Origin: Collinsella tanakaei
GTDB lineage: Bacteria > Actinomycetota > Coriobacteriia > Coriobacteriales > Coriobacteriaceae
NCBI RefSeq assembly: GCF_021531055.1
Contig: NZ_JADYTL010000001.1
Location: forward strand, 248,001 to 312,000
Reading direction: 5' to 3'
Length of the DNA: 64,000 nucleotides
Below the pieces are notes generated by a model. The model saw only the letters and a list, made by a program, of their open reading frames with translations, was not told where the DNA came from and made no database searches. The translations under genes were made by a program, and so were the position numbers. Shown piece by piece: positions 1-64,000 of the stretch (its first letter is position 1; each line of letters opens with the position of its first letter).

Positions 1-1177
1 ACAGCTCGTTGCCGAGCAACCACCCGTCATGCGTGGGAACCAGACGCGGGACCCCATCGCGCGTCGCATCCTCGCTCCAGCGCGCAAGGCCGCGCCCGAG
101 CGCCTCTTCGATAGCACGCTCGAGCGGACCGGCACCGATGCGCTCGCGACACGCCGCGAGCAGGTCAGCGCCCACACCTCGCGTCATACGCATGCCGAGC
201 ATAAGGTCCTCGGAAGCCGCCTCGCGCGCATCGAGCTCCTCGACATCGTACGCACGCGGCTGCATGGAGTCGGCGGTATCATCGGCAACCTGCACGACGC
301 GTAGGCGCGCCGCCCGCGAGGAGCATGCCGGCAACCCGAGCACCTCGCGCAGCCCCTCGTAGGTGGAACGAGCGAGCATGCTCGCCGCAGAACGCCCGAG
401 TCCCAGATACTCGACGCCCGTCCAATAGGCGATGTTGTGGCGGCATTCCTTGCCAGGTCGAGCATAGCTTGCAACCTCGTAGGGGTGCATGCCCGCTCGC
501 TCGGCGTACACACGGGCGCGCTCCATACGCCCCGCCTGCGCGTCCTCGTCCGGCTCGTCCCACACCCCGCGCTCGAGCAAGACGGACAGCGGCGTTCCCT
601 CCTCGATCGTCAAGGGGTACACCGACACATGTCCGATGCCCGAATCGAATGCCTGCGACAGCGTATCATCCCAGCTCTCATCCGTTTGCAGGGGAATACC
701 GCACATGAGGTCCGCCGAGACGTCTAGCCCCGCACGCAGCGCCTCCCCTATCGCCTCACGGGCGCGTCGCGCATCGTGAAGGCGTCCGAGCGCACGCAGC
801 TCGTCATCTTGGAAGCTCTGAACACCCAGCGAGATGCGCGTCGCGCCCGCTGCCGCGAGCCCGGCGGCGAGGTCGTACGAGAGGGATTCAGGATTGGCCT
901 CGCAGGTCAACTCGATCAAACCGGGCGCGATATCGCGAACCTGCTTGACGATCTCGCACAGCCGCCTTCCCAACACGGTCGGCGTACCGCCGCCGATATA
1001 CGCGGTGGAACACGAGGCGAGCACCCCCGATGAGCGGAGCGACGCAAGTCGATCGAGCATGCGCTCGACGTACCGGTCGAATTCGCGACCATCGGCGCAT
1101 GCTCTGGAATCGAAATCGCAGTACACGCACTTGGCGTGGCAAAACGGCACATGGATGTACAGGGCGCCGATGGCCAT
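1..1177 (-). CDS. hemW: HemW-type radical SAM heme chaperone, C-terminus cut off by window edge
   Basis: The frame is open for 392 codons from an ATG at 1177 and runs off the left edge, so only the last few residues are missing. Residues 13-20 carry the CxxxCxxC cluster motif (CHAKCVYC). It is followed by Asp-Phe rather than a fourth Cys, which fits HemW and not the decarboxylating HemN. A GGGTPT segment lies at 62-67 and EANPES near 93, both typical of the family. HemW binds SAM and a [4Fe-4S] cluster and is thought to deliver heme to membrane enzymes. The gene starts 6 bp after the dusB stop, with its Shine-Dalgarno inside the dusB tail, so it is probably the last gene of lepA-dusB-hemW. 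Confidence 0.9.
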   Translation of the reverse strand, partial: MAIGALYIHVPFCHAKCVYCDFDSRACADGREFDRYVERMLDRLASLRSSGVLASCSTAYIGGGTPTVLGRRLCEIVKQVRDIAPGLIELTCEANPESLSYDLAAGLAAAGATRISLGVQSFQDDELRALGRLHDARRAREAIGEALRAGLDVSADLMCGIPLQTDESWDDTLSQAFDSGIGHVSVYPLTIEEGTPLSVLLERGVWDEPDEDAQAGRMERARVYAERAGMHPYEVASYARPGKECRHNIAYWTGVEYLGLGRSAASMLARSTYEGLREVLGLPACSSRAARLRVVQVADDTADSMQPRAYDVEELDAREAASEDLMLGMRMTRGVGADLLAACRERIGAGPLERAIEEALGRGLARWSEDATRDGVPRLVPTHDGWLLGNEL

Positions 1178-1183
1178 GGTCGG

Positions 1184-2233
1184 CTACGCCCCCTGCGGCG
1201 CTTCGGGCAGCGATTCGCCGCGCTCCAATGCGCGCGAGCACGACTCCACGTCGGCCTCGATCGCATCGACGAGGGCCATGAACTCCTCGTAGGACGTGCA
1301 GCGAACGACACGTCCGCGCCAGAAGGCGGCATGCGGCATGCCCTTGAGATACCACGTCGCGAACGTGCGGGCACGCGCCATGAAGGGAAGGTACCTATGG
1401 ACGAGCCCGAGGTGCTCGCGCAGTGCATCGAGACGTACGGAGGACGCGCGTCGCTCCACCGGCGTGCCGTCGCGCCATAGCGCGAGCGCGTCGTCGAAGA
1501 CCCACGGGTTCCCGTAGGTCCCGCGCGCTATGAACACGGCGCTCGCCGCGGTCGTGGACAGCATCCGCACGGCGTCCTCGGCGCAAAAGACATCACCCGA
1601 GCCCACGACGGGAACCTCGACCGCACGCGCGACCTCGTCGATCACCGACCAGTCGGCATGCCCGGTGTAGAGCTGCTTAGCGGTGCGACCGTGGACCGCG
1701 ACCGCGGCGACACCGGCCGCCTCGAGCCTGCGCGCGAGCTCGGGGGCGCGTACGCCGCCGTCGCGAAACGACGCGCGCATCTTGACCGTGACCGGTACCG
1801 CCGCGTGTGCGACGGTCTCGCGCACGATGGCCTCGGCGAGCTCGGGGGACTCCATCAGCGCGGAGCCCTCCCCTTTCGTGATGACCTTGCGCGCCGGACA
1901 CGCCATGTTGATATCGATCTGCGTGAGCTTGCCGCCGACCCGCTCCTGCACGGCATCGACGGCGGAGGCGAACTGATCGGGCTTGGAGCCGAACAGCTGG
2001 ACGCAGATCTGCGGTTCCTCGTCCTCGGGAATCACGAGCCGCCAGGTCTTGTCACTTGCATAGGCGAGCCCCGCGACGCTCACCATCTCGGAAAACGCCA
2101 TGCGCGCCCCACGACGACGGCACATGATGCGATACGCGGCATCGGTGACGCCCGCCATGGGCGCAAGAAGAAACGGCTGCTCCGCATAGGCGGCGCGAAG
2201 CAGCTCGGCTCCATTGGATAGACCCACGCTCAT
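1184..2233 (-). CDS. dusB: tRNA-dihydrouridine synthase (DusB type)
   Basis: About 349 residues, the usual length for a bacterial Dus. The protein opens with the FMN-barrel signature LLAPMAGVTDAAYR. The catalytic cysteine lies in DINMACPARKV and is followed by GEGSALM, the region that contacts tRNA. A VHGRTAKQLYTG segment and a C-terminal helical tail complete the fold. It reduces uridine to dihydrouridine in tRNA D-loops using FMN and NAD(P)H. The start is uncertain. I chose the ATG at 2233; an upstream GTG at 2254 and a downstream GTG at 2227 are possible, and none has a well-spaced Shine-Dalgarno. It lies 41 bp after lepA and is probably co-transcribed with it. Confidence 0.92.
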   Translation of the reverse strand: MSVGLSNGAELLRAAYAEQPFLLAPMAGVTDAAYRIMCRRRGARMAFSEMVSVAGLAYASDKTWRLVIPEDEEPQICVQLFGSKPDQFASAVDAVQERVGGKLTQIDINMACPARKVITKGEGSALMESPELAEAIVRETVAHAAVPVTVKMRASFRDGGVRAPELARRLEAAGVAAVAVHGRTAKQLYTGHADWSVIDEVARAVEVPVVGSGDVFCAEDAVRMLSTTAASAVFIARGTYGNPWVFDDALALWRDGTPVERRASSVRLDALREHLGLVHRYLPFMARARTFATWYLKGMPHAAFWRGRVVRCTSYEEFMALVDAIEADVESCSRALERGESLPEAPQGA

Positions 2234-2274
2234 CCTTTCGACATGAGGAGGCACGAAAACTCGAGAGACCGAGC

Positions 2275-4083
2275 CTACTCGTCCACCTTGAGGATCGCCA
2301 GGAACGCCTCCTGGGGCACTTCGACCGAACCGACGGCCTTCATGCGCTTCTTGCCCTCTTTCTGCTTTTCGAGCAGCTTGCGCTTACGGGAGATATCGCC
2401 ACCGTAGCACTTCGCGAGCACGTCCTTGCGGACCGCCTTGACCGTCGAGCGCGCGATGATCTTGTTGCCGATCGCGCCCTGGATGGGAACCTCGAACTGC
2501 TGACGCGGGATGATCTCCTTGAGCTTATCGCACAGGCCGCGTGCCAGCGCATACGCCTTGTCCTTATGGACGATGAAGGACAGCGCGTCGACGTCGTCGC
2601 CGGACAGCAGGATATCGAGCTTGACGAGCTCGCTCGTCCGGTAGTCGGCGAACTCGTAGTCGAGCGACGCATAACCCTTCGTACGGCTCTTGAGCTGATC
2701 GAAGAAGTCGAGGATGAGCTCGGCGAGCGGCATATCGAAGTGCATCTCCACCGATTTCGCCGACAGATGGATCATGTCGGTCATCACGGCGCGATGCTCG
2801 ATGGACAGCTGCATGACCGCACCGGTGTACTCGGGCGGCACGATGACCTTCGCGGACAGATACGGCTCCTCTATATGGTCGATGCGCGTGACGTCGGGAA
2901 GGTCCTGCGGACTGCGCACGTCGATCATGGTGCCGTCGGTCTTATAGACGTGATAGTCGACGCTTGGGCTCGTGGCGATGAGATCGAGGTCGAACTCGCG
3001 CTCGAGGCGCTCCTTGACGACCTCCATGTGCAGCAGGCCGAGGAAGCCGACACGGAACCCGAAGCCGAGCGCCACGCTCGTCTCGGGACTCCACGTGAGC
3101 GACGGATCGTTGACGCGCAGCTTCTCGAGGGCATCGCGGAGGTTCTCGTAGTCCTTGTTGTCGATCGGGAACAAGCCGGTGTAGACCATCGGCTTGGCCT
3201 CGCGATAACCGGGTAAGGGCTCCGGGCACGGACGGTCGCGATAGGTCAGGGTATCGCCCACGTGGACCGCACCGGGATCCTTGAGACCGGTGACGACGAA
3301 GCCGACCTCGCCGACGGACAGGTCGTCGACGAGCATCTCGGCGGGACGCTTGATGCCGACACCGTCGACGAGGAAGCTCTCACCGGTCTGCATCATGGTG
3401 AGCGTATCGCCCTTCTTGATGCTGCCGTCGAACACGCGCACCGTCGCGACGACACCGCGGTACTCGTCGAAGTACGAGTCGAGGATCAGGGCCTTGAGCG
3501 GCGCGGCGGCGTCACCGGTCGGAGGCGAGACGAGAAACACGATAGCCTCGAGCAGGTCGTGGATGCCCTCGCCGGTCTTACCGGACACACAGACGGCATC
3601 GTCGGCGGGGATTGCGAGCTCGTCTTCGATCTCGACCTTGACCTCCTCGGGATGCGCGGAGGGAAGGTCGATCTTGTTGATCGCGGGAACGATGTCCAGG
3701 TTCGCGTTCATCGCCAGGTTCGCATTGGAGACGGTCTGGGCCTCCACGCCCTGCGTCGAATCGACGACGAGGACCGCACCCTCGCACGCCGCGAGCGAGC
3801 GCGACACCTCGTAGGTGAAGTCGACGTGCCCCGGCGTGTCGATGAGGTTGAACTGGTAGGTCTCGCCGTCCTCGGCGGTGTACATGACGCGCACCGCGTT
3901 GCTCTTGATCGTGATGCCGCGCTCGCGCTCGATATCCATCGAATCGAGCAGCTGGGACTCCATGTCGCGCTCATCGACGGTATGGGTCAGCTCCAAGATC
4001 CGGTCTGAGATCGTGGACTTCCCGTGATCGATGTGGGCGATGATGGAGAAATTCCTGATGTGTGATGTGTTCTTCGTATCCAT
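2275..4083 (-). CDS. lepA: Elongation factor 4 (LepA), back-translocating ribosomal GTPase
   Basis: From the ATG at 4083 the protein has 602 residues, matching EF4 from other bacteria. A longer open frame upstream adds 41 unconserved residues and is rejected. The G domain shows the P-loop AHIDHGKST, the switch [10 protein letters not shown] and NKIDLP. The C-terminal LepA-specific domain contains [22 protein letters not shown]-like sequence near the end. EF4 binds stalled or mis-translocated ribosomes. No Shine-Dalgarno precedes the ATG. Instead TATGAT (4091-4096) ends 7 nt upstream, so the mRNA may be leaderless. It is divergent from rpsT. Confidence 0.96.
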
Positions 4084-4090
4084 GCGGCCT

Positions 4091-4096
4091 ATCATA
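4091..4096 (-). promoter_or_regulatory. Possible -10 box for leaderless lepA mRNA
   Basis: TATGAT on the minus strand is followed by 7 nt and then the lepA ATG. A start site at the usual distance would put the 5' end on the start codon. No clear -35 box is visible. Confidence 0.35.
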
Positions 4097-4197
4097 CCCG
4101 ATGCGATGCGGAACAGGCGAGGTCGCGGTCGTGCATATCTCGTGAGCAACACGCCTAATCCACAGCATTTGCGCTTCTCATCCCGGTAACGCCGTGC

Positions 4198-4203
4198 TAT
4201 ACT
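4198..4203 (+). promoter_or_regulatory. Extended -10 promoter element of rpsT
   Basis: TGC followed by TATACT matches an extended -10 element, with the rpsT GTG 76 nt downstream. There is no good -35 at 17 bp, as is common for extended -10 promoters. Confidence 0.5.
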
Positions 4204-4279
4204 CACCGAGTTGTGACCTCACCGTGTCTCAGAGGCCGGATAGTAAGGCTTATTGAAGCATTTGAAAGGATTGTAACCA

Positions 4280-4543
4280 GTGGCAAACATCAAGTCTCAG
4301 AAGAAGCGTATCCGCACCAATGAGATTGCGCGCGTCCGCAACAAGGCGATTCGCTCCGAGCTCAAGACGCTGATCAAGCATGTTCACGCCGCCGTCGAGC
4401 AGGGCGACAAGGCCGCGGCTTCCGCCGCCGCCACCCGCGCCTACCGTGCGCTGGACAAGGCCGTCGCCAAGGGCGTCATCCACAAGAACCAGGCCGCCAA
4501 CCGCAAGTCCGGCGTCCAGAAGCTGGTCAACAAGCTCGCCTAA
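4280..4543 (+). CDS. rpsT: 30S ribosomal protein S20
   Basis: 87 residues, Lys/Arg/Ala-rich and all-helical, beginning [18 protein letters not shown] and ending with LVNKLA as S20 proteins do. S20 binds 16S rRNA near its 5' domain and helix 44 during early 30S assembly. The start is a GTG at 4280 preceded by AAAGGA at good spacing. The gene stands alone on the plus strand, with its own extended -10 promoter upstream and a strong rho-independent terminator downstream. Confidence 0.97.
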
Positions 4544-4570
4544 GCGCACGCAAACAACCAGAATGCATCA

Positions 4571-4595
4571 AGCCCCGCTCCGGCGGGGCTTTTTC
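4571..4595 (+). terminator. Rho-independent terminator of rpsT
   Basis: AGCCCCGC, loop TCCG, GCGGGGCT, then a run of five T. A perfect 8-bp stem 28 bp after the rpsT stop. Confidence 0.93.
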
Positions 4596-4971
4596 GTATC
4601 CTTCGTCGCCCCTATGGAAACTCAGCCCCGCCATCGTTCGTTCACCGGTCACGGCGGTTACAAAATGAGGCACTTTCTAGTTGAATCTTCGATCGCGCGC
4701 ATCTATACATATAAGGAAATATTGTCTGCTCCGGAAATCGAACCTTACGCATCCGGATATTAAATGCTCGGACAATATCAGGTATACATATAGGTAATGC
4801 TTGGCTTAGCCCAAAGGCTATACACGGCAACTTCTCTCGCGCCATCACCCGCATGCAACTAGAAAGCGTTCGTTTTTGGAACGCCAAGGCGTAGCGAACC
4901 AAAATACAACGCAGCCGACTACGAGTTGACGCATATCATCGAATGATTTCGGACGAGAAATGCATACCCGG
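4596..4971. other. 376-bp AT-richer intergenic spacer without a supported gene
   Basis: This lies between the rpsT terminator and the convergent holA stop. It is clearly less GC-rich than the surroundings. It holds nested inverted repeats (see the repeat at 4673-4866) and two direct copies of TATACATATA (4704-4713 and 4783-4792). The only sizeable open frame, minus 4642-4902, has no Shine-Dalgarno and no recognisable motif, so I do not call it. Confidence 0.6.
4673..4866. repeat. Putative miniature inverted-repeat element with 11-bp termini
   Basis: CTTTCTAGTTG (4673-4683) and its exact reverse complement CAACTAGAAAG (4856-4866) bound a 194-bp AT-rich unit. An inner inverted repeat, ATATTGTC (4719-4726) and GACAATAT (4771-4778), is roughly centred in it. 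There is no coding capacity for a transposase. It could equally be an old, decaying intergenic sequence. Confidence 0.35.
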
Positions 4972-5931
4972 CTATTTCGAGCACACCGAGATGATCCACA
5001 TGCGCAGCGCCAATGCAGAATCGCGTGAACCCTTGAGGGCGGCCTCGACATCCGCCGCCGCGGACAGGGCTTCGACGAGCTCATCCATGCGGTAGCGCCG
5101 CGCCCACCCGAGATGGTTCTTAACCTGCCATGACTTACAACCGAGCGCATCTGCCAGCTCGCGCCCCGCTCCTCGCGCATCGAGCGCCTTGGCGACGATC
5201 AGCTCCCGGATGCGTCCGACAAGCAGCGAGAACAGGCGAACCTCGCTACGATCGGGCTGAAGCGCCAGCAGCTCGAGCGCCCGAGGAAGATCGCGCGCCG
5301 ACACGGCGTTGAGCAGATCCCATGGTTTGACCTCGGCGGTCCTCATGACAAGTCGCTCGACATCAGCTACGGTGATCTCGGGGCCCTCGATCATGGACGC
5401 AAGGCGTGCGAGCTCGTTATCGAGCATGCGGGACGATTCGCCCGCTCGGCTCACGAGCTCCTCGGCGGCCGCCAATCCGATGGTCTTGCCATGAGCGCGC
5501 GCCATACCGACAACCTGCTTGGGCATCTCCCATGCTTTTTTGGGCGTGCAATCGACGATCGCCTTCGCATCGATCTTGGCGACCGCTTTATACAGCCGCG
5601 TGTTCTTAGCCAGCGACGCGGCGACAAGCAGGCAGACGGTCGTCGGCGATGGATCGGCTAGATAGTCGACGAGCGGCTCGCTCACCGCTTTGGGAAGGCG
5701 ATCGCAACCCTCCAAGATCACCAAGCGGAAATCGGTGCCCATGGGATAGGTGTTAAGCGATGCGATGATGTCATCGATCGCCTGGTCCTTGGTCATATCG
5801 CGCTCATCGAGGTTGAACGCGGCCATGCCGCTCGCCTCAAGGCGCGACTTCATGCGCTCGACGGCATGGGAGCGCTTGTATTCGTCGGCACCGACGATCA
5901 GATATGCGGGCAACAGCTTGGGGTCGGCCAT
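4972..5931 (-). CDS. holA: DNA polymerase III, delta subunit (clamp-loader wrench)
   Basis: 319 residues. The N-terminal segment LLPAYLIVGADEYKRS corresponds to the AAA-like first domain of HolA, which keeps the fold but not a functional Walker A. Later segments (a RLVILEGCDRLPK region, then the helical collar ending RMDELVEALSAAADVEAALKG) match the family in order. Delta opens the beta clamp during loading. The ATG at 5931 has AAAGG about 10 nt upstream. It follows comEC by 31 bp, and comEC-holA adjacency is very common in bacteria. Confidence 0.93.
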   Translation of the reverse strand: MADPKLLPAYLIVGADEYKRSHAVERMKSRLEASGMAAFNLDERDMTKDQAIDDIIASLNTYPMGTDFRLVILEGCDRLPKAVSEPLVDYLADPSPTTVCLLVAASLAKNTRLYKAVAKIDAKAIVDCTPKKAWEMPKQVVGMARAHGKTIGLAAAEELVSRAGESSRMLDNELARLASMIEGPEITVADVERLVMRTAEVKPWDLLNAVSARDLPRALELLALQPDRSEVRLFSLLVGRIRELIVAKALDARGAGRELADALGCKSWQVKNHLGWARRYRMDELVEALSAAADVEAALKGSRDSALALRMWIISVCSK

Positions 5932-5962
5932 CGATCAGCAACCTTTCTCATCTTGATCCGTC

Positions 5963-8287
5963 CTATTCTACCGCGTGCTGCGTACGGACGACGAATCCGT
6001 CCGCTCGCGGCAGAAAGGAGATATCGCCCGCATCGATGGTGCAGAGGAAATCCGCCCCCTGCTCCTCGACGACCGATATGCATTCGGAGGTGGGGTGACC
6101 GTATGCATTCCCCTCGCCGGCACTCGCCACCGCCACGGCGGGATCGAGCACGTCGATGATCTCGTCGTCGATCGACGCCGCCGAACCGTGATGACCGAGC
6201 TTCAAGACGTCAACGGTACCGACCTCGTCGATGTACTCGGATTCCTGCTCGATTTCGGTATCGCCCGTCAACAGGGCGGAAAACCCGGAGCAGACCTCGC
6301 CGTAGCGTACCGCGAGCGCGACCGATTCGGCGTTCTCCTCCCCCGCCGTCGGCGTGCGAGGCCACACCATCTTGCAGGAATAGTCGCCCACCTGCACGGA
6401 ATCGCCCCGACGGAGCTCCTCGAACTCGATGCCGGGCTCCTCCTTCAACTCATCGGGAGCGGTCGCCCGAGCCCCTTCGCCCACGAAGATCCGATCGACC
6501 TCCACCGTGTCGAGCACGTACGACAAGCCTCCCCAATGATCGCCGTCCCAATGTGTGATGACGACGGCATCGAGTCGCAGGACATGCTGTCGTGCCAAAG
6601 CGTCGACGACCTGCTCGTCGACGCCTGCATCGACGAGCACCGCATGGGGTCCGTCCCGGATGAGAATCGAGTCGCCCTGACCGACATCCAATATGACAAG
6701 CGACGGCGGCGCAGCGTACAGCAACCTGAACACGAAGATGCCCGCAATGAGCATCGCGACGGCCACGCCGATCGAAAGGAGGCGCCTGGACACTTCCCAC
6801 CACCCGAGATAGACGGATGCGGCGCATACATACATAGCCGATACGCCTCCGGTATCGATCGTACAGGGAATCGACGCGAACGGCACCTCGGCGACAACAC
6901 GTGCGGCATATATCGAAAGATTCGCAAGCGCCTCAGGGACCGCCATGCACGGCTCAAGCAAGGGTATCAGGGCGCATACGGGCGAAAGCACCAGCCCGAC
7001 GACAAGCAATGCGCTCATGAGCGGACCGACGATGATATTCGCTATCGGAGCGATCAGCGAAAGGGTGCCGAACACCGGCACGGTCAACGGAACCGTCGCC
7101 CATTGCGCACACAAGGTGAGCGACAGCGCATCGGCACACAGATGGGGGAACCCGATCCTTTGCAAGACCACTGCCACATAGCGCCCGAACAACGCGATAA
7201 AGAGCACGCTCAGCACCGACAGCTGAAAACCGAGGTCGTACACCACGCCCGGATTGACGACGGTAAAGAGGACCACCGTGATCGCCAAGGCGGACAGGCC
7301 ATGCTGGCGCCGCCGCGAGCCGGTCGCGACCAACCCGAGACACACCATGATCGCCGAACGGACCGCGGAGGGGGCAGCTCCGCAAAACAGTACATAGACG
7401 ACCGAGACGACGCATAGCACCGCTGCACGTCCGCGAACCCCGACCTTCATCCGATAGAGCACGAGCTGCAGCAACGATGCGATTACGGCAAGATGGCCCC
7501 CGCTCACCGCGACCAGATGGGAAAGGCCGGTCGCAGCGAACACATCGGACACCTCGGATGAGGATAATGCCGAAGTGTGCCCGCATACGATACCCGCAAC
7601 GAGCGCCCGACCCTCGCTGCGGAGCGGATCGATGACGTCCAGCACCGCGCTGCGCACGCGAGCGATGGGTCCCTGCCGCTTTGTTGACTCGACAGAGATG
7701 ACGACCTTGATCGAAGCCGATGCGACCTCCCCGCGCATGAAGCGCGATCTGCCCCATTCGCTCGCATCAAGCTGCTCGAATCGACCGATACAGCCGATCA
7801 CATCTCCGGTATCGTAGGCGGTATCGGTCGTCGCGCGAACATGAGCGACCGCATCGCCATCCCCGTCGATCACGCATGCGGTCAAAGATGCGCCATAGGC
7901 GCTCAAGCTCGCATCGGAGACGATCTCCAACTCGTACGAGCTCATCGCTCCCTGCAAGCTCGCATATTCGCCGAGTCGCGTCTGCGACCATGCGATGCTC
8001 GCGATCGAGGCGATCATGATCGACGCGCCCAGCCATCCCAGCCAGACTCGCGCGCCCATACCGTAGCGAACCTCCCGTCTGCGAAGCACGCTGCACGATA
8101 GTGCGAGCAGAAGGACTCCGAACAAAAGCGCACAAGTCGCGGCGACGGTTGCACGCGAGGTTCCATGCAGATAGTCCCGCCATGCACACTCCGCGATCCA
8201 GGCGCAGGTAAGGCACGCACCTACCGCCGCCAAACTCGACGGCGGCAGATACGGACGAGGTGGGAGAGGATGATGCTCGTCTCTCAT
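5963..8287 (-). CDS. comEC: ComEC/Rec2 DNA-uptake channel with C-terminal metallo-beta-lactamase domain
   Basis: 774 residues. The first part has several transmembrane segments and a periplasmic OB-like region. The central competence domain contains ATGLSHLVAVSGGH, the family hallmark, followed by GAAPSAVRSAIM and more membrane helices. The C-terminal third is a metallo-beta-lactamase domain with ILDVGQGDSILI, VITHWDGDHWGG (the HxxxDH-like motif, here HWDGDHWGG) and LKLGHHGS. ComEC moves single-stranded DNA through the membrane, and the nuclease-like domain may degrade the other strand. The start overlaps the comEA stop as ATGA. Confidence 0.95.
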   Translation of the reverse strand: MRDEHHPLPPRPYLPPSSLAAVGACLTCAWIAECAWRDYLHGTSRATVAATCALLFGVLLLALSCSVLRRREVRYGMGARVWLGWLGASIMIASIASIAWSQTRLGEYASLQGAMSSYELEIVSDASLSAYGASLTACVIDGDGDAVAHVRATTDTAYDTGDVIGCIGRFEQLDASEWGRSRFMRGEVASASIKVVISVESTKRQGPIARVRSAVLDVIDPLRSEGRALVAGIVCGHTSALSSSEVSDVFAATGLSHLVAVSGGHLAVIASLLQLVLYRMKVGVRGRAAVLCVVSVVYVLFCGAAPSAVRSAIMVCLGLVATGSRRRQHGLSALAITVVLFTVVNPGVVYDLGFQLSVLSVLFIALFGRYVAVVLQRIGFPHLCADALSLTLCAQWATVPLTVPVFGTLSLIAPIANIIVGPLMSALLVVGLVLSPVCALIPLLEPCMAVPEALANLSIYAARVVAEVPFASIPCTIDTGGVSAMYVCAASVYLGWWEVSRRLLSIGVAVAMLIAGIFVFRLLYAAPPSLVILDVGQGDSILIRDGPHAVLVDAGVDEQVVDALARQHVLRLDAVVITHWDGDHWGGLSYVLDTVEVDRIFVGEGARATAPDELKEEPGIEFEELRRGDSVQVGDYSCKMVWPRTPTAGEENAESVALAVRYGEVCSGFSALLTGDTEIEQESEYIDEVGTVDVLKLGHHGSAASIDDEIIDVLDPAVAVASAGEGNAYGHPTSECISVVEEQGADFLCTIDAGDISFLPRADGFVVRTQHAVE

Positions 8288-8976
8288 ACGCAGATGCGCG
8301 ATCGCATCTTCTCGAACTTCGCCTCACCGATGCCCGAGACGCGCATGATATCCTCGATCGATGCAAACGGTCCGTTTTGCGTCCGGTCGTCAAGAATCGC
8401 CTGAGCGGTCGCAGGTCCGACACCCGGCAATTCATCCAGCTCCTCCAGCCCAGCGACATTGATATTGATCAGCGTTTGACTTTGGACGTCGTCATGTCCC
8501 GCATCACCGCTTTGAACCTGAGAGGAACCTTCCTCAACCGAAGGGATATGGATCTTCTGGCCATCCGTCAGCACGGACGCTCTGTTGACCGTCGACACAT
8601 CGGCATCTTCGGTCAACCCTCCCGCGCGCTCGATCGCATCCGCGACGCGCGATCCCGCGGGAAGCTCCACGACCGACGGCGATACGACGGCGCCATCGAT
8701 ATCGACGACCACCACCTCCGTCCCCGTATCTTCGACTTGATCAGCGCCACCCGCCTCCCCGCCGTCATCATCGGTATCGGCAGTCACGGCCTCGCGCGAA
8801 GAGGATTCATCCCGCAGGATCAACTGCTCCTCCCCTTGCGCCTGCACGACGCCGAACCCGCATACGACCACGAGCGCAACCACGAGAACGACAAGCGCCG
8901 CGAAATTCGATGAACTGTCGAGAGAGCGTTTGAGTATTCGGACGAACCCCTGCCGTCCACGATGAAGCTGCGCCAT
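8284..8976 (-). CDS. comEA: ComEA-type DNA-binding protein (SLBB plus helix-hairpin-helix)
   Basis: 230 residues from the ATG at 8976, which has GGAGGTG 7 nt upstream; the open frame extends 63 codons further without support. One hydrophobic segment near residues 27-47 anchors it. An acidic linker follows, then an SLBB domain (VSPSVVELPAGSRVADAIERAGG). Tandem helix-hairpin-helix motifs (ELPGVGPATAQAI, RVSGIGEAKFEKM) end the protein. ComEA captures double-stranded DNA outside the membrane and passes it to ComEC. It is first in comEA-comEC-holA. Confidence 0.94.
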   Translation of the reverse strand: MAQLHRGRQGFVRILKRSLDSSSNFAALVVLVVALVVVCGFGVVQAQGEEQLILRDESSSREAVTADTDDDGGEAGGADQVEDTGTEVVVVDIDGAVVSPSVVELPAGSRVADAIERAGGLTEDADVSTVNRASVLTDGQKIHIPSVEEGSSQVQSGDAGHDDVQSQTLININVAGLEELDELPGVGPATAQAILDDRTQNGPFASIEDIMRVSGIGEAKFEKMRSRICV

Positions 8977-9115
8977 GCTCCCACCTCCTCGACACCATCC
9001 TTGCATGGAGGGACGAGAGCCCGATGGTGAAACAAAACTTCTCGGACGCCGTCCGACAGATGCCCGACCGGCGACCGACACCGCAGGCACAACGTGACGT
9101 TTCCCACGCGATACA

Positions 9116-9173
9116 CGAAAAAGCGCCCCCGTGCCGCGAAAGATGCGCAGGAACGCAACGGGCACGGGGACGC
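9116..9173 (-). terminator. Terminator after thiI
   Basis: On the minus strand GCGTCCCCGTGCC pairs with GGCACGGGGGCGC around a 25-nt loop, followed by TTTTTCG. It closes the mihF-gmk-rpoZ-thiI unit upstream of comEA. Confidence 0.75.
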
Positions 9174-9228
9174 AAAAGAGGTTGTGAGCCGAAACGAAAC
9201 GGCGGACTATGCAGTCGGAAATGCGCAG

Positions 9229-10458
9229 CTAGTGAGCCGGCATCAGGTCATCGTGATGCACGGAGAGCGCTTTTGGCACCCGGTAGCAGGGACTATGGAA
9301 GTCGACGTACTCCACGTTCTCGACAAGGCGATCGATCATGGCGTCGTGGTCGAACATATCCCACGCCTCATGGACCGCATCGAGCTTGGCGTGCGTCTCG
9401 GGACGGCGCGGCATGAACAACGTGCAGCAATCGGGCGCGTCTTGCGTGGAGATGTCGTAGGTGCCGATCTCTTTGGCGCGCGCGATGATCTCCTGCTTAT
9501 CGGATCCGATCAGGGGACGGAACACCGGCAGCTCGACGACCTCGTTGACAGCCATGATGTTCTCGAGCGTCTGCGAGGCGACCTGACCGAGCGATTCGCC
9601 GGTGACGATGGCCTTCGCGCCTTCCAAGGCAGCCAGACGCTCGACGACCGAATACATGATCCGTCGGTACATAATCACACGGAGGGACGCGGGGCATGCA
9701 AGCGAGATCTCGCGCTGGCAGTCACCGAACGGGACGATGTAGAGACGGCCGATCTGCACCGCAGGCGCCATCGCGTCGATGATGTCGCGGACGAGGAACT
9801 CGCTCGTATCCGCGGTCTGCGGACGCCCGGAAAAATGAACGGGGACGGGGACGGCACCGCGACGCGCGAGCATCCACGTGGCGACCGGCGAGTCGATACC
9901 GCTCGACAGCAGCGTCATGACCTTGCCGGCGCTCCCCTGGGGAAGGCCTCCGACGCCACGTTCGCTGCGCGCGTACACGTACACGCTCCCCTGGACCACA
10001 AGTACGTGCACCGTCGCGTCGGGATCGTGCATCTGCACCTTTTTATCGGGATAGGCCTCGCACAGGACCTCGCCGACCTGACGGTTGAGGTCGATCGAGG
10101 TCAGCTCATAGTCGGTATTGGAGCGCTTGGCCGCCACCTTGAAGGATGCGAACTCCCCCACCTCGGCGAGCGCGCGAACGGCGGCGGCGCAATACTCGTG
10201 GGGCTCGCGGTTGGTGTGAAACGCCAACGAGACGCGCGCGACGCCGGGCACCCGCGCGATGAGCGGATAGGCCTCCTCCGCCTGGCCGGACACCGAGAAC
10301 GTCACGAGGATATGCCCCGAGATGCGCACGATGGTCGCCACGGAAAAGGCGGCCAAAGCCGCCTTGAGGTTATCCATGAGGATGTGCTCGAAACGAGCTC
10401 TGTTTTTGCCTTTCAGGCCGATCTCGTGATAGTGGACGAGACAGACACGGCTTCCCAT
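9229..10458 (-). CDS. thiI: tRNA 4-thiouridine synthetase ThiI, form without rhodanese domain
   Basis: 409 residues. It has an N-terminal ferredoxin-like and THUMP region (HYHEIGLKGKNRARFE), then a PP-loop ATPase with SSGIDSPVATWM and a later CPASLRVIMYRR segment. It ends without the C-terminal rhodanese domain of the E. coli protein, as in many Gram-positives. It adenylates U8 of tRNA and inserts sulfur. The ATG at 10458 follows TGAGG at 6 nt; a GTG at 10470 overlapping the rpoZ stop is the alternative. It is translationally close to rpoZ. Confidence 0.93.
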   Translation of the reverse strand: MGSRVCLVHYHEIGLKGKNRARFEHILMDNLKAALAAFSVATIVRISGHILVTFSVSGQAEEAYPLIARVPGVARVSLAFHTNREPHEYCAAAVRALAEVGEFASFKVAAKRSNTDYELTSIDLNRQVGEVLCEAYPDKKVQMHDPDATVHVLVVQGSVYVYARSERGVGGLPQGSAGKVMTLLSSGIDSPVATWMLARRGAVPVPVHFSGRPQTADTSEFLVRDIIDAMAPAVQIGRLYIVPFGDCQREISLACPASLRVIMYRRIMYSVVERLAALEGAKAIVTGESLGQVASQTLENIMAVNEVVELPVFRPLIGSDKQEIIARAKEIGTYDISTQDAPDCCTLFMPRRPETHAKLDAVHEAWDMFDHDAMIDRLVENVEYVDFHSPCYRVPKALSVHHDDLMPAH

Positions 10459-10466
10459 GTGCGCCC

Positions 10467-10748
10467 TCACGCCTCCGCGGTCTTGTGCTTCAAAGCCGCC
10501 TCGAAGCGCTCATGGTCGTAGGAGATATCGCCATCGATGATCTCGTCCATGGCCATCGAGATGGTGTCGGCGCCCGAAAGCGCGATCGTGATGTCGTCGA
10601 CATCCTGCACCGCGAGGACACGGCTGTGCTGACCGCGCAGCATGCTGTTGATATCGCAAGCGCGCTTGGAAGCCAGGGAGGCGAGGAGGAACCGGTTGTT
10701 ATCGGTCTTCTCGAGCAAGTCGTCGATACGAGGTTTGATTACGGACAC
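10467..10748 (-). CDS. rpoZ: RNA polymerase omega subunit
   Basis: 93 residues starting at a GTG (10748), with GAGG just upstream. The sequence has IDDLLEKTDNNRFLLASLASKRACDIN, the RpoZ core in which the polymerase-binding Ser/Lys-Arg-Ala helix is recognisable, and an acidic middle. Omega helps assemble and stabilise beta prime. The gmk-rpoZ order is classic. It lies 6 bp after the gmk stop. Confidence 0.93.
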   Translation of the reverse strand: MSVIKPRIDDLLEKTDNNRFLLASLASKRACDINSMLRGQHSRVLAVQDVDDITIALSGADTISMAMDEIIDGDISYDHERFEAALKHKTAEA

Positions 10749-10754
10749 GTCGCC

Positions 10755-11324
10755 TCAGTTCCTTTCATGCTTCTGGATAACTTCCAGCAGGTCATGTACG
10801 GCCTGGTCGAGATCGTCGTTGACGACCACATCGTCATAGCGATCGGCAAGGGCGAGCTCGGCTTCGGCGTTGGACATGCGAATGGCCAGAGACTGCTCGG
10901 TCTCGGTCCCACGGTCGCGAAGACGCTGCTGGAGAATGGAGAGCGAAGGCGGTTGGATGAAGATCAAGACGGCCTCGGGAAAGCGTTCCTTGACTTGGAA
11001 CGCACCCTGCACGTCGATCTCCAAGATCAGCGAGGAACCCGCAGCGAGCTTGGACTGGACTTCGCTGACGAGCGTCCCGTACGAGTTGCCATGGACATGC
11101 GCCCACTCGACGAACTCGCCGGCGTCGACACGCCGCTTGAACTCCTCGTCGGTCAAGAAGTAGTAGCTCTGACCGTCGATCTCGCCTTCGCGCGGTGCCC
11201 TCGTGGTAGCGGAAACCGTCAGGCCGAGTCCGGGATGCTGTTCACGCACGCGCGCGACCAGCGTTCCCTTCCCCGCACCCGACGGTCCGGAAATCACGAA
11301 GAGCTTTGGCGTAACGCCGCTCAC
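10755..11324 (-). CDS. gmk: Guanylate kinase
   Basis: 189 residues. The P-loop reads ISGPSGAGKGT at residues 11-21. TTRAPREGEIDGQSYYFL and the GEFVEWAHVHGNSYGT segment form the GMP-binding region. It phosphorylates GMP to GDP using ATP. The start is a GTG at 11324, directly after the mihF stop codon, which indicates coupled translation. Confidence 0.96.
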   Translation of the reverse strand: MSGVTPKLFVISGPSGAGKGTLVARVREQHPGLGLTVSATTRAPREGEIDGQSYYFLTDEEFKRRVDAGEFVEWAHVHGNSYGTLVSEVQSKLAAGSSLILEIDVQGAFQVKERFPEAVLIFIQPPSLSILQQRLRDRGTETEQSLAIRMSNAEAELALADRYDDVVVNDDLDQAVHDLLEVIQKHERN

Positions 11325-11633
11325 TTAGCGGGAGAGCTGCTCGAGGAGCTGCTCGCGCTGACGGACACCGAGGCCCTGAACGCGACGCGTGGCGGAAATG
11401 CCCAGCTCGTCCATGATCTTGGCGGCCTTGGCCTTGCCGTAACCGGGGAGCGACTCGATGAGGGTGGAAACCTTCATGCGGGACGCGATCGGATCGTCGG
11501 AGTTCAGAACGGACTCGAGGGAAACCTCGCCCTTCTTGATCTTCTCGCGAAGCTCGGCACGAGCGTGACGGGCGGCAGCAGCCTTCTCCAGAGCGGCCTT
11601 GCGCTGCTCATCGGTGAGCTGAGGAAGCGCCAT
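11325..11633 (-). CDS. mihF: Actinobacterial integration host factor
   Basis: 102 residues from the ATG at 11633, with GGAGGT 5 nt upstream. It carries the actinobacterial IHF helix-two-turn-helix region (LIESLPGYGKAKAAKIMDELGIS) and a basic C-terminus (RRVQGLGVRQREQLLEQL). It is unrelated in fold to E. coli IHF. In Mycobacterium and Streptomyces it binds and bends DNA. The mihF-gmk-rpoZ order is a strong marker for Actinomycetota. Confidence 0.95.
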   Translation of the reverse strand: MALPQLTDEQRKAALEKAAAARHARAELREKIKKGEVSLESVLNSDDPIASRMKVSTLIESLPGYGKAKAAKIMDELGISATRRVQGLGVRQREQLLEQLSR

Positions 11634-11717
11634 GAGTACCTCCAAATACGTGGTTTACAAACAAATACAACGTTTTACCTCGCGTGATGAGCGTATCCGC
11701 ATCTCACGCGCCTGATT

Positions 11718-11746
11718 ACCTTAGTCGATGTTTCGGCAAAGTTCAA
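11718..11746 (-). promoter_or_regulatory. Promoter of mihF-gmk-rpoZ-thiI
   Basis: On the minus strand TTGAAC (11741-11746), a 17-bp spacer and TAAGGT (11718-11723), about 85 nt before the mihF ATG. Confidence 0.5.
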
Positions 11747-11792
11747 GCAAAACCGCAGGAAGACCGGACAAACGGTCATTCGCTCCATAGAA

Positions 11793-11821
11793 CGTCCGCG
11801 ATAATGGTGGAATCGCGGACG
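11793..11821 (-). terminator. Terminator of the pyr operon
   Basis: CGTCCGCGAT and ATCGCGGACG form a perfect 10-bp stem with a 9-nt loop, followed on the minus strand by TTCTA. It lies 16 bp after the pyrF stop. Confidence 0.7.
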
Positions 11822-11836
11822 GTCCGAAGCGCTCGA

Positions 11837-12556
11837 TCAGGCGAGCTCGACGAGCTCGGTGACGATCGCATCGCAGGCGGCGACGGGATCATCTGCGCCG
11901 GTAATCGGCCTTCCGACGACGATATGGCTCGCGCCGCGGCCGATCGCCTCGGCGGGCGTGGCCACGCGGCTCTGGTCTCCCAGGGCCGCTCCGGCGGGTC
12001 TCACGCCGGGCGTCACGATAAGCGCGCCCTCACCTAAAAGTTCACGCATGCGCGCCGCCTCCTGCGGGGAGCAGACCACGCCGTCGATGCCGTTGTCATG
12101 CGCGAGGCGCGCGAGACGGTCGGCCTCGTCGGCCACGGGAAGCTCGACACCGATCTGGGAGAGCGCAGCCTGGTCCATGCTCGTGAGCACCGTGACGGCG
12201 ATCACACGGGCACGCTCGGCGTCCCGTGCCGCCGCCTCGACGCCCTCACGCGCGGCGGCCATCATGGCGCCGGCACCCAAGCCGTGGATCGTCAGCAGGT
12301 CGGCACCGGTACGCGCGGCGGCTTCGGCCGCTCCGCGGACCTGATGCGGAATATCGTGGAGCTTGAGGTCCAGGAAGACCTTGAATCCACGCTCGCGCAG
12401 TTCCCGGACGATGGCGGGGCCCTCGGCGTAGAAGAGGGTCATACCGACCTTGAGCCATGCGGCATGGCCGCGAAGCGCGTCGGCGAGCTCGAGCGCACGG
12501 GTACGATCGCAGTCGAGCGCGACGATCACGCGCTCACGGGCATCGGCCTCTAACAT
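11837..12556 (-). CDS. pyrF: Orotidine 5'-phosphate decarboxylase
   Basis: 239 residues. VIVALDCDR near the N-terminus and FLDLKLHDIPHQV (residues 61-73) carry the Asp-Lys-Asp catalytic set. TPGVRP and VVGRPITGADDP are the phosphate-binding loops. It makes UMP from OMP. The ATG at 12556 overlaps the pyrD stop by 7 bp. The same frame is open far upstream because of GC content, but that part is pyrD in another frame. Last gene of the pyr operon. Confidence 0.95.
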   Translation of the reverse strand: MLEADARERVIVALDCDRTRALELADALRGHAAWLKVGMTLFYAEGPAIVRELRERGFKVFLDLKLHDIPHQVRGAAEAAARTGADLLTIHGLGAGAMMAAAREGVEAAARDAERARVIAVTVLTSMDQAALSQIGVELPVADEADRLARLAHDNGIDGVVCSPQEAARMRELLGEGALIVTPGVRPAGAALGDQSRVATPAEAIGRGASHIVVGRPITGADDPVAACDAIVTELVELA

Positions 12557-13473
12557 ATGACGGCCCCCCTCAACTCGTTGATGTCGGACACGCCCTGGGA
12601 CGCCGCCCACTCCTCGAGCTCGCGCAGGATACGCACGGAAGCCGTGGGGTCGACGAAGTTGGCCATACCGACCGACACGCAGGTGGCGCCCGCAAGGATG
12701 AACTCGGCGGCATCCTCGCCGGTCATGACACCGCCGACACCGTTGACGGGGATCTTGACCGCGTTGGCGACCTCCCACACCATGCGCACGGCGATATGGT
12801 GGCACAGCGGGCCGGACATACCGCCCGTGGGTTTGGAAAGGCGGGAGCGACGCGTATGGACGTCGATCGCCATACCCGAGATGGAGTTGATGACGGACAG
12901 GCCGTCGGCGCCCTCGGCCTCGAGCGCACGGGCGATCTCGGCGACGCGCACGGGAGCCATCTTGACGATGAGGGGCTTGTCGGTCACCTTTCGGCATGCG
13001 CGCATGACCTCGGCCGCGCCATCGGGCGTCGAGCCGCACGCGGCACCGCCCGCGGCGATGTTGGGGCAGCTCACGTTGATCTCGAAACCGGCGGCCCACG
13101 GGCACAGCTCGCAGAACAGCTCGAGGGCGCGGACGTACTCCTCGGTCGAATGGCCGGCGACCTGGCAGATGACCTGCGTGCCCTTATCCGTCAGCTCGGC
13201 GAGATAGGGACCGGACTCCTCGGCGAAGGCGGGAACACCGGGATTCTGCAGACCGACCGAGTTCATCATGCCGCCGGGGATCTCGCACATGCGCGGTGCG
13301 GGATTGCCGGGCCACGGCTCGGCCGCACATCCCTTGGTCGTGATGGCACCGAGCTCGCTCACGTCGATGAACGGCTCGAACTGCCAACCCTGACCGAACG
13401 TGCCGGCCGCCGTGTTGATGGGGTTCCTCATCTTGATACCGCCGAAATCGACGGCCATGTTCACCTGGCTCAC
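12550..13473 (-). CDS. pyrD: Dihydroorotate dehydrogenase B, catalytic (FMN) subunit
   Basis: 307 residues from a GTG at 13473 that overlaps the pyrK stop (GTGA). The FMN barrel begins MAVDFGGIKMRNPINTAAGTFG. It contains MNSVGLQNPG and the FEINVSCPN substrate loop with the active-site Cys region of class 1B enzymes. VNGVGGVMTGEDAAEFILAGA forms the phosphate site. With PyrK it makes an NAD-dependent heterotetramer oxidising dihydroorotate. An ATG at 13458 is the alternative start. Confidence 0.95.
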   Translation of the reverse strand: MSQVNMAVDFGGIKMRNPINTAAGTFGQGWQFEPFIDVSELGAITTKGCAAEPWPGNPAPRMCEIPGGMMNSVGLQNPGVPAFAEESGPYLAELTDKGTQVICQVAGHSTEEYVRALELFCELCPWAAGFEINVSCPNIAAGGAACGSTPDGAAEVMRACRKVTDKPLIVKMAPVRVAEIARALEAEGADGLSVINSISGMAIDVHTRRSRLSKPTGGMSGPLCHHIAVRMVWEVANAVKIPVNGVGGVMTGEDAAEFILAGATCVSVGMANFVDPTASVRILRELEEWAASQGVSDINELRGAVIC

Positions 13474-14264
13474 CAGACCACCACCTTGCTCGCATCGAAC
13501 ACCGGGCCGCACATGCAGGCGCCCTGCATACCCTCGGTCGTCTCGACGTTGCACGTGCTGCACGCACCGAAACCGCAGCTCATCATACGCTCGAGCGACG
13601 CCTCGCAGTATGCGCCGGCATCGAGGGCGAGCCCGGCCGTCTTCTCCATCATGACGCCGGGGCCGCAGGTGGCGACGTAGTCGTAGGACGCGCCGGCGAG
13701 CGCATCGGCCACGAGATCGGTCACGAAACCGTGATGTCCCTGCGAGCCGTCATCGGTCGCGACCGACACGGAAGACGCGCCGAGTGCCTCGAAATGCTCG
13801 ACACCCACGCAGGTGGACGCCGTCTTGGCACCGATGCGGACGTCGAAGGCGATGCCGTCGCGCTTGAGCTGCTCGGCCAACGGCACGAGCGGCGGGACGC
13901 CGATGCCGCCGCCCACGAGCAGGACACGCGAGCAGTCGGCGGGAACGGACCAACCATGACCACCGGGGCCGAGCACCGTGGAGGTTTCGCCGGGAAGCAT
14001 GTGAGACAGTCGCTCGGTCCCCTCTCCCACCACCGCGTACCACACCTCGACCGTACCGGCCTCGGCATCCGCACGGGCATAGGACAGCGGGATGCGCAAA
14101 AGCGACATGGCGTTACCGGGCACCTCGAAATTCATGAACTGACCGGGCTTGATGGCGGCGGCGAGCGCGGGCGCCTCGATGACGAGCGAGAAGATGCCGT
14201 CGGCGATCTTGTCGTTCGAGACGATCCGGAACTCGTGCAGCCGCGCAGAAGATGGCTGGGGCAT
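13470..14264 (-). CDS. pyrK: Dihydroorotate dehydrogenase B, electron-transfer subunit (FAD, [2Fe-2S])
   Basis: 264 residues. RIPLSY is the FAD-binding RxPxS-type motif. GGGIGVPPLVPLAEQL is the NAD-binding loop. The C-terminal SCGFGACSTCNVETTEGMQ and ACMC provide the [2Fe-2S] cysteines. It passes electrons from dihydroorotate to NAD. It is immediately upstream of and overlapping pyrD, as is usual for the PyrDB-PyrK pair. Confidence 0.94.
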   Translation of the reverse strand: MPQPSSARLHEFRIVSNDKIADGIFSLVIEAPALAAAIKPGQFMNFEVPGNAMSLLRIPLSYARADAEAGTVEVWYAVVGEGTERLSHMLPGETSTVLGPGGHGWSVPADCSRVLLVGGGIGVPPLVPLAEQLKRDGIAFDVRIGAKTASTCVGVEHFEALGASSVSVATDDGSQGHHGFVTDLVADALAGASYDYVATCGPGVMMEKTAGLALDAGAYCEASLERMMSCGFGACSTCNVETTEGMQGACMCGPVFDASKVVVW

Positions 14265-14359
14265 ACGCGTCTCCTCTCCGATAGTGCGACGAAGGCGGAT
14301 GTCGACCTCCGCACCGAGATGGCGGCACGGTACGGTGACGGGCCTCCCTTGTTACGCCC

Positions 14360-14395
14360 AAGCGGGCACCGCCGGATTCCCAGCCGTGCCCGCTT
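14360..14395 (-). terminator. Hairpin between pyrC and pyrK
   Basis: AAGCGGGCAC and GTGCCCGCTT form a perfect 10-bp stem in the 171-bp pyrC-pyrK gap. There is no real U-run on the minus strand, so it may be a partial terminator or a processing structure that sets pyrB-pyrC apart from pyrK-pyrD-pyrF. Confidence 0.4.
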
Positions 14396-14435
14396 TCGAT
14401 TATCTCACGTATAAGACGTGCAAGCGTTCGGAACG

Positions 14436-15725
14436 CTAGCAGACGACGCCGTCACGCATCGTCGCCACACCGCCGACGAACACGTCGGTGGCGCGACCGG
14501 TGAGCTCGGCTCCCTTGAAGCCGGAGTTCTTGGCGGCGGACTCGAAGTCGTCCTCGCACACGGTCCAGGTGGCGTCCGCATCGAACACGGTGATGTCTGC
14601 AAGCGAGCCGGCGGCGATGCTCACCTGATCCACACCGAGGATGCGGCGCGGCGCGATGGACATCAGCTCGACCATGCGCGCATAGTCGATCTTGCCGGTC
14701 TTCACGAGGTTCGTGATCACAAGGGCGAGCGAGGTCTCCAGGCCGATCATGCCGAAGGGGGCGAGCTCGAACTCGCGGGACTTCTCCCAATCCGCGTGGG
14801 GAGCGTGATCGGTGACGATGGCATCGACCGTGCCGTCGACCACCGCGGCGACGACGGCGGCGGCGTCATCGGCGGTGCGCAGCGGCGGGTTGACCTTGAG
14901 GCTGGTGTCGTAGGTCCCGGTGATGGCGTCCTCGGTGAGGAACATGTGATGCGGCGTGGCCTCGCAGGTGACCGGCAGGCCCTCGGCCTTGGCGGCACGC
15001 ACGAGCTCGATGCCGTGGGCGGTGGAGATGTGCTGGATGTGCAGCTTGGCGCCCGTCAGCTTGGCGATGGCGATATCGCGGGCGATCTGGATCTCCTCGC
15101 CCTCGGCAGGCCAACCCAGAAGACCCAGGCGCGTGGAGGCGACGCCCTCGTTGACCTGACCCTCGCCGACCAGATCCTCGTCCTGGCAGTGGCTCATGAA
15201 GACCTTGCCGAACATCTTGCCGTAGTCCATGGCGCGACGAAGCATGCCGGCGCCCTGGACACCGCGGCCGTCATCGGTGAAGGCGACGCACCCGTGGGCG
15301 ACCATGTCGCCCATCTCGGAGATGATCTCGCCCTTGAGACCCTTGGTCATGGCGCCGGACGGATACACGCGGCAGTGGCCCTTGGCGGCGGCGACCGACT
15401 TGACGTACTCGATCGTAACGCCGTTATCCGTCACCGGGTCGGTGTTGGGCATGGAGCACACACCGGTGAAGCCACCGTGCGCCGCGGCGCGGGTGCCGCT
15501 CTCGATGTCCTCCTTGTGCTCGTAACCGGGCTCGCGAAGATGCACGTGCATGTCGACGAGACCGGGAACGAGGTACTTGCCGGACAGATCGATGACCTCG
15601 GCACCGTCGGCGGAAAGGTTTTCGCCGACCTCGGCGATACGGTCGCCGTCGATGAGGACGTCGCGGATGCCGTCAAGCTCGACGGACGGATCGACGACGT
15701 GGGCGTTCTTAAGAAGCAAGGCCAT
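14436..15725 (-). CDS. pyrC: Dihydroorotase
   Basis: 429 residues. DMHVHLREPGYEHKE carries the HxH zinc ligands. KGHCRVYPSGAMTKG, the FMSHCQDEDL histidine and the VTDHAPH aspartate complete the amidohydrolase site. It closes carbamoyl aspartate to dihydroorotate. The ATG at 15725 has GGAGGTG 8 nt upstream and overlaps the pyrB end by 17 bp. Confidence 0.95.
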   Translation of the reverse strand: MALLLKNAHVVDPSVELDGIRDVLIDGDRIAEVGENLSADGAEVIDLSGKYLVPGLVDMHVHLREPGYEHKEDIESGTRAAAHGGFTGVCSMPNTDPVTDNGVTIEYVKSVAAAKGHCRVYPSGAMTKGLKGEIISEMGDMVAHGCVAFTDDGRGVQGAGMLRRAMDYGKMFGKVFMSHCQDEDLVGEGQVNEGVASTRLGLLGWPAEGEEIQIARDIAIAKLTGAKLHIQHISTAHGIELVRAAKAEGLPVTCEATPHHMFLTEDAITGTYDTSLKVNPPLRTADDAAAVVAAVVDGTVDAIVTDHAPHADWEKSREFELAPFGMIGLETSLALVITNLVKTGKIDYARMVELMSIAPRRILGVDQVSIAAGSLADITVFDADATWTVCEDDFESAAKNSGFKGAELTGRATDVFVGGVATMRDGVVC

Positions 15726-16653
15726 TATCGGCACCTCCAAGCAGCAGATACAGGGCGGCCATGCGCACGCAGATGCCGGCGTAGACCTGATCGAGGATGA
15801 CCGAGCGCTCGGGGTGGTCGGCCATGTAGGAATCGAACTCCACGCCGCGGTTGATGGGGCCGGGGTGGCAGATAATCGCGTCCGGCTTCATGAGGCGCTC
15901 GCGCTTCTTGGTCAGGCCGAACAGCTGATGGTACTCGCGCAGGCTCGGGAAGGGCGCGCCCTCCAGGCGCTCACGCTGGATGCGCAGCATGTAGACGACG
16001 TCCAGATCGGGCAGGACGTCATCGAGGCAGTAGCTCACATGGTCGGCACCCAGAACCTCGGGCGCGGCGGGGATGAGCGTGCCGGGCGCGACGATCGTCA
16101 CCTCGGCGCCCATGATCTTGAGCGCGGGGATGAGCGAGCCGCACACGCGCGAGTGGGCGATGTCGCCGACGATACCGACCTTCAGGCCATCGAAGCTGCC
16201 CTTACGCTCCCAGATGGAGTACAGGTCGAGCAGGGCCTGGGTGGGGTGACCGTGCTTGCCGTCGCCGGCGTCGATGACCGACACGGGCGAGGACTGGGTG
16301 ATGATGTAGGGGGCGCCGGCGTGCTTGTCGCGCACGACGATCATGTCGATCTTATAGGAGTTGAGCGTCATCACGGTGTCGATGAGGCTCTCGCCCTTGA
16401 CCGTGGAGGTCGACGAGCCGCCGAAGTTGAGCGTATCGGCGGACAGGCGCTTCTCGGCGAGCTCGAACGAGGAGCGGGTGCGGGTGGACGGCTCGTTGAA
16501 CATGTTCACGATCGTCTTGCCCTTGAGCGTGGGAACCTTCTTGATGGCACGCTCGTTCACCTGCGAGAACGCCTTGGCGGTCTCGAGGATGGTCATAAGA
16601 TCGGTATCGGAGTACTCCGTGATATCGATCAGGTGCTTATGGTTGAACGCCAT
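15709..16653 (-). CDS. pyrB: Aspartate carbamoyltransferase catalytic subunit
   Basis: 314 residues. EPSTRTRSSFELAEKRL is the carbamoyl-phosphate loop (STRT). HGHPTQALLDLYS is the second signature. CHPGPINRGVEFDSY, near the C-terminus, is the aspartate-binding 240s loop equivalent. It catalyses the committed step of pyrimidine synthesis. No pyrI regulatory chain is adjacent, which fits control through PyrR. It starts 5 bp after the pyrR stop, with GGAGGTGA upstream. Confidence 0.96.
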   Translation of the reverse strand: MAFNHKHLIDITEYSDTDLMTILETAKAFSQVNERAIKKVPTLKGKTIVNMFNEPSTRTRSSFELAEKRLSADTLNFGGSSTSTVKGESLIDTVMTLNSYKIDMIVVRDKHAGAPYIITQSSPVSVIDAGDGKHGHPTQALLDLYSIWERKGSFDGLKVGIVGDIAHSRVCGSLIPALKIMGAEVTIVAPGTLIPAAPEVLGADHVSYCLDDVLPDLDVVYMLRIQRERLEGAPFPSLREYHQLFGLTKKRERLMKPDAIICHPGPINRGVEFDSYMADHPERSVILDQVYAGICVRMAALYLLLGGADNGLAS

Positions 16654-16658
16654 GACCG

Positions 16659-17252
<594 letters not shown>

Positions 17253-17284
17253 CTAGTTGCCGTGCGCCCCGCCCGGGCGGCGCG

Positions 17285-17323
17285 CTAAAAAATAGATGCC
17301 CCTACCGCGCGCGGCGAGACATC
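17285..17323 (-). promoter_or_regulatory. Attenuator-like terminator in the pyr leader
   Basis: On the minus strand GATGTCTC pairs with GGGGCATC (two G-U pairs) around a GC-rich apex, followed by TATTTTTT. It ends 45 nt before pyrR, so it cannot be the end of the previous gene unit, which has its own hairpin at 17507-17540. This is the geometry of pyr attenuation. I did not find a convincing PyrR anti-antiterminator consensus. Confidence 0.6.
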
Positions 17324-17396
17324 CACAAGAATCATTGCATGGGCAACGCTATGTCGTTCCTTGCGGTATCTCGTACGCGCTTAAAGGTCACCTACC

Positions 17397-17402
17397 AGTA
17401 TA
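17397..17402 (-). promoter_or_regulatory. Candidate -10 box of the pyr operon
   Basis: TATACT on the minus strand, about 75 nt upstream of the leader terminator. No good -35. The leader would be roughly 150 nt. Confidence 0.35.
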
Positions 17403-17506
17403 CACATCCGCGCGATGAGCGCGAGAATGAATATATCTTTCCGCAAAGCGCATATTCGGGACGACGAACGGTCATGCGCGAGACGGATTGTGGCGCATCG
17501 ATGGAA

Positions 17507-17540
17507 ACGGGGCGGGATGCGCGCCGGCATCCCGCCCCGT
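17507..17540 (-). terminator. Terminator of the kamA-like gene
   Basis: ACGGGGCGGGATGC and its exact complement form a 14-bp stem with a 6-nt loop. The minus-strand tail is only TTTCC. It lies 22 bp after the stop at 17563. Confidence 0.7.
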
Positions 17541-17562
17541 TGCATGCGGATCGAACGGTAAC

Positions 17563-18642
17563 CTAGGCGAGCCAGGTCTGAGCCTCGTCGAGCTCCTGCG
17601 TGAAGATGCGGCCCTCGTTCGCAGGGTCCTTGGCCTCGTGGTACTTGAAAACCGCCTGGCCGTCATCGGTAAAGCCGAGCATCTGGATCTTGCCGGTCGT
17701 ATGCCCCATGATGTAACGGAAGCTCTTGGCCATACCGCTCATCGTGGCCTTCGCCTCGCCCACCATGCGGATACCGTCGGCGAGCGGCACCTGGAAGTGG
17801 TCGTCGAAATCCGTGGCGGTGCGACATTGATACAGGTAGTAGGGCTCGACGCCGATCGACACCAAGCCGTTCATGAGCTCGTAGATCGTCTTGGCGTCGT
17901 CGTTGACACCATGCAGCAGCACGGCCTCGTTGCGCACCGTGCAGCCGGCCTCGCGCAGCATGCGCACCGCGGCGGCGGCCTCATCGGTCAGCTCGCGCGG
18001 ATGGTCGAACTGCGTCACGATGATGATCGCCTTGGCTTTGGCGTAGCGCGCGAGCATGTTGATGAGTTCGGGATCGTTGGAGATGCGTTGCGGGAACGTG
18101 GCGGGTGTGCTCGTGGTGAAGCGGATATAGCCGATGGTCGGCAAGAACGCGAACGCCTTGAGATACTGGCCGAGCAGCTCGTTGGAGTTCAGGAACGCAT
18201 CGCCGCCGGCGATCGAGATGTTGTCGATCTCCGGGCGCTCGGAGATGTACTCGGCGAGCTTGGGGATGCGCGTCTTCACCTCGTCGGGATCGAGCTTACG
18301 GAAATCCTTGCGATAGCAGTTGCGGCTGTAGGAAAGCGTCTGGTTGTTGGAGACGATCAGAACCGACTGCTGATACTTGTGCTGACCACCGTTGATCTCA
18401 GAATCGGCGCCGCTCGCATCGTCCGCCGCACGAGGCGAGATATGCGGCAGGCACATCGTACGAATCGGGTCCTCGGGATCGAGACGGTTCATAAGCCGCA
18501 GGTAGTACGGCGTGACCAAGATCGGGTAACACTCCTCGAAGGGACGCAGGGACTCGATCTGCCCGTCGGTGAGACCGAGCGGCTCCTTAAGATCGTCCAG
18601 ACTCCGGTAGCTCTCCTCTAAAAACTGCTGCCAACGCTTCAT
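17563..18642 (-). CDS. KamA-family protein lacking two radical-SAM cysteines (probable pseudoenzyme)
   Basis: 359 residues from the ATG at 18642 (GAGGT upstream). It matches its neighbour at 18877-20001 along its whole length, including KRWQ at the start, DPIRTMC (58-64), GGDAFLNSNE, HPREL and the C-terminal GKIQMLG that carries the lysine expected to bind PLP. The radical-SAM motif CxxxCxxC is broken: the aligned positions are Thr102, Ser106 and Cys109. A normal [4Fe-4S] cluster therefore seems impossible, although the SAM-side GGD motif is kept. The intact frame and good codon use argue against a decaying pseudogene. It might be a partner subunit of the intact paralog. Confidence 0.85.
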   Translation of the reverse strand: MKRWQQFLEESYRSLDDLKEPLGLTDGQIESLRPFEECYPILVTPYYLRLMNRLDPEDPIRTMCLPHISPRAADDASGADSEINGGQHKYQQSVLIVSNNQTLSYSRNCYRKDFRKLDPDEVKTRIPKLAEYISERPEIDNISIAGGDAFLNSNELLGQYLKAFAFLPTIGYIRFTTSTPATFPQRISNDPELINMLARYAKAKAIIIVTQFDHPRELTDEAAAAVRMLREAGCTVRNEAVLLHGVNDDAKTIYELMNGLVSIGVEPYYLYQCRTATDFDDHFQVPLADGIRMVGEAKATMSGMAKSFRYIMGHTTGKIQMLGFTDDGQAVFKYHEAKDPANEGRIFTQELDEAQTWLA

Positions 18643-18722
18643 CTTGACCTCACTTCGGTGAATCGGCGGCATGCTCAACCGGACTCCCCCCGCCGCCGTG
18701 GCCCATGACGATTCGAACGACG

Positions 18723-18771
18723 GCACGGCGAGCGGATAAGGATGAACCTTGGAATGCGCCGCTCGCCGTGC
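18723..18771 (-). repeat. Perfect 13-bp stem-loop between the two kamA-like genes
   Basis: GCACGGCGAGCGG and its exact complement, separated by 23 nt. There is no U-run on the minus strand, so it may be a weak terminator or an mRNA structure dividing the pair. Confidence 0.5.
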
Positions 18772-18876
18772 TGGATGCCGTCCTCCGGTATGTGATTAGT
18801 GATACCAGTTTTCATGCGCTTTCATGCGCATACGCCGATATATGGTTGGTTTTACCTCGCCGATGGCCGCAGGGGG

Positions 18877-20001
18877 TCACAACGTGCCGGCGCGCGAGGG
18901 CTCGTCGTCGAGCCAGCACTGGTCATCGGCCACGTCACATACGAACAGACGCCCGTTATCCGCACGGTCTTTAGCCTGATGGAATTTGAAGAGCAGCTTG
19001 CCCTCCCCCGCGGATCCCAAGATCTCGATCTTGCCGTCGGGATGGCTCATCGTGTAACGGAACGCCTTGGCGATGCCGCTCATCTCGGCCTTCGCCTCGT
19101 CGACGATGCGCGCGCCGCGCACAAGCGGCACCTGGAACTGGTTCTTGACGCCCTCGACCGGTCGGCACTGGAAGACGTAGTACGGCATCACACCGACCGA
19201 GACCAAGCGGTTCAACAGCGCGGAGAGCACGGCAGGGTCGTCGTTCACGCCACGGAGCAGCACCGTCTGGTTGCGCAGTACGCAGCCGGCACGCTGCAGC
19301 TCACGGATGGCGCGGATGGATTGATCGGTGACCTCGCGCGGATGGTTGAAGTGCGTCACGACGATGATTTGAACACGCTCGCCGTAGCGTGCGAGCAGAT
19401 CGGTCAGCTCGCCGTCGTCTGCGGTGATGCGGAACGGGAAGGTGACCGGCGTGCGCGTACCGAAGCGGATGAACCTGATATGCGGGATGGATGCGAAGGT
19501 CTCGAGATAGTCTGCGATCACATCATCGGTATTGAGGAAGGCATCGCCACCCGAGATGAGCACGTTATCGATCTCAGGATGGTCGCGCACGTAAGCGGCC
19601 ATTTCGGGCAGTCGTGCCGCAACCTCCTCGGATGAGAGACCGACCAGGCGTTTGCGGAAGCAATGACGGCAATACATCGCGCATTGGTTCGTGGACAAGA
19701 TCATGACCGTCTGGCGGTACTTGTGCTGCATACCCTGCACGACGGTGTTATCGTGCTCCCCGCTCGTATCCATGCTGCCGCCGTGCGAGAACTCCATGAC
19801 GTCGGGGACGCACATCTTGCGGATGGGATCATGCGGATCGGCAGGGTCGATGAGGTCCAGATAGTATTCGGGGATGCAGATGGGATACGACGCCGCGATA
19901 CGGTCCATCTCGGCGACTTCCCCGGCATCGAGATGCAGCCGATCCCGAAGCTCATCGGCGCTTCTCGCGCATCCACCCAACAGCTCCTGCCAACGCTTCA
20001 T
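18877..20001 (-). CDS. KamA-family radical SAM aminomutase-like enzyme
   Basis: 374 residues from the ATG at 20001, with GAGGAGG upstream. The CxxxCxxC motif is intact (Cys107, Cys111, Cys114 in NQCAMYCRHCFRKR). ISGGDAFLNTDD is the SAM-binding GGD/E region. The C-terminal HPDGKIEILG has the lysine aligned with the PLP-binding lysine of lysine 2,3-aminomutase. The family uses SAM, PLP and a 5'-deoxyadenosyl radical to move an amino group from carbon 2 to carbon 3. It could act on lysine, glutamate or another amino acid, and the sequence does not decide. No kamD/kamE-type fermentation genes are nearby. Confidence 0.88.
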   Translation of the reverse strand: MKRWQELLGGCARSADELRDRLHLDAGEVAEMDRIAASYPICIPEYYLDLIDPADPHDPIRKMCVPDVMEFSHGGSMDTSGEHDNTVVQGMQHKYRQTVMILSTNQCAMYCRHCFRKRLVGLSSEEVAARLPEMAAYVRDHPEIDNVLISGGDAFLNTDDVIADYLETFASIPHIRFIRFGTRTPVTFPFRITADDGELTDLLARYGERVQIIVVTHFNHPREVTDQSIRAIRELQRAGCVLRNQTVLLRGVNDDPAVLSALLNRLVSVGVMPYYVFQCRPVEGVKNQFQVPLVRGARIVDEAKAEMSGIAKAFRYTMSHPDGKIEILGSAGEGKLLFKFHQAKDRADNGRLFVCDVADDQCWLDDEPSRAGTL

Positions 20002-20042
20002 AACCATCCTCCTCATACGCATACGCCGAACCGATAAAGACG

Positions 20043-20100
20043 GGGCGCCGCCAAAACGGCGGCGCCCGCTCGACATCGCCTTGAATCGCCCCGCGATTCA
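20043..20100 (-). promoter_or_regulatory. Two consecutive perfect hairpins in the kamA-like leader
   Basis: Reading toward the gene, TGAATCGC / GCGATTCA (8 bp, 3-nt loop) is followed by GGGCGCCGCC / GGCGGCGCCC (10 bp, 5-nt loop) and then CCGTCTTTATC. Both lie 42-100 nt before the ATG at 20001. They could be a leader attenuator or a terminator for read-through from rpoD. Confidence 0.45.
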
Positions 20101-20243
20101 CGCTTTACATAATCTGTTCCACATCGGCGAGGGCGTTAGACATGAAACGCTGGAATACCATCAAGGCACCTCGGTTGACCGGCGCGTGCGTCCACAAATC
20201 TCCCGTGATCGGAGATGTCGGAAAACTTTTTTGAAAATACCCC

Positions 20244-20271
20244 TTGCGGCTCCGCTCGTTTTGCGTATACT
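20244..20271 (+). promoter_or_regulatory. Promoter of tRNA-Asn
   Basis: TTGCGG (20244-20249), 16-bp spacer, TATACT (20266-20271), with A/T tracts upstream and the tRNA 32 nt downstream. Confidence 0.7.
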
Positions 20272-20302
20272 AATCTTCGTTGCGCAAGAGCAACCGAGAC
20301 AT

Positions 20303-20377
20303 TCCTCGATAGCTCAATGGTAGAGCCCGCGGCTGTTAACCGCGTTGTTGTAGGTTCGAGTCCTACTCGAGGAGCCA
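20303..20377 (+). tRNA. tRNA-Asn (GTT)
   Basis: 75 nt including an encoded CCA. The acceptor stem TCCTCGA / TCGAGGA is perfect. The anticodon loop CTGTTAA gives GTT. The T-arm GGTTCGAGTCC is standard. Confidence 0.97.
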
Positions 20378-20387
20378 GATTAGAACA

Positions 20388-20417
20388 CCCCGTCGCTTGT
20401 CGGCGGGGTTTTTGTTT
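20388..20417 (+). terminator. Terminator of tRNA-Asn
   Basis: CCCCGTCG, loop CTTGT, CGGCGGGG, then TTTTTGTTT. Confidence 0.88.
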
Positions 20418-20475
20418 ACATAGGTTCCACCCACTCGCACGCGCGCATGCGCTTAAAACCGCTTCCCCATCTACG

Positions 20476-20514
20476 AAAAACCCCGCCTTCCGCGGATAAA
20501 CGCGGAGGGCGGGG
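20476..20514 (-). terminator. Terminator of rpoD
   Basis: On the minus strand a 14-bp stem (CCCCGCCCTCCGCG with CGCGGAAGGCGGGG, one mismatch) is followed by TTTTT. It lies 32 bp after the rpoD stop. Confidence 0.9.
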
Positions 20515-20546
20515 AACATGACCATAAAGAAGAGTCGGTGCGCAGC

Positions 20547-21872
20547 CTAGCTCTCGATGTAGTCCTTCAGCTTGCTGGAGCGGCTCGGATGGCGGAGCTT
20601 GGCGAGCGTCTTGGACTCGATCTGACGGATGCGCTCGCGCGTCACGCCGAACTCGCGGCCGACCTCCTCGAGCGTGCGGGGATGGCCGTCGACCAAACCG
20701 AAGCGCAGCTCGATGACCTTGCGCTCGCGATCGGCAAGTGAATCGAGCACCTGGGCGAGCTGCTCTTGCAGCATGGAGAAGCTTGCGGCATCGGGCGGAA
20801 CCTCCGCCTGCGAATCCTCGATGAAATCGCCGAGCTGGGAGTCCTCCTCCTCGCCGATCGGGGTTTCGAGCGAGACGGGCTCCTGGCTGATCTTCTGGAT
20901 CTCGCGGACGCGGTCGGCGCTCATATCCATCTCGGCGCCGATCTCCTCGGGGGTCGGGTCGCGACCGAGGTCCTGAAGCAGCTGTCGCTGCACGCGGACG
21001 AGCTTGTTGATGGTCTCGACCATATGGACCGGGATGCGGATCGTACGGGCCTGATCGGCGATCGCGCGCGTGATGGCCTGACGGATCCACCAGGTCGCAT
21101 ACGTGGAGAACTTGAAGCCCTTCTCGTAGTCGAACTTCTCGACCGCGCGGATAAGACCGAGGTTGCCCTCCTGGATCAAGTCCAAGAACAGCATGCCGCG
21201 GCCCACATAGCGCTTGGCGATCGAGACGACGAGACGGAGGTTGGCCGAGATCAGGGCCTGCTTGGCCTCGAGTCCGACCTGCTCGACGCGTGAAAGGCGA
21301 CGCTTCTCGGCGCGGGTGAGCTCAAGCTCGCCGGCCTCAGCGGCCTCGAGTTTGTTGCCGGCATCGAGTCCGGCCTCGATCTTCATGGCAAGATCGACCT
21401 CGTCGGCGGCGGTCAGCAGGTCGACCTTACCGATCTCCTTGAGGTACATGCGGACCGGATCGCCGGTCAGCATGACGGTGGAGGCATCCATGCCGCGCGT
21501 ACGGGAACGCGAGCGGGACGTGCGGACGCGGGACTTCTTCCGCGTCTTGGCCGCCGCCATCTCGGCGTCGGCGTTCTTGGCGACCTTGATATCGTGATCC
21601 TCGACGCTCTCGTCGTCCAGATCGTCATCCAGGACATCGGAACCGGCATCGACATCCAACGCATCGTCGTCCTCGTTGGCCGAGACGATATCCACGCCGC
21701 GATCGCGCAGCGTACGATAGATGGAATTCAGTTGGGCATCGGTGACGTCGACGTCTTTCAGGACGACTTGGATATCGTCCTCGGAGACGGATCCGGTTGC
21801 AGACCCTTGGTCCAAGAGCTTGTCGATATAGGAATCAAGTTCAGTACCCATGCTATCGGTATTCTTAGGCAC
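20547..21872 (-). CDS. rpoD: Primary sigma factor of RNA polymerase (RpoD/SigA)
   Basis: 441 residues from a GTG at 21872, with AAGGGAGA 5 nt upstream. It has a region 1.1-like N-terminus, an acidic then Arg/Ser-rich linker, and region 1.2 ([16 protein letters not shown]). Regions 2.1-2.4 include [20 protein letters not shown]-like sequence and [16 protein letters not shown]. The region 4.2 helix-turn-helix is [20 protein letters not shown]. It directs transcription of housekeeping genes. The dnaG-rpoD order follows the macromolecular synthesis operon. A TTGACA-like box lies at 21950-21955 on the minus strand, giving rpoD a possible promoter of its own. Confidence 0.97.
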
Positions 21873-21995
21873 GGAATCTCCCTTCTTGACACGCAGGACA
21901 CAATACTTTAGCACACAGTTCTATACCCGCATAGCTTAAATCGCATTCCTGTCAAGCTTTTTCCTACAAACGGCACGATACCGAATGCGCACGCA

Positions 21996-23924
21996 TCAGG
22001 ATTGAGCGTCGATGAGTCGGAACGGATCGGCGACGCCCTCGACGGCGCGCTCGAGCTCGCGTGCGCGGGCGGCGTCTTTGGTCGCCTGGATCGTCATCTC
22101 GCGACGCTCGTCGGACAACAGCGAGCGGTCGGAGCGCAGGCGCGCCTGTGCGGCCTTCATCCTTCTTCGGACGGTGTAGAGCTCGAGCGTATCGAGCAGA
22201 AACTCGATATTCGTCTCGGTGGGATGCGCGCTCGTCGCGCCGATCGTCCCCGCTCCCACGAGCTGGGGTGCTTCGGGGCAGACGGCACGGACCGCATCCA
22301 TGACCTCCCCCACCGGCGAAGACTCGGGTGTCGCCAAGACCGCCCAGGCGATCGCCTCGTGACGAGGATCGATCCAATCGATCGAGCAGATGCGTTCGGC
22401 GAAGGGGCGGAAACTGTCCGGATAGGTGGTGAGCAGGCACAGCAGTTCACGCTCGCCCGCAAGCGCCCGACGCTCGAGATCGGTCAGGGGGACGGGAGCC
22501 GGTTCGGGAACGGATTCGACGGGTACTTCCTGGTCGAAATACGGCTCAGACGGTACATCGTCGAAATAGGCGACCTCGTCTGCCGGACGCGACGCCTGCT
22601 CGCGGGCTCGCTCACGGGCACGTGTCTGCTCCTGCTGACGCGAGACGTCGCGAAACACGCGCTGCGCCGCCTCGCGTACCATCTCGACATCGACGCCGAG
22701 TCTATCGGCGATCTGCATGTAATAGGTATCGACCATATAGCTTGACCGCAACGGGAAGATCAGCCTGCAGGCGTCCTCGAGTGCACGGGCCCTCCCGCTG
22801 GGCGTGGACACGTCGCTTCGCTCCTCGAGCTTGCCGAATACGAAATCGAGCAGCGGCTGCGCCTGATCGAGCAGTTCGCGCAGGGCGTCACCGCCACGCT
22901 CATGGATGAAATCGTTGGGATCGAGATCGTCGGGCAAGATCACGCAGCGCAGGTCGACCGATCCGGTCTCGACGAACTGGATCGCCCGCTCCGCGGCCTT
23001 CTGCCCCGCCGCATCGCCATCGAACAGGTAGATGATGCGCTTGGCGAAACGCGTGAGGGTCTTGACGTGGTGCTCGGTCAACGCCGTGCCGAGGGTGGCG
23101 ACCACGTTGCCGATACCCGCCTCCCAGCAGGCGATGGCATCGGTGTAACCCTCCACCACGACCGCCGTGTTCTGCGCGACGATATGCTCCTTGGCCCAAT
23201 TGAAGCCGTAGAGGTTCCGCTTTTTATGGAACACGCTCGTCTCGGCGGTGTTGAGGTACTTGGGCTGCCCATCGCCCATGATACGGCCGCCGAAGGCGAT
23301 GCAGTGCCCCTGCTCGTCGAAGATCGGGAACATGACCCGCTCGTAGAAGCGATCGGACAGGGTGCCGCGGTCTCGCCGGATGGCGACGTTGGCGTCGACC
23401 ATCTCGCGCGGGGTGAAGCCCGCGGCCGAGAGATGCGCGACGAGCGAACCGCGACCGGGCGCGTATCCCAGGCGATACCGCTGGCATACCTGCGAGTTCA
23501 GGCCTCGCTCGGAGCAATACGTCCGACCCCTGCCATCCTTGCCGCGCATGAGCATCGTATGGTAGAACTCGCAGGTCTTCTCGCACACATCGATGATCCG
23601 CGAGCGTTTGGTCCCACGGCGGGCCGTCGGGGCGTCGTCGGCGATCTCGATGCCGGCACGGTCGGCGAGATAGCGGATCGATTCGGGAAAGGAGAGGTTC
23701 TCGCGCTTCATCACGTAGGTGAAGGCATCTCCGCCCTCGCCGCAGCCGAAGCAATGCCAAACCTGGGTCGAGGGGATCACATGGAAGGAGGGCGTTTTTT
23801 CGCCGTGGAAGGGGCAGCAGCCCCAAAACTCCTGTCCGCGCGGCTTGAGCTCGACGGTTTCCTGAACCAACTGAACCAGGTCGGTCGCGGCGCGCACGCG
23901 GTCCTTATCCTCATCCGAGATCAT
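21996..23924 (-). CDS. dnaG: DNA primase
   Basis: 642 residues. The N-terminal zinc-binding domain has CCPFHGEKTPSFHV and HCFGCGEGGDAF (CHCC ligands). The TOPRIM core shows VVVEGYTDAIACWEAG and YLFDGDAAGQKAA with the acidic metal ligands. The C-terminal DnaB-interacting helical part follows an acidic, low-conservation linker. It makes RNA primers at the replication fork. The start overlaps the end of ribF by 14 bp. Confidence 0.96.
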   Translation of the reverse strand: MISDEDKDRVRAATDLVQLVQETVELKPRGQEFWGCCPFHGEKTPSFHVIPSTQVWHCFGCGEGGDAFTYVMKRENLSFPESIRYLADRAGIEIADDAPTARRGTKRSRIIDVCEKTCEFYHTMLMRGKDGRGRTYCSERGLNSQVCQRYRLGYAPGRGSLVAHLSAAGFTPREMVDANVAIRRDRGTLSDRFYERVMFPIFDEQGHCIAFGGRIMGDGQPKYLNTAETSVFHKKRNLYGFNWAKEHIVAQNTAVVVEGYTDAIACWEAGIGNVVATLGTALTEHHVKTLTRFAKRIIYLFDGDAAGQKAAERAIQFVETGSVDLRCVILPDDLDPNDFIHERGGDALRELLDQAQPLLDFVFGKLEERSDVSTPSGRARALEDACRLIFPLRSSYMVDTYYMQIADRLGVDVEMVREAAQRVFRDVSRQQEQTRARERAREQASRPADEVAYFDDVPSEPYFDQEVPVESVPEPAPVPLTDLERRALAGERELLCLLTTYPDSFRPFAERICSIDWIDPRHEAIAWAVLATPESSPVGEVMDAVRAVCPEAPQLVGAGTIGATSAHPTETNIEFLLDTLELYTVRRRMKAAQARLRSDRSLLSDERREMTIQATKDAARARELERAVEGVADPFRLIDAQS

Positions 23925-24927
23925 GCAACCTCACCCCGCTCTCCCCGAATTCCTCGCGAATGCTCTCTATGTTACCCAGAACCGTGGCGATGAGCTCCTC
24001 GGTGTTCGCGAAGACGCGCGACGGCCTGAGGTAGCGACAGAACGCGAGCACGGTATCGCTGCCGCGGATATCGCCGGAAAAGCCGATGAGGTTCGCCTCG
24101 AGATGAGCGGAACCGGCGGCATCGGCGAAGGTCGGCGGCAAGCCGACGTTGATGGCGGCGGGCCATACGGTATCCCCGACGAGGGCGAGACCCGCATAGA
24201 CACCGTCGGCGGGCATGAGGATCCGTTCGGGAACCTCGATGTTCGCGGTGGGAAACCCCATCTGCGTACCCTGGCCGCGCCCGGACGCGATCGTTCCGCG
24301 CACCGCGTAATGCCTGCCCAGCGCACGGCAGGCGCCCTCGACGTCACCCGCTTGGAGCATCGTGCGGATACGCGTCGAGCAGACCACCTCGCCTGCGAGG
24401 CTGACCAGATCGTGACCGACGACGTCCATCCCCCGCGGAGCACCCCATGCGCGGATCACCTCGACACTCGAGGCTCCCCCGCGACCGAGCCGGAAATCCA
24501 GACCGACGTGCACGGCGTGGACGCGAAGCCTGGGCGCGAGCACGCGCTCGAAAAACGCCGCGTGGTCGTAGGCGGCGAGCTCCCGATCGAACGTGACGAC
24601 GAGCACCTCGTCGACGCCGCTGCCGGCAAGGACGCGCAACCGATCCTCGACAGTCATGAGCTTCGGCGCGGGACCGGGGCCCACCACGCGATCGGGATCG
24701 GGATCGAACGTCACGGCGACGGCGCGAAGCCCGCGCGCGCGAGCATCCTCGACGGTCTGGGAGATCAGGGCGCGATGGCCGATATGGAAACCGTCGAACG
24801 CGCCGATCGCGATGACGGCGTCGACGGGCTCGCAGATGGGAACCTCTTCCCGGGTAACCGAGACGACCGGTGCTGCGACGTCGGTCATGAGGAAATCGCG
24901 ATACAGCGAGGCGCGATCGGGCATCAT
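23911..24927 (-). CDS. ribF: Bifunctional riboflavin kinase / FAD synthetase
   Basis: 338 residues. The N-terminal nucleotidyltransferase domain has AIGAFDGFHIGHRALI and a late STRIRTML (the ISSTxIR-type motif). The C-terminal kinase domain has GRGQGTQMGFPTANIE and the YAG...NVGLPPTF region. It converts riboflavin to FMN and FAD. The ATG overlaps the truB stop (ATGATG). FMN and FAD are needed by several neighbours (PyrD, PyrK, the hydroxylase FAD subunit). Confidence 0.95.
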   Translation of the reverse strand: MMPDRASLYRDFLMTDVAAPVVSVTREEVPICEPVDAVIAIGAFDGFHIGHRALISQTVEDARARGLRAVAVTFDPDPDRVVGPGPAPKLMTVEDRLRVLAGSGVDEVLVVTFDRELAAYDHAAFFERVLAPRLRVHAVHVGLDFRLGRGGASSVEVIRAWGAPRGMDVVGHDLVSLAGEVVCSTRIRTMLQAGDVEGACRALGRHYAVRGTIASGRGQGTQMGFPTANIEVPERILMPADGVYAGLALVGDTVWPAAINVGLPPTFADAAGSAHLEANLIGFSGDIRGSDTVLAFCRYLRPSRVFANTEELIATVLGNIESIREEFGESGVRLHDLG

Positions 24928-25865
24928 GGACGAACACCCGTGATACCCTGGGGAAACACGTCGGTCATCGCCAAACGCGAGCCGTCATGACGAGCGAGCG
25001 CGCGCAGCTGACCGCCATGCGTGATCGCGACGGCGGCGGACTCATCGACCGAACCGGACGCATGCTCGACGAGAGAGACGGGAAGCGCGCGACCGCACAG
25101 GACATCCGCGCACTGGGACTCGGAGATCTCGATCGCAGGAACGCCCAGGATGCGCACCGGATCGAGCAGCATGTCGTCGGAAAGGTCAGGGCTCAGATCG
25201 TCCGTAGAACAGCATGAGGCGAGCGATACGACGCCGGATGCCGTGCGGCGAAGCGATTGGACGTGGGCCGCCGTATCGGCGGCGCGACCGATATCGCGGG
25301 CGAGGGCACGGATATAGGTCCCCTTGCTCACCGTGAAGGCGACCGTCCAGACAGGCGACCCCTCGATATCCGAGACGGCCAGCAGATCGGCGTCGAAGAC
25401 GGTGATCTCACGTGCCGGGAGCTCGACGTCCTCGCCGGCACGGGCGCGCTTATACGACCGCACCCCGCCGACCGAGATCGCCGAATACGCAGGCGGGACC
25501 TGCATCTGGGTTCCGATGAAGCCCTCCAGCACGCCGTGCGCGAAGGCCATGTCGGCATGGCGCTCATCGCAAGGAGCGATGCGCGAGGGCTCGCCCTCGG
25601 CATCGTCGGTCAGGGTTTCGGATCCCAAGACGATATCGGCGATATAGGCCTTCGTGTCCTGCGTGATGCGACCGAGCAGCCTCGTCGCCTGCCCGATGCC
25701 GATGACCATCACGCCGGAAGCGAGCGGATCGAGCGTCCCGGCATGTCCGACACGGCGCTCATGGCATGCGCGGCGCACACGCGCCACGACATCGTGCGAG
25801 GTGCACCCGACCGGCTTGTCGACGGCGATCAGGCAGTTGAGTTGTGATGGCGTTCGACGGGCCAT
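24924..25865 (-). CDS. truB: tRNA pseudouridine-55 synthase
   Basis: 313 residues. AVDKPVGCTSHDVVARVRR starts the fold. VGHAGTLDPLASGVM contains the catalytic Asp. Later KTYIRALARD-like sequence (KGTYIRALARDIG) and a short PUA-like C-terminus complete it. It isomerises U55 in the T-loop of tRNA. It sits 11 bp after nrnA in the nusA-infB superoperon. Confidence 0.95.
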   Translation of the reverse strand: MARRTPSQLNCLIAVDKPVGCTSHDVVARVRRACHERRVGHAGTLDPLASGVMVIGIGQATRLLGRITQDTKAYIADIVLGSETLTDDAEGEPSRIAPCDERHADMAFAHGVLEGFIGTQMQVPPAYSAISVGGVRSYKRARAGEDVELPAREITVFDADLLAVSDIEGSPVWTVAFTVSKGTYIRALARDIGRAADTAAHVQSLRRTASGVVSLASCCSTDDLSPDLSDDMLLDPVRILGVPAIEISESQCADVLCGRALPVSLVEHASGSVDESAAVAITHGGQLRALARHDGSRLAMTDVFPQGITGVRP

Positions 25866-25876
25866 GGACCTCCTAC

Positions 25877-26920
25877 CTACAGCTCGATATGCAGGTCGCC
25901 GGCATCCTCACCGACCAGCTCGCACAACATGGGGAGCGCATCGGAAAGCGTCTCGACGATGCTGCCCTCATAGGTGAAGCCCGCCGCGGCGGCATGCCCT
26001 CCCCCACCGAAATGGGCGGCGACGCCGGAAACGTCGAGATCGCACTTGGAACGCAGGTTGCCACGGACCTTGTGACAGCACTCCGTCTCCTTGACGAACA
26101 GGCACACGTCGACACCGAGCACGGAACGGACCACGTCGACCAAACCGTCGCACTCATCGGAGGTGACGCCGTATTCGGTAAGGTCGGACGCGTACGCGTA
26201 ACTGTATGCGACCCGACCGCCGGCGACGGTATGGATGCGGCTCATGACGAGCGACTCGAGCTTGAGGTAGGCAAGGCGCTGGCTCTGGTAGACCTCGAGC
26301 GCGACGCGCGAGGGCTCGGCACCGGCGTCGACGAGGCGCGCGGCGCAGGCGAAGGCGGCGGGGTCGGCGTTTTGATACTGGAAACGGCCGGTATCGGTCA
26401 CCAACCCGCACAACAGGCAGGTCGCGACCTCGCCGGAATACGGGATGTGCGCCCACCGGAGGAACTCCTCGATGAGCACGGCCGTCGCTGCGGCGGAGAC
26501 GCGCCTGATCGACACCTCGGCGAATTCCTCGCGCGCCGGATGGTGGTCGAAACACGCGACGGCACCGGAGCGACGGAGCACGTCCGCACCGTCGGCGAGA
26601 CGCTCGAGCACCGGGCAATCGACGGCGATGAACAGCGCCGGATCGGCCGTGAGCGTCGCCGCCGGCACGATCCTGCCCGAACCCGCCATGAAACGGTAGA
26701 TGCGCGGCACCTGGCCGTTATCGGCGAGCAGCAAGGCGACCCGCTTGTCGGGATAGCGCGCCTCGAGCGCCAGGCCGAGGCCGAGCACCGAACCCAAGGC
26801 GTCGCCGTCGGGCGAGGTGTGCCCGCAGATGGCGATGGAGGGCGCGTCCTCGATCATGGCGAGGACGCGCGAAAAATCATGTTCAAGCCCGGGCTCGATG
26901 CGCCCGCAGCGGCTACTCAT
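25877..26920 (-). CDS. nrnA: DHH-family phosphoesterase (NrnA-like nanoRNase / pAp phosphatase)
   Basis: 347 residues. The start is the ATG at 26920, overlapping the rbfA stop by 8 bp; the frame is open further upstream but there it is antisense to or out of frame with rbfA. DHH motifs are CGHTSPDGDALGS, FIAVDCPV and the diagnostic CFDHHPA. The C-terminal DHHA1 domain ends GGGGHAAAAGF. NrnA degrades 2-5 nt RNAs and 3'-phosphoadenosine phosphate using Mn. rbfA-nrnA-truB is a conserved order in Gram-positives. Confidence 0.93.
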   Translation of the reverse strand: MSSRCGRIEPGLEHDFSRVLAMIEDAPSIAICGHTSPDGDALGSVLGLGLALEARYPDKRVALLLADNGQVPRIYRFMAGSGRIVPAATLTADPALFIAVDCPVLERLADGADVLRRSGAVACFDHHPAREEFAEVSIRRVSAAATAVLIEEFLRWAHIPYSGEVATCLLCGLVTDTGRFQYQNADPAAFACAARLVDAGAEPSRVALEVYQSQRLAYLKLESLVMSRIHTVAGGRVAYSYAYASDLTEYGVTSDECDGLVDVVRSVLGVDVCLFVKETECCHKVRGNLRSKCDLDVSGVAAHFGGGGHAAAAGFTYEGSIVETLSDALPMLCELVGEDAGDLHIEL

Positions 26921-27323
26921 CGTCGTGAGCCTCCTGATCGGATGGCTGGATGGGATATCCCTCTTCGTCCTTCTCGATGGACATCGTCGCGGGCACGTTC
27001 TCGAGCGCGCGGGCGATGGTCTCGGCCGCATCGGTCGAGCGGTCGATGCGGAAATCGAGCTCGGGGCAGACGCGCCAATCGAGCGTCCGCGCGAGCAGGC
27101 TGCGGATGCGACCACGGGCGTTGTCGAGGGCCTCGAGCACCTCCTCGTAGCGGTCGGCCTCACAGGAGACGAACACGCGCGCATAGGCACGATCGACGCT
27201 CACCTCGACCCCCGTCAACGTGATCAGGTCGAGACGGGGATCGGAGATCTCGAACAGCAGGATGTAGCCGAGCTTCTCGCGAAGCTGCTCGCCAAGACGG
27301 CGCGTCGCCGCGGTCTGCTTCAT
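26913..27323 (-). CDS. rbfA: Ribosome-binding factor A
   Basis: 136 residues. It has the single KH-like fold of RbfA, with LGEQLREKLGYILLFEISDPRL near the N-terminus, VSVDRAYARVFVS in the centre and a short acidic tail. RbfA helps mature the 5' end of 16S rRNA at low temperature. It lies 11 bp after infB. Confidence 0.94.
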   Translation of the reverse strand: MKQTAATRRLGEQLREKLGYILLFEISDPRLDLITLTGVEVSVDRAYARVFVSCEADRYEEVLEALDNARGRIRSLLARTLDWRVCPELDFRIDRSTDAAETIARALENVPATMSIEKDEEGYPIQPSDQEAHDDE

Positions 27324-27334
27324 GCGGACACCCC

Positions 27335-30016
27335 CTACTCGGTACGGGCGACCTCGACGACCTTATACGCCTCGAGGATGTCGCCCACCTTGATATCCTG
27401 GAACTTCTCGATGCCCAGACCGCACTCGTAGCCGGACTTGACGCTCTTGACGTCGTCCTTGAAGCGACGCATGGACGCGAAGGTGCCGTCGAAGACGACC
27501 ACGCCGTCGCGCACGACGCGCACGCGGTCGCTGCGCTCGATCTCGCCCTCGGTGACCATGCAGCCGGCGATGAGGCCGACCTTGGGCACGCGGAAGGTCT
27601 CGCGGACCTCGGCCTCGCCGGTACGGACCTCCTCCTCGGTGGGCTTCAGCAGGCCGACGCGCGCCGCGTCGATGTCCTCGATCGCCTTGTAGATGATCGA
27701 GTAGGTCTTGATCTGCACGTTCTCCTTCTCGGCAAGATCGCGGGCCTTACCCTGCGGACGCACGCCGAAGCCGATGATGATGGCGTTGGACGCGGCGGCG
27801 AGCACGACATCGGTCTCGGTGATCGCACCGACGGCGGAGTGGATGATGTTGATACGGACCTCGGACTGGTCCATCTTGCCCAGCGCGTCGGCCAGCGCCT
27901 CGATGGAGCCCTGGACGTCCGCCTTGACGACGAGGTTGAGCTCGGCGAGCTCGTTTTCGCTCATCTCGGAGAACAGGGTCTCGAGCGTGACGTGCTTGAC
28001 CTTGTTCTGCTCCTCGATGCGGGCCTTGAGCGAGCGCTGCTCGGCGAGGTCGCGCGCATCGCGCTCGTCCTCGAAGACGCGGAACTCGTCGCCGGCGGCG
28101 GGCACGGAGTTGAGGCCCAAGATCTCCACGGCGTCGGAGGGGCGGGCCTCCTTGACGGGGTTGCCGTGCTGGTCGAGCATGGCGCGGACGCGACCGTAGG
28201 CCATGCCGGCGACGAGCGAGTCGCCGACGTGGAGCGTGCCGCGGTTGACAAGCACGGTCGCGACCGGGCCGCGACCGCGGTCGAGCTTGGCCTCGATGAT
28301 GTAGCCGGACGCGAAGGTGTCGGGGTTGGCCTTGAGCTCGAGCACGTCGGCCTGCAGCAGGATGGTCTCGAGCAGGTCGTCGATGCCGGTCTTCTGACGC
28401 GCCGACACGTTCACGAACATGTTCTGGCCGCCCCACTCCTCGGGGATGACGCCGTACTCGACGAGCTCCTGGCGGACGCGATCGGGGTTCGCATCGGGCT
28501 TGTCGCACTTGTTGACGGCGACGACGATGGGCACGCCGGCCGCCTTGGAGTGGTTGATGGCCTCGACGGTCTGCGGCATGACGCCGTCGTCGGCGGCGAC
28601 GACCAGCACGACCACGTCGGTGATCTTGGCACCGCGGGCACGCATGGCGGTGAACGCCTCGTGACCCGGGGTGTCGACGAAGGTGATCTGACGGCCGTTG
28701 ATCATGACCTGGGACGCGCCGATGTGCTGCGTGATGCCGCCGGCCTCGTGCGTGGCGACGCCGGTGTGGCGGATGGCGTCGAGCAGGCTCGTCTTGCCGT
28801 GGTCGACGTGGCCCATGACGGTGACCACGGGCGGACGCGGCTTGAGGTCGGACGGGTCGTCGTAGAAGCTGAAGGAGTTCTCCTCCTCCGGCGTGATGAT
28901 CTTGATCTGGCGACCGAGGTCGTCGGCGACGAGCTCCACGAGGTCGTCGGACATGGACTGCGTCATGGTGAGCGGCGTGCCGAGCAGGAACAGGCGTTTG
29001 ATGATATCGTTGGCCGACACCTCGAGCGCCTCGGCGAGCTCGGCCACGGTGACACCCTGGGAGACGCGCACGGCGTCGAGCTCCTCGGGGTTCACGCCCT
29101 GGGCGAGCGCCTCCTCGATCTTCTTCTCCTCACGCAGCTGCGCGGCCTCACGCTCGCGCTTCTCCTTGCGCTTGCGACGGCGACCGGTCGACTCGCGGCT
29201 GGCCTCCTCGACGGCGGCACGGGCCTCCTCGAGGACGCGCTCGCGGCTGTACTCCTCCGCCTCGCGGGCCATGCGCGAGTAATGGTCGCCGTGCGACTCC
29301 TGCTGACCACGGCGCTTCTTGCCGCCGCGACCGGCCTTGTCGGGAGCCGGGACGTCCATGCCGGCGGGCACCGACGGCGCGGCGTTGGTGCGGCGCGAGC
29401 GCCCGGTGGGCTCGTCGGAACCGCGATGATCGCCATGGTCGGCCTTGCGGCCACCGCGACGGTCGCCGCGACGCGAATCGGCCTCGGCCTTCTTCTTGGT
29501 CTCGGCCTCCTTCTTCTCCTTGAGGACGACCTCCTGCGCGGCGATCTGGTCGAGCAGGGAGCGGAACCGCGAGCCCGAATCGCTCGCCGGCACCGCGCGG
29601 CGCTTGGCCTCGAGTTCGGCCTGGCGCGCAGCCTCGGCGGCGCGCTCGCGCTCGATGCGCTCGGCCTCGGCGGCAGCCGCACGCGCGGCCTCCTCGGCGG
29701 CGAGGGCGGCCTGGGACAGGCGTCGCTCCTCCTCACGACGACGCTCAGCCTCGATGCGGGCGGCCTCGGCGGCGGCGGCCTTCTCGGCCTCCTCGCGCTC
29801 GGCGGCCTCCTTCTCGGCGAGCTTCGAAGCCTCGATCTCCGCCTTACGCGCCTCGAGCACGGGCGCGAGCTTCTTTTTGACCATGGACACGTAGGCATCC
29901 TCGAGCGTCGAGGACGCGGACTTCGCCGGGATCTTCATCTCGGCGAGGTGCTCGAGCAGCTCCTTGGACGACATTCCAAAATCTTTGGCCAGGCTTGATA
30001 CGCGGACCTTTGCCAT
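27335..30016 (-). CDS. infB: Translation initiation factor IF-2
   Basis: 893 residues from the ATG at 30016. It has an N-terminal IF2_N domain ([20 protein letters not shown]), then a 250-residue Ala/Glu/Arg-rich coiled region and a second IF2_N-like domain near 330-380. The G domain has [27 protein letters not shown] and NKCDKP. Domains II-IV end in [18 protein letters not shown]. It brings fMet-tRNA to the 30S subunit. The gap to nusA is only 94 bp, and no ylxR gene or L7Ae-like gene lies between them. Confidence 0.97.
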
Positions 30017-30110
30017 ATGCCATTCACCTACCTCTCGGGCGCGCGACGCGCCCTGCACAGCATTCGTCGGAAACGGGTGGGGCCGGTGTCATACGCGACA
30101 CCCGACACCG

Positions 30111-31367
30111 TTAGATGAGATCCTCCGCATCCTCGAATGCGTCGACGCCGTCCTCGACGGAAAGCGTATCGTGGACGCCACAGTAATTGGAGCCGGGACG
30201 GGCCTGGTTGCGGCAGCGGATGCCGTTCTCGCCCACATAGGCGCAGCGCTCGGGCTCGTCATCGGAAAGCAGGTCCTCGGCGGGCTCGGGCACGACCGGG
30301 ACGTTGCGCAGGATATCGGCGGCGAGCGTCTCGTTCTTGATATCGATGTGCCAACCGGTCAGACGGGCGGCCAGACGGGCGTTTTGGCCCTCCTTGCCGA
30401 TCGCGAGCGACAGCTGGTCGTCGGGGACGATCACACCGGCATAGTTCTTCTCCTCGTCGATGAGCACGCGCGTGACCTTGGCCGGCGACAGGGCGTTGGC
30501 GACATAGGCCGCCGGATCGGCATCCCACAGGATGACGTCGACGCGCTCGCCGCGAAGCTCGGATACGACGGCGCGCACGCGGCTGCCCTTCGGGCCGACG
30601 CAGGCGCCCACCGGATCCAGGCGGTCGTCGAGCGAGTGGACGGCGACCTTGGAGCGCTGGCCGGGCTCACGGGCGATCGACTTGATCTCGACGGTGCCCT
30701 CGTAGATCTCGGGGATCTCGCCCTCGAACAGGCGACGGATGAGCGCAGGGTGCGTACGCGAGATCACGATCGGCGGACGGGAGTGCTCGCCGCGGACCGG
30801 GGGCAGCGTCGAGTTGGGGTCGCGCACGTCGATGATCACGGCCTTGATGCGCTGGTTGTGCAGGTAGCGCTCACCGTGCGGGCGCTCGTTGCGCTCGTTC
30901 TCGTAGCGGCGCTGATCGAAATGGGGCAGCTCGGCCTCGACACCCTCGCGGATCTTGACGATCGTGAAGTCGGGCGTGGACTGCAGGACGGTGCCGGTGA
31001 TGATATCGCCGATGCGGCTCGAGAACTCCTCGTAGATCTGCTCGCGGGCCGAGTTGCGCACGATGGCGTTGATCTCGGCCTTGGCGTGTTGCGCCGCGAT
31101 GCGCGAGGTGTCCTTGGGCGTGACGTCGATCTCCTCGAACTCGGTGTAGTTGCCCTCCTCGTCCATGGAGTCGTCGATAGGCACGAGCTTGTAGACGTAG
31201 ATCTTGCCGGTGGCGCGGTCGATGGTGACCTTGGCGCCCCAATCCAGATGCAAGATCTCGGCGTAGCTCTTGGCGAGCGACTGCTCCAGGCGGTCGATCA
31301 GGTAGAGCTGGTCGATGTGCTTCTCGGCGCAAAGCGCCATCAGGGCTTCCATCATCTCCGATGCCAT
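30111..31367 (-). CDS. nusA: Transcription factor NusA with a zinc-finger-like C-terminal tail
   Basis: 418 residues. The N-terminal polymerase-binding domain is followed by S1 ([18 protein letters not shown]) and two KH domains ([18 protein letters not shown] and [20 protein letters not shown]). After the KH domains a short tail carries Cys375, Cys385, Cys396 and His399 (spacing C-x9-C-x10-C-x2-H), which looks like a small zinc knuckle, and then an acidic end. NusA modulates pausing, termination and antitermination. The ATG overlaps the rimP stop (TAATG). Confidence 0.95.
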
Positions 31368-31861
31368 TACTTGCCATCCTTTCCGCGGCTGAAGTCGAAG
31401 ACCGGCTTCAGCGTGCATTTCTTGATCTCATCGTGGGGAATCGTCACGGTCTCGTCGTCCTCGAGCGAAAGCGTCACGGCGTGCTCGTCGACCGAGACGA
31501 TGGCGCCCTTGAACTTGCGCCTGCCCTCGGTCGCCGTGGTCGTGAGCTCGACGGCCTCGCCCGTGAAGCGCTCGAAATCGCTCGGACGACGCAGCGGGCG
31601 CGCCATGCCGGGGCTCGACACCTCGAGCGTGTAGGAACCGGCGATGGGATCGAGCTTCTCGATGACAGCGCTCACCCACGCGCTTTGCGCCGTCACCTCG
31701 TCGAGCGAGATCGGATCCCCGTCCGCGCGATCGATGCGCACGCGCAGGCAGGGCGCCTTCGTCGCACCGACGACCTCGACATCGACGACATCGATGCCGT
31801 GATCGGGCGCGACGGCCTCGAGCGCGTCGATGACCTGCTGTTCGAGCTTGCTTTTGACCAT
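31367..31861 (-). CDS. rimP: Ribosome maturation factor RimP
   Basis: 164 residues from the ATG at 31861, preceded by GGGGAGGTG. DVVDVEVVGATKAPCLRVRID, the CTL region (SYTLEVSSPGMARPLR) and a C-terminal SH3-like domain identify RimP. It acts in 30S assembly. It heads the rimP-nusA-infB-rbfA-nrnA-truB-ribF-dnaG-rpoD run, behind a leader hairpin. Confidence 0.94.
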   Translation of the reverse strand: MVKSKLEQQVIDALEAVAPDHGIDVVDVEVVGATKAPCLRVRIDRADGDPISLDEVTAQSAWVSAVIEKLDPIAGSYTLEVSSPGMARPLRRPSDFERFTGEAVELTTTATEGRRKFKGAIVSVDEHAVTLSLEDDETVTIPHDEIKKCTLKPVFDFSRGKDGK

Positions 31862-31882
31862 GCAGCACCTCCCCATACAAGA

Positions 31883-31912
31883 AAGGAAGCGCGGGCGAAC
31901 CCGCACTCCCTT
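31883..31912 (-). promoter_or_regulatory. Leader hairpin with UUCG tetraloop before rimP-nusA-infB
   Basis: AAGGGAGTGCGGG pairs with CCCGCGCTTCCTT (13 bp, two G-U pairs) around TTCG on the minus strand, followed by TCTTG. It sits in the 5' UTR, 22 nt before the rimP ATG. It looks like an attenuator or mRNA stabiliser; nusA operons are often autoregulated through leader terminators. Confidence 0.55.
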
Positions 31913-32135
31913 ACCGTTACAGCTTCAATTGCCCGTCTATCATAGCATATGCAGGTCAGATGCGTGTTTACGGCGCGATGACGGCCGATTTCTGGCCATG
32001 GGCCTTCGCAAATTGCACACAATACCGCTCGGCGGACGGTGCGCCATGGCGGATGTGCCAGGCGCGGTACCGTGAATCGTGCCCCACGTCGGCACGAACG
32101 ATCGGAAGGATCCCCCTATCCCCCGGACACGCGAA

Positions 32136-32164
32136 ACGGGGCCCCGCGGAAAGCGGGACCCCGT
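32136..32164 (-). terminator. Terminator of the sodium:solute symporter
   Basis: ACGGGGTCCCGC and GCGGGGCCCCGT (one mismatch) with a 5-nt loop, followed by TTTCG on the minus strand, 29 bp after the stop. Confidence 0.75.
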
Positions 32165-32192
32165 CGATACCGAGTCGTGTGCCGTGATGCGG

Positions 32193-33617
32193 CTACTCCT
32201 CCAGATAGGCGGACGGAGCCGCGGGCACGCCGCGCTTCCACTCGATGGCGTTCACGACGAAGAACACCACGACGGAGATAAAGCAGCCGAACACGACGGG
32301 TAGGATGCCGAACAGGAAGTCGCCGCCGGACAGCACCTGCCAGAAGATGAAGCCGATGGTACCGCCCACCAGCGAGAGGATGCCGGAGTTCTTCGTGGCG
32401 TTCTTGACCACGAGACCCAGGCCGTAGGCCGCGAACGGGCCGGCGCAGCGGATGCCGAAGGCGAACGTGTTCATGGTGACGATCGGGACACCGAACATCG
32501 AGATGCAGATGGCGATGATGGCGAACACGACGTTGCAGGCACGGGTGTAGAAAACCGTCTGCTTATCGTTGAGCTCACGACCGCCGTACTTGAGGTACAG
32601 GTCCTTCATGAGGATCGTCGACATGCACAGCAGGTTGGAGTCGGCCGACGACATGGTGGCGCAGATGATCGCGGCGCACACGATGCCGGAGACGAAGCCC
32701 GGCGCATGGGCGGTCGTCACCTCGAGCATGGCGTTGGCACCGGCGTTCGGCAAGCCGGGCATGGTCGCGGCGGCGCACAGACCGAGCAGCGTCGGGAAGA
32801 ACGCCATGGCGGCCATCAAGACGGCTGACAGCCAAGCGGCGCGCGTGGCGGTCTTCTCGTCCTTAGCGGACTCGAAGCGCGTAACCATTTCGGGACCGGC
32901 GAGGAAGGTGCAGAAGTAGTTGAATATGTAGCCTATGATCGTCACGACGCCGATGGTCGTGAAGTCGAGCTGCGCGGGCGGCAACGCCGCGGCCACGGTA
33001 TCCCAACCGCCGCAGCCCTCGATGACGATCGGCGTGGCGATCGCCAGACCGATGAGGATGACGCAGAACTGGATGAGGTCGGCCACCTGGTCGGCGACCA
33101 TACCGCCGAAGGTGGTGTAGAAGATCACGACGAAACCCGCCGCGACGAGTGCGACGTTGGTGGGGATACCGACCAGCGTGGAGACGACGCTGCCGGCGGC
33201 GGTGATCTGCGAGGAGGTCAGGCAGAACAGGGACAGGACCGAGAGCACGGCGGTGATGGTGCTCGAGGTGTCGCCGAAGCGACGACCGACGACCTCGGGG
33301 ATGGTCACGGCCATGGTCTTGCGGATCTTGGGCGCGAAGTACGCGAGCGGGATCATGGCGATGGATGCCGCGAGCACGTACCACACGGCGCTGATGCCCC
33401 ACTCGCCGTAGGCGCGCTGCGCCAGACCGGTGGTGGAGCCGCCGCCGATGTTGTTGGCGGACAGCGAGAACGCCACGAAGAGCAGGCCCATCCGTCGACC
33501 GGCGACCATGTAGTCTTCACTGTTCTTGATGTTGAGCTTGCCGACGATGAAGCCGATCGACAGCATCACGACAAGATACACGCCCACGATGATCAGGGCT
33601 TGCGTGTTGAGGTGCAT
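32193..33617 (-). CDS. Sodium:solute symporter (SSF) family transporter
   Basis: 474 residues with about 12-13 hydrophobic helices. The N-terminus has the SSF hallmarks NSEDYMVAGRRMGLL and FSLSANNIGGGSTTGLAQRAY. VTIPEVVGRRFG matches the family signature after helix 3. A GPEMVTRFESAKDEKTA loop and a TMSSADSNLLCMSTI helix (Na-site helix) follow. It would import a small organic solute with Na. The substrate cannot be told; pantothenate, proline or nucleobase-type members are equally possible. The gene stands alone, with a dyad (33655-33676) upstream. Confidence 0.88.
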   Translation of the reverse strand: MHLNTQALIIVGVYLVVMLSIGFIVGKLNIKNSEDYMVAGRRMGLLFVAFSLSANNIGGGSTTGLAQRAYGEWGISAVWYVLAASIAMIPLAYFAPKIRKTMAVTIPEVVGRRFGDTSSTITAVLSVLSLFCLTSSQITAAGSVVSTLVGIPTNVALVAAGFVVIFYTTFGGMVADQVADLIQFCVILIGLAIATPIVIEGCGGWDTVAAALPPAQLDFTTIGVVTIIGYIFNYFCTFLAGPEMVTRFESAKDEKTATRAAWLSAVLMAAMAFFPTLLGLCAAATMPGLPNAGANAMLEVTTAHAPGFVSGIVCAAIICATMSSADSNLLCMSTILMKDLYLKYGGRELNDKQTVFYTRACNVVFAIIAICISMFGVPIVTMNTFAFGIRCAGPFAAYGLGLVVKNATKNSGILSLVGGTIGFIFWQVLSGGDFLFGILPVVFGCFISVVVFFVVNAIEWKRGVPAAPSAYLEE

Positions 33618-33932
33618 CGAATCCCTTCTTCCCTAGCGAGTGCAGACAACCTTAGTGCAATAATAATTTCTTGCACGCAATAAGAGAGTATTATCACGAT
33701 GGGAATTTCGACACATCAGTTGGGCGAACGGTGGAATGCGGCGGGTGGGCGTTACGCCGATGCGAATCGCCAGCTCGAATACCAGGTCGCGCGAGCGCGA
33801 GCGACAGGCGGCCTCAACGTCTCGTGAAGTCGCAACGACACCCCGCGTTCGGATACCCGGCGCGATCGTCAACCCATCGTGTCGTGCAGTCGTCAGGACA
33901 GCCTGTCCGCCGCGCCCTTGTCGCCTGCAATC
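33618..33932. other. Spacer upstream of the symporter, no gene seen
   Basis: GTGCAA (33655-33660) and TTGCAC (33671-33676) form an operator-like dyad with a 10-bp spacer about 40 nt before the symporter start. The rest (33700-33930) is GC-rich with overlapping short frames on both strands and no motif or Shine-Dalgarno. It may be a decayed gene, but nothing is recognisable. Confidence 0.45.
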
Positions 33933-33962
33933 AAAAGCCGCGGTCCCACAATCGGGACCGCG
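33933..33962 (-). terminator. Terminator of leuS
   Basis: CGCGGTCCC and GGGACCGCG form a perfect 9-bp stem with a 6-nt loop, followed by GCTTTTG on the minus strand. Confidence 0.82.
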
Positions 33963-33995
33963 ACTCACCATGCGGCTGGATTATCGAGCGATCGG

Positions 33996-36563
33996 CTACT
34001 TGACCACGAGATTCACGAGCTTGCCAGGCACGCAGATGGCCTTGACGAGGGTCTTGCCCTCGAGCCACTTGCCGGCGACGGCGACGGCGGCCGCCTGCAT
34101 CTGCTCGGACGTGGCGTTCGTGGGAACCATGGCGCGAGCGCGCATCTTGCCGAGCACCTGCACGGCGATCTCGACCTCGTCCTCGACGGTCTCGGCAAGG
34201 TCGAACGTCGGCCAGCTCGCCGTATAGGCGTAAGAGTCGTGGCCCAGCGCGTTGTGCCACAGCTCATCGGCCCAGAACGGGCAGATCGGCGCGAGCACGG
34301 ACACGATGTCGGTCGCGACCAGATAGCTGAGCGCGGCGTCGAGGTCCTCGCCGGTGTTGAGATAGGCGCTCGCCGCGTTGACGAGCTCCATGATGGCCGA
34401 GATCGCGGTGTTGAACTGCTGGCGGTCGAAATCCTCGGTGCACTTGGCGATCGTGCGATGGCGCTCGCGGTACAGCTTCATCGCGGCAGCGGACAGGGCG
34501 CCCTTATCGAGCACGGCGTTCGCATCGCCGGCGTTGGCGAGCGTCCACACGATGCGCCACGCGCGCTTGAGGAAGCGGTTCGCACCGGCGACGGCATCCT
34601 CGTCCCAATCGAAGTCCTTCTCGGGCGGGGCGATGAACAGGATCGCCAGACGCATCGTATCGGCGCCGTAGGGCTCGATCACGCTCGAGGGCGGCACGAC
34701 GTTGCCCTTGGACTTGGACATCGTCTCGCCGTTGGCATCCTTGACCATGCCCTGGCACAGCAGGTTGGTGAAGGGCTCGTCCACGTCGAGCATACCCATA
34801 TCGCGCAGGGCCTTGGTGAAGAAGCGCGAGTACAGCAGGTGCAGGATCGCATGCTCGATGCCGCCGATGTAGTTGTCGACGGGCATCCAGCGATCGGCAG
34901 CCTCGCGGGAGAACGGCAACTCCGTGTTATGCGGATCGCAATAGCGCAGGTAGTACCAGCTGGAGCACGTGAAGGTGTCCATGGTGTCGGTCTCGCGACG
35001 GGCGGGCCTGCCGCACACCGGGCAGGTCGTCTCGTAGAAATCCGCGCACTCGGCGAGCGTCTCGCCCGCGCCCAAATCGAGGTTGTCCGGCAGCATGACG
35101 GGAAGCTGGTCCTCCGGAACCGGCACGATACCGCAGTGATCGCAGTGGATGGCCGGGATGGGGTTGCCCCAGTAACGCTGACGGGAGATCAGCCAGTCGC
35201 GCAGGCGGAACTCGACCTTGCGACGACCGGTGCCGGCAGCCTCGAGATCGGCCACGATCGCGGCCTCACCCTCGGAGTGCTTGCCGCCGCGCATGCCGGT
35301 ATACTTGCCGGACTGGACGAGCGTGCCCTCGGCGGCATGCGCGGAGTCCCAGTCGACCGTCTCGGCATGATAGGTATCGATGGACTCCCCCGCCTCCTCG
35401 ATGGCAGCACGCTCATCGTCCATGAGGATGATCGGCACGATGGGCAGGTCGTACTTGCGGGCGAACTCGAAGTCGCGCTGGTCGCCGCAGGGCACCGCCA
35501 TGACGGCGCCGGTGCCGTAATCGGACACGATGTAATCGGCGACCCAGACCGGCACTTTCTGGCCGGACACGGGGTTCACGACATAGCGGCCCGTGAACGC
35601 TCCGTGCTTCTCGAGCGTGCCCTGGGCGCGCTCGACCGCGGAGATCTTCTTGGCACCCTCGACGATCGCCATGACGTCATGCTCGTACTCGGTACCGGCG
35701 ACGAGGTCGTGAAGGCCCTCGTACTCGGGCGCGAGCAGGAAGAACGTGCAGCCGAACAGCGTGTCGGCGCGGGTGGTGAACACGGTGATCTTACCCTCGT
35801 CGCCCGCGATCGGCTCACTGTCTGCGTCGCACATCGTGAAGTCGACCTCGGCGCCCTCGGAGCGGCCGATCCAGTTGGCCTGCATCTGCTTGACGCGCTC
35901 GGGCCAGCCGGGCAGCTTCTCGAGATCGTCGAGGAGCTCCTGCGCGTAGTCGGTGATCTTGAAGTACCACTGTTCCAGATCGCGCTTCTCGGGCTCGGAA
36001 CCGCAGCGCCAGCACTTGCCCTCGGTAACCTGCTCGTTGGCGAGCACCGTCTTGCAGGTGGGGCACCAGTTGACCGGGCTCTTCTTGCGATAGACGAGAC
36101 CGCGCTCCCACATCTTCTCGAAGATCCACTGACCCCATCGGTAGTAATCGGGGCTGCAGGTCTTGACCAAACGGTCCATGTCGTAGGAGAAGCCCATGCG
36201 CTTCATGGTGGCAAGAGCCTGGTCCATGTTCTTGTACGTCCAGGCGCCGGCCTGCGTGTTGTGCTTGATGGCGGCGTTCTCGGCGGGCAGGCCGAACGCA
36301 TCGAAGCCGATGGGATGCAGCACGTCGAAGCCGCGCATGCGGGCCTGACGCGCCATGGCGTCGCCGATCGTGTAGTTGCGGGCGTGGCCCATGTGCAGAT
36401 CGCCCGAGGGATACGGGAACATCTCGAGCACGTACTTCTTGGGCTTGTCGGAATCGGTATCGACCGCGAACACGTCGTCGCGATCCCAGGCTTCGATCCA
36501 TTTGGCCTCGATCGCAGCCGCGTCGTACGCGGGGATCTCCTTATGATCGGTGCAGTCGCACAT
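33996..36563 (-). CDS. leuS: Leucyl-tRNA synthetase
   Basis: 855 residues from the ATG at 36563 (AAGGAG upstream). [16 protein letters not shown] is the HIGH motif region. The CP1 editing domain follows, with a Cys-rich zinc region ([12 protein letters not shown]). KMSKS appears as [14 protein letters not shown]. Length and domain order are those of bacterial LeuRS. It charges tRNA-Leu and edits norvaline and isoleucine. No T-box leader is visible upstream; an inverted-repeat element lies there instead. Confidence 0.97.
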
Positions 36564-36736
36564 ACAGGCTCCTTTGCGGATACAAACAGTAACGTTCCAG
36601 ATTCTAGCAAAACGCTCGCGCATGATGGAGTGGACGAAGCGGGATATACCCCATTTCCCATGACGATGGCGCAAACCCGGGCTCCCGGCTCATTCGCGGA
36701 GGGGGCACGATGCCGTATGCTCCCCTACCGATGCGG
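36564..36736. other. leuS upstream region
   Basis: 173 bp between the leuS start and the inverted-repeat element. I see no T-box conserved sequence and no ORF. A leuS promoter must lie here or within the element, but I cannot assign one. Confidence 0.4.
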
Positions 36737-36902
36737 CAACTTGCTAGATTTGCAGTTTTCGGGGGTTTTCGGCTGCACGCGAGTCATTCAGTATGTCACC
36801 GAAATATGACATAGCTGTTTACCAGCACTTTCATTAACGGTCATAGTGGACTTTCTGAATTTCAGACTCAAAACCCCCGAAAACTGCAAATCTAGCAAGT
36901 TG
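36737..36902. mobile_element. MITE-like element with perfect 33-bp terminal inverted repeats
   Basis: Bases 36737-36769 and 36870-36902 are exact reverse complements. The arms begin CAACTTGCTAGATTTGCAG and end CGGGGGTTTT. The 100-bp interior is AT-rich against a GC-rich background. It holds smaller hairpins: TATGTCA / TGACATA, GCTG / CAGC and TCTGAA / TTCAGA. No ORF of use and no clear target-site duplication. As RNA or single-stranded DNA it would fold into one long hairpin on either strand. It lies between guaB and leuS. Confidence 0.65.
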
Positions 36903-36982
36903 ATATCGGACACGCGCTCCGCACAAACGATTTAACCTCGAAATCCGGTTCCCAAGGATACGGCGGTACGCGATCGCCATAG

Positions 36983-37021
36983 CAAAACAGGGGCTTTGCG
37001 GCGCCGCCGCAAAGCCCCTGT
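36983..37021 (-). terminator. Terminator of guaB
   Basis: A perfect 16-bp stem (ACAGGGGCTTTGCGGC and complement) with a 3-nt loop, followed by TTTGC on the minus strand, 32 bp after the stop. Confidence 0.88.
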
Positions 37022-37053
37022 CCATATACGCGTTTCGGTATCGCGTCGCCGTC

Positions 37054-38565
37054 TTAGTTGTAGCTCACCGTCTGCTGGGAATCCTTCACCACGACGTCAT
37101 GCGCACCGCCCTCGACGATCGAGGTCGCGGAAACGAGCGTGAGACGCGCCTTCTGCTGCAGCTCCTTGATGGTGAGCGCGCCGCAGTTGCACATGGTCGA
37201 TTTGACCTTGTAGAGCGTATTGCTCACGCCGTCCTTAAGCGAGCCCGCATAGGGCACGTAGGAGTCGACGCCCTCGACGAAGGAAAGCTTCGCCGCGCCG
37301 CCCAGGTCGTAGCGCTGCCAGTTGCGGGCGCGCGCCGAGCCCTCGCCCCAGTACTCCTTCATGTACTGACCGTTGACGTTCACACGGGTGGTCGGGCTCT
37401 CGTCGAAGCGCGCGAAATAACGGCCGAGCATCATGAAGTCGGCGCCCATGGCGAGCGCGAGCGTCATGTGGTAGTCGTACACGATGCCACCGTCGGAGCA
37501 GACGGGAACGTAGACGCCGGTCTCCTCGAAGTACTCGTCGCGGGCGCGGCACACGTCGATGAGCGCCGTCGCCTGACCGCGTCCGATGCCCTTGGTCTCG
37601 CGGGTGATGCAGATCGAACCGCCACCGATACCGACCTTGATGAAGTCGGCGCCGCAGTCGGCCAGGAAGCGGAAGCCGTCGGCATCCACGACGTTGCCGG
37701 CGCCGACCTTGACGGAATCGCCGTAGTTCGCGCGGATCCACTCGATGGTGCGCTTCTGCCACTCGGAGAAGCCCTCGGAGGAGTCGATGCACAGCACGTC
37801 GGCGCCGGCCTCGATGAGCAGCGGCACGCGCTCGGCGTAGTCGCGCGTGTTGATGCCCGCGCCCACCATGTAGCGCTTGTTGGCGTCGAGCAGCTCGTTG
37901 GGGTTGGTCTTGTGCGAGTCGTAATCCTTGCGGAACACGATGCCGACCAGATGATCGTTTTCATCGACGCACGGCAGGGCGTTGAGCTTGTTGTCCCAGA
38001 TGACGTCGTTGGCGCGCTTGAGGGTGATGTCCTTGTCGCCCACGATGAGCTTCTCGCGCGGCGTCATGAACTCGGAGACCTTCTTGGAATGGTCGTCGCG
38101 GGAGGGACGGTAGTCGCGGCTCGTCACGATGCCGAGCAGACGACCGCGCGGGGTGCCGTCGTCGGTGACGGGCATGGTGGAGTGGCCGGTCGTCTCCTTG
38201 AGCGCCATGACCTGCTCCATGGTCATATCGGGCGTGAGCGTGGAGTCGGACTCGACGAAGCCCGCCTTGTGGTCCTTCACGGCCTTGACCATAGCGGCCT
38301 CCTGCTCGGGGGTCTGCGAGCCGTAGATGAAGCTCATACCGCCCTCGGTGGCGAGCGCCACGCCCATGTCCACACCGGACACGGACTGCATGATCGCGGA
38401 AACCATGGGGATGTTCAGGCTGATGGAAGGCTCCTCGCCGCGCTTGAAGCGAACGAGCGGGGTCTTGAGCGAGACGTTGTTGGGGATGCACTCGGAAGAC
38501 GAGTAACCGGGCACCAGAAGATACTCGGAGAACGTGTGGGACTCACCGGGGAAAAACATTGCCAT
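37054..38565 (-). CDS. guaB: Inosine 5'-monophosphate dehydrogenase
   Basis: 503 residues. The N-terminal barrel strand leads into two CBS domains (about 100-220). The catalytic loop is [21 protein letters not shown] with the nucleophilic Cys, and [14 protein letters not shown] binds IMP phosphate. A mobile flap and the C-terminal [19 protein letters not shown] complete it. It oxidises IMP to XMP with NAD, the committed step to GTP. It stands alone, divergent from the ModE-like gene, with a shared regulatory dyad. Confidence 0.94.
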
Positions 38566-38674
38566 GGATACTCCTCCTCAGAGTTCGGGCGCGATCCGTC
38601 TTCGGGCGCAGCGGCACCGAGGACACGTCGCGCGGTTTCGCGTTCGAACCGCATGGCAGGCGGTTCATTGAGCC

Positions 38675-38701
38675 ATTGTAGTGCAAAAATGCTGCTACAA
38701 T
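38675..38701. promoter_or_regulatory. 27-bp dyad in the guaB / ModE-like divergent promoter
   Basis: ATTGTAG (38675-38681) and CTACAAT (38695-38701) are exact complements. The inner GCA and TGC lie in a TGCAAAAATGC core. CTACAAT also contains TACAAT, a good -10 for either direction. The placement suggests an operator that overlaps both promoters. The binding protein is unknown; the adjacent ModE-like protein is one candidate. Confidence 0.5.
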
Positions 38702-38783
38702 GCCGTGTGGTGCAAGATTTCAAGCATTTTGCCCACGGTTTTCCAAACGCCGAGGACGGGCTTTAGCGCAAAGGAGCGCACGG

Positions 38784-39119
38784 ATGGCGATTGTGGCGAC
38801 GGCACGACTCAAATTCAAGAACCCCGACATCGAGGCGCCGGGCGCCTTCGGCTACGGCATCGCGCTGCTGCTCGCCGGCGTCGAGGAGGAGCACTCGCTC
38901 AACCGTGCCGCCAAACGCATGGGCATGGCCTATTCCAAAGCATGGCGAATCGTGCGAGAGGCGGAAACCCAGTTGGGATACGACTTGCTCGAGCGCGACG
39001 GTGCCCGCGGTTCGACCCTCACCGACAAGGGAAAGCGCGCCCTCGAGGTGTTCTGGTCCATCCAGCACGACGTCGACGAGATCCTCGCCCGTCGCGCTCA
39101 TGAACTCGAGGATCTCTAG
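38784..39119 (+). CDS. ModE N-terminal-domain HTH regulator (LysR-type winged helix, no effector domain)
   Basis: 111 residues from the ATG at 38784 (AAGGAG upstream). LNRAAKRMGMAYSKAWRIVREAETQLGYDLLER is split by the window of the wHTH: SLNRAAKRMGMAYSKAW is the recognition region, and LLERDGARGSTLTDKGKRAL is the wing. It matches the DNA-binding domain of ModE but lacks the molybdate-binding MOP domains. Single-domain ModE proteins are common in anaerobes near molybdenum genes. Here the nearest such genes are 15 kb away (54890-58734). It could instead regulate guaB. Confidence 0.85.
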   Translation: MAIVATARLKFKNPDIEAPGAFGYGIALLLAGVEEEHSLNRAAKRMGMAYSKAWRIVREAETQLGYDLLERDGARGSTLTDKGKRALEVFWSIQHDVDEILARRAHELEDL

Positions 39120-39168
39120 CGCGTGAGCAGGCGATATGAGGTCGGACGTGAGCTCATGCGTCCACTAT

Positions 39169-39195
39169 GTGAAAGTACGTCGGACGTGATTTCAC
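39169..39195. repeat. 27-bp imperfect palindrome between the ModE-like gene and mntP
   Basis: GTGAAA and TTTCAC flank ACGT-CGG-ACGT. It is the only structure seen between the convergent genes and has no U-run. Confidence 0.4.
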
Positions 39196-39229
39196 CTACG
39201 TCCAGCCTCATTTCATCCGCGCAGATAAA

Positions 39230-39805
39230 TCAGCCGAACAGGGCCTTCAGGCCGATGAGGATCAGCACGATGCCGCCCGCGATCGTGGCGCGCGGACCGA
39301 AATGCGACCCGAGCTTGCGCCCGACGACAAGCACCGCCAAACAGCACGCGAACGTCGTGACGCCGATGGCGCCGCCGTACAACACGATATCCTTGCCGCT
39401 CGCGGCAAACGAAACGCCGACGACGAACGCATCGATGGAGGTGGCGATGGCCTCCATGAAGATCGTCGGCCAGGTGAGCCGGCTCGACGGGCAGCTTTCC
39501 GGCTCATGGAGCTCGCGTACGGCCTCCCATACCATCTTCCCTCCGACGAACGCGAGGATGAGGAACGAAACGATACCGGCGTACGCCTCGATGAGCGGGG
39601 CCACGAGCGTACCGCCGAAATAGCCGGCGATCGGCATGCCCATCTGGAACAGCGCGAAGGCAACCGGCATGGCGAGCTTACGCGAACGCGGCATATCCGG
39701 TTCGCACAGCGTGTTGGATAGGGTGACGGCCATGGCATCCATGGCGAGCGCGACGCCCAAAACGAGCGCCTCGACCAAATTGGCGAGCGTAAACGAAGCG
39801 ATCAA
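39230..39805 (-). CDS. mntP: MntP-family manganese efflux pump
   Basis: 191 residues from a TTG at 39805, with GGGGAGG 5 nt upstream, the usual length. Six hydrophobic helices are visible. Helix 1-2 has GVALAMDAMAVTLSN and helix 4 has EAIATSIDAFVVGVSF; these paired Asp-containing segments are the MntP hallmark. It exports Mn(II). The longer frame upstream adds an unsupported hydrophilic stretch. It lies 78 bp after the PLP gene and may be read from the same promoter. No yybP-ykoY riboswitch was recognised. Confidence 0.9.
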   Translation of the reverse strand: MIASFTLANLVEALVLGVALAMDAMAVTLSNTLCEPDMPRSRKLAMPVAFALFQMGMPIAGYFGGTLVAPLIEAYAGIVSFLILAFVGGKMVWEAVRELHEPESCPSSRLTWPTIFMEAIATSIDAFVVGVSFAASGKDIVLYGGAIGVTTFACCLAVLVVGRKLGSHFGPRATIAGGIVLILIGLKALFG

Positions 39806-39883
39806 GACATCCTCCCCGATGCGATGGATCGTAGTCGGTCGTGCTATGGATTTGTGATGTGAGGCCGCTCGGCCCTGCACCTA

Positions 39884-40987
39884 TCAGGCGTGGGGAGGAT
39901 CGCAGAACAGGCGCATCGCCTGATCGAGGCTGTCGACGATATCCAACGGATCATCGAGTCCGGCGATCAGGCGGATGTAGGTGCCGTCATCGCCGCACAG
40001 CGGAGAGAGGCGCGTAAGCGGACCGCCGGCGGGGCAAGCCCGATGGGAGCAGTCGCAGGCATCGAGAAAAGCGCCGGCGGTCACACCCCAGGGAAGCTCG
40101 AAGTCCACGGCGGGACCGAAGCCGTGCTGCAACGTGCGCGCGGCGACATCATGATCGGGATGGCTCGCAAGGCCTGGATACCCGACGGAAGGAACGTCCG
40201 GATGCGCTGCCAGATACTCGGCGATGACGCGCGCGTGGTCGCTCTGTCGCTGCAGGCGCGAATCGAGCGTGTCGAGACCGCGGCGGATCGCGGCGAGATC
40301 GTCTCCGGCGACGTTGCAGACGGTACCCGTATGCTGCCCGCCGAGTCGCTGCGCGAGCATGCAATAGGCTTCGTGCGCGAGCGGAACGCTGCGACGGCGC
40401 CTGCCGTGACCCGTCGCATCATGCGCGACCGAAAAGGCGACGACCTTGGTGCCGAGCAACCCTGCGGCGACGCGATCGAGCGCCTCGCAGACGATATGCG
40501 CACCGAGTGTGAGCGGCTGGCAGCACCGAGCCGACGCGATGGTGTTGTCGATGATGAGGATGGCGCCCTCGGCATAGGCGGCCTCGGCGAGCGCGCGGAT
40601 ATCGGGCACGTGCAGCCCGCGGCACCCGATGGAGTTGACGAGCCAGAACAGACGGTCGAAACGCATGCCGGCGCCATCCGCGTAGGAGGCATGACCCTCC
40701 TCGCGCGGCTCCATACGCCCCGAGGCGGCGGGATGCGCGGACGCATGCGACGCGGCGACGAAGGCATCCGCCGTCTCATCGACGGCAAAGGTCAGGACAC
40801 CGGCCCCGAAATGGCGAAGATACGTCTCGGTCGCATCGTTGGCGCGCACGACCAGACGGTCACTCGGACCGATCAGGCCCAGTTTGGCGAGCGCGCAGGC
40901 GACGTCGTCGGCGGTCGTGAACCAGGAGAAGCGGGCATGATGAACCTGCGCATACGCCTGCGCGAGCTCGAAGACGTCGTTCCCCAT
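39884..40987 (-). CDS. Cys/Met-metabolism PLP-fold protein with Schiff-base lysine replaced by arginine
   Basis: 367 residues. ILIIDNTIASARCCQPLTLGAHIV aligns with the conserved vDNTfatP..rPlelGADiV block of cystathionine gamma-synthase relatives. In active enzymes the next motif is S-A-T-K-Y, whose lysine holds PLP. Here it reads E-A-L-D-R-V, with Arg172 in place of Lys. A nearby lysine (GTK, residue 179 area) might substitute, but its spacing differs. The C-terminal PLTRLSPLCGDDGTYIRLIAGLDDP matches the family end (RLSVGlEd). The gene has a strong Shine-Dalgarno and an intact frame, so it is probably expressed. Function is unknown. Confidence 0.82.
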   Translation of the reverse strand: MGNDVFELAQAYAQVHHARFSWFTTADDVACALAKLGLIGPSDRLVVRANDATETYLRHFGAGVLTFAVDETADAFVAASHASAHPAASGRMEPREEGHASYADGAGMRFDRLFWLVNSIGCRGLHVPDIRALAEAAYAEGAILIIDNTIASARCCQPLTLGAHIVCEALDRVAAGLLGTKVVAFSVAHDATGHGRRRRSVPLAHEAYCMLAQRLGGQHTGTVCNVAGDDLAAIRRGLDTLDSRLQRQSDHARVIAEYLAAHPDVPSVGYPGLASHPDHDVAARTLQHGFGPAVDFELPWGVTAGAFLDACDCSHRACPAGGPLTRLSPLCGDDGTYIRLIAGLDDPLDIVDSLDQAMRLFCDPPHA

Positions 40988-41047
40988 AGCCGATCACCCT
41001 CCCCGATGTCGCCAATGTGTTCAGTATACCTGCACATTCAACGGATA

Positions 41048-41097
41048 GCGGGCACGTTTTGGCCCTCAACCGGTGGGTTGGACCAAAATGTGCCCGC
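41048..41097. repeat. 50-bp near-perfect palindrome between thrS and the PLP gene
   Basis: GCGGGCACGTTTTGG (41048-41062) pairs with CCAAAATGTGCCCGC (41083-41097), one G-T pair, and an inner CAACC / GGTTG stem. There is no U-run, so it is either a weak terminator of thrS or a mobile palindrome. Confidence 0.5.
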
Positions 41098-41132
41098 AAA
41101 CTCACGATATGCCTCGCACGAACGCGCCGATG

Positions 41133-42896
41133 TCAGCTGCGGCGCTCCGCGATCTCGGCGCTCACCTGGTCGATGAACTCCTCGACCGTGGCGGCATGCG
41201 TCTCGTTGGTGCGGTCGCGCACCGAGATGTTGCCGGCCTCGGCTTCCTTCTCGCCCAAGATGAGCATGTAGGGGACGCGATCGACGCCGCGGGCCTCGCG
41301 GATCTTATAGCCGATCTTCTCGTCGCGATCGTCGACCACCACACGGATGCCCGCAGCCTCGAGCCGGTCGGCGACCGTATGCGCGTACGCGCGGCTCTTC
41401 TCGGACACGGGCAGGACCTTGACCTGCGTCGGGGCGAGCCAAGTCGGGAACTTACCGGCATAGTGCTCGATCAGGATGCCGATGAAACGCTCGATGGAGC
41501 CGAACGCCACGCGGTGCAGCATGATGGGACGCTTCTTGGTGCCGTCGGCGTCCGTGTACTCCAGGTCGAAGTTGAGCGGCATCTGGAAGTCGAGCTGCAC
41601 GGTGCCGCACTGCCAGGTGCGGCCGAGCGAATCCTCCAGATGGAAATCGATCTTGGGGCCGTAGAAGGCACCGTCGCCCTCGTTGACCACATAGTCCTTG
41701 CCCAGACGCTCGAGCGCCTCGCGCAGACCAGCCTCGGCGCGCGCCCAATCCTCGTCCGAACCCATGGAGTCCTCGGGGCGCGTGGAGAGCTCGAGATGGT
41801 AGGTGAAGCCGAACTTCTGGTACACCGAGTCGATGAGGTTCACCACACCCACGATCTCGTCGGTGAGCTGGTCGGGACGCACGAACAGATGGGCGTCGTC
41901 CTGGTTGAAGCAGCGCACGCGGAACAGGCCGTGCAAGGCACCCTTGAGCTCGTGACGGTGCACGAGACCGATCTCGCCGGCACGGATCGGCAGTTCACGA
42001 TAGCTGTGCGGATGCCTCTTGTACACGAGCACGCCGCCGGGGCAGTTCATCGGCTTGATGCAGTACTCCTCGTCGTCGATGATCGTGGAGTACATGTTGT
42101 CCTTGTAGTGGTCCCAGTGGCCGGAGGTCTCCCACAGATGCTTGCTCATGATCTGCGGCGTGGAGATCTCGACGTAGCCGGCCTTGTGATGGATCTCGCG
42201 CCAGTAGTTCAGCAGCTCGTTTTTGAGAATCATGCCGTTGGGCAGGAAGAACGGGAAACCGGGCGCCTCGTCGCGCATCATGAACAGGTCCATCTCGCGA
42301 CCGATCTTGCGGTGGTCGCGCTTCTTGGCCTCCTCGAGCAGACGCAGATGCTCGTCGAGCTCGTCCTTGGTGGCAAACGCGGTGCCGTTCACGCGCGTGA
42401 GCATCTTGTTGTTCTTATCCGCTTTCCAATAGGCACCGGACACGCCGGTGAGCTTGAAGGCCTTGAGCGCCTTGGTGTAGGTGATGTGCGGACCCACGCA
42501 CATGTCGATGTAGTCGCCCTGCTGGAAAAACGTGATGCGGGCATCCTCGGGCAGATCGCCGATGTGCTCGACCTTGTACTTCTCGCCGCGCTCCTGCATA
42601 AGCGCGATGGCCTCCTCGCGCGGAAGCTCGAACGCGTTGAACTTGAGGTTCTCCTTGACGATCTTTTTCATCTCGGCCTCGATGGCGGGAAGGTCGTCCT
42701 CGGACAGCGTCGCGTCGCCCAGGTCGACATCGTAGTAGAACCCGTTGTCGGTGGCCGGACCGTAGGCGAAATCCGCCTGGGGGTACAGGCGCTTGATTGC
42801 CTGCGCCATGATATGGGCGGCGGAGTGGCGGATGACGTGCGTGACCTCCTCGGCGGGCAGCTCGGCTACCGTACCGTCGTTATACAGCGCTTTCAT
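41133..42896 (-). CDS. thrS: Threonyl-tRNA synthetase lacking the N-terminal TGS domain
   Basis: 587 residues, about 50-60 fewer than full ThrRS. It begins almost directly at the editing domain (VIRHSAAHIMAQAIKRLYP, with HxxxH), so the TGS (N1) domain is missing. The catalytic core has MNCPGG (zinc Cys), LVHRHELKGALHGLFRVRCF (motif 2) and MLHRVAFGSIERFIGILIEH (motif 3). The anticodon-binding domain ends the protein. It charges tRNA-Thr and removes serine through the N2 domain. No T-box sequence is seen in the 287-bp leader. Confidence 0.95.
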   Translation of the reverse strand: MKALYNDGTVAELPAEEVTHVIRHSAAHIMAQAIKRLYPQADFAYGPATDNGFYYDVDLGDATLSEDDLPAIEAEMKKIVKENLKFNAFELPREEAIALMQERGEKYKVEHIGDLPEDARITFFQQGDYIDMCVGPHITYTKALKAFKLTGVSGAYWKADKNNKMLTRVNGTAFATKDELDEHLRLLEEAKKRDHRKIGREMDLFMMRDEAPGFPFFLPNGMILKNELLNYWREIHHKAGYVEISTPQIMSKHLWETSGHWDHYKDNMYSTIIDDEEYCIKPMNCPGGVLVYKRHPHSYRELPIRAGEIGLVHRHELKGALHGLFRVRCFNQDDAHLFVRPDQLTDEIVGVVNLIDSVYQKFGFTYHLELSTRPEDSMGSDEDWARAEAGLREALERLGKDYVVNEGDGAFYGPKIDFHLEDSLGRTWQCGTVQLDFQMPLNFDLEYTDADGTKKRPIMLHRVAFGSIERFIGILIEHYAGKFPTWLAPTQVKVLPVSEKSRAYAHTVADRLEAAGIRVVVDDRDEKIGYKIREARGVDRVPYMLILGEKEAEAGNISVRDRTNETHAATVEEFIDQVSAEIAERRS

Positions 42897-43153
42897 GGGA
42901 TAGCTCCTTCGTTATACGTGATCGTTCGGTTCCGATGGGATACCGCGTGCGATACCTGTGCACGAATATGCCGCATGGCACGCAGACGAATCGCCGGCGC
43001 GCGCCGGATGCGTGTGCGGGCGATATACGGCGCCTGCCCGTGGCCGGATCGGCCGGGAAAGGACAGACGCCTAGATAGTCTGGGTACGTGTCAGGAAATG
43101 AAAGATGCACAGCATCGCGGGGAACCTTTCGCTTATTCGCGAGACGATACCGA

Positions 43154-43176
43154 ACGGGCCGCATCGCGCGGCCCGT
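43154..43176 (-). terminator. Terminator of the zinc-ribbon gene
   Basis: ACGGGCCGC and GCGGCCCGT with a 5-nt loop, starting 8 nt after the stop. The minus-strand tail is TTCGG, so it is weak. Confidence 0.55.
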
Positions 43177-43183
43177 GGAACAG

Positions 43184-43618
43184 CTACTGGATGTGGGTGC
43201 GGCAGTACGGGCACACCTTCCAGTGCGCATCGAGCGGACGATGGCAGGAGGGGCAGACGTTGCGCACCTGGGTGTTGCACACCGGGCAGACGACGAAGTC
43301 CTTCTCAATCGGCGAGCCGCACTGCGGGCAGGTGCCGTACGCGGAGAGCTGACGCTCACGCAGCGCCATATCGAGCTCCTGCTCCTCGCGGTCGGCGAGA
43401 TAGGAGTTGGGACGCAGGACGAGGTAGGCGATCAGACCGACGAACGGGATAAGACCGACGATGCCCCACGCCCAAAACGCGCCCACGCCGCGGCGCTTGG
43501 CGTCGATGAACACGTAGACGACAGATAGCACATACAGCGCGGCGATGAAGCCGACGAACAGGTAGATGGCCATCTGGAGCTGGGGAGACATGATCTCCTG
43601 GAGTATGGTGTCGAGCAT
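43184..43618 (-). CDS. Two-helix membrane protein with tandem zinc ribbons
   Basis: 144 residues. Two hydrophobic helices (about 15-38 and 46-68) match the phospholipase D-nuclease N-terminal-like (PLDc_N) pattern: YVFIDAKRRGVGAFWAWGIVGLIPFVGLIAYLVLRP. The C-terminal half has four CxxC pairs (CPQC, CPVC, CPSC, CPYC), enough for two zinc ribbons on the cytoplasmic side. The role is unknown; such proteins are common in Coriobacteriia. A TATAGA -10 box lies near 43671 on the minus strand. Confidence 0.85.
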   Translation of the reverse strand: MLDTILQEIMSPQLQMAIYLFVGFIAALYVLSVVYVFIDAKRRGVGAFWAWGIVGLIPFVGLIAYLVLRPNSYLADREEQELDMALRERQLSAYGTCPQCGSPIEKDFVVCPVCNTQVRNVCPSCHRPLDAHWKVCPYCRTHIQ

Positions 43619-43747
43619 GAGCCGATCAGCCTTTCAGTCACGATATACACACAGACTTGCTATGCATTCTATACCCAAGCGTCGGGCGCGCCGATGACGA
43701 CACGCTATCGACATACAAGTGCCGTATCGAACGCAGGCCGCCATCCC

Positions 43748-44839
43748 CTACCCGTCGATGCGGCGGGCGTCCTTCGGGTAGACGTTGAGAATCTCCGCGC
43801 CGTCCTCGCGCACGAGCACCAGATCCTCGATGCGCACGCCGGTGCGTCCGGGAAGATAGATCCCCGGCTCGATGGAGAAGGTCATCCCCACCTCGATGCG
43901 ATCCTCGTTGATCGCGGAGACGTCTCCCGGTTCATGGTCCTGCAAGCCGATCGAATGCCCGAGCCGATGCGTGAAATACGGACCGTAGCCAGCCTCCTCG
44001 ATGATCGAACGCGCGCAGCGGTCGACGTCGCAAAAGCGCACCCCCGGACGGATCATGGCCTCGGCCGCCTCGTTGGCGCGTCGCACCACATCGTGGATAC
44101 GCAGCGTCTCGGCATCGGCCTCACCCCACAGGAACGTGCGGGTCATATCGGAGCAATACCCTTCGAGACGACCGCCGATATCGAACAGCACGGCCTGGCC
44201 GGCCGCGAGCCTCGTGCCATCGGGCTCATGGTGCGGGTCGGCCGCGTTGGCGCCGAAGCTCACGATGGGTGGAAAGGAGAAGTCGTCGGCACCGTGCGAG
44301 CGGTAGAGGGAAAGCATCTGCGCGGCGACCTCGTGCTCCGTGACGCCCTCGTGGAGCAGCCCCGGGAGATCGGCCATGACCTGGTCGTTGATCCGGCTCG
44401 AGCGGCGCATGAGATCTTGCTCGCGCGCGTCCTTGATCGCACGGGTCCGCGCGACGGCATCGGAGCCGAGGAAGAAGGACGCCGCCACGCCGCGCTCGAT
44501 CAGCGGCAGCAAAAAGCCGGAGCGCATCTGGGCATCGATGCCGAGCGGAACCGCAGGGTCGATATGGGCGGCGAGTATGGCGAAGATGTCGTCGGTGTCA
44601 TCGAAGACGACGACGTCGGCATTATCGAACGGGTCGAGGCGGTGCAAGGCGTTCACGAAGACGACCGGTCGCACGCCACGGCGGAGCAACACACCGGAGA
44701 ACCGCTCGAACATCTCGGCGTAGAACCCGGTCAGGTAATAGATCGACCACGGATCGGTGACGAGCACCTGCGCTCCGGGATGGGACGCCTCAAGGCGATC
44801 GAGCACGCGCCCGATACGCCCCTCATCGACCTGCGCCAT
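43748..44839 (-). CDS. M24-family Xaa-Pro aminopeptidase-like protein
   Basis: 363 residues. It has an N-terminal creatinase-like domain followed by the pita-bread fold. Metal ligands are visible as FDIGGRLEGYCSDMTRTF (two Asp), RLGHSIGLQDHEPG (His), FSIEPGIY (Glu) and GVRIEDLVLV (Glu). It likely removes N-terminal residues before proline using two Mn or Co ions. It lies 39 bp downstream of the RlpA-like gene and is probably co-transcribed with it. Confidence 0.92.
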   Translation of the reverse strand: MAQVDEGRIGRVLDRLEASHPGAQVLVTDPWSIYYLTGFYAEMFERFSGVLLRRGVRPVVFVNALHRLDPFDNADVVVFDDTDDIFAILAAHIDPAVPLGIDAQMRSGFLLPLIERGVAASFFLGSDAVARTRAIKDAREQDLMRRSSRINDQVMADLPGLLHEGVTEHEVAAQMLSLYRSHGADDFSFPPIVSFGANAADPHHEPDGTRLAAGQAVLFDIGGRLEGYCSDMTRTFLWGEADAETLRIHDVVRRANEAAEAMIRPGVRFCDVDRCARSIIEEAGYGPYFTHRLGHSIGLQDHEPGDVSAINEDRIEVGMTFSIEPGIYLPGRTGVRIEDLVLVREDGAEILNVYPKDARRIDG

Positions 44840-44878
44840 GAAGGAACCTCCTCGTCGACGCGTGCGGAATGAGATCTG

Positions 44879-46051
44879 TTAAAGGAAACGGTACTCGACC
44901 GTGCCGACGCCGACCGACAGGAAGCCGAGCGCACGGGCGACGGCGGGCTGCATGTCGATCACGCGACCATGCACGTAGGGACCGCGATCATTGACGACGG
45001 CGACGACGGAGCGGCCGTTGTAGCGGATCTCGACGTAGGTGCCGAGCGGGACGTTGAGCATGGCGACGCCCATCGAGGTCTCGGTGACGATGTCGCCACT
45101 CGCCGTGATGCCGCCCATGAATCCGTCGCCGGTGCCGTAATGCGAGGCGACGCCGGTCATCCAGCCGCTATCGTCGCTGGAGCTCGACGAGGAACCGCCC
45201 GAATCGGTGTCGGTATCGGGTTCGGGGGCGGGCTCGGGATCGGGCGTGGACGTCGAGGTGTCCTGGGACTCGGAGGAACCCTGGGAGGTGTCCGTCGAGG
45301 GCTCGTTCGAGGAGTCGTCGGAAGATTCCTGTGCAACGGACGATTCCTCGCTTGCCGAGGTATCGCCGGAGGACTGCTGTTCCATCTGCTTTTGGACCGC
45401 AGCGGCCTCCTCGGCGGCACGGCGCGCGGCAGCGGCCTCGGCGGCATCCTCGCTCGCCGCACGCTGCTGTAGCGCGGCCTGGGCCTCGGAGACCTGCTCG
45501 AGCGCATCGGCGGCGCGCTGCTCCTCGCGCGCGACCTCGTCGCGGGACTCGGAGATCTTAGCGAGCTTAGCGTTCAGGTCGTCGCGCGTCTCGCTGAGCT
45601 GCTCGAGCGCGTAGACGTTATCGTCCTGGACGGCGGTGAGGTACTTGGTCTGCGTGATGAAGTCGGACAGCGAATCGGCTTTGAGCAGCATCGTGACGAT
45701 GTTGGAGGACGACTCCCCCATCTTGTAGAGATTGGCGGCGGCATCGGAGGCGTGCTCGCGCTTCTCGGGGATGACCTCCTGCTCGATATGGAGCACCTCG
45801 TCGGCGAGCTCGTCGATCTGCGCGTCGAGCTCCTCGACCTTCTCCATGGCCTCGGCATGCTGCTGCGCGGCCTGGTTGACCTGCTCGGTCAACGCGGCGA
45901 GTTCAGCGGTGGTCTGCGCGGAAGCGGCGTAGGCGCTCGAGGCGAACGGCGCGCACACGCTGCCCAGCGCAAGCGCGGCGGTAAGGCCCGCGGTGATGGC
46001 GAAACGCGCGCCGCGGGTCATCGAATCCTTGCTCAAAGCGATATCCGTCAT
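44879..46051 (-). CDS. Secreted coiled-coil protein with C-terminal RlpA-like double-psi beta-barrel
   Basis: 390 residues. A signal peptide with a hydrophobic run (FAITAGLTAALALGSVCA, about 17-34) ends near SSAYA. Residues 45-200 form a long coiled coil like those of PcsB/CwlO hydrolase activators. A Ser/Asp/Pro-rich linker (about 215-285) follows. The C-terminal 90 residues (GVASHYGTGDGFMGG, LPLGTYVEIRYNGRSVV-like, VNDRGPYVHGRVIDMQPA) are an RlpA/DPBB domain with the conserved Asp-Arg-Gly-Pro. A cell-wall lytic or binding role is inferred. The FtsEX-activator coil plus DPBB layout is characteristic of Coriobacteriia wall proteins. Confidence 0.88.
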   Translation of the reverse strand: MTDIALSKDSMTRGARFAITAGLTAALALGSVCAPFASSAYAASAQTTAELAALTEQVNQAAQQHAEAMEKVEELDAQIDELADEVLHIEQEVIPEKREHASDAAANLYKMGESSSNIVTMLLKADSLSDFITQTKYLTAVQDDNVYALEQLSETRDDLNAKLAKISESRDEVAREEQRAADALEQVSEAQAALQQRAASEDAAEAAAARRAAEEAAAVQKQMEQQSSGDTSASEESSVAQESSDDSSNEPSTDTSQGSSESQDTSTSTPDPEPAPEPDTDTDSGGSSSSSSDDSGWMTGVASHYGTGDGFMGGITASGDIVTETSMGVAMLNVPLGTYVEIRYNGRSVVAVVNDRGPYVHGRVIDMQPAVARALGFLSVGVGTVEYRFL

Positions 46052-46178
46052 ATACGAACGGCTCCAATCAACGGTAGCAGTCGTCCATAAGTATAGGTCA
46101 GAGTCTCACCTTAAAGTAGAACTTGATACTTTGTGCACAACCGGGGTTCTCCGAACGATGTGGCGCGCCGACGATGCG

Positions 46179-47549
46179 CTAGCGGAGCAGACCCGCGACC
46201 TCGCCGGCGAGGGTGATCGTTCCGGCGGCAACGACGGGCATGGAGGCGCGCGTCAGGGCTTCGAGCGCCTCGCGAACCGATCCGTAGGACCCCACGATAT
46301 CCGACGCACCCCTCCCCTGTCGCGCAAGCTCCGCGGCGACGAGATCTCCGAGCTCATCTTGGGGCAGCGCGCGATCCGAGGCGGTCACGGTGACGACGAT
46401 GCGGGGGAACGCCGGCACGAGGATACGCACGATGCCGGCGACGTCCTTGTCGGCAAGCGCCGCGATCAGCAAGGTCGGGCGACGGGACATGTCCGGATCG
46501 ATGCCGTTAAGCGCGGCGACGAACTGCTCGCAGCTCTGCGGATTATGACAGGCGTCGACCAGCACGAGCGGCTCGGTGCGGACAATATCGAATCGGCCCG
46601 GCGTCGGGCATGCCGTCAAGCTCGCGTTCAAGGCACCTTCATCGAGCGTGCGCCCGAGATAGGCCTCCGTGAGCATGATCGCGCAGGCGGCGTTTTGGGG
46701 TTGGTACGTCGGCTTGGGCATACGCACCGTATAGGTAGCGCGCACCGTAGGACAGCAGAACTCGACATCGGCTCCGAGCGCATGCGGCACCGCGATGGTG
46801 CGATGCTCGACGATGAGCGGCTCGACGTCGCAGGCACGGCATCGTTCGTCCATGACGGATTGAACCGACGGCTCGTGCGTCCCCTCACCGAGCACGACGA
46901 TACGGCCCGGCTTGATCACCGCGGCCTTCTCGGCGGCGATCTCGGCGAGCGTATCGCCGAGGATCCGCATATGGTCGAGGCCGATCCCCGTGATGGCGAC
47001 CGCGACCGGATCGGTGGCGCTCGTCGCATCCCAACGTCCGCCCATGCCCACCTCGAGTACGGCGACGTCGACCTTCGCCTCGGCGAAGATGACGAGTGAC
47101 GCGACGGTCAACAGGTCGAACGGGGTGATCGTATAGGCGCGGTCGCCCGCCGCCGCGCGTGTAGCGTTGACGCGCCGTCCCGCTTCGACGGCGACCGAGA
47201 CACCGTGGGCGAACGCCGCATCCGAGACGACGCGACCGTCGATCTCCATGCGCTCGGGATAGCGCACGAGCTGCGGCGAGGTGTAGAGCGCGCAGCGAAG
47301 CCCCTCGCCGCGAAGGATCGCTGCGGCGAATCGCGTCGTGGACGTCTTGCCGTTGGTGCCGGCGACCTGCAGGCAGTCGTAATGCTCATCGGGGCGCTCG
47401 AGCTCGTCGAGCATATCGACGACCGTCTCGAGCAGCGGCCCTGCATCCCCCGAGATCTTGCCGGTGTCGGCGGCGAGCTCCACAGCCTCGTCGAAGGATA
47501 GCTCGCTGACCGCGAACGGCACGCGATAGGCGCCTGAGCGCTTGGGCAT
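46179..47549 (-). CDS. folC: Folylpolyglutamate synthase / dihydrofolate synthase family
   Basis: 456 residues. The Mur-ligase P-loop is LQVAGTNGKTSTTRF (about 82-96). YTSPQLVRYPERMEIDG is the folate loop of FolC. VLEVGMGGRWDATS and TGIGLDHMRILGDTL are family signatures, and VDACHNPQS lies in the C-terminal domain. It adds glutamates to folates. It lies after valS, a common order in Gram-positives, but a repeat-rich spacer separates the two here. Confidence 0.93.
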   Translation of the reverse strand: MPKRSGAYRVPFAVSELSFDEAVELAADTGKISGDAGPLLETVVDMLDELERPDEHYDCLQVAGTNGKTSTTRFAAAILRGEGLRCALYTSPQLVRYPERMEIDGRVVSDAAFAHGVSVAVEAGRRVNATRAAAGDRAYTITPFDLLTVASLVIFAEAKVDVAVLEVGMGGRWDATSATDPVAVAITGIGLDHMRILGDTLAEIAAEKAAVIKPGRIVVLGEGTHEPSVQSVMDERCRACDVEPLIVEHRTIAVPHALGADVEFCCPTVRATYTVRMPKPTYQPQNAACAIMLTEAYLGRTLDEGALNASLTACPTPGRFDIVRTEPLVLVDACHNPQSCEQFVAALNGIDPDMSRRPTLLIAALADKDVAGIVRILVPAFPRIVVTVTASDRALPQDELGDLVAAELARQGRGASDIVGSYGSVREALEALTRASMPVVAAGTITLAGEVAGLLR

Positions 47550-47898
47550 GGATGATCAACTCCTACGTTTCCCGTGATCCGGAGTGTTGCTGACAAGGCG
47601 CGTCACCCGGGCGGCCGACAGAGCTGGCCCAGGTGCTCGAAATAGCCAGAAGGAGGAAGGATCGCGACCTGAACGCGACAGCCGAGCCAACCCCACGGCC
47701 GGCCCAGGTGCCGCAGATTGCCGCGAAGGAGGGCATAGACCTTCGGTCATGCCCGACGATTAAGCGGCAAGGTGCGGTGCCCGGAGCGACCGACAAGGCT
47801 GGCCCAGGTGCCCAAGGTCGCCCTGAAAGAGGAGGGCATAGGCCTTGAGGGCCATGCCCGACGATTGAAGGGCGAGATCGGGTACCTGGAGATGCCGA
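47550..47898. other. 349-bp valS-folC spacer
   Basis: Mostly filled by the stem-loop array at 47626-47889. The 76 bp next to folC contain no clear promoter. The open frames here (for example plus 47633-47848) are short and change frame between repeat copies, so I call no gene. Confidence 0.6.
47626..47889. repeat. Degenerate tandem array of stem-loop elements (about 2.7 copies)
   Basis: GGCCCAGGTGC starts at 47626, 47701 and 47801. Copies 2 (47704-47784) and 3 (47804-47889) each fold into three nested helices. Outer: CCAGGTGCCGCA with TGCGGTGCCCGG, versus CCAGGTGCCC with GGGTACCTGG. Middle: TTGCCGC with GCGGCAA, versus TCGCCCT with AGGGCGA. Inner: GGGCAT-a-GACC with GGTCATGCCC, versus GGGCAT-a-GGCC with GGCCATGCCC. 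The 3' internal loop GACGATTRA is conserved. The middle and inner helices differ by compensated changes. G-U pairs occur when the plus strand is read as RNA. Copy 1 is more divergent but still forms a hairpin. Confidence 0.7.
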
Positions 47899-50595
47899 CT
47901 AGGCGAAGTCGGAGAGTTGGGCGGTCAGCGCCGCGATCTCGGCCTCGAGCTCGGCGGCGCGCTCGCGCTTCTTGGCCACGACCTCAGGCGCCGCCTTGGC
48001 GATGAAGCCCTGATTGGACAGGGTCTTGTTCGCACTCGCGAGCTCCTTCTCGTTCTTGGCGATGGCCTTCTCGATGCGCGCCTTCTCGGCGGCGAAATCC
48101 ACGAGGTCGCCCACGACCACGTACGCATCGAAGTCGGGGCCGGCAAGCGCGATCGCCGCGTCGGGCTTCGCGAAGCCATCCTCACCGGCGAACGTGAGCT
48201 CGCTCACGTTCGCCAGGTTGCAGATGAAGCCGTTCATGCCGTCGATGGCCTGCGCCGCCGCATCGGTATGGGCGCACACGACGACCGGCAGCGCCTCCTT
48301 GGGGCTGATACGGTAGCGGGCGCGCGTGGAGCGCACGTCGATGACCACGGCACGGGTGAGCTCGAAGGCGCGCTCGGCGGGCTCGTCGATCCAGCGCTCG
48401 TAGTCGGCGGGCTCGGGCCACGCGGCGACCATGAGGGCGTCGGCGCGCTCCCCGTCCATATCGAGGCAGCTCGCCGGCATGGCGTCCCAAATGGCCTCGG
48501 TAACGAACGGCATGAGCGGATGCATGAGGCGCAGGCTCGTATCGAGGACGAAGATGAGGTTGCGCTGCGCCTGAGCACGGGCGCCGTCGTCCTTCAGGCG
48601 GGCCTTGGTGACCTCGACGTACCAGTCGCAGACCTCGTTCCAGAAGAAGGCCTGGATACCGCGGGCGACATCGCCGAACGTGTACCCCTCGATACCCTCG
48701 GTCACGGACTTCACCATCTTGGCGAGACGGCTGAACATCCACGCGTCGGCGGCGGTCTCGGCGACCGGCTCGCCCGGCGTGTAGCCTTCCATGTTCATGA
48801 GGAGGAAGCGGCTCGCGTTCCAGATCTTGGTCACGAACGCGCGCGCCTGCTCGGTGCGGGGGCTACCCAAGAATTCATGGGTCTTCTTGTCGATATCGGC
48901 GTCGAACTTGACGTCCTGGTTGTTGGTGAACAGCGACAGCAGGTTGAAACGCATGGCGTCGGCGCCGTACTTGTCCATGAGGTCCATGGGATCGACGCCG
49001 TTGCCCTTGGACTTGGACATACGGCTGCCGTCCTTGGCGAGGATCGTGGGATAGATGACGACGTCACGGAACGGCTCCTCGCCCAGGAAGTACTCGGAGC
49101 TCATGATCATACGGGCGACCCACAGCGCGATGATGTCGCGCGCGGTGACGAGCGCCGTGGTGGGATGATGGCCCTCAAGCGCCTTGGGATTCTGCGGCCA
49201 ACCCTGCGTCGCGAAGGTCCACAGCTGGCTGGAGAACCAGGTATCGAGCACGTTCTCGTCCTGATGCACGTGGTGACCGCCGCACTTCGGGCACACGTCG
49301 GCGTCCTCCATGAGTGCGTCCTCCCAGCCGCAGTCCTCGCAGTAGAACACGGGGATGCGGTGGCCCCACCACAGCTGGCGGGAGATGCACCAGTCCTTCA
49401 GGTTCTCCATCCACGTGAGATAGCTCTGCTTCCAGCGATCGGCGTTGAAGCGCACGCGACCGGACTCGACGGCGTCGATAGCGGGCTGCTTGAGCTTGTC
49501 GACCGCGACGAACCACTGCTCGGACAGCCACGGCTCGAGCGTGGTGTCGCAGCGGTAGCAATGCATGACGGAGTGGTCGTGCTCCTCGATGTGGTCGAGC
49601 AGGCCGTGCTCCTCGAACCACGCGACGACGGCCGCGCGGCACTCGTCGCGGGTCATGCCCGAGAACTCGCCGTAGCCCTCGACCACGACGGCGTGCTCGT
49701 CGAAGATGTTGATCTGCGGCAGGTCGTGCGCCTGACCCATCGCGTAGTCGTTGGGGTCGTGCGCGGGTGTGACCTTGACGAAGCCCGAGCCGAAGCCCGC
49801 GTCGACATGCCAGTCCTCGAAGATCGGAATCTCGCGGTCAACGATGGGCAGCATCACGGTCTTGCCCACGAAGGCGGCCTTCTCGGGATCCTTCGGAGAG
49901 ACGGCAACGCCGGTGTCGCCGAGCATGGTCTCGGGACGCGTGGTGGCGACGACGATGTAGTCCTGGCCGTTCACCGGCTCGGTCAGCGGGTAGCGCAGGT
50001 GCCACAGGTGACCGGATTCCTCCTTGTACTCCGCCTCGTCGTCGGAGATGGCCGTCGTGCAGGACGGGCACCAGTTGACGATACGCTTACCGCGGTAGAT
50101 GAGGCCGTCATGATACCAATCGCAGAAGACCTTGCGGACCGCCTCGGCGTAATCGGCGTCCATGGTGAAGCGCTCGTGCTCGAAGTCGACCGAACAGCCC
50201 ATGCGCTTGATCTGCTCCTTGATGGTGCCGCCGTACTCGTGCGTCCAGTCCCAGCAGGCCTCCAGGAAGGCTTCGCGACCCATCTCGAGGCGGTTCTTGC
50301 CCTCCTCCTTGAGCTTCTTGTCGACCTTGGTCTGGGTGGCGATGCCGGCATGGTCGGTGCCCAAGATCCACTGGGTCGAGCGGCCGCGCATGCGCGCCTG
50401 GCGCACGATGGCATCCTGGATGGAATCGTCGAGCGCATGTCCCATGTGCAGCTTGCCGGTCACATTGGGAGGCGGGATGGTGACGGTGCAGTCGCCCACG
50501 CCCGGACGGCGCTGGTAATAGCCGCCGTCGAGCCACTTCTGCAGGATCTTCGGCTCGTTTTCGGCCGGATCGTATGTCTTGGGCATCTCTTCCAT
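47899..50595 (-). CDS. valS: Valyl-tRNA synthetase
   Basis: 898 residues from the ATG at 50595 (AAAGGGAA 8 nt upstream). PPPNVTGKLHMGHALDD is the HIGH region. The CP1 editing domain and a zinc-like CYRCDTTLEPWLSEQWF segment follow. KMSKS appears as GSRMSKSKGNGVDP. The C-terminus is the ValRS-specific coiled coil (IAKNEKELASANKTLSNQGFIAKAA). It charges tRNA-Val and clears threonine. No T-box was recognised upstream. Confidence 0.97.
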   Translation of the reverse strand: MEEMPKTYDPAENEPKILQKWLDGGYYQRRPGVGDCTVTIPPPNVTGKLHMGHALDDSIQDAIVRQARMRGRSTQWILGTDHAGIATQTKVDKKLKEEGKNRLEMGREAFLEACWDWTHEYGGTIKEQIKRMGCSVDFEHERFTMDADYAEAVRKVFCDWYHDGLIYRGKRIVNWCPSCTTAISDDEAEYKEESGHLWHLRYPLTEPVNGQDYIVVATTRPETMLGDTGVAVSPKDPEKAAFVGKTVMLPIVDREIPIFEDWHVDAGFGSGFVKVTPAHDPNDYAMGQAHDLPQINIFDEHAVVVEGYGEFSGMTRDECRAAVVAWFEEHGLLDHIEEHDHSVMHCYRCDTTLEPWLSEQWFVAVDKLKQPAIDAVESGRVRFNADRWKQSYLTWMENLKDWCISRQLWWGHRIPVFYCEDCGWEDALMEDADVCPKCGGHHVHQDENVLDTWFSSQLWTFATQGWPQNPKALEGHHPTTALVTARDIIALWVARMIMSSEYFLGEEPFRDVVIYPTILAKDGSRMSKSKGNGVDPMDLMDKYGADAMRFNLLSLFTNNQDVKFDADIDKKTHEFLGSPRTEQARAFVTKIWNASRFLLMNMEGYTPGEPVAETAADAWMFSRLAKMVKSVTEGIEGYTFGDVARGIQAFFWNEVCDWYVEVTKARLKDDGARAQAQRNLIFVLDTSLRLMHPLMPFVTEAIWDAMPASCLDMDGERADALMVAAWPEPADYERWIDEPAERAFELTRAVVIDVRSTRARYRISPKEALPVVVCAHTDAAAQAIDGMNGFICNLANVSELTFAGEDGFAKPDAAIALAGPDFDAYVVVGDLVDFAAEKARIEKAIAKNEKELASANKTLSNQGFIAKAAPEVVAKKRERAAELEAEIAALTAQLSDFA

Positions 50596-50730
50596 GCGAA
50601 ATTCCCTTTCTGTTGCGATACACAAGAGATGAGGTTACCACGAATGCATGGGTGCGCCGTGCGAGCAGGCAAGATTAACCGACCGTGCACATGCCGCCCG
50701 TGGGAAATAAGTGCCCGTCCCATGTTCCGG

Positions 50731-50761
50731 TGGGAAAATAGGGACAGTCCCTTTTTTCCCA
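50731..50761. repeat. 31-bp palindrome between valS and the small membrane ORF
   Basis: TGGGAAAATAGGGAC and GTCCCTTTTTTCCCA pair with one mismatch around a single A. It lies 15 bp before the small ORF start, so it could control that ORF or act as a bidirectional structure. Similar GGGACAGTCCC-type palindromes are often multicopy. Confidence 0.6.
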
Positions 50762-50775
50762 CGAAAGGAACGGCC

Positions 50776-50916
50776 ATGGACATACTCGCCATGATCATCG
50801 CGTACGGGATCATGCTGTTCGCGCTGTATTGGGTGATCAGGAAAGCAGTCGCCGCCGATATCCGCGATGCGCGGGAAACGACCGGAAACGACGGCAGCTG
50901 GTGCCGGAAAGCGTAA
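50776..50916 (+). CDS. Small single-helix membrane protein
   Basis: 46 residues. It starts at an ATG with GAAAGGAA 8 nt upstream. Residues 3-22 (ILAMIIAYGIMLFALYWVI) are a strong transmembrane helix, followed by a basic then acidic cytoplasmic tail (RKAVAADIRDARE). No family is recognised. The clean Shine-Dalgarno and the helix make it plausible. It lies in a gap between two minus-strand operons, downstream of a palindrome. Confidence 0.55.
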   Translation: MDILAMIIAYGIMLFALYWVIRKAVAADIRDARETTGNDGSWCRKA

Positions 50917-50962
50917 GAGCCCGTCGGAAGGACACGAGTCGATCATCGGGATATCCCCAAAC

Positions 50963-51002
50963 GCACAAGGCCGCTGCGGATGGGTCCGCAGCGGCCTTGT
51001 GC
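50963..51002. terminator. Perfect 18-bp stem-loop between the small ORF and clpX (bidirectional)
   Basis: GCACAAGGCCGCTGCGGA and its exact complement, 4-nt loop. It lies 44 bp after the clpX stop and 46 bp after the small ORF stop. The minus-strand tail is GTTTGG, so termination of clpX is the more likely role. Confidence 0.75.
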
Positions 51003-51046
51003 CGAAATGACGTAAAACGACACCGTCCCAAGACGGATCAAGTGAA

Positions 51047-52437
<1,391 letters not shown>

Positions 52438-52438
<1 letters not shown>

Positions 52439-53061
52439 TACTCGGCACTCCCCTTGACGGCTTCGGAACGGGACGTGATGACGCGGTCGACCAGGCCGTA
52501 GGCCAGCGCATCGGCGGCGCGCATGTAGTGATCGCGCTCGGTGTCGGCCTCGACCTTCTCGAACGGCTGACCCGTGGCGTCGGCCAGGATCTGGTTGAGG
52601 TTGCGGCGGTTCTCCTGGATCTCGCGGGCGACGATCTCGATCTCGGTCTGCTGACCCTGGACGCCACCGCTCGGCTGATGGATCATGACCATCGAGTTGG
52701 GCAGGCAGAAGCGCTTGCCGCGCGCACCGCTCGCGAGCAGGACGGCAGCCATGGAAGCGGCCATGCCCACGCAGATGGTCGACACGTCGGGCTTGATGAA
52801 GTTCATGGTGTCGAGGATGGCAAGACCCGAGTACACCTCGCCGCCGGGCGAGTTGATGTACAGCGAGATGTCCTTCTCGGAATCCTGGCTCTCGAGATGC
52901 AGCAGCTGCGCGATCACGAGGTTGGCGGTCACGGAGTTGATCTCCTCGCCCAAGAAGATGATGCGGTCGTTGAGCAGGCGGGAATAGATGTCGTAGCTGC
53001 GCTCGCCGCGCGGCGTCTGCTCGATGACGTACGGCACGAGCGCGGAATCGATCCGGTGCAT
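52438..53061 (-). CDS. clpP: ClpP, proteolytic subunit
   Basis: 207 residues. The catalytic Ser lies in [13 protein letters not shown] and the His in [10 protein letters not shown], and the Asp sits in the [19 protein letters not shown] region. The N-terminus ([22 protein letters not shown]) is that of mature ClpP with almost no propeptide. It forms the protease tetradecamer. It is translationally coupled to clpX. Confidence 0.97.
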
Positions 53062-53095
53062 GGAGCACTCCCCTTTCGCATTCTTACATACAAAG

Positions 53096-53146
53096 CGTTA
53101 CGGCGCACGATGGACAGCGCGCGCTCACCATCGATGCACCGTAACG
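53096..53146 (-). terminator. Hairpin between tig and clpP
   Basis: On the minus strand CGTTACGGTGCATCGATGG pairs with CCATCGTGCGCCGTAACG (one G-U, one bulge), followed by CTTTGTATG. It could partly end tig transcription; clpP-clpX would then need its own promoter. Confidence 0.55.
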
Positions 53147-53193
53147 TTTCAGGTCCGGTCTCCCGGTATGATACCCGTCTTGAGGCGGTAAAC

Positions 53194-54483
53194 CTACTCG
53201 GCGTCAGCCTTCGCGAACTCATCAACCTCGGTCACGACGGCGGTCTCGACGAGCCAGTCGCAGGCCTTGGAACGACGGATGGAATCGCGGATGGCGGGCA
53301 TGCGGCCCTCGGCGATGAAGGCGGCCTTGGAGGCAGCCGGATCCTCGACGCCGGCGCGCTCGAACTCGGCGTCGACATCCTCATCGGAGACCTCGACGTT
53401 GAGCTGGCGGGCCAGCGCGTCGAGCGCGAGGGACTCGCGGGCGACGTCGTCGGCCTGACGGTGCAGGTCGGCCAGGAACGCCTCGGTGGACATGTTGGAC
53501 ATCTGCAGCCAGGTGTCGAGCGTCATGCCGCGGCCGGCGAGGCTCTGCAGGAAGTTCTGGCCGAGCTCGGAGAACACGGACTGCTCGTAGTCCTCGTCGA
53601 CCTTCTCGAGCTCGAGACGCTCGGCGAGCTTGGCGACGGCGCGGTTCTCCTTGATGCCCGGGAGCTTGGAGGACTTGTCGGCGTCGAGCTCGATCTTCAC
53701 GGCGTCGCGCATGGCGGCGATGTCGTCGAAGCCGAAGGACTCCTTGGCGAACTCGTCGGTAAGCTCGGGCAGGGTGCGCTCACGGATGCCCTTGACGGTG
53801 ACCTTGACGGTGACCTCCTCGGCGTCGTCGCCCTCGGGGGTCCAGGAGATCTCCTTGGACTCGTCCTTGGCCATGCCGATGAGGCCCTCGTCGAAGGCCG
53901 CGGAGATGCTGCCGGAACCCGCGACGATCATGCGGCCCTCGCCGGCCAGCGCCTCGGCGCCCTTGACGTCCTCGATGTCGACGGTGACGTAATCGCCCTC
54001 GGCGACCGGACGGTCGACATCGGCGAAGGTGGCGTGATAGCCCATGAGCATATCGATCTGGGCGTCGATCTCGCCCTCGGTGACCTCCGCGGGCGGCATC
54101 TCGATCTCGACCGGATCGTAGGAGATGAGCTCGCAGCTCGGACGGAGCGCGAACTCGATGGTGTACACGTAGTCCTCGTGGTCGACGAGCATGTTCTCGA
54201 CACCGCTGTAGTCGGCGTTCTTGACCGGCACGATGTCGAGCTCATTCAGCACCTTGGGCTCGTTGGCCTGCAGGACGTCCTCGGTCGCCTGGGCGAGCAC
54301 CGCGCCCGCGCCGAGCATGTTGTCGATGACGGGACGGGGAGCATGACCAGCGCGGAAGCCCGGGAAGCGGTACTTTTTGGCAGCGTCGCGATAGGCCTTC
54401 TTGATGGCAGCGTCGACGTCGGCGGCCGGGATGGTGACCGTCGCGGTGAGCTTTGCGTCCTTCACGTCAGAAGTGATGTTCAA
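53194..54483 (-). CDS. tig: Trigger factor
   Basis: 429 residues from a TTG at 54483 with GAGGAGGAA 5 nt upstream; an ATG at 54510 is an unsupported alternative. The ribosome-binding domain has KYRFPGFRAGHAPRPVI (GFRxGxxP loop). The FKBP-type PPIase domain is around 160-240 (VAEGDYVTVDIEDV, SWTPEGDDAEEVTV). The long helical arms form the C-terminus. It chaperones nascent chains at the ribosome exit. Confidence 0.95.
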   Translation of the reverse strand: MNITSDVKDAKLTATVTIPAADVDAAIKKAYRDAAKKYRFPGFRAGHAPRPVIDNMLGAGAVLAQATEDVLQANEPKVLNELDIVPVKNADYSGVENMLVDHEDYVYTIEFALRPSCELISYDPVEIEMPPAEVTEGEIDAQIDMLMGYHATFADVDRPVAEGDYVTVDIEDVKGAEALAGEGRMIVAGSGSISAAFDEGLIGMAKDESKEISWTPEGDDAEEVTVKVTVKGIRERTLPELTDEFAKESFGFDDIAAMRDAVKIELDADKSSKLPGIKENRAVAKLAERLELEKVDEDYEQSVFSELGQNFLQSLAGRGMTLDTWLQMSNMSTEAFLADLHRQADDVARESLALDALARQLNVEVSDEDVDAEFERAGVEDPAASKAAFIAEGRMPAIRDSIRRSKACDWLVETAVVTEVDEFAKADAE

Positions 54484-54551
54484 CGTTCCTCCTCTTACCT
54501 GGTTCGGCATGGGTAGGGTGCCGATAGCCCCTTGATGACCGTCTTGCGCGT

Positions 54552-54635
<84 letters not shown>

Positions 54636-54656
54636 ATAGCGACGCACAGTCTAAGC

Positions 54657-54665
54657 ATGATAGCA
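54657..54665 (-). promoter_or_regulatory. Extended -10 promoter of tRNA-Leu
   Basis: TGC followed by TATCAT on the minus strand, 22 nt before the tRNA. Confidence 0.5.
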
Positions 54666-54725
54666 GATGCGCCCCGCCCGCGCATGAAGATGCTCCGGCT
54701 CACGCGACGCGCACATGAGTCGGGC

Positions 54726-54750
54726 GCGGACCGCAAGACGTGCGGTCCGC
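54726..54750. repeat. Perfect 10-bp hairpin upstream of tRNA-Leu
   Basis: GCGGACCGCA, loop AGACG, TGCGGTCCGC. It could be a terminator of the hydroxylase operon, but lacks a U-run. Confidence 0.4.
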
Positions 54751-54782
54751 TCCCCGTGCTGCATACGGTCGCAACAAGTTCG

Positions 54783-54884
54783 CGACAAGTTTGTACCTGG
54801 CACCATCTTGTCGCCCGCGGCTTACGACCGGGGCGCCCCGACAAGTTTGTACCTGGCACCATCTTGTCGGGCACCATCTTGTCG
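54783..54884. repeat. Two direct copies of a 31-bp semi-palindromic repeat plus a partial third
   Basis: 54783-54813 and 54839-54869 are identical. Each runs from CGACAAGTTTGTACCTGG to CACCATCTTGTCG, so CGACAAG / CTTGTCG also forms a stem within each copy. A partial copy (GCACCATCTTGTCG) follows at 54871-54884. They lie downstream of the hydroxylase gene, in a spacer with no ORF. Confidence 0.75.
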
Positions 54885-54889
54885 CGGTG

Positions 54890-57328
54890 CTACTTGCCGG
54901 AATCCTCCCCGAACAGCGCCTTCTCGGGCGTGATGGGAAGCGTGCGGATGTAGTGGCCGGTGGCATGCGCGACGGCGCTCGCGATGGCAGGGCTCGGCGT
55001 GTTGATGACCACCTCGCCAATCGACTTGGCGCCGAACGGACCGGTCGGCTCGTAGCTCGGCGCGAACTCCACGCGGACCCGCGGGATATCGAGACGCGTC
55101 GGCACCTTGTAGGTCATGAACGAACGCGTGCGCATGCGACCGCGCGCGTCGTACTGGACGTCCTCGGTGAGCGCCATGCCGATACCCTGCCCGATGCCGC
55201 CCTCTGCCTGCACGCGGGCGAGGTTCTCGTTGACGACCGTACCGCAGTCGACCACGCTCACGTAATCCACCACGGTCACCTTACCCGTCGCCTTGTCGAC
55301 GTCGACCTCGGCGATGCCGCTCATGAACGGCGGAGGACTCGTCGGAGAGCTAGCCGCGGCGTGCGCGGTCAGGCAGTCGCCGTCGCCCCCCGCGACGAGC
55401 TTGTTGGCGAGCTCGGTCAAGGTCATACGGGCGATGGGCTCCGCATCGGGCGCCGCCTGGGCCATATGGTAGGAGCGCGCGATGGCCTCGACGTCATCGT
55501 AGATGCCCGAGAACTCGGGGCGGTCGGCATCGTCGGGCACCTCGAGCGTTCCGGGCGCGTAGGCGAGCAGCTCCTCGCCGTCGAACAGCACGTCGTCCAC
55601 GTTCACGCCCATGAAGCCGGCGGCGCGGGCGCGCAGCTCGGCGATGAGCTTCTCGGACGCCTTGAGAACGGCCATACCGGTCAGATAGGTGCTCGCACTC
55701 GCGTACGAACCGGTATCGAACGGTGACACGTCGGTATCGACGCCGTGTACCACGATGCGGTCGGTGTCGCAGCGCAGCGCCTCGGCGGCGAACTGCGCCA
55801 GGATCGTGTCGCAGCCGGTGCCCATGTCGGTCGCGCCGATGGACAGGGTGTAGAACCCGGTCTCCTCGACGCGCAGATCGACCGAGGCGATATCGATCTT
55901 GGCGATGGCGGAGCCCTGCATGGACAGCGCCACGCCCAATCCGCGCACGCGATCACCCAGATCGCGGACGAGCGGCTTGTCGGACCATCCGATCATATCC
56001 ATCGCGCGGCGCAGGCATTCGGCGGCGTTGCACGAATAGAGCTCGTTGTCGTCGTATTGCGCCAGACGCTCGCCGGGCGTGACGAGGTTCTTAAGGCGAA
56101 CCTCGCAGGGATCCATGCCGAGCCGGTCGGCCAGCTCGTTGACGGCGGACTCCACGGCGAACAGGCCCTGGGTGGCACCGTAGCCGCGATAGGCGCCCGC
56201 GGGCATCGTGTTGGTGTACACGACGTCGAAGGAAAAGCGGCTCGCCTTGGCGTGGTTGTACAAAGGCAGGCTCTTGTGGCCGGACAGGCCGACCGTCGTG
56301 GGGCCGTGCTCACCGTATGCGCCCTGGTTGGACAGGGTGTGCAGGTCGATCGCGACGATCGTGCCGTCGTTTTTGGCACCCAGGCGCACGTGCATCTGCA
56401 TCTCATGGCGGGAGTTGGACGAGGCGAGCGTCTCCTCGCGGGTGTAGATGATCTTGCTCGGACGTCCGGTCTTATACGTCACGAAGGCGCAGAAGATCTC
56501 GTTGCAGCCGCTCTGCTTGGCGCCGAAGCCGCCGCCGATGCGCGGCTTGACCACGCGCACGCGGGACTGCGGGATGTCGAGCGCGCCGGCGACCATGCGG
56601 CGCACATGGAAGGGCACCTGCGTGGAGCTGGTCACGGTGATGCGCCCATAGGCGTCGATCTCGGCGAAGGAACGGAAGGTCTCCATCATCGCCTGGGCGT
56701 CGGCGAGCGTGTGGTAGGTCTCGTCGACCACGATATCGCACTCGGCGAAAGCGGCATCAAGGTCGCCATGCTCGGAGAGGCCCGACGCCACGACGTTGTT
56801 CATGCGGTCGTTGTTGATCCACGCGCCGTTGACGTGGTAGTTATCCTCGGTGTGGATGACGACCGGGTTACCCTTGGCCTGCGTGAAGTCGAGCACGGGC
56901 TCCATGACCTCGTAGTCGACCTTGATGAGCTTGAGGGCGCGATCGGCCGCGTCGTCGGTCTCGGCGGCGACGATGGCAACCTCGTCGCCCACGTAGCGGA
57001 CGACCTCGTCGAGGATGAGGCGGTCGTAGGGGCTCGCCTCCGGATAGCTTTGGCCGGCGAGGGTGAAGCGCCTGTCCGGAACGTCGCGATAGGTGTAGAC
57101 GGCCGCGACACCGGGAACCTTCATGGCCCGCGAGGTATCGATATCGCGGATCCGCGCGAAGGCGTACGGGCTGTGGAGGATCTTCACCGTCAGCGTATCG
57201 GCGGGAACGAGGTCGTTGGTGAACAGGGGCTTGCCGGAAAGCAGCGCGGCGGCGTCCTTCTTGACGGTGCGCTCGCCGATGCGCTCGAGATTCGCGCGCT
57301 CGGCCTCGCGCGTGACGATCATGCTCAT
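54890..57328 (-). CDS. Molybdenum hydroxylase, molybdopterin-binding large subunit (xanthine dehydrogenase family)
   Basis: 812 residues. The N-terminal half has the MoCo domain 1 (KDAAALLSGKPLFTNDLV, KVPGVAAVYTYRDVP). KPRIGGGFGAKQ is the Q-loop motif, and the AYRGYGATQGLFAVE segment positions substrate. Near the C-terminus GAKSIGEVVINTPSPAIASA carries the catalytic glutamate. Such enzymes hydroxylate purines or other N-heterocycles; the true substrate is not shown. Selenium genes 3-9 kb away make a selenium-dependent hydroxylase possible. RBS GGGGGAG is well spaced. Third gene of FAD-FeS-Mo. Confidence 0.92.
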   Translation of the reverse strand: MSMIVTREAERANLERIGERTVKKDAAALLSGKPLFTNDLVPADTLTVKILHSPYAFARIRDIDTSRAMKVPGVAAVYTYRDVPDRRFTLAGQSYPEASPYDRLILDEVVRYVGDEVAIVAAETDDAADRALKLIKVDYEVMEPVLDFTQAKGNPVVIHTEDNYHVNGAWINNDRMNNVVASGLSEHGDLDAAFAECDIVVDETYHTLADAQAMMETFRSFAEIDAYGRITVTSSTQVPFHVRRMVAGALDIPQSRVRVVKPRIGGGFGAKQSGCNEIFCAFVTYKTGRPSKIIYTREETLASSNSRHEMQMHVRLGAKNDGTIVAIDLHTLSNQGAYGEHGPTTVGLSGHKSLPLYNHAKASRFSFDVVYTNTMPAGAYRGYGATQGLFAVESAVNELADRLGMDPCEVRLKNLVTPGERLAQYDDNELYSCNAAECLRRAMDMIGWSDKPLVRDLGDRVRGLGVALSMQGSAIAKIDIASVDLRVEETGFYTLSIGATDMGTGCDTILAQFAAEALRCDTDRIVVHGVDTDVSPFDTGSYASASTYLTGMAVLKASEKLIAELRARAAGFMGVNVDDVLFDGEELLAYAPGTLEVPDDADRPEFSGIYDDVEAIARSYHMAQAAPDAEPIARMTLTELANKLVAGGDGDCLTAHAAASSPTSPPPFMSGIAEVDVDKATGKVTVVDYVSVVDCGTVVNENLARVQAEGGIGQGIGMALTEDVQYDARGRMRTRSFMTYKVPTRLDIPRVRVEFAPSYEPTGPFGAKSIGEVVINTPSPAIASAVAHATGHYIRTLPITPEKALFGEDSGK

Positions 57329-57331
57329 GGA

Positions 57332-57886
57332 CTACTCCCCCTCTCCGACGATCAGGCCGCACGATGCCGCGCCCTCGGGCAGCGACGGAAAGCGGCTCGC
57401 CATGTAACGGCGGATGGCGCGGCGCTGGCTCGTGTACCCGGTGCAGCGGCAGAGGTTGCCGGCCAGATAGGAGTCCATGTCCTCATCGGAGGGCATCACG
57501 TGCTCGACACCCTGCTCGGCGGCACGGTCGCGGATCTCGCGCTCCATGGCGAGCACGTTCATGATGAGGCCGGGCGAGCAGAAGCCGCACTGCTCCGCGC
57601 CCTCCTCGGCCATGCAGCGGGCGAAATCGGCGGACTCGGCCTGCAGGCCCTCGAGGGTGGTGACGTCGTGGCCGTTCGCGCGCATCATGGGCACGGCGCA
57701 GGACAGGACCGCGCGCCCGTCGAGCCACACCGTGCACAGACCGCAGTTGGTGGTCTCGCACGCGCACTTGACGGACTTGCAGCCCTGTTCGCGCACGAAC
57801 GCGAGCAACGACATATCGGGTGCCACGCTGGCGGCGACCTTCTTGCCGTTCAGCGTGATCGAGATATCCATCAGCTTATCGCTCAT
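57332..57886 (-). CDS. Molybdenum hydroxylase, two-[2Fe-2S] small subunit
   Basis: 184 residues. A plant-type ferredoxin domain has GCKSVKCACETTNCGLCTVW. The helical second domain has EQCGFCSPGLIMN and NLCRCTGY, giving two [2Fe-2S] clusters. The C-terminus is about 25 residues longer than usual. It transfers electrons from Mo to FAD. The start overlaps the FAD-subunit stop by 4 bp (ATGA type). Confidence 0.94.
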   Translation of the reverse strand: MSDKLMDISITLNGKKVAASVAPDMSLLAFVREQGCKSVKCACETTNCGLCTVWLDGRAVLSCAVPMMRANGHDVTTLEGLQAESADFARCMAEEGAEQCGFCSPGLIMNVLAMEREIRDRAAEQGVEHVMPSDEDMDSYLAGNLCRCTGYTSQRRAIRRYMASRFPSLPEGAASCGLIVGEGE

Positions 57887-58734
57887 CGGATCGCCTCCTC
57901 GTGAGCGCAGGCGGCACTTGCCGCATCGCGGGCTTCCTGCGTCGCATACGGGGCCGCCGCGACGATGGCGCGGGCGGCGAGCACACCGGCGAGATGGCGG
58001 CGATAGCGCTCGGATCCCCAGATGTTCGAGCTGTACGCGAGCCCGCGGACCGCCTCGATGGCGCCGGCGAGCTCGCCGGCGGTGGGCTCGGCGGACGTAA
58101 CGCCGAGTTCGGCCCCGGTGAGCAGGCGCGCCTTGGCCGGACGGGCGCCGACGGCAAGATGCCAGTCGTTATCCCAATACGCCGCGCAGGTGTTGATGGT
58201 CGGAAAATCGGTCGCGGCCTTGCGCACGCAGCGGTACGCGGCGCGGTAGTCGTGCTTCTTGATGATCACATGGGTGAGGATATCGAGCTCGTAGGGCATG
58301 TCGACAAACGTCGCGAGCGGCACGCGTCCGGCCTCGGCGAGCTCGACCTCGGCGTCGAGGGCGAGCAGCGCGCACAGCACGTCGGAGAAGCCGAACCGTC
58401 CGAACACGCTGCCGCCGACGGTCGCGAGCTGGCGGAACTGCACACCCACGATATCGTGGACGGCGGCGGTCAGCACGTTGCCGGTAGCGGCGTTGAGTGC
58501 GGCGTCGCATTCGAGCTGGCGCAGGGTGACGTAGGCGCCGATGCGGAACTCGTCGGCGGTCTCCTCGATCGCGTCCAACCCGCAATCGGAAAGATCGATC
58601 ACGCAGGGCACCGTGCGCTTGGAGAGACGCATCCACATCCCGCCGCCCATGACCTGGGCACCCTTGCGGAACCTGAGCACCTCCAACGCGTCGTCGATGT
58701 TCGCCGCACGGACGAACCGTTGGAACTTGAGCAT
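57883..58734 (-). CDS. Molybdenum hydroxylase, FAD-binding medium subunit
   Basis: 283 residues from the ATG at 58734 (GGGGGAGG just upstream). The FAD loops are AQVMGGGMWMRLSKR and QLATVGGSVFGRFGFSDVLCALLALDAEVEL. The C-terminal CO-dehydrogenase-flavoprotein-like domain covers the last 110 residues. It passes electrons to NAD or a partner. First gene of the operon, with a weak TACACT -10 about 40 nt upstream. Confidence 0.91.
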   Translation of the reverse strand: MLKFQRFVRAANIDDALEVLRFRKGAQVMGGGMWMRLSKRTVPCVIDLSDCGLDAIEETADEFRIGAYVTLRQLECDAALNAATGNVLTAAVHDIVGVQFRQLATVGGSVFGRFGFSDVLCALLALDAEVELAEAGRVPLATFVDMPYELDILTHVIIKKHDYRAAYRCVRKAATDFPTINTCAAYWDNDWHLAVGARPAKARLLTGAELGVTSAEPTAGELAGAIEAVRGLAYSSNIWGSERYRRHLAGVLAARAIVAAAPYATQEARDAASAACAHEEAIR

Positions 58735-58930
58735 TCCTCCCCCATCTCTCATACGGGATATTCCAGACCCAGTGTACCGGAGAATGCCGAAGTTATGTGA
58801 CGAGGGCCGTTCCCGCATCGCAAGCGCATGATTAACCCGCCCTGGGGATCGGGCACATTCGGCGCAAAGCAGGCGACCGCACTGCGACGAACACGCCCGT
58901 ACCCCATGGAAGGACCCCCATACATGGGAA

Positions 58931-58960
58931 GACCCCGCACGCGGCGAGACGTGCGGGGTC
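58931..58960 (-). terminator. Terminator of gdhA
   Basis: GACCCCGCACG and CGTGCGGGGTC with an 8-nt loop; the minus-strand tail is TTCCC. It lies 28 bp after the stop. Confidence 0.75.
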
Positions 58961-58987
58961 CTCGAAGGGGTGTTTGCGGAAACGCGC

Positions 58988-60385
<1,398 letters not shown>

Positions 60386-60556
60386 CTACTACGCAAAGGA
60401 AGGACTTTATTTCATCAAAGTATATGGAGGATTTCCGCACGATGAAGTTTTGGCAGCTCACGCCCTATGCGCTTGCAGTGATGTTGCTAAAACGTTTCAC
60501 GCGTGTTTCCCTACGTTACAGAGGAGGACGGGTATGCAGCGCCGGGGGCGATCGTC

Positions 60557-61615
60557 CTAGCGACCGCGGCGCACCCGCACGCGCGCCGCGCCCTCATAGG
60601 GCCGGACCTCACCGATGCGCTGCACCGCCGGCACGGCAGGGGTCGCCGCGGCAAGCGCGCGCTCGAGCGCGTCGGCATCGGCCGCGTCGACGGCGAACAG
60701 CAGGCCGCCCGACGTCTGGGGGTCGAACAGCACGTCGGCGACGGCGAGCGGCACGTCCGCGTCGATATCCACCTCCGCCTCGGCGAACCGCCGGTTGCGA
60801 TAGACGCCTGCGGGCAGGATGCCCATGGCGGCGAAGTCCAGCACGCCGGGCAGGAACTCGAAAGCATCCGCATGCAGCACGATGGCGGCATCGGAACCCT
60901 GAGCGAGCTCGAGGGCGTGTCCGAGGACCGCGAAGCCGGTGATATCGGTGCAGGCGTGCACACGATATGGACGGGCGATCTCGGCAGCTGTGCGGTTGAG
61001 CGTAACCATGACGCCCTCGACGAGCGCGCGCTCGTCCTCCCCCGCAAGCTCCCCCTTGAGCGCCGTGGTCAGAACGCCGATGCCCACCGGCTTGGTGTAC
61101 AGCAGCACGTCGCCGACGCGGGCGGTATCGTTGCGCAGCAGCTCGGCAGGATCGATCACACCTGTGACCGACAGGCCGTATTTCGGCTCGTCGTCGTAGA
61201 TGCTGTGGCCCCCGGCGACGCTGGCGCCCGCCTCGGCGACTTTGAGCGCCCCGCCGCGCAAGATCTCGCGAACGGCATCTTTGGGCATATCCTCGGGCAC
61301 CGCCATGATGTTCAGCGCCGTGATCGGCGTCGCGCCCATCGCGTAGATATCCGATAGGGCGTTTGCCGCCGCAATCTGACCGAACGTGAACGGGTCGTCG
61401 GCGATCGGCGGGAAGAAGTCGAGCGTCTGAACGATGGCGAGGTCGTCGCGCAGGCGATAGACGGCGGCGTCGTCGGCATGGTCGAACCCCACGAGCAGAT
61501 TGGGGTCCCGGGTCTGGGGAAACCCTTCGAACAGCTGGGCGAGCTCGCCCGCCCCGACCTTCGCGCCGCAACCCGCGCACTCCGCGAGCTTCGTCAATTT
61601 GACCTCGGTTTCCAT
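60557..61615 (-). CDS. selD: Selenophosphate synthetase
   Basis: 352 residues. The N-terminal ECAGCGAKVG aligns with GAGCGCK of E. coli SelD: Cys16 and Lys19 match the essential Cys17 and Lys20, while Cys19 is Ala here. No in-frame UGA is present, so it is not itself a selenoprotein. LVGFDHADDAAVYRL is the ATP/Mg-binding Asp cluster, and NALSDIYAMGATPITALN and AGGHSIYDDEPKYGLSVTG follow. It makes selenophosphate from selenide and ATP. Last gene of the selenium cluster. Confidence 0.95.
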   Translation of the reverse strand: METEVKLTKLAECAGCGAKVGAGELAQLFEGFPQTRDPNLLVGFDHADDAAVYRLRDDLAIVQTLDFFPPIADDPFTFGQIAAANALSDIYAMGATPITALNIMAVPEDMPKDAVREILRGGALKVAEAGASVAGGHSIYDDEPKYGLSVTGVIDPAELLRNDTARVGDVLLYTKPVGIGVLTTALKGELAGEDERALVEGVMVTLNRTAAEIARPYRVHACTDITGFAVLGHALELAQGSDAAIVLHADAFEFLPGVLDFAAMGILPAGVYRNRRFAEAEVDIDADVPLAVADVLFDPQTSGGLLFAVDAADADALERALAAATPAVPAVQRIGEVRPYEGAARVRVRRGR

Positions 61616-61660
61616 GGAACGGTACCTCCTCGAATCGCGGCGCGCGCCGACGCACGGCCG

Positions 61661-61903
61661 CTACAGCATGATGCGATGGATGCCCTCGGGTACGAGATGC
61701 CCCTCGACCGCAGCGTTGAACGAAGCCAGAACCCCGTCTTCGGGCGGCATGGCCCACGCGAGGCCGCATTCCGAATCGATCTCGACGGGCAGTGGGATGA
61801 TACGGCCCGGCACCTGGGCCTCTTGGCAGAGTCGCTCGGCCTCCATCGCATCGAACGTGCTGGCAAACGAGACGACGATGCGCTCGACGCGCTCACGCCC
61901 CAT
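61661..61903 (-). CDS. DUF3343 small protein of selenium clusters
   Basis: 80 residues. The ATG at 61903 has GGGGGGAG upstream and overlaps the desulfurase stop by 11 bp, which indicates coupling. It matches the DUF3343 pattern: an N-terminal VVSFASTFDAMEAERLCQ helix, then GRIIPLPVEIDSECGLAWAM with a conserved Cys, and a short end. DUF3343 genes regularly accompany YedF and SelD, but the biochemical role is unknown; selenide carriage is a guess. Confidence 0.85.
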   Translation of the reverse strand: MGRERVERIVVSFASTFDAMEAERLCQEAQVPGRIIPLPVEIDSECGLAWAMPPEDGVLASFNAAVEGHLVPEGIHRIML

Positions 61904-63062
61904 ACGCGCCACTCCCCCCAGCAAGCTCGTCCGCGATCCGGGTGAGCGCGGCGATCGCGACGTCGACATCCGCCGCATCGGTATACCACCCGAACGAGAA
62001 GCGCACCGCGCCGGTCTCGAGCGTGCCCAACGCCGCATGCATGCGCGGCGCGCAATGGAGCCCCGCACGGGTGGCGATATCGAATTCGCATGCAAGGCGA
62101 TCCGCCAAGCTCGAGGAATCGATACCCGCCATATTGAGGGCGACCACGCCCGTATGGTCATGCCCGTCGTCGACGCCGTACACGGTGATCGACGGGATCG
62201 CCGCGACGCCCTCGACGAATCGCTCGCGCAGGGCGCGCTCGTGCGCCTCCACCCGATCGATGCCGAGCGCGAGGAGGAACTCGAGAGCGGCGTCGAGCCC
62301 GGCGAGCCCGTGGGCGTTCATGGTACCGGCCTCGAGATGCTCCGGATAGCTCGAAGGCTGGAAGGGATCAGCGCTTTTGACACCCGTCCCCCCGTGTACG
62401 AGCGGTGTCAGCTCGAGGTCGGGTGCCACGGCGAGTCCGCCGGTGCCCTGCGGCCCCATAAGGGCCTTGTGCCCGGTAAAGCAGATGATATCGGCACCGA
62501 GAGCGGCCATATCGACCGGAAGCGCGCCGAGCGTCTGGGAGGCGTCGAGGATGAAGCGCGCGCCGTGCGCGTGTGCGGCGCGCGCAATCGTCGCGGCGTC
62601 GGTGATCGCGCCCGTGAGGTTGGAGGCATGGGTCGCCACCACGGCGCGCGTGTTCGGTTGGAACAGGCCCTCGAGCGCCTCCATGCACAGGCGTCCCGCG
62701 CGATCGGCGGGAACGTAATCGAGCTCGATGATGCCGCGCCGCTCGAGCTCATGCAGCGGACGGAGCACGGAGTTATGCTCGAAGTCGGTGGTGATCACAT
62801 GATCGCCCGGGCGAAGCAGGCCGAAGATCGCCGTGTTCAGCGCCACGGTGGCGTTGTGCGCGAAGATCACGCGCTCGGGATGGCGAAAGCCGATGAGACG
62901 TGCGAGCTTCACGCGGGCGCCGGCCACCGAGCGGGCGGCGGCAAGGTCGTCGGGTGACGCGCCCCGCGAGCAGCTGCCCGCTCCGGACATCGCCGCCACG
63001 ACGGCATCGGCGACCGCAGGAGGCTTTTGAATCGTGGTCGCGGCGTTGTTCAGGTAGATCAT
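61893..63062 (-). CDS. Cysteine desulfurase / selenocysteine lyase family protein
   Basis: 389 residues. The fold type I PLP enzyme has FVHNATVALNTAIFGL-like N-terminal sequence, DASQTLGALPVDM with the PLP Asp, and ICFTGHKALMGPQGTGGL with the PLP lysine. The C-terminal GLHCAPRMH bears the catalytic Cys of the SufS/CsdB group. It probably provides selenide (or sulfide) to SelD/YedF. Its position directly before DUF3343 and selD supports a selenium role. Confidence 0.9.
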   Translation of the reverse strand: MIYLNNAATTIQKPPAVADAVVAAMSGAGSCSRGASPDDLAAARSVAGARVKLARLIGFRHPERVIFAHNATVALNTAIFGLLRPGDHVITTDFEHNSVLRPLHELERRGIIELDYVPADRAGRLCMEALEGLFQPNTRAVVATHASNLTGAITDAATIARAAHAHGARFILDASQTLGALPVDMAALGADIICFTGHKALMGPQGTGGLAVAPDLELTPLVHGGTGVKSADPFQPSSYPEHLEAGTMNAHGLAGLDAALEFLLALGIDRVEAHERALRERFVEGVAAIPSITVYGVDDGHDHTGVVALNMAGIDSSSLADRLACEFDIATRAGLHCAPRMHAALGTLETGAVRFSFGWYTDAADVDVAIAALTRIADELAGGSGAYGA

Positions 63063-63094
63063 GGATGCAACTCCGTGCTGTTCGATACGGACCG

Positions 63095-63736
63095 TTACAG
63101 GGTCACGATCTTGTCGGGGCCGAGCACGAACTCCGAGATCGCGTACAGGTTGGTCACGCCGCCGACGGCGAGCTTGTCGCGCAGGCCATGGAAATCGAGG
63201 CAGGTGCCGCAGGTCAGCACCTCGCAGCCGCGACGCTCGAGCTCGCGGACGTCGTCGACGAGCTCGGAGCCCTCGCAGGTGAGCGCGGCGCCGTCGTTGA
63301 AGAAGACGATGCGATGCGGCGGCTCATCGGCCTGGGACATGGCGTAGACGAGCCCCTTGATCAGGATGTGGCCGAGCTCGGCGGCACCCTGGCCGAGCGC
63401 CTTGGATCCGACGAACACGGTAACCTGCTGGCCGACAGCGATCGGCTCGGGAACCGGACAGGCGATGCTCGCCTCGACGAGCGCCGCATCGTCACCGGCG
63501 GGATTCTCGGCAGCCTCGGCGGTGACGTCCGCGATCGTGACCGCCCAGCCGCCGTCGATCTCATCGACCGCGACCGTGCCCCGCTTGCTCGTCGCGAGGC
63601 GTTTGAGGTTCTCGACGGCGACGGTGTTGTCGACGCATACGCGCACCGAGCCTTCCGATGCGGGGTCTTGCAACGCCTTCATGGCGCGGATCACGGGCTT
63701 CGGACATGTTTCGCCGAACGAATCGATCTCGATCAT
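63095..63736 (-). CDS. yedF: YedF-like selenium metabolism protein (TusA plus DsrE domains)
   Basis: 213 residues from the ATG at 63736 (AAGGGAG 8 nt upstream). Residues 1-75 form a TusA/SirA-like domain with Cys11 in the GETCPKPV motif. The rest is DsrE-like, with CEGSELVDDVRELERRGCEVLTCGTCLDF containing further cysteines. YedF is a marker of selenium metabolism and is thought to carry selenium or sulfur to SelD. First gene of the cluster, under a TTGCAA / TAAACT promoter. Confidence 0.92.
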   Translation of the reverse strand: MIEIDSFGETCPKPVIRAMKALQDPASEGSVRVCVDNTVAVENLKRLATSKRGTVAVDEIDGGWAVTIADVTAEAAENPAGDDAALVEASIACPVPEPIAVGQQVTVFVGSKALGQGAAELGHILIKGLVYAMSQADEPPHRIVFFNDGAALTCEGSELVDDVRELERRGCEVLTCGTCLDFHGLRDKLAVGGVTNLYAISEFVLGPDKIVTL

Positions 63737-63773
63737 GGGACAGGCTCCCTTCATACAATCTTGCGTTGAGGAT

Positions 63774-63801
63774 AGTTTATTATCGAATTATTCATTTGCA
63801 A
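63774..63801 (-). promoter_or_regulatory. Promoter of the yedF-desulfurase-DUF3343-selD cluster
   Basis: TTGCAA (63796-63801), 16-bp spacer, TAAACT (63774-63779) on the minus strand, 38 nt before the yedF ATG and in an AT-rich patch. Confidence 0.55.
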
Positions 63802-63896
63802 GGATAAAGCATCGAGTCGTCGGCGGCCGGTCGCCTGGGATTGCCGAACGATCGACGGTACGAGGCAGGAACTTTTGTCGTCCTCGTGTATTGCTG

Positions 63897-63925
63897 TTGC
63901 CCGGATGGCCGTGGTGGCCTATACT
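63897..63925 (+). promoter_or_regulatory. Promoter of tRNA-Pro
   Basis: TTGCCC (63897-63902), 17-bp spacer, TATACT (63920-63925). A leader hairpin (CTAGC ... GCTAG enclosing GGTC-GAA-GACC) lies between it and the tRNA. Confidence 0.7.
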
Positions 63926-63978
63926 CGTTAGGCCTTGGGACTAGCACAGGTCGAAGACCGCTAGCTGCTCAACACCTT

Positions 63979-64000
63979 CGGGACGTGGCGCAGTTTGGTA
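63979..64000 (+). tRNA. tRNA-Pro, 5' part only (cut by window edge)
   Basis: CGGGACGTGGCGCAGTTTGG matches the 5' acceptor and D-arm of bacterial tRNA-Pro. The anticodon is outside the window, so the isoacceptor is unknown. Confidence 0.75.

Follow-up and report, generated by a model that had tools for sequence, protein, structure and literature searches.

The stretch of DNA analysed here (the window) comprises 64,000 nucleotides of a Collinsella tanakaei contig. According to its list of open reading frames, the gap at positions 47550–47898 is flanked by two genes that both lie on the minus strand: valS (47899–50625), whose C-terminal part matches valine–tRNA ligase models, and the gene next downstream of it (46179–47549), which is probably folC, the name given in the initial annotation and one with which the sequence is in keeping. 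The gap holds two copies of a hairpin element arranged in tandem on the plus strand, each of which forms one long hairpin. Copy A (47701–47788, 88 nt) scores 82.1 bits (E = 1.7e-15) with R1, a covariance model of six copies of this genome, and copy B (47801–47893, 93 nt) scores 93 bits (E = 4.2e-18). Both fold stably on the plus strand (z = -4.68 for A and -7.62 for B), and 0 of 200 dinucleotide shuffles were equally stable. Five nucleotides separate the 3′ end of copy B from the valS stop codon (47899–47901), which the element abuts. In copy B the outer helix, given to the model as structure and present in the fold, joins 47803–47815 to 47878–47890, and the middle helix, evident from sequence and fold, joins TCGCCCT (47818–47824) to AGGGCGA (47869–47875). 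Next to it lies an internal loop whose 5′ side, GAAAGAGGA (47825–47833), and 3′ side, GACGATTGA (47860–47868), are conserved across the family; judged from the letters, the two sides would face each other as G.A/A.G, A-T, A-T, G.A/A.G, G-C and G.A/A.G, a non-canonical pairing. The middle helix of copy A, likewise evident from sequence and fold, consists of TTGCCGC (47718–47724) and GCGGCAA (47764–47770), and its large internal loop lacks 3 nt of the usual length on the 5′ side.

The two tandem copies between valS and folC had been proposed in the initial annotation, and their anatomy is as described there: the middle helices differ as above, the inner helices pair GACC with GGTC and GGCC with GGCC, respectively, the internal loop GACGATTRA is common to both copies and the G-U pairs appear on the plus strand, antisense to valS and folC. 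A more divergent third copy, supposed to start at 47626, proved to be a remnant at most. The likeness is confined to 47606–47647 on the plus strand, which matches copy B in its spacer and first arm (47781–47822; 76% identity over 42 nt) and forms no hairpin; the stretch at 47626 has a fold z of +0.2 and is without a match to the covariance model. Two copies alone would prove little; the family supplies the proof.

The valS–folC hairpins belong to a previously uncatalogued family of folding DNA repeats of about 93 bases. The R1 search, of the kind that the initial annotation had set as its own test, found 12 clear copies in this genome, with tandem pairs at three places (100–105 nt apart), and copies with preserved helices in 41 of 45 Collinsella genomes, at 0 to 45 per genome, a few of these counts scoring one hairpin on both strands. 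Across the order, copies occur in 107 of 299 genomes; within the same family they are dense, and elsewhere they are few and weak. When 84,980 species genomes were searched for the exact core pattern, the matches listed came only from Collinsella, one Coriobacteriaceae assembly and one Atopobiaceae assembly, and viral contigs gave no match. No literature on Collinsella repeats was found. Rfam returned no match to the element even at E 5, save one chance snoRNA hit far below the cut-off, and sub-threshold microRNA hits were discarded, as they lie on unrelated palindromes. The Collinsella-1 RNA motif (RF01700), a family mentioned in the initial annotation, is a different RNA; it is absent from the window and from its genome, and is patchy in the genus, exceeding the cut-off in 21 of 45 genomes. 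With many intergenic homologs whose helices are kept through compensated changes, the original proposal of a structured RNA or a selected hairpin DNA repeat, as opposed to random spacer, is well supported.

The core of the element is a single rod of about 93 nt. From the foot it runs through about 15 bp, a 2×2 purine loop (GR/GR) and 7 bp to the first of up to three tandem G.A steps; A-T pairs separate this from the second, which ordinary pairs may replace, and the third is followed by the inner helix and the apical loop. The non-canonical tandem steps between helices comprise a 5′-UG/UG wobble, GR/GR and two or three GA/GA. Pairing was assessed on 53 dissimilar copies, clustered below 85% arm identity, for 24 outer and middle pairs. 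Standard pairs fill 95.8% of helix cells, against 31–49% when the partners are slid, both sides have changed in 19 of the 24 pairs, and the covariation score is 0.58, compared with 0.22 for shuffles and 0.09–0.14 for slid structures; the columns of the T18-A80 pair and of the GA flanks, fixed by the pattern used to select copies, are uninformative. The purine loops GR/GR and GA/GA stay fixed while the stem sequences turn over. Of 78 copies, 73 retain the GA/GA beside the middle helix. The GR/GR mismatch loop itself covaries: 58 of 66 clusters have GA/GG or GG/GA there, and only 4 have GA/GA or GG/GG (Fisher p = 3e-10). The tandem 5′-UG/UG wobble of the outer helix is kept in 40 of 66 clusters; outside this step the outer helix has G.T over A.C at 61:19, and the middle helix has no such bias (8:9). 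The plus strand of the element is the better folder in 197 of 200 distinct copies, the mean RNA folding energies being -59.5 kcal/mol for the plus strand and -49.4 kcal/mol for the mRNA strand, about 10 apart. Because the plus strand folds better than its complement in nearly all copies, the target of selection appears to be the folded single strand with the purine loops, be that RNA or DNA.

The strongest new finding is the placement of the element antisense behind stop codons. Among 197 copies with usable flanks, for which genes were called with a simple codon-usage script, an antisense gene lies at the 3′ side of the element in 167, and 128 copies lie within 50 nt of the stop codon of that gene; random placement within the same gaps gave a mean of 39 and a maximum of 57 in 2000 trials, and copies from closely related strains somewhat inflate the observed counts. 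Co-directional gene pairs flank 113 of the 197 copies and convergent pairs 54; although convergent genes present a stop codon on either side, 50 of these 54 are closer to the antisense stop. The distances from stop to element fall into two classes, about 0–25 nt and 40–50 nt, and in many copies of the latter a further small hairpin and a spacer, TCGACGCTGC as read from the gene, lie between stop and element. A subtype exemplified by L004:1472-1562 and L116:1507-1599 has an extra hairpin of the GTTCCGCGGTTC...GAACCGCGGAAC type with the TCGACGCTGC spacer, at 43–48 nt. Beyond the core, the flanks pair in a gene-specific manner (mean 4.0 bp, against 2.3 in shuffles); the lower stem thereby often reaches the stop, and at some loci the pairing runs into the stop codon. 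Orientation switches with the chromosome arm: a two-arm split fits 22 of 23 and 29 of 32 copies in two single-contig genomes and roughly agrees with the sampled GC skew, itself noisy, and this arm-wise pattern may partly just reflect leading-strand genes. The host genes are mostly housekeeping genes, including valS, pheS, pheT, aspS, cysS, gyrB, infB, lepA, relA, dnaJ, purH, purA, dapA and arcA. A gene-specific regulon, suggested by the frequency of aminoacyl-tRNA synthetase and translation-factor genes (valS, pheS, pheT, aspS, cysS, infB and lepA), was rejected in view of the many other carriers.

Occupancy of individual sites changes rapidly. The valS site is filled in only three of 30 genus genomes, namely this genome and two distant ones, and in relatives that share 90–92% identity in the valS C-terminus the site is occupied by ordinary terminators or other hairpins. 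The pheS and gyrB sites are filled in 22 and 13 of 30 genomes, respectively; in C. aerofaciens-like genomes their alleles are empty or carry unlike subtypes with different stems and the same loops, and occupancy is patchy even among strains with identical GyrB C-termini. One gyrB hairpin, from one draft assembly, is the exact inverse of the copy of its relatives (97 of 97 nt), the adjacent 400 nt being 97.5% identical. This inversion in place at the gyrB 3′ end lies between CTAG ends (G036 relative to G014; L431 versus L441). In some relatives the core is missing and a mini-hairpin is present, with a similar lower stem closed by a short loop; no target-site duplication was seen at empty sites. 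Flank pairing and retained lower stems point to mutation templated by the palindrome (PMC8794818) and also to gain and loss. Behind the valS stop of C. aerofaciens-like genomes (L160-L174) there is a second long palindrome, GCGGTTTGGGGCTTTGCTCGCTACTGCGGACAGTCC ... CGAGCAAAGCCCCAAACCGC, which may represent another post-stop family.

Genome G000 has four Y1 transposase genes that resemble RAYTs (REP-associated tyrosine transposases), at C8:234609, C9:168828, C13:139834 and C13:15500 (L188-L191); several of them are flanked by palindromes of their own, and some (CGACAAGATGGTGCCAGGTAC, AATAACCCCAGGGGTTATT) also abut post-stop elements. The RAYT-like genes inspected have their own palindromes, unlike the element. 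That a RAYT might be the cognate enzyme looked promising from the low counts in genomes without Y1 genes (0–5 elements), but none of 40 scanned Y1 loci is flanked by a genuine copy and the idea was abandoned. One match at such a locus (L195) proved to be the RAYT's own perfect palindrome, with equal scores on both strands.

The evidence favours a mobile or turning-over repeat rather than a classical regulatory RNA; the family is large, its fold is maintained, its antisense placement behind stop codons is strict and its turnover is rapid. In the reading that we prefer, with a probability of about 0.5, the element is a REP-like, non-autonomous family of interspersed palindromes of Collinsella and its family that is kept behind stop codons, where it would give the mRNA a hairpin at its 3′ end. 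Its identity as a REP-like repeat is highly probable; the 3′-end mechanism is put forward tentatively. Copies would spread via a folded single-stranded form recognized by a putative enzyme supplied in trans, and might survive behind stop codons where they do little harm, or help. At this locus the valS mRNA would meet a stable hairpin directly past its coding part, which could block 3′-to-5′ exonucleases, fix the 3′ end of the transcript and uncouple folC from valS. Acting on mRNA 3′ ends would be the most economical function, because REPs are known to occur no more than 20 bp from the 3′ ends of genes (PMC3733652), and in a GC-rich actinomycete the 3′ ends of transcripts are marked by stem-loops that lack a U tract; stem-loops also protect transcripts ended by Rho (PMC8269248). 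Because the element is antisense to the gene, the mRNA, if transcription continues past the stop, carries the complement of the well-folding strand. The main point against an mRNA 3′-end role is that this is the weaker-folding strand (197 of 200 copies); the stable tandem U.G and G.A steps, which sit on the non-mRNA strand, also argue against it. Against mobility stand the missing link to a mobilizing enzyme (0 of 40 Y1 loci) and the lack of target-site duplications at empty sites.

The same observations bear on several other explanations. The recurrence of copies behind the same genes in several species, often as unlike subtypes (pheS, gyrB, purH, cysS, dapA, arcA and pheT), together with the fixed orientation and stop-codon distance and the conserved fold, would suit a dedicated cis-acting 3′-UTR RNA element, protein-bound or acting as a non-canonical U-less terminator, which particular housekeeping genes need and whose copies were recruited for function and not by selfish spread. 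We consider this unlikely, given the patchiness between strains with identical GyrB C-termini, the three filled valS sites in 30 genomes, the weaker folding of the mRNA strand and the listed flanks, in which no U tract is seen. Replacement of canonical terminators, which the terminators of the valS relatives had suggested, was not borne out either: they occur in 9 of 28 regions against 49 of 214, with no depletion behind the element. The greater stability of the plus strand, its tandem U.G and G.A steps and its outer-helix G.T over A.C ratio of 61:19 would be explained if that strand were transcribed, either as antisense RNA or within the 3′ portion of convergent transcripts, the rod being bound by protein or halting RNA polymerase before it enters the gene in antisense. 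Convergent genes, between which the plus strand would be transcribed, flank 54 of 197 copies, whereas the 113 copies between co-directional genes would need a hypothetical antisense promoter; with the lack of a G.T bias in the middle helix (8:9) and of a U tract in the listed flanks, this makes the proposal very improbable.

Much of the covariation could, alternatively, arise incidentally when replication switches template at a palindrome and copies one arm onto the other, so that paired changes need not mean selection on RNA. The mechanism is documented (PMC8794818), and the gene-specific complementarity of the flanks beyond the core (4.0 against 2.3 bp), the gyrB hairpin inverted in place over 97 of 97 nt and the mini-hairpins with a similar lower stem and no core are all consistent with it. 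Such correction should erase mismatches, but 73 of 78 copies retain GA/GA by the middle helix, and the covariation of the GR/GR loop is non-canonical; nor does the process explain why copies are spread over dozens of loci and sit behind stop codons, and as an account of much of the covariation it is decidedly unlikely. The covariation that the initial annotation took as a signature does attest a fold kept across the family, but it is weaker proof of RNA selection than was assumed there, because template switching also yields paired changes (PMC8794818). It is also conceivable, with a rather low likelihood, that the element is a hairpin, selfish or domesticated, which the cell recognizes by its folded antisense strand, a long rod on which tandem U.G, G.R and G.A steps recur at regular spacing; it would spread without its own transposase via replication-linked single-stranded DNA and land behind stop codons in one orientation, its stem extended to pair with the stop region of the gene.

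The element represents a large repeat family of common gut bacteria, hitherto uncatalogued and unusually strict in its anatomy. Because close relatives have filled, empty, replaced and inverted alleles behind one and the same stop codon, the movement of REP-like palindromes and their possible setting of mRNA 3′ ends can be tested. The family also carries a warning, in that covariation alone, in a palindrome possibly turned over by template switching, need not imply a regulatory RNA.

Among known systems, the Collinsella-1 RNA (RF01700) was described from Actinobacteria and the human gut and occurs in the same genus, but has a 196-position model and other sites. The attC sites of integrons are imperfect hairpins right behind a stop codon that fold as single strands in a strand-specific manner. 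The element resembles them in its post-stop imperfect hairpin and strand-specific folding, and differs in standing as single copies or pairs behind housekeeping genes, with no cassette arrays; conserved simple-site cores of the attC type were not noticed in the aligned copies. Intrinsic terminators have a U tract after the stem-loop, and no T run directly follows the hairpin on either strand of the listed flanks. The U-less (‘I-shaped’) terminators of GC-rich actinobacteria, and their 3′ stem-loops that block exonucleases (PMC8269248), share with the element a stable stem-loop at gene 3′ ends and no U tract; they are not described there as a homologous repeat family, and the element, at most a candidate terminator, has its better-folding strand in antisense. 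The closest likeness is to the GTAG- and CGTC-tagged REPs and BIMEs (PMC3733652), as the element is likewise a many-copy intergenic palindrome that is often paired and lies near gene 3′ ends. It is not a REP/RAYT system by strict membership, because two defining features are absent: the repeat does not flank the Y1 (RAYT) gene at any of the 40 loci, and in place of a 20–40 nt unit with an unpaired GTAG at its foot there is one of about 93 nt with no conserved foot GTAG. No unpaired end tag of any kind was identified on the element, and the only CGTC in it is the complement of the internal-loop GACG. CGTC-tagged REPs have another stem layout (8–9 bp stem, 4–5 nt loop, unpaired CGTC tag) and, like the element as far as could be found, have no transposase dedicated to them (PMC3733652). 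Compared with the 20–40 nt of REPs and their mostly head-to-head pairs, the element has a core of about 93 nt in which at least three purine loops are conserved, forms head-to-tail tandem pairs and keeps a fixed orientation antisense to the adjacent gene.
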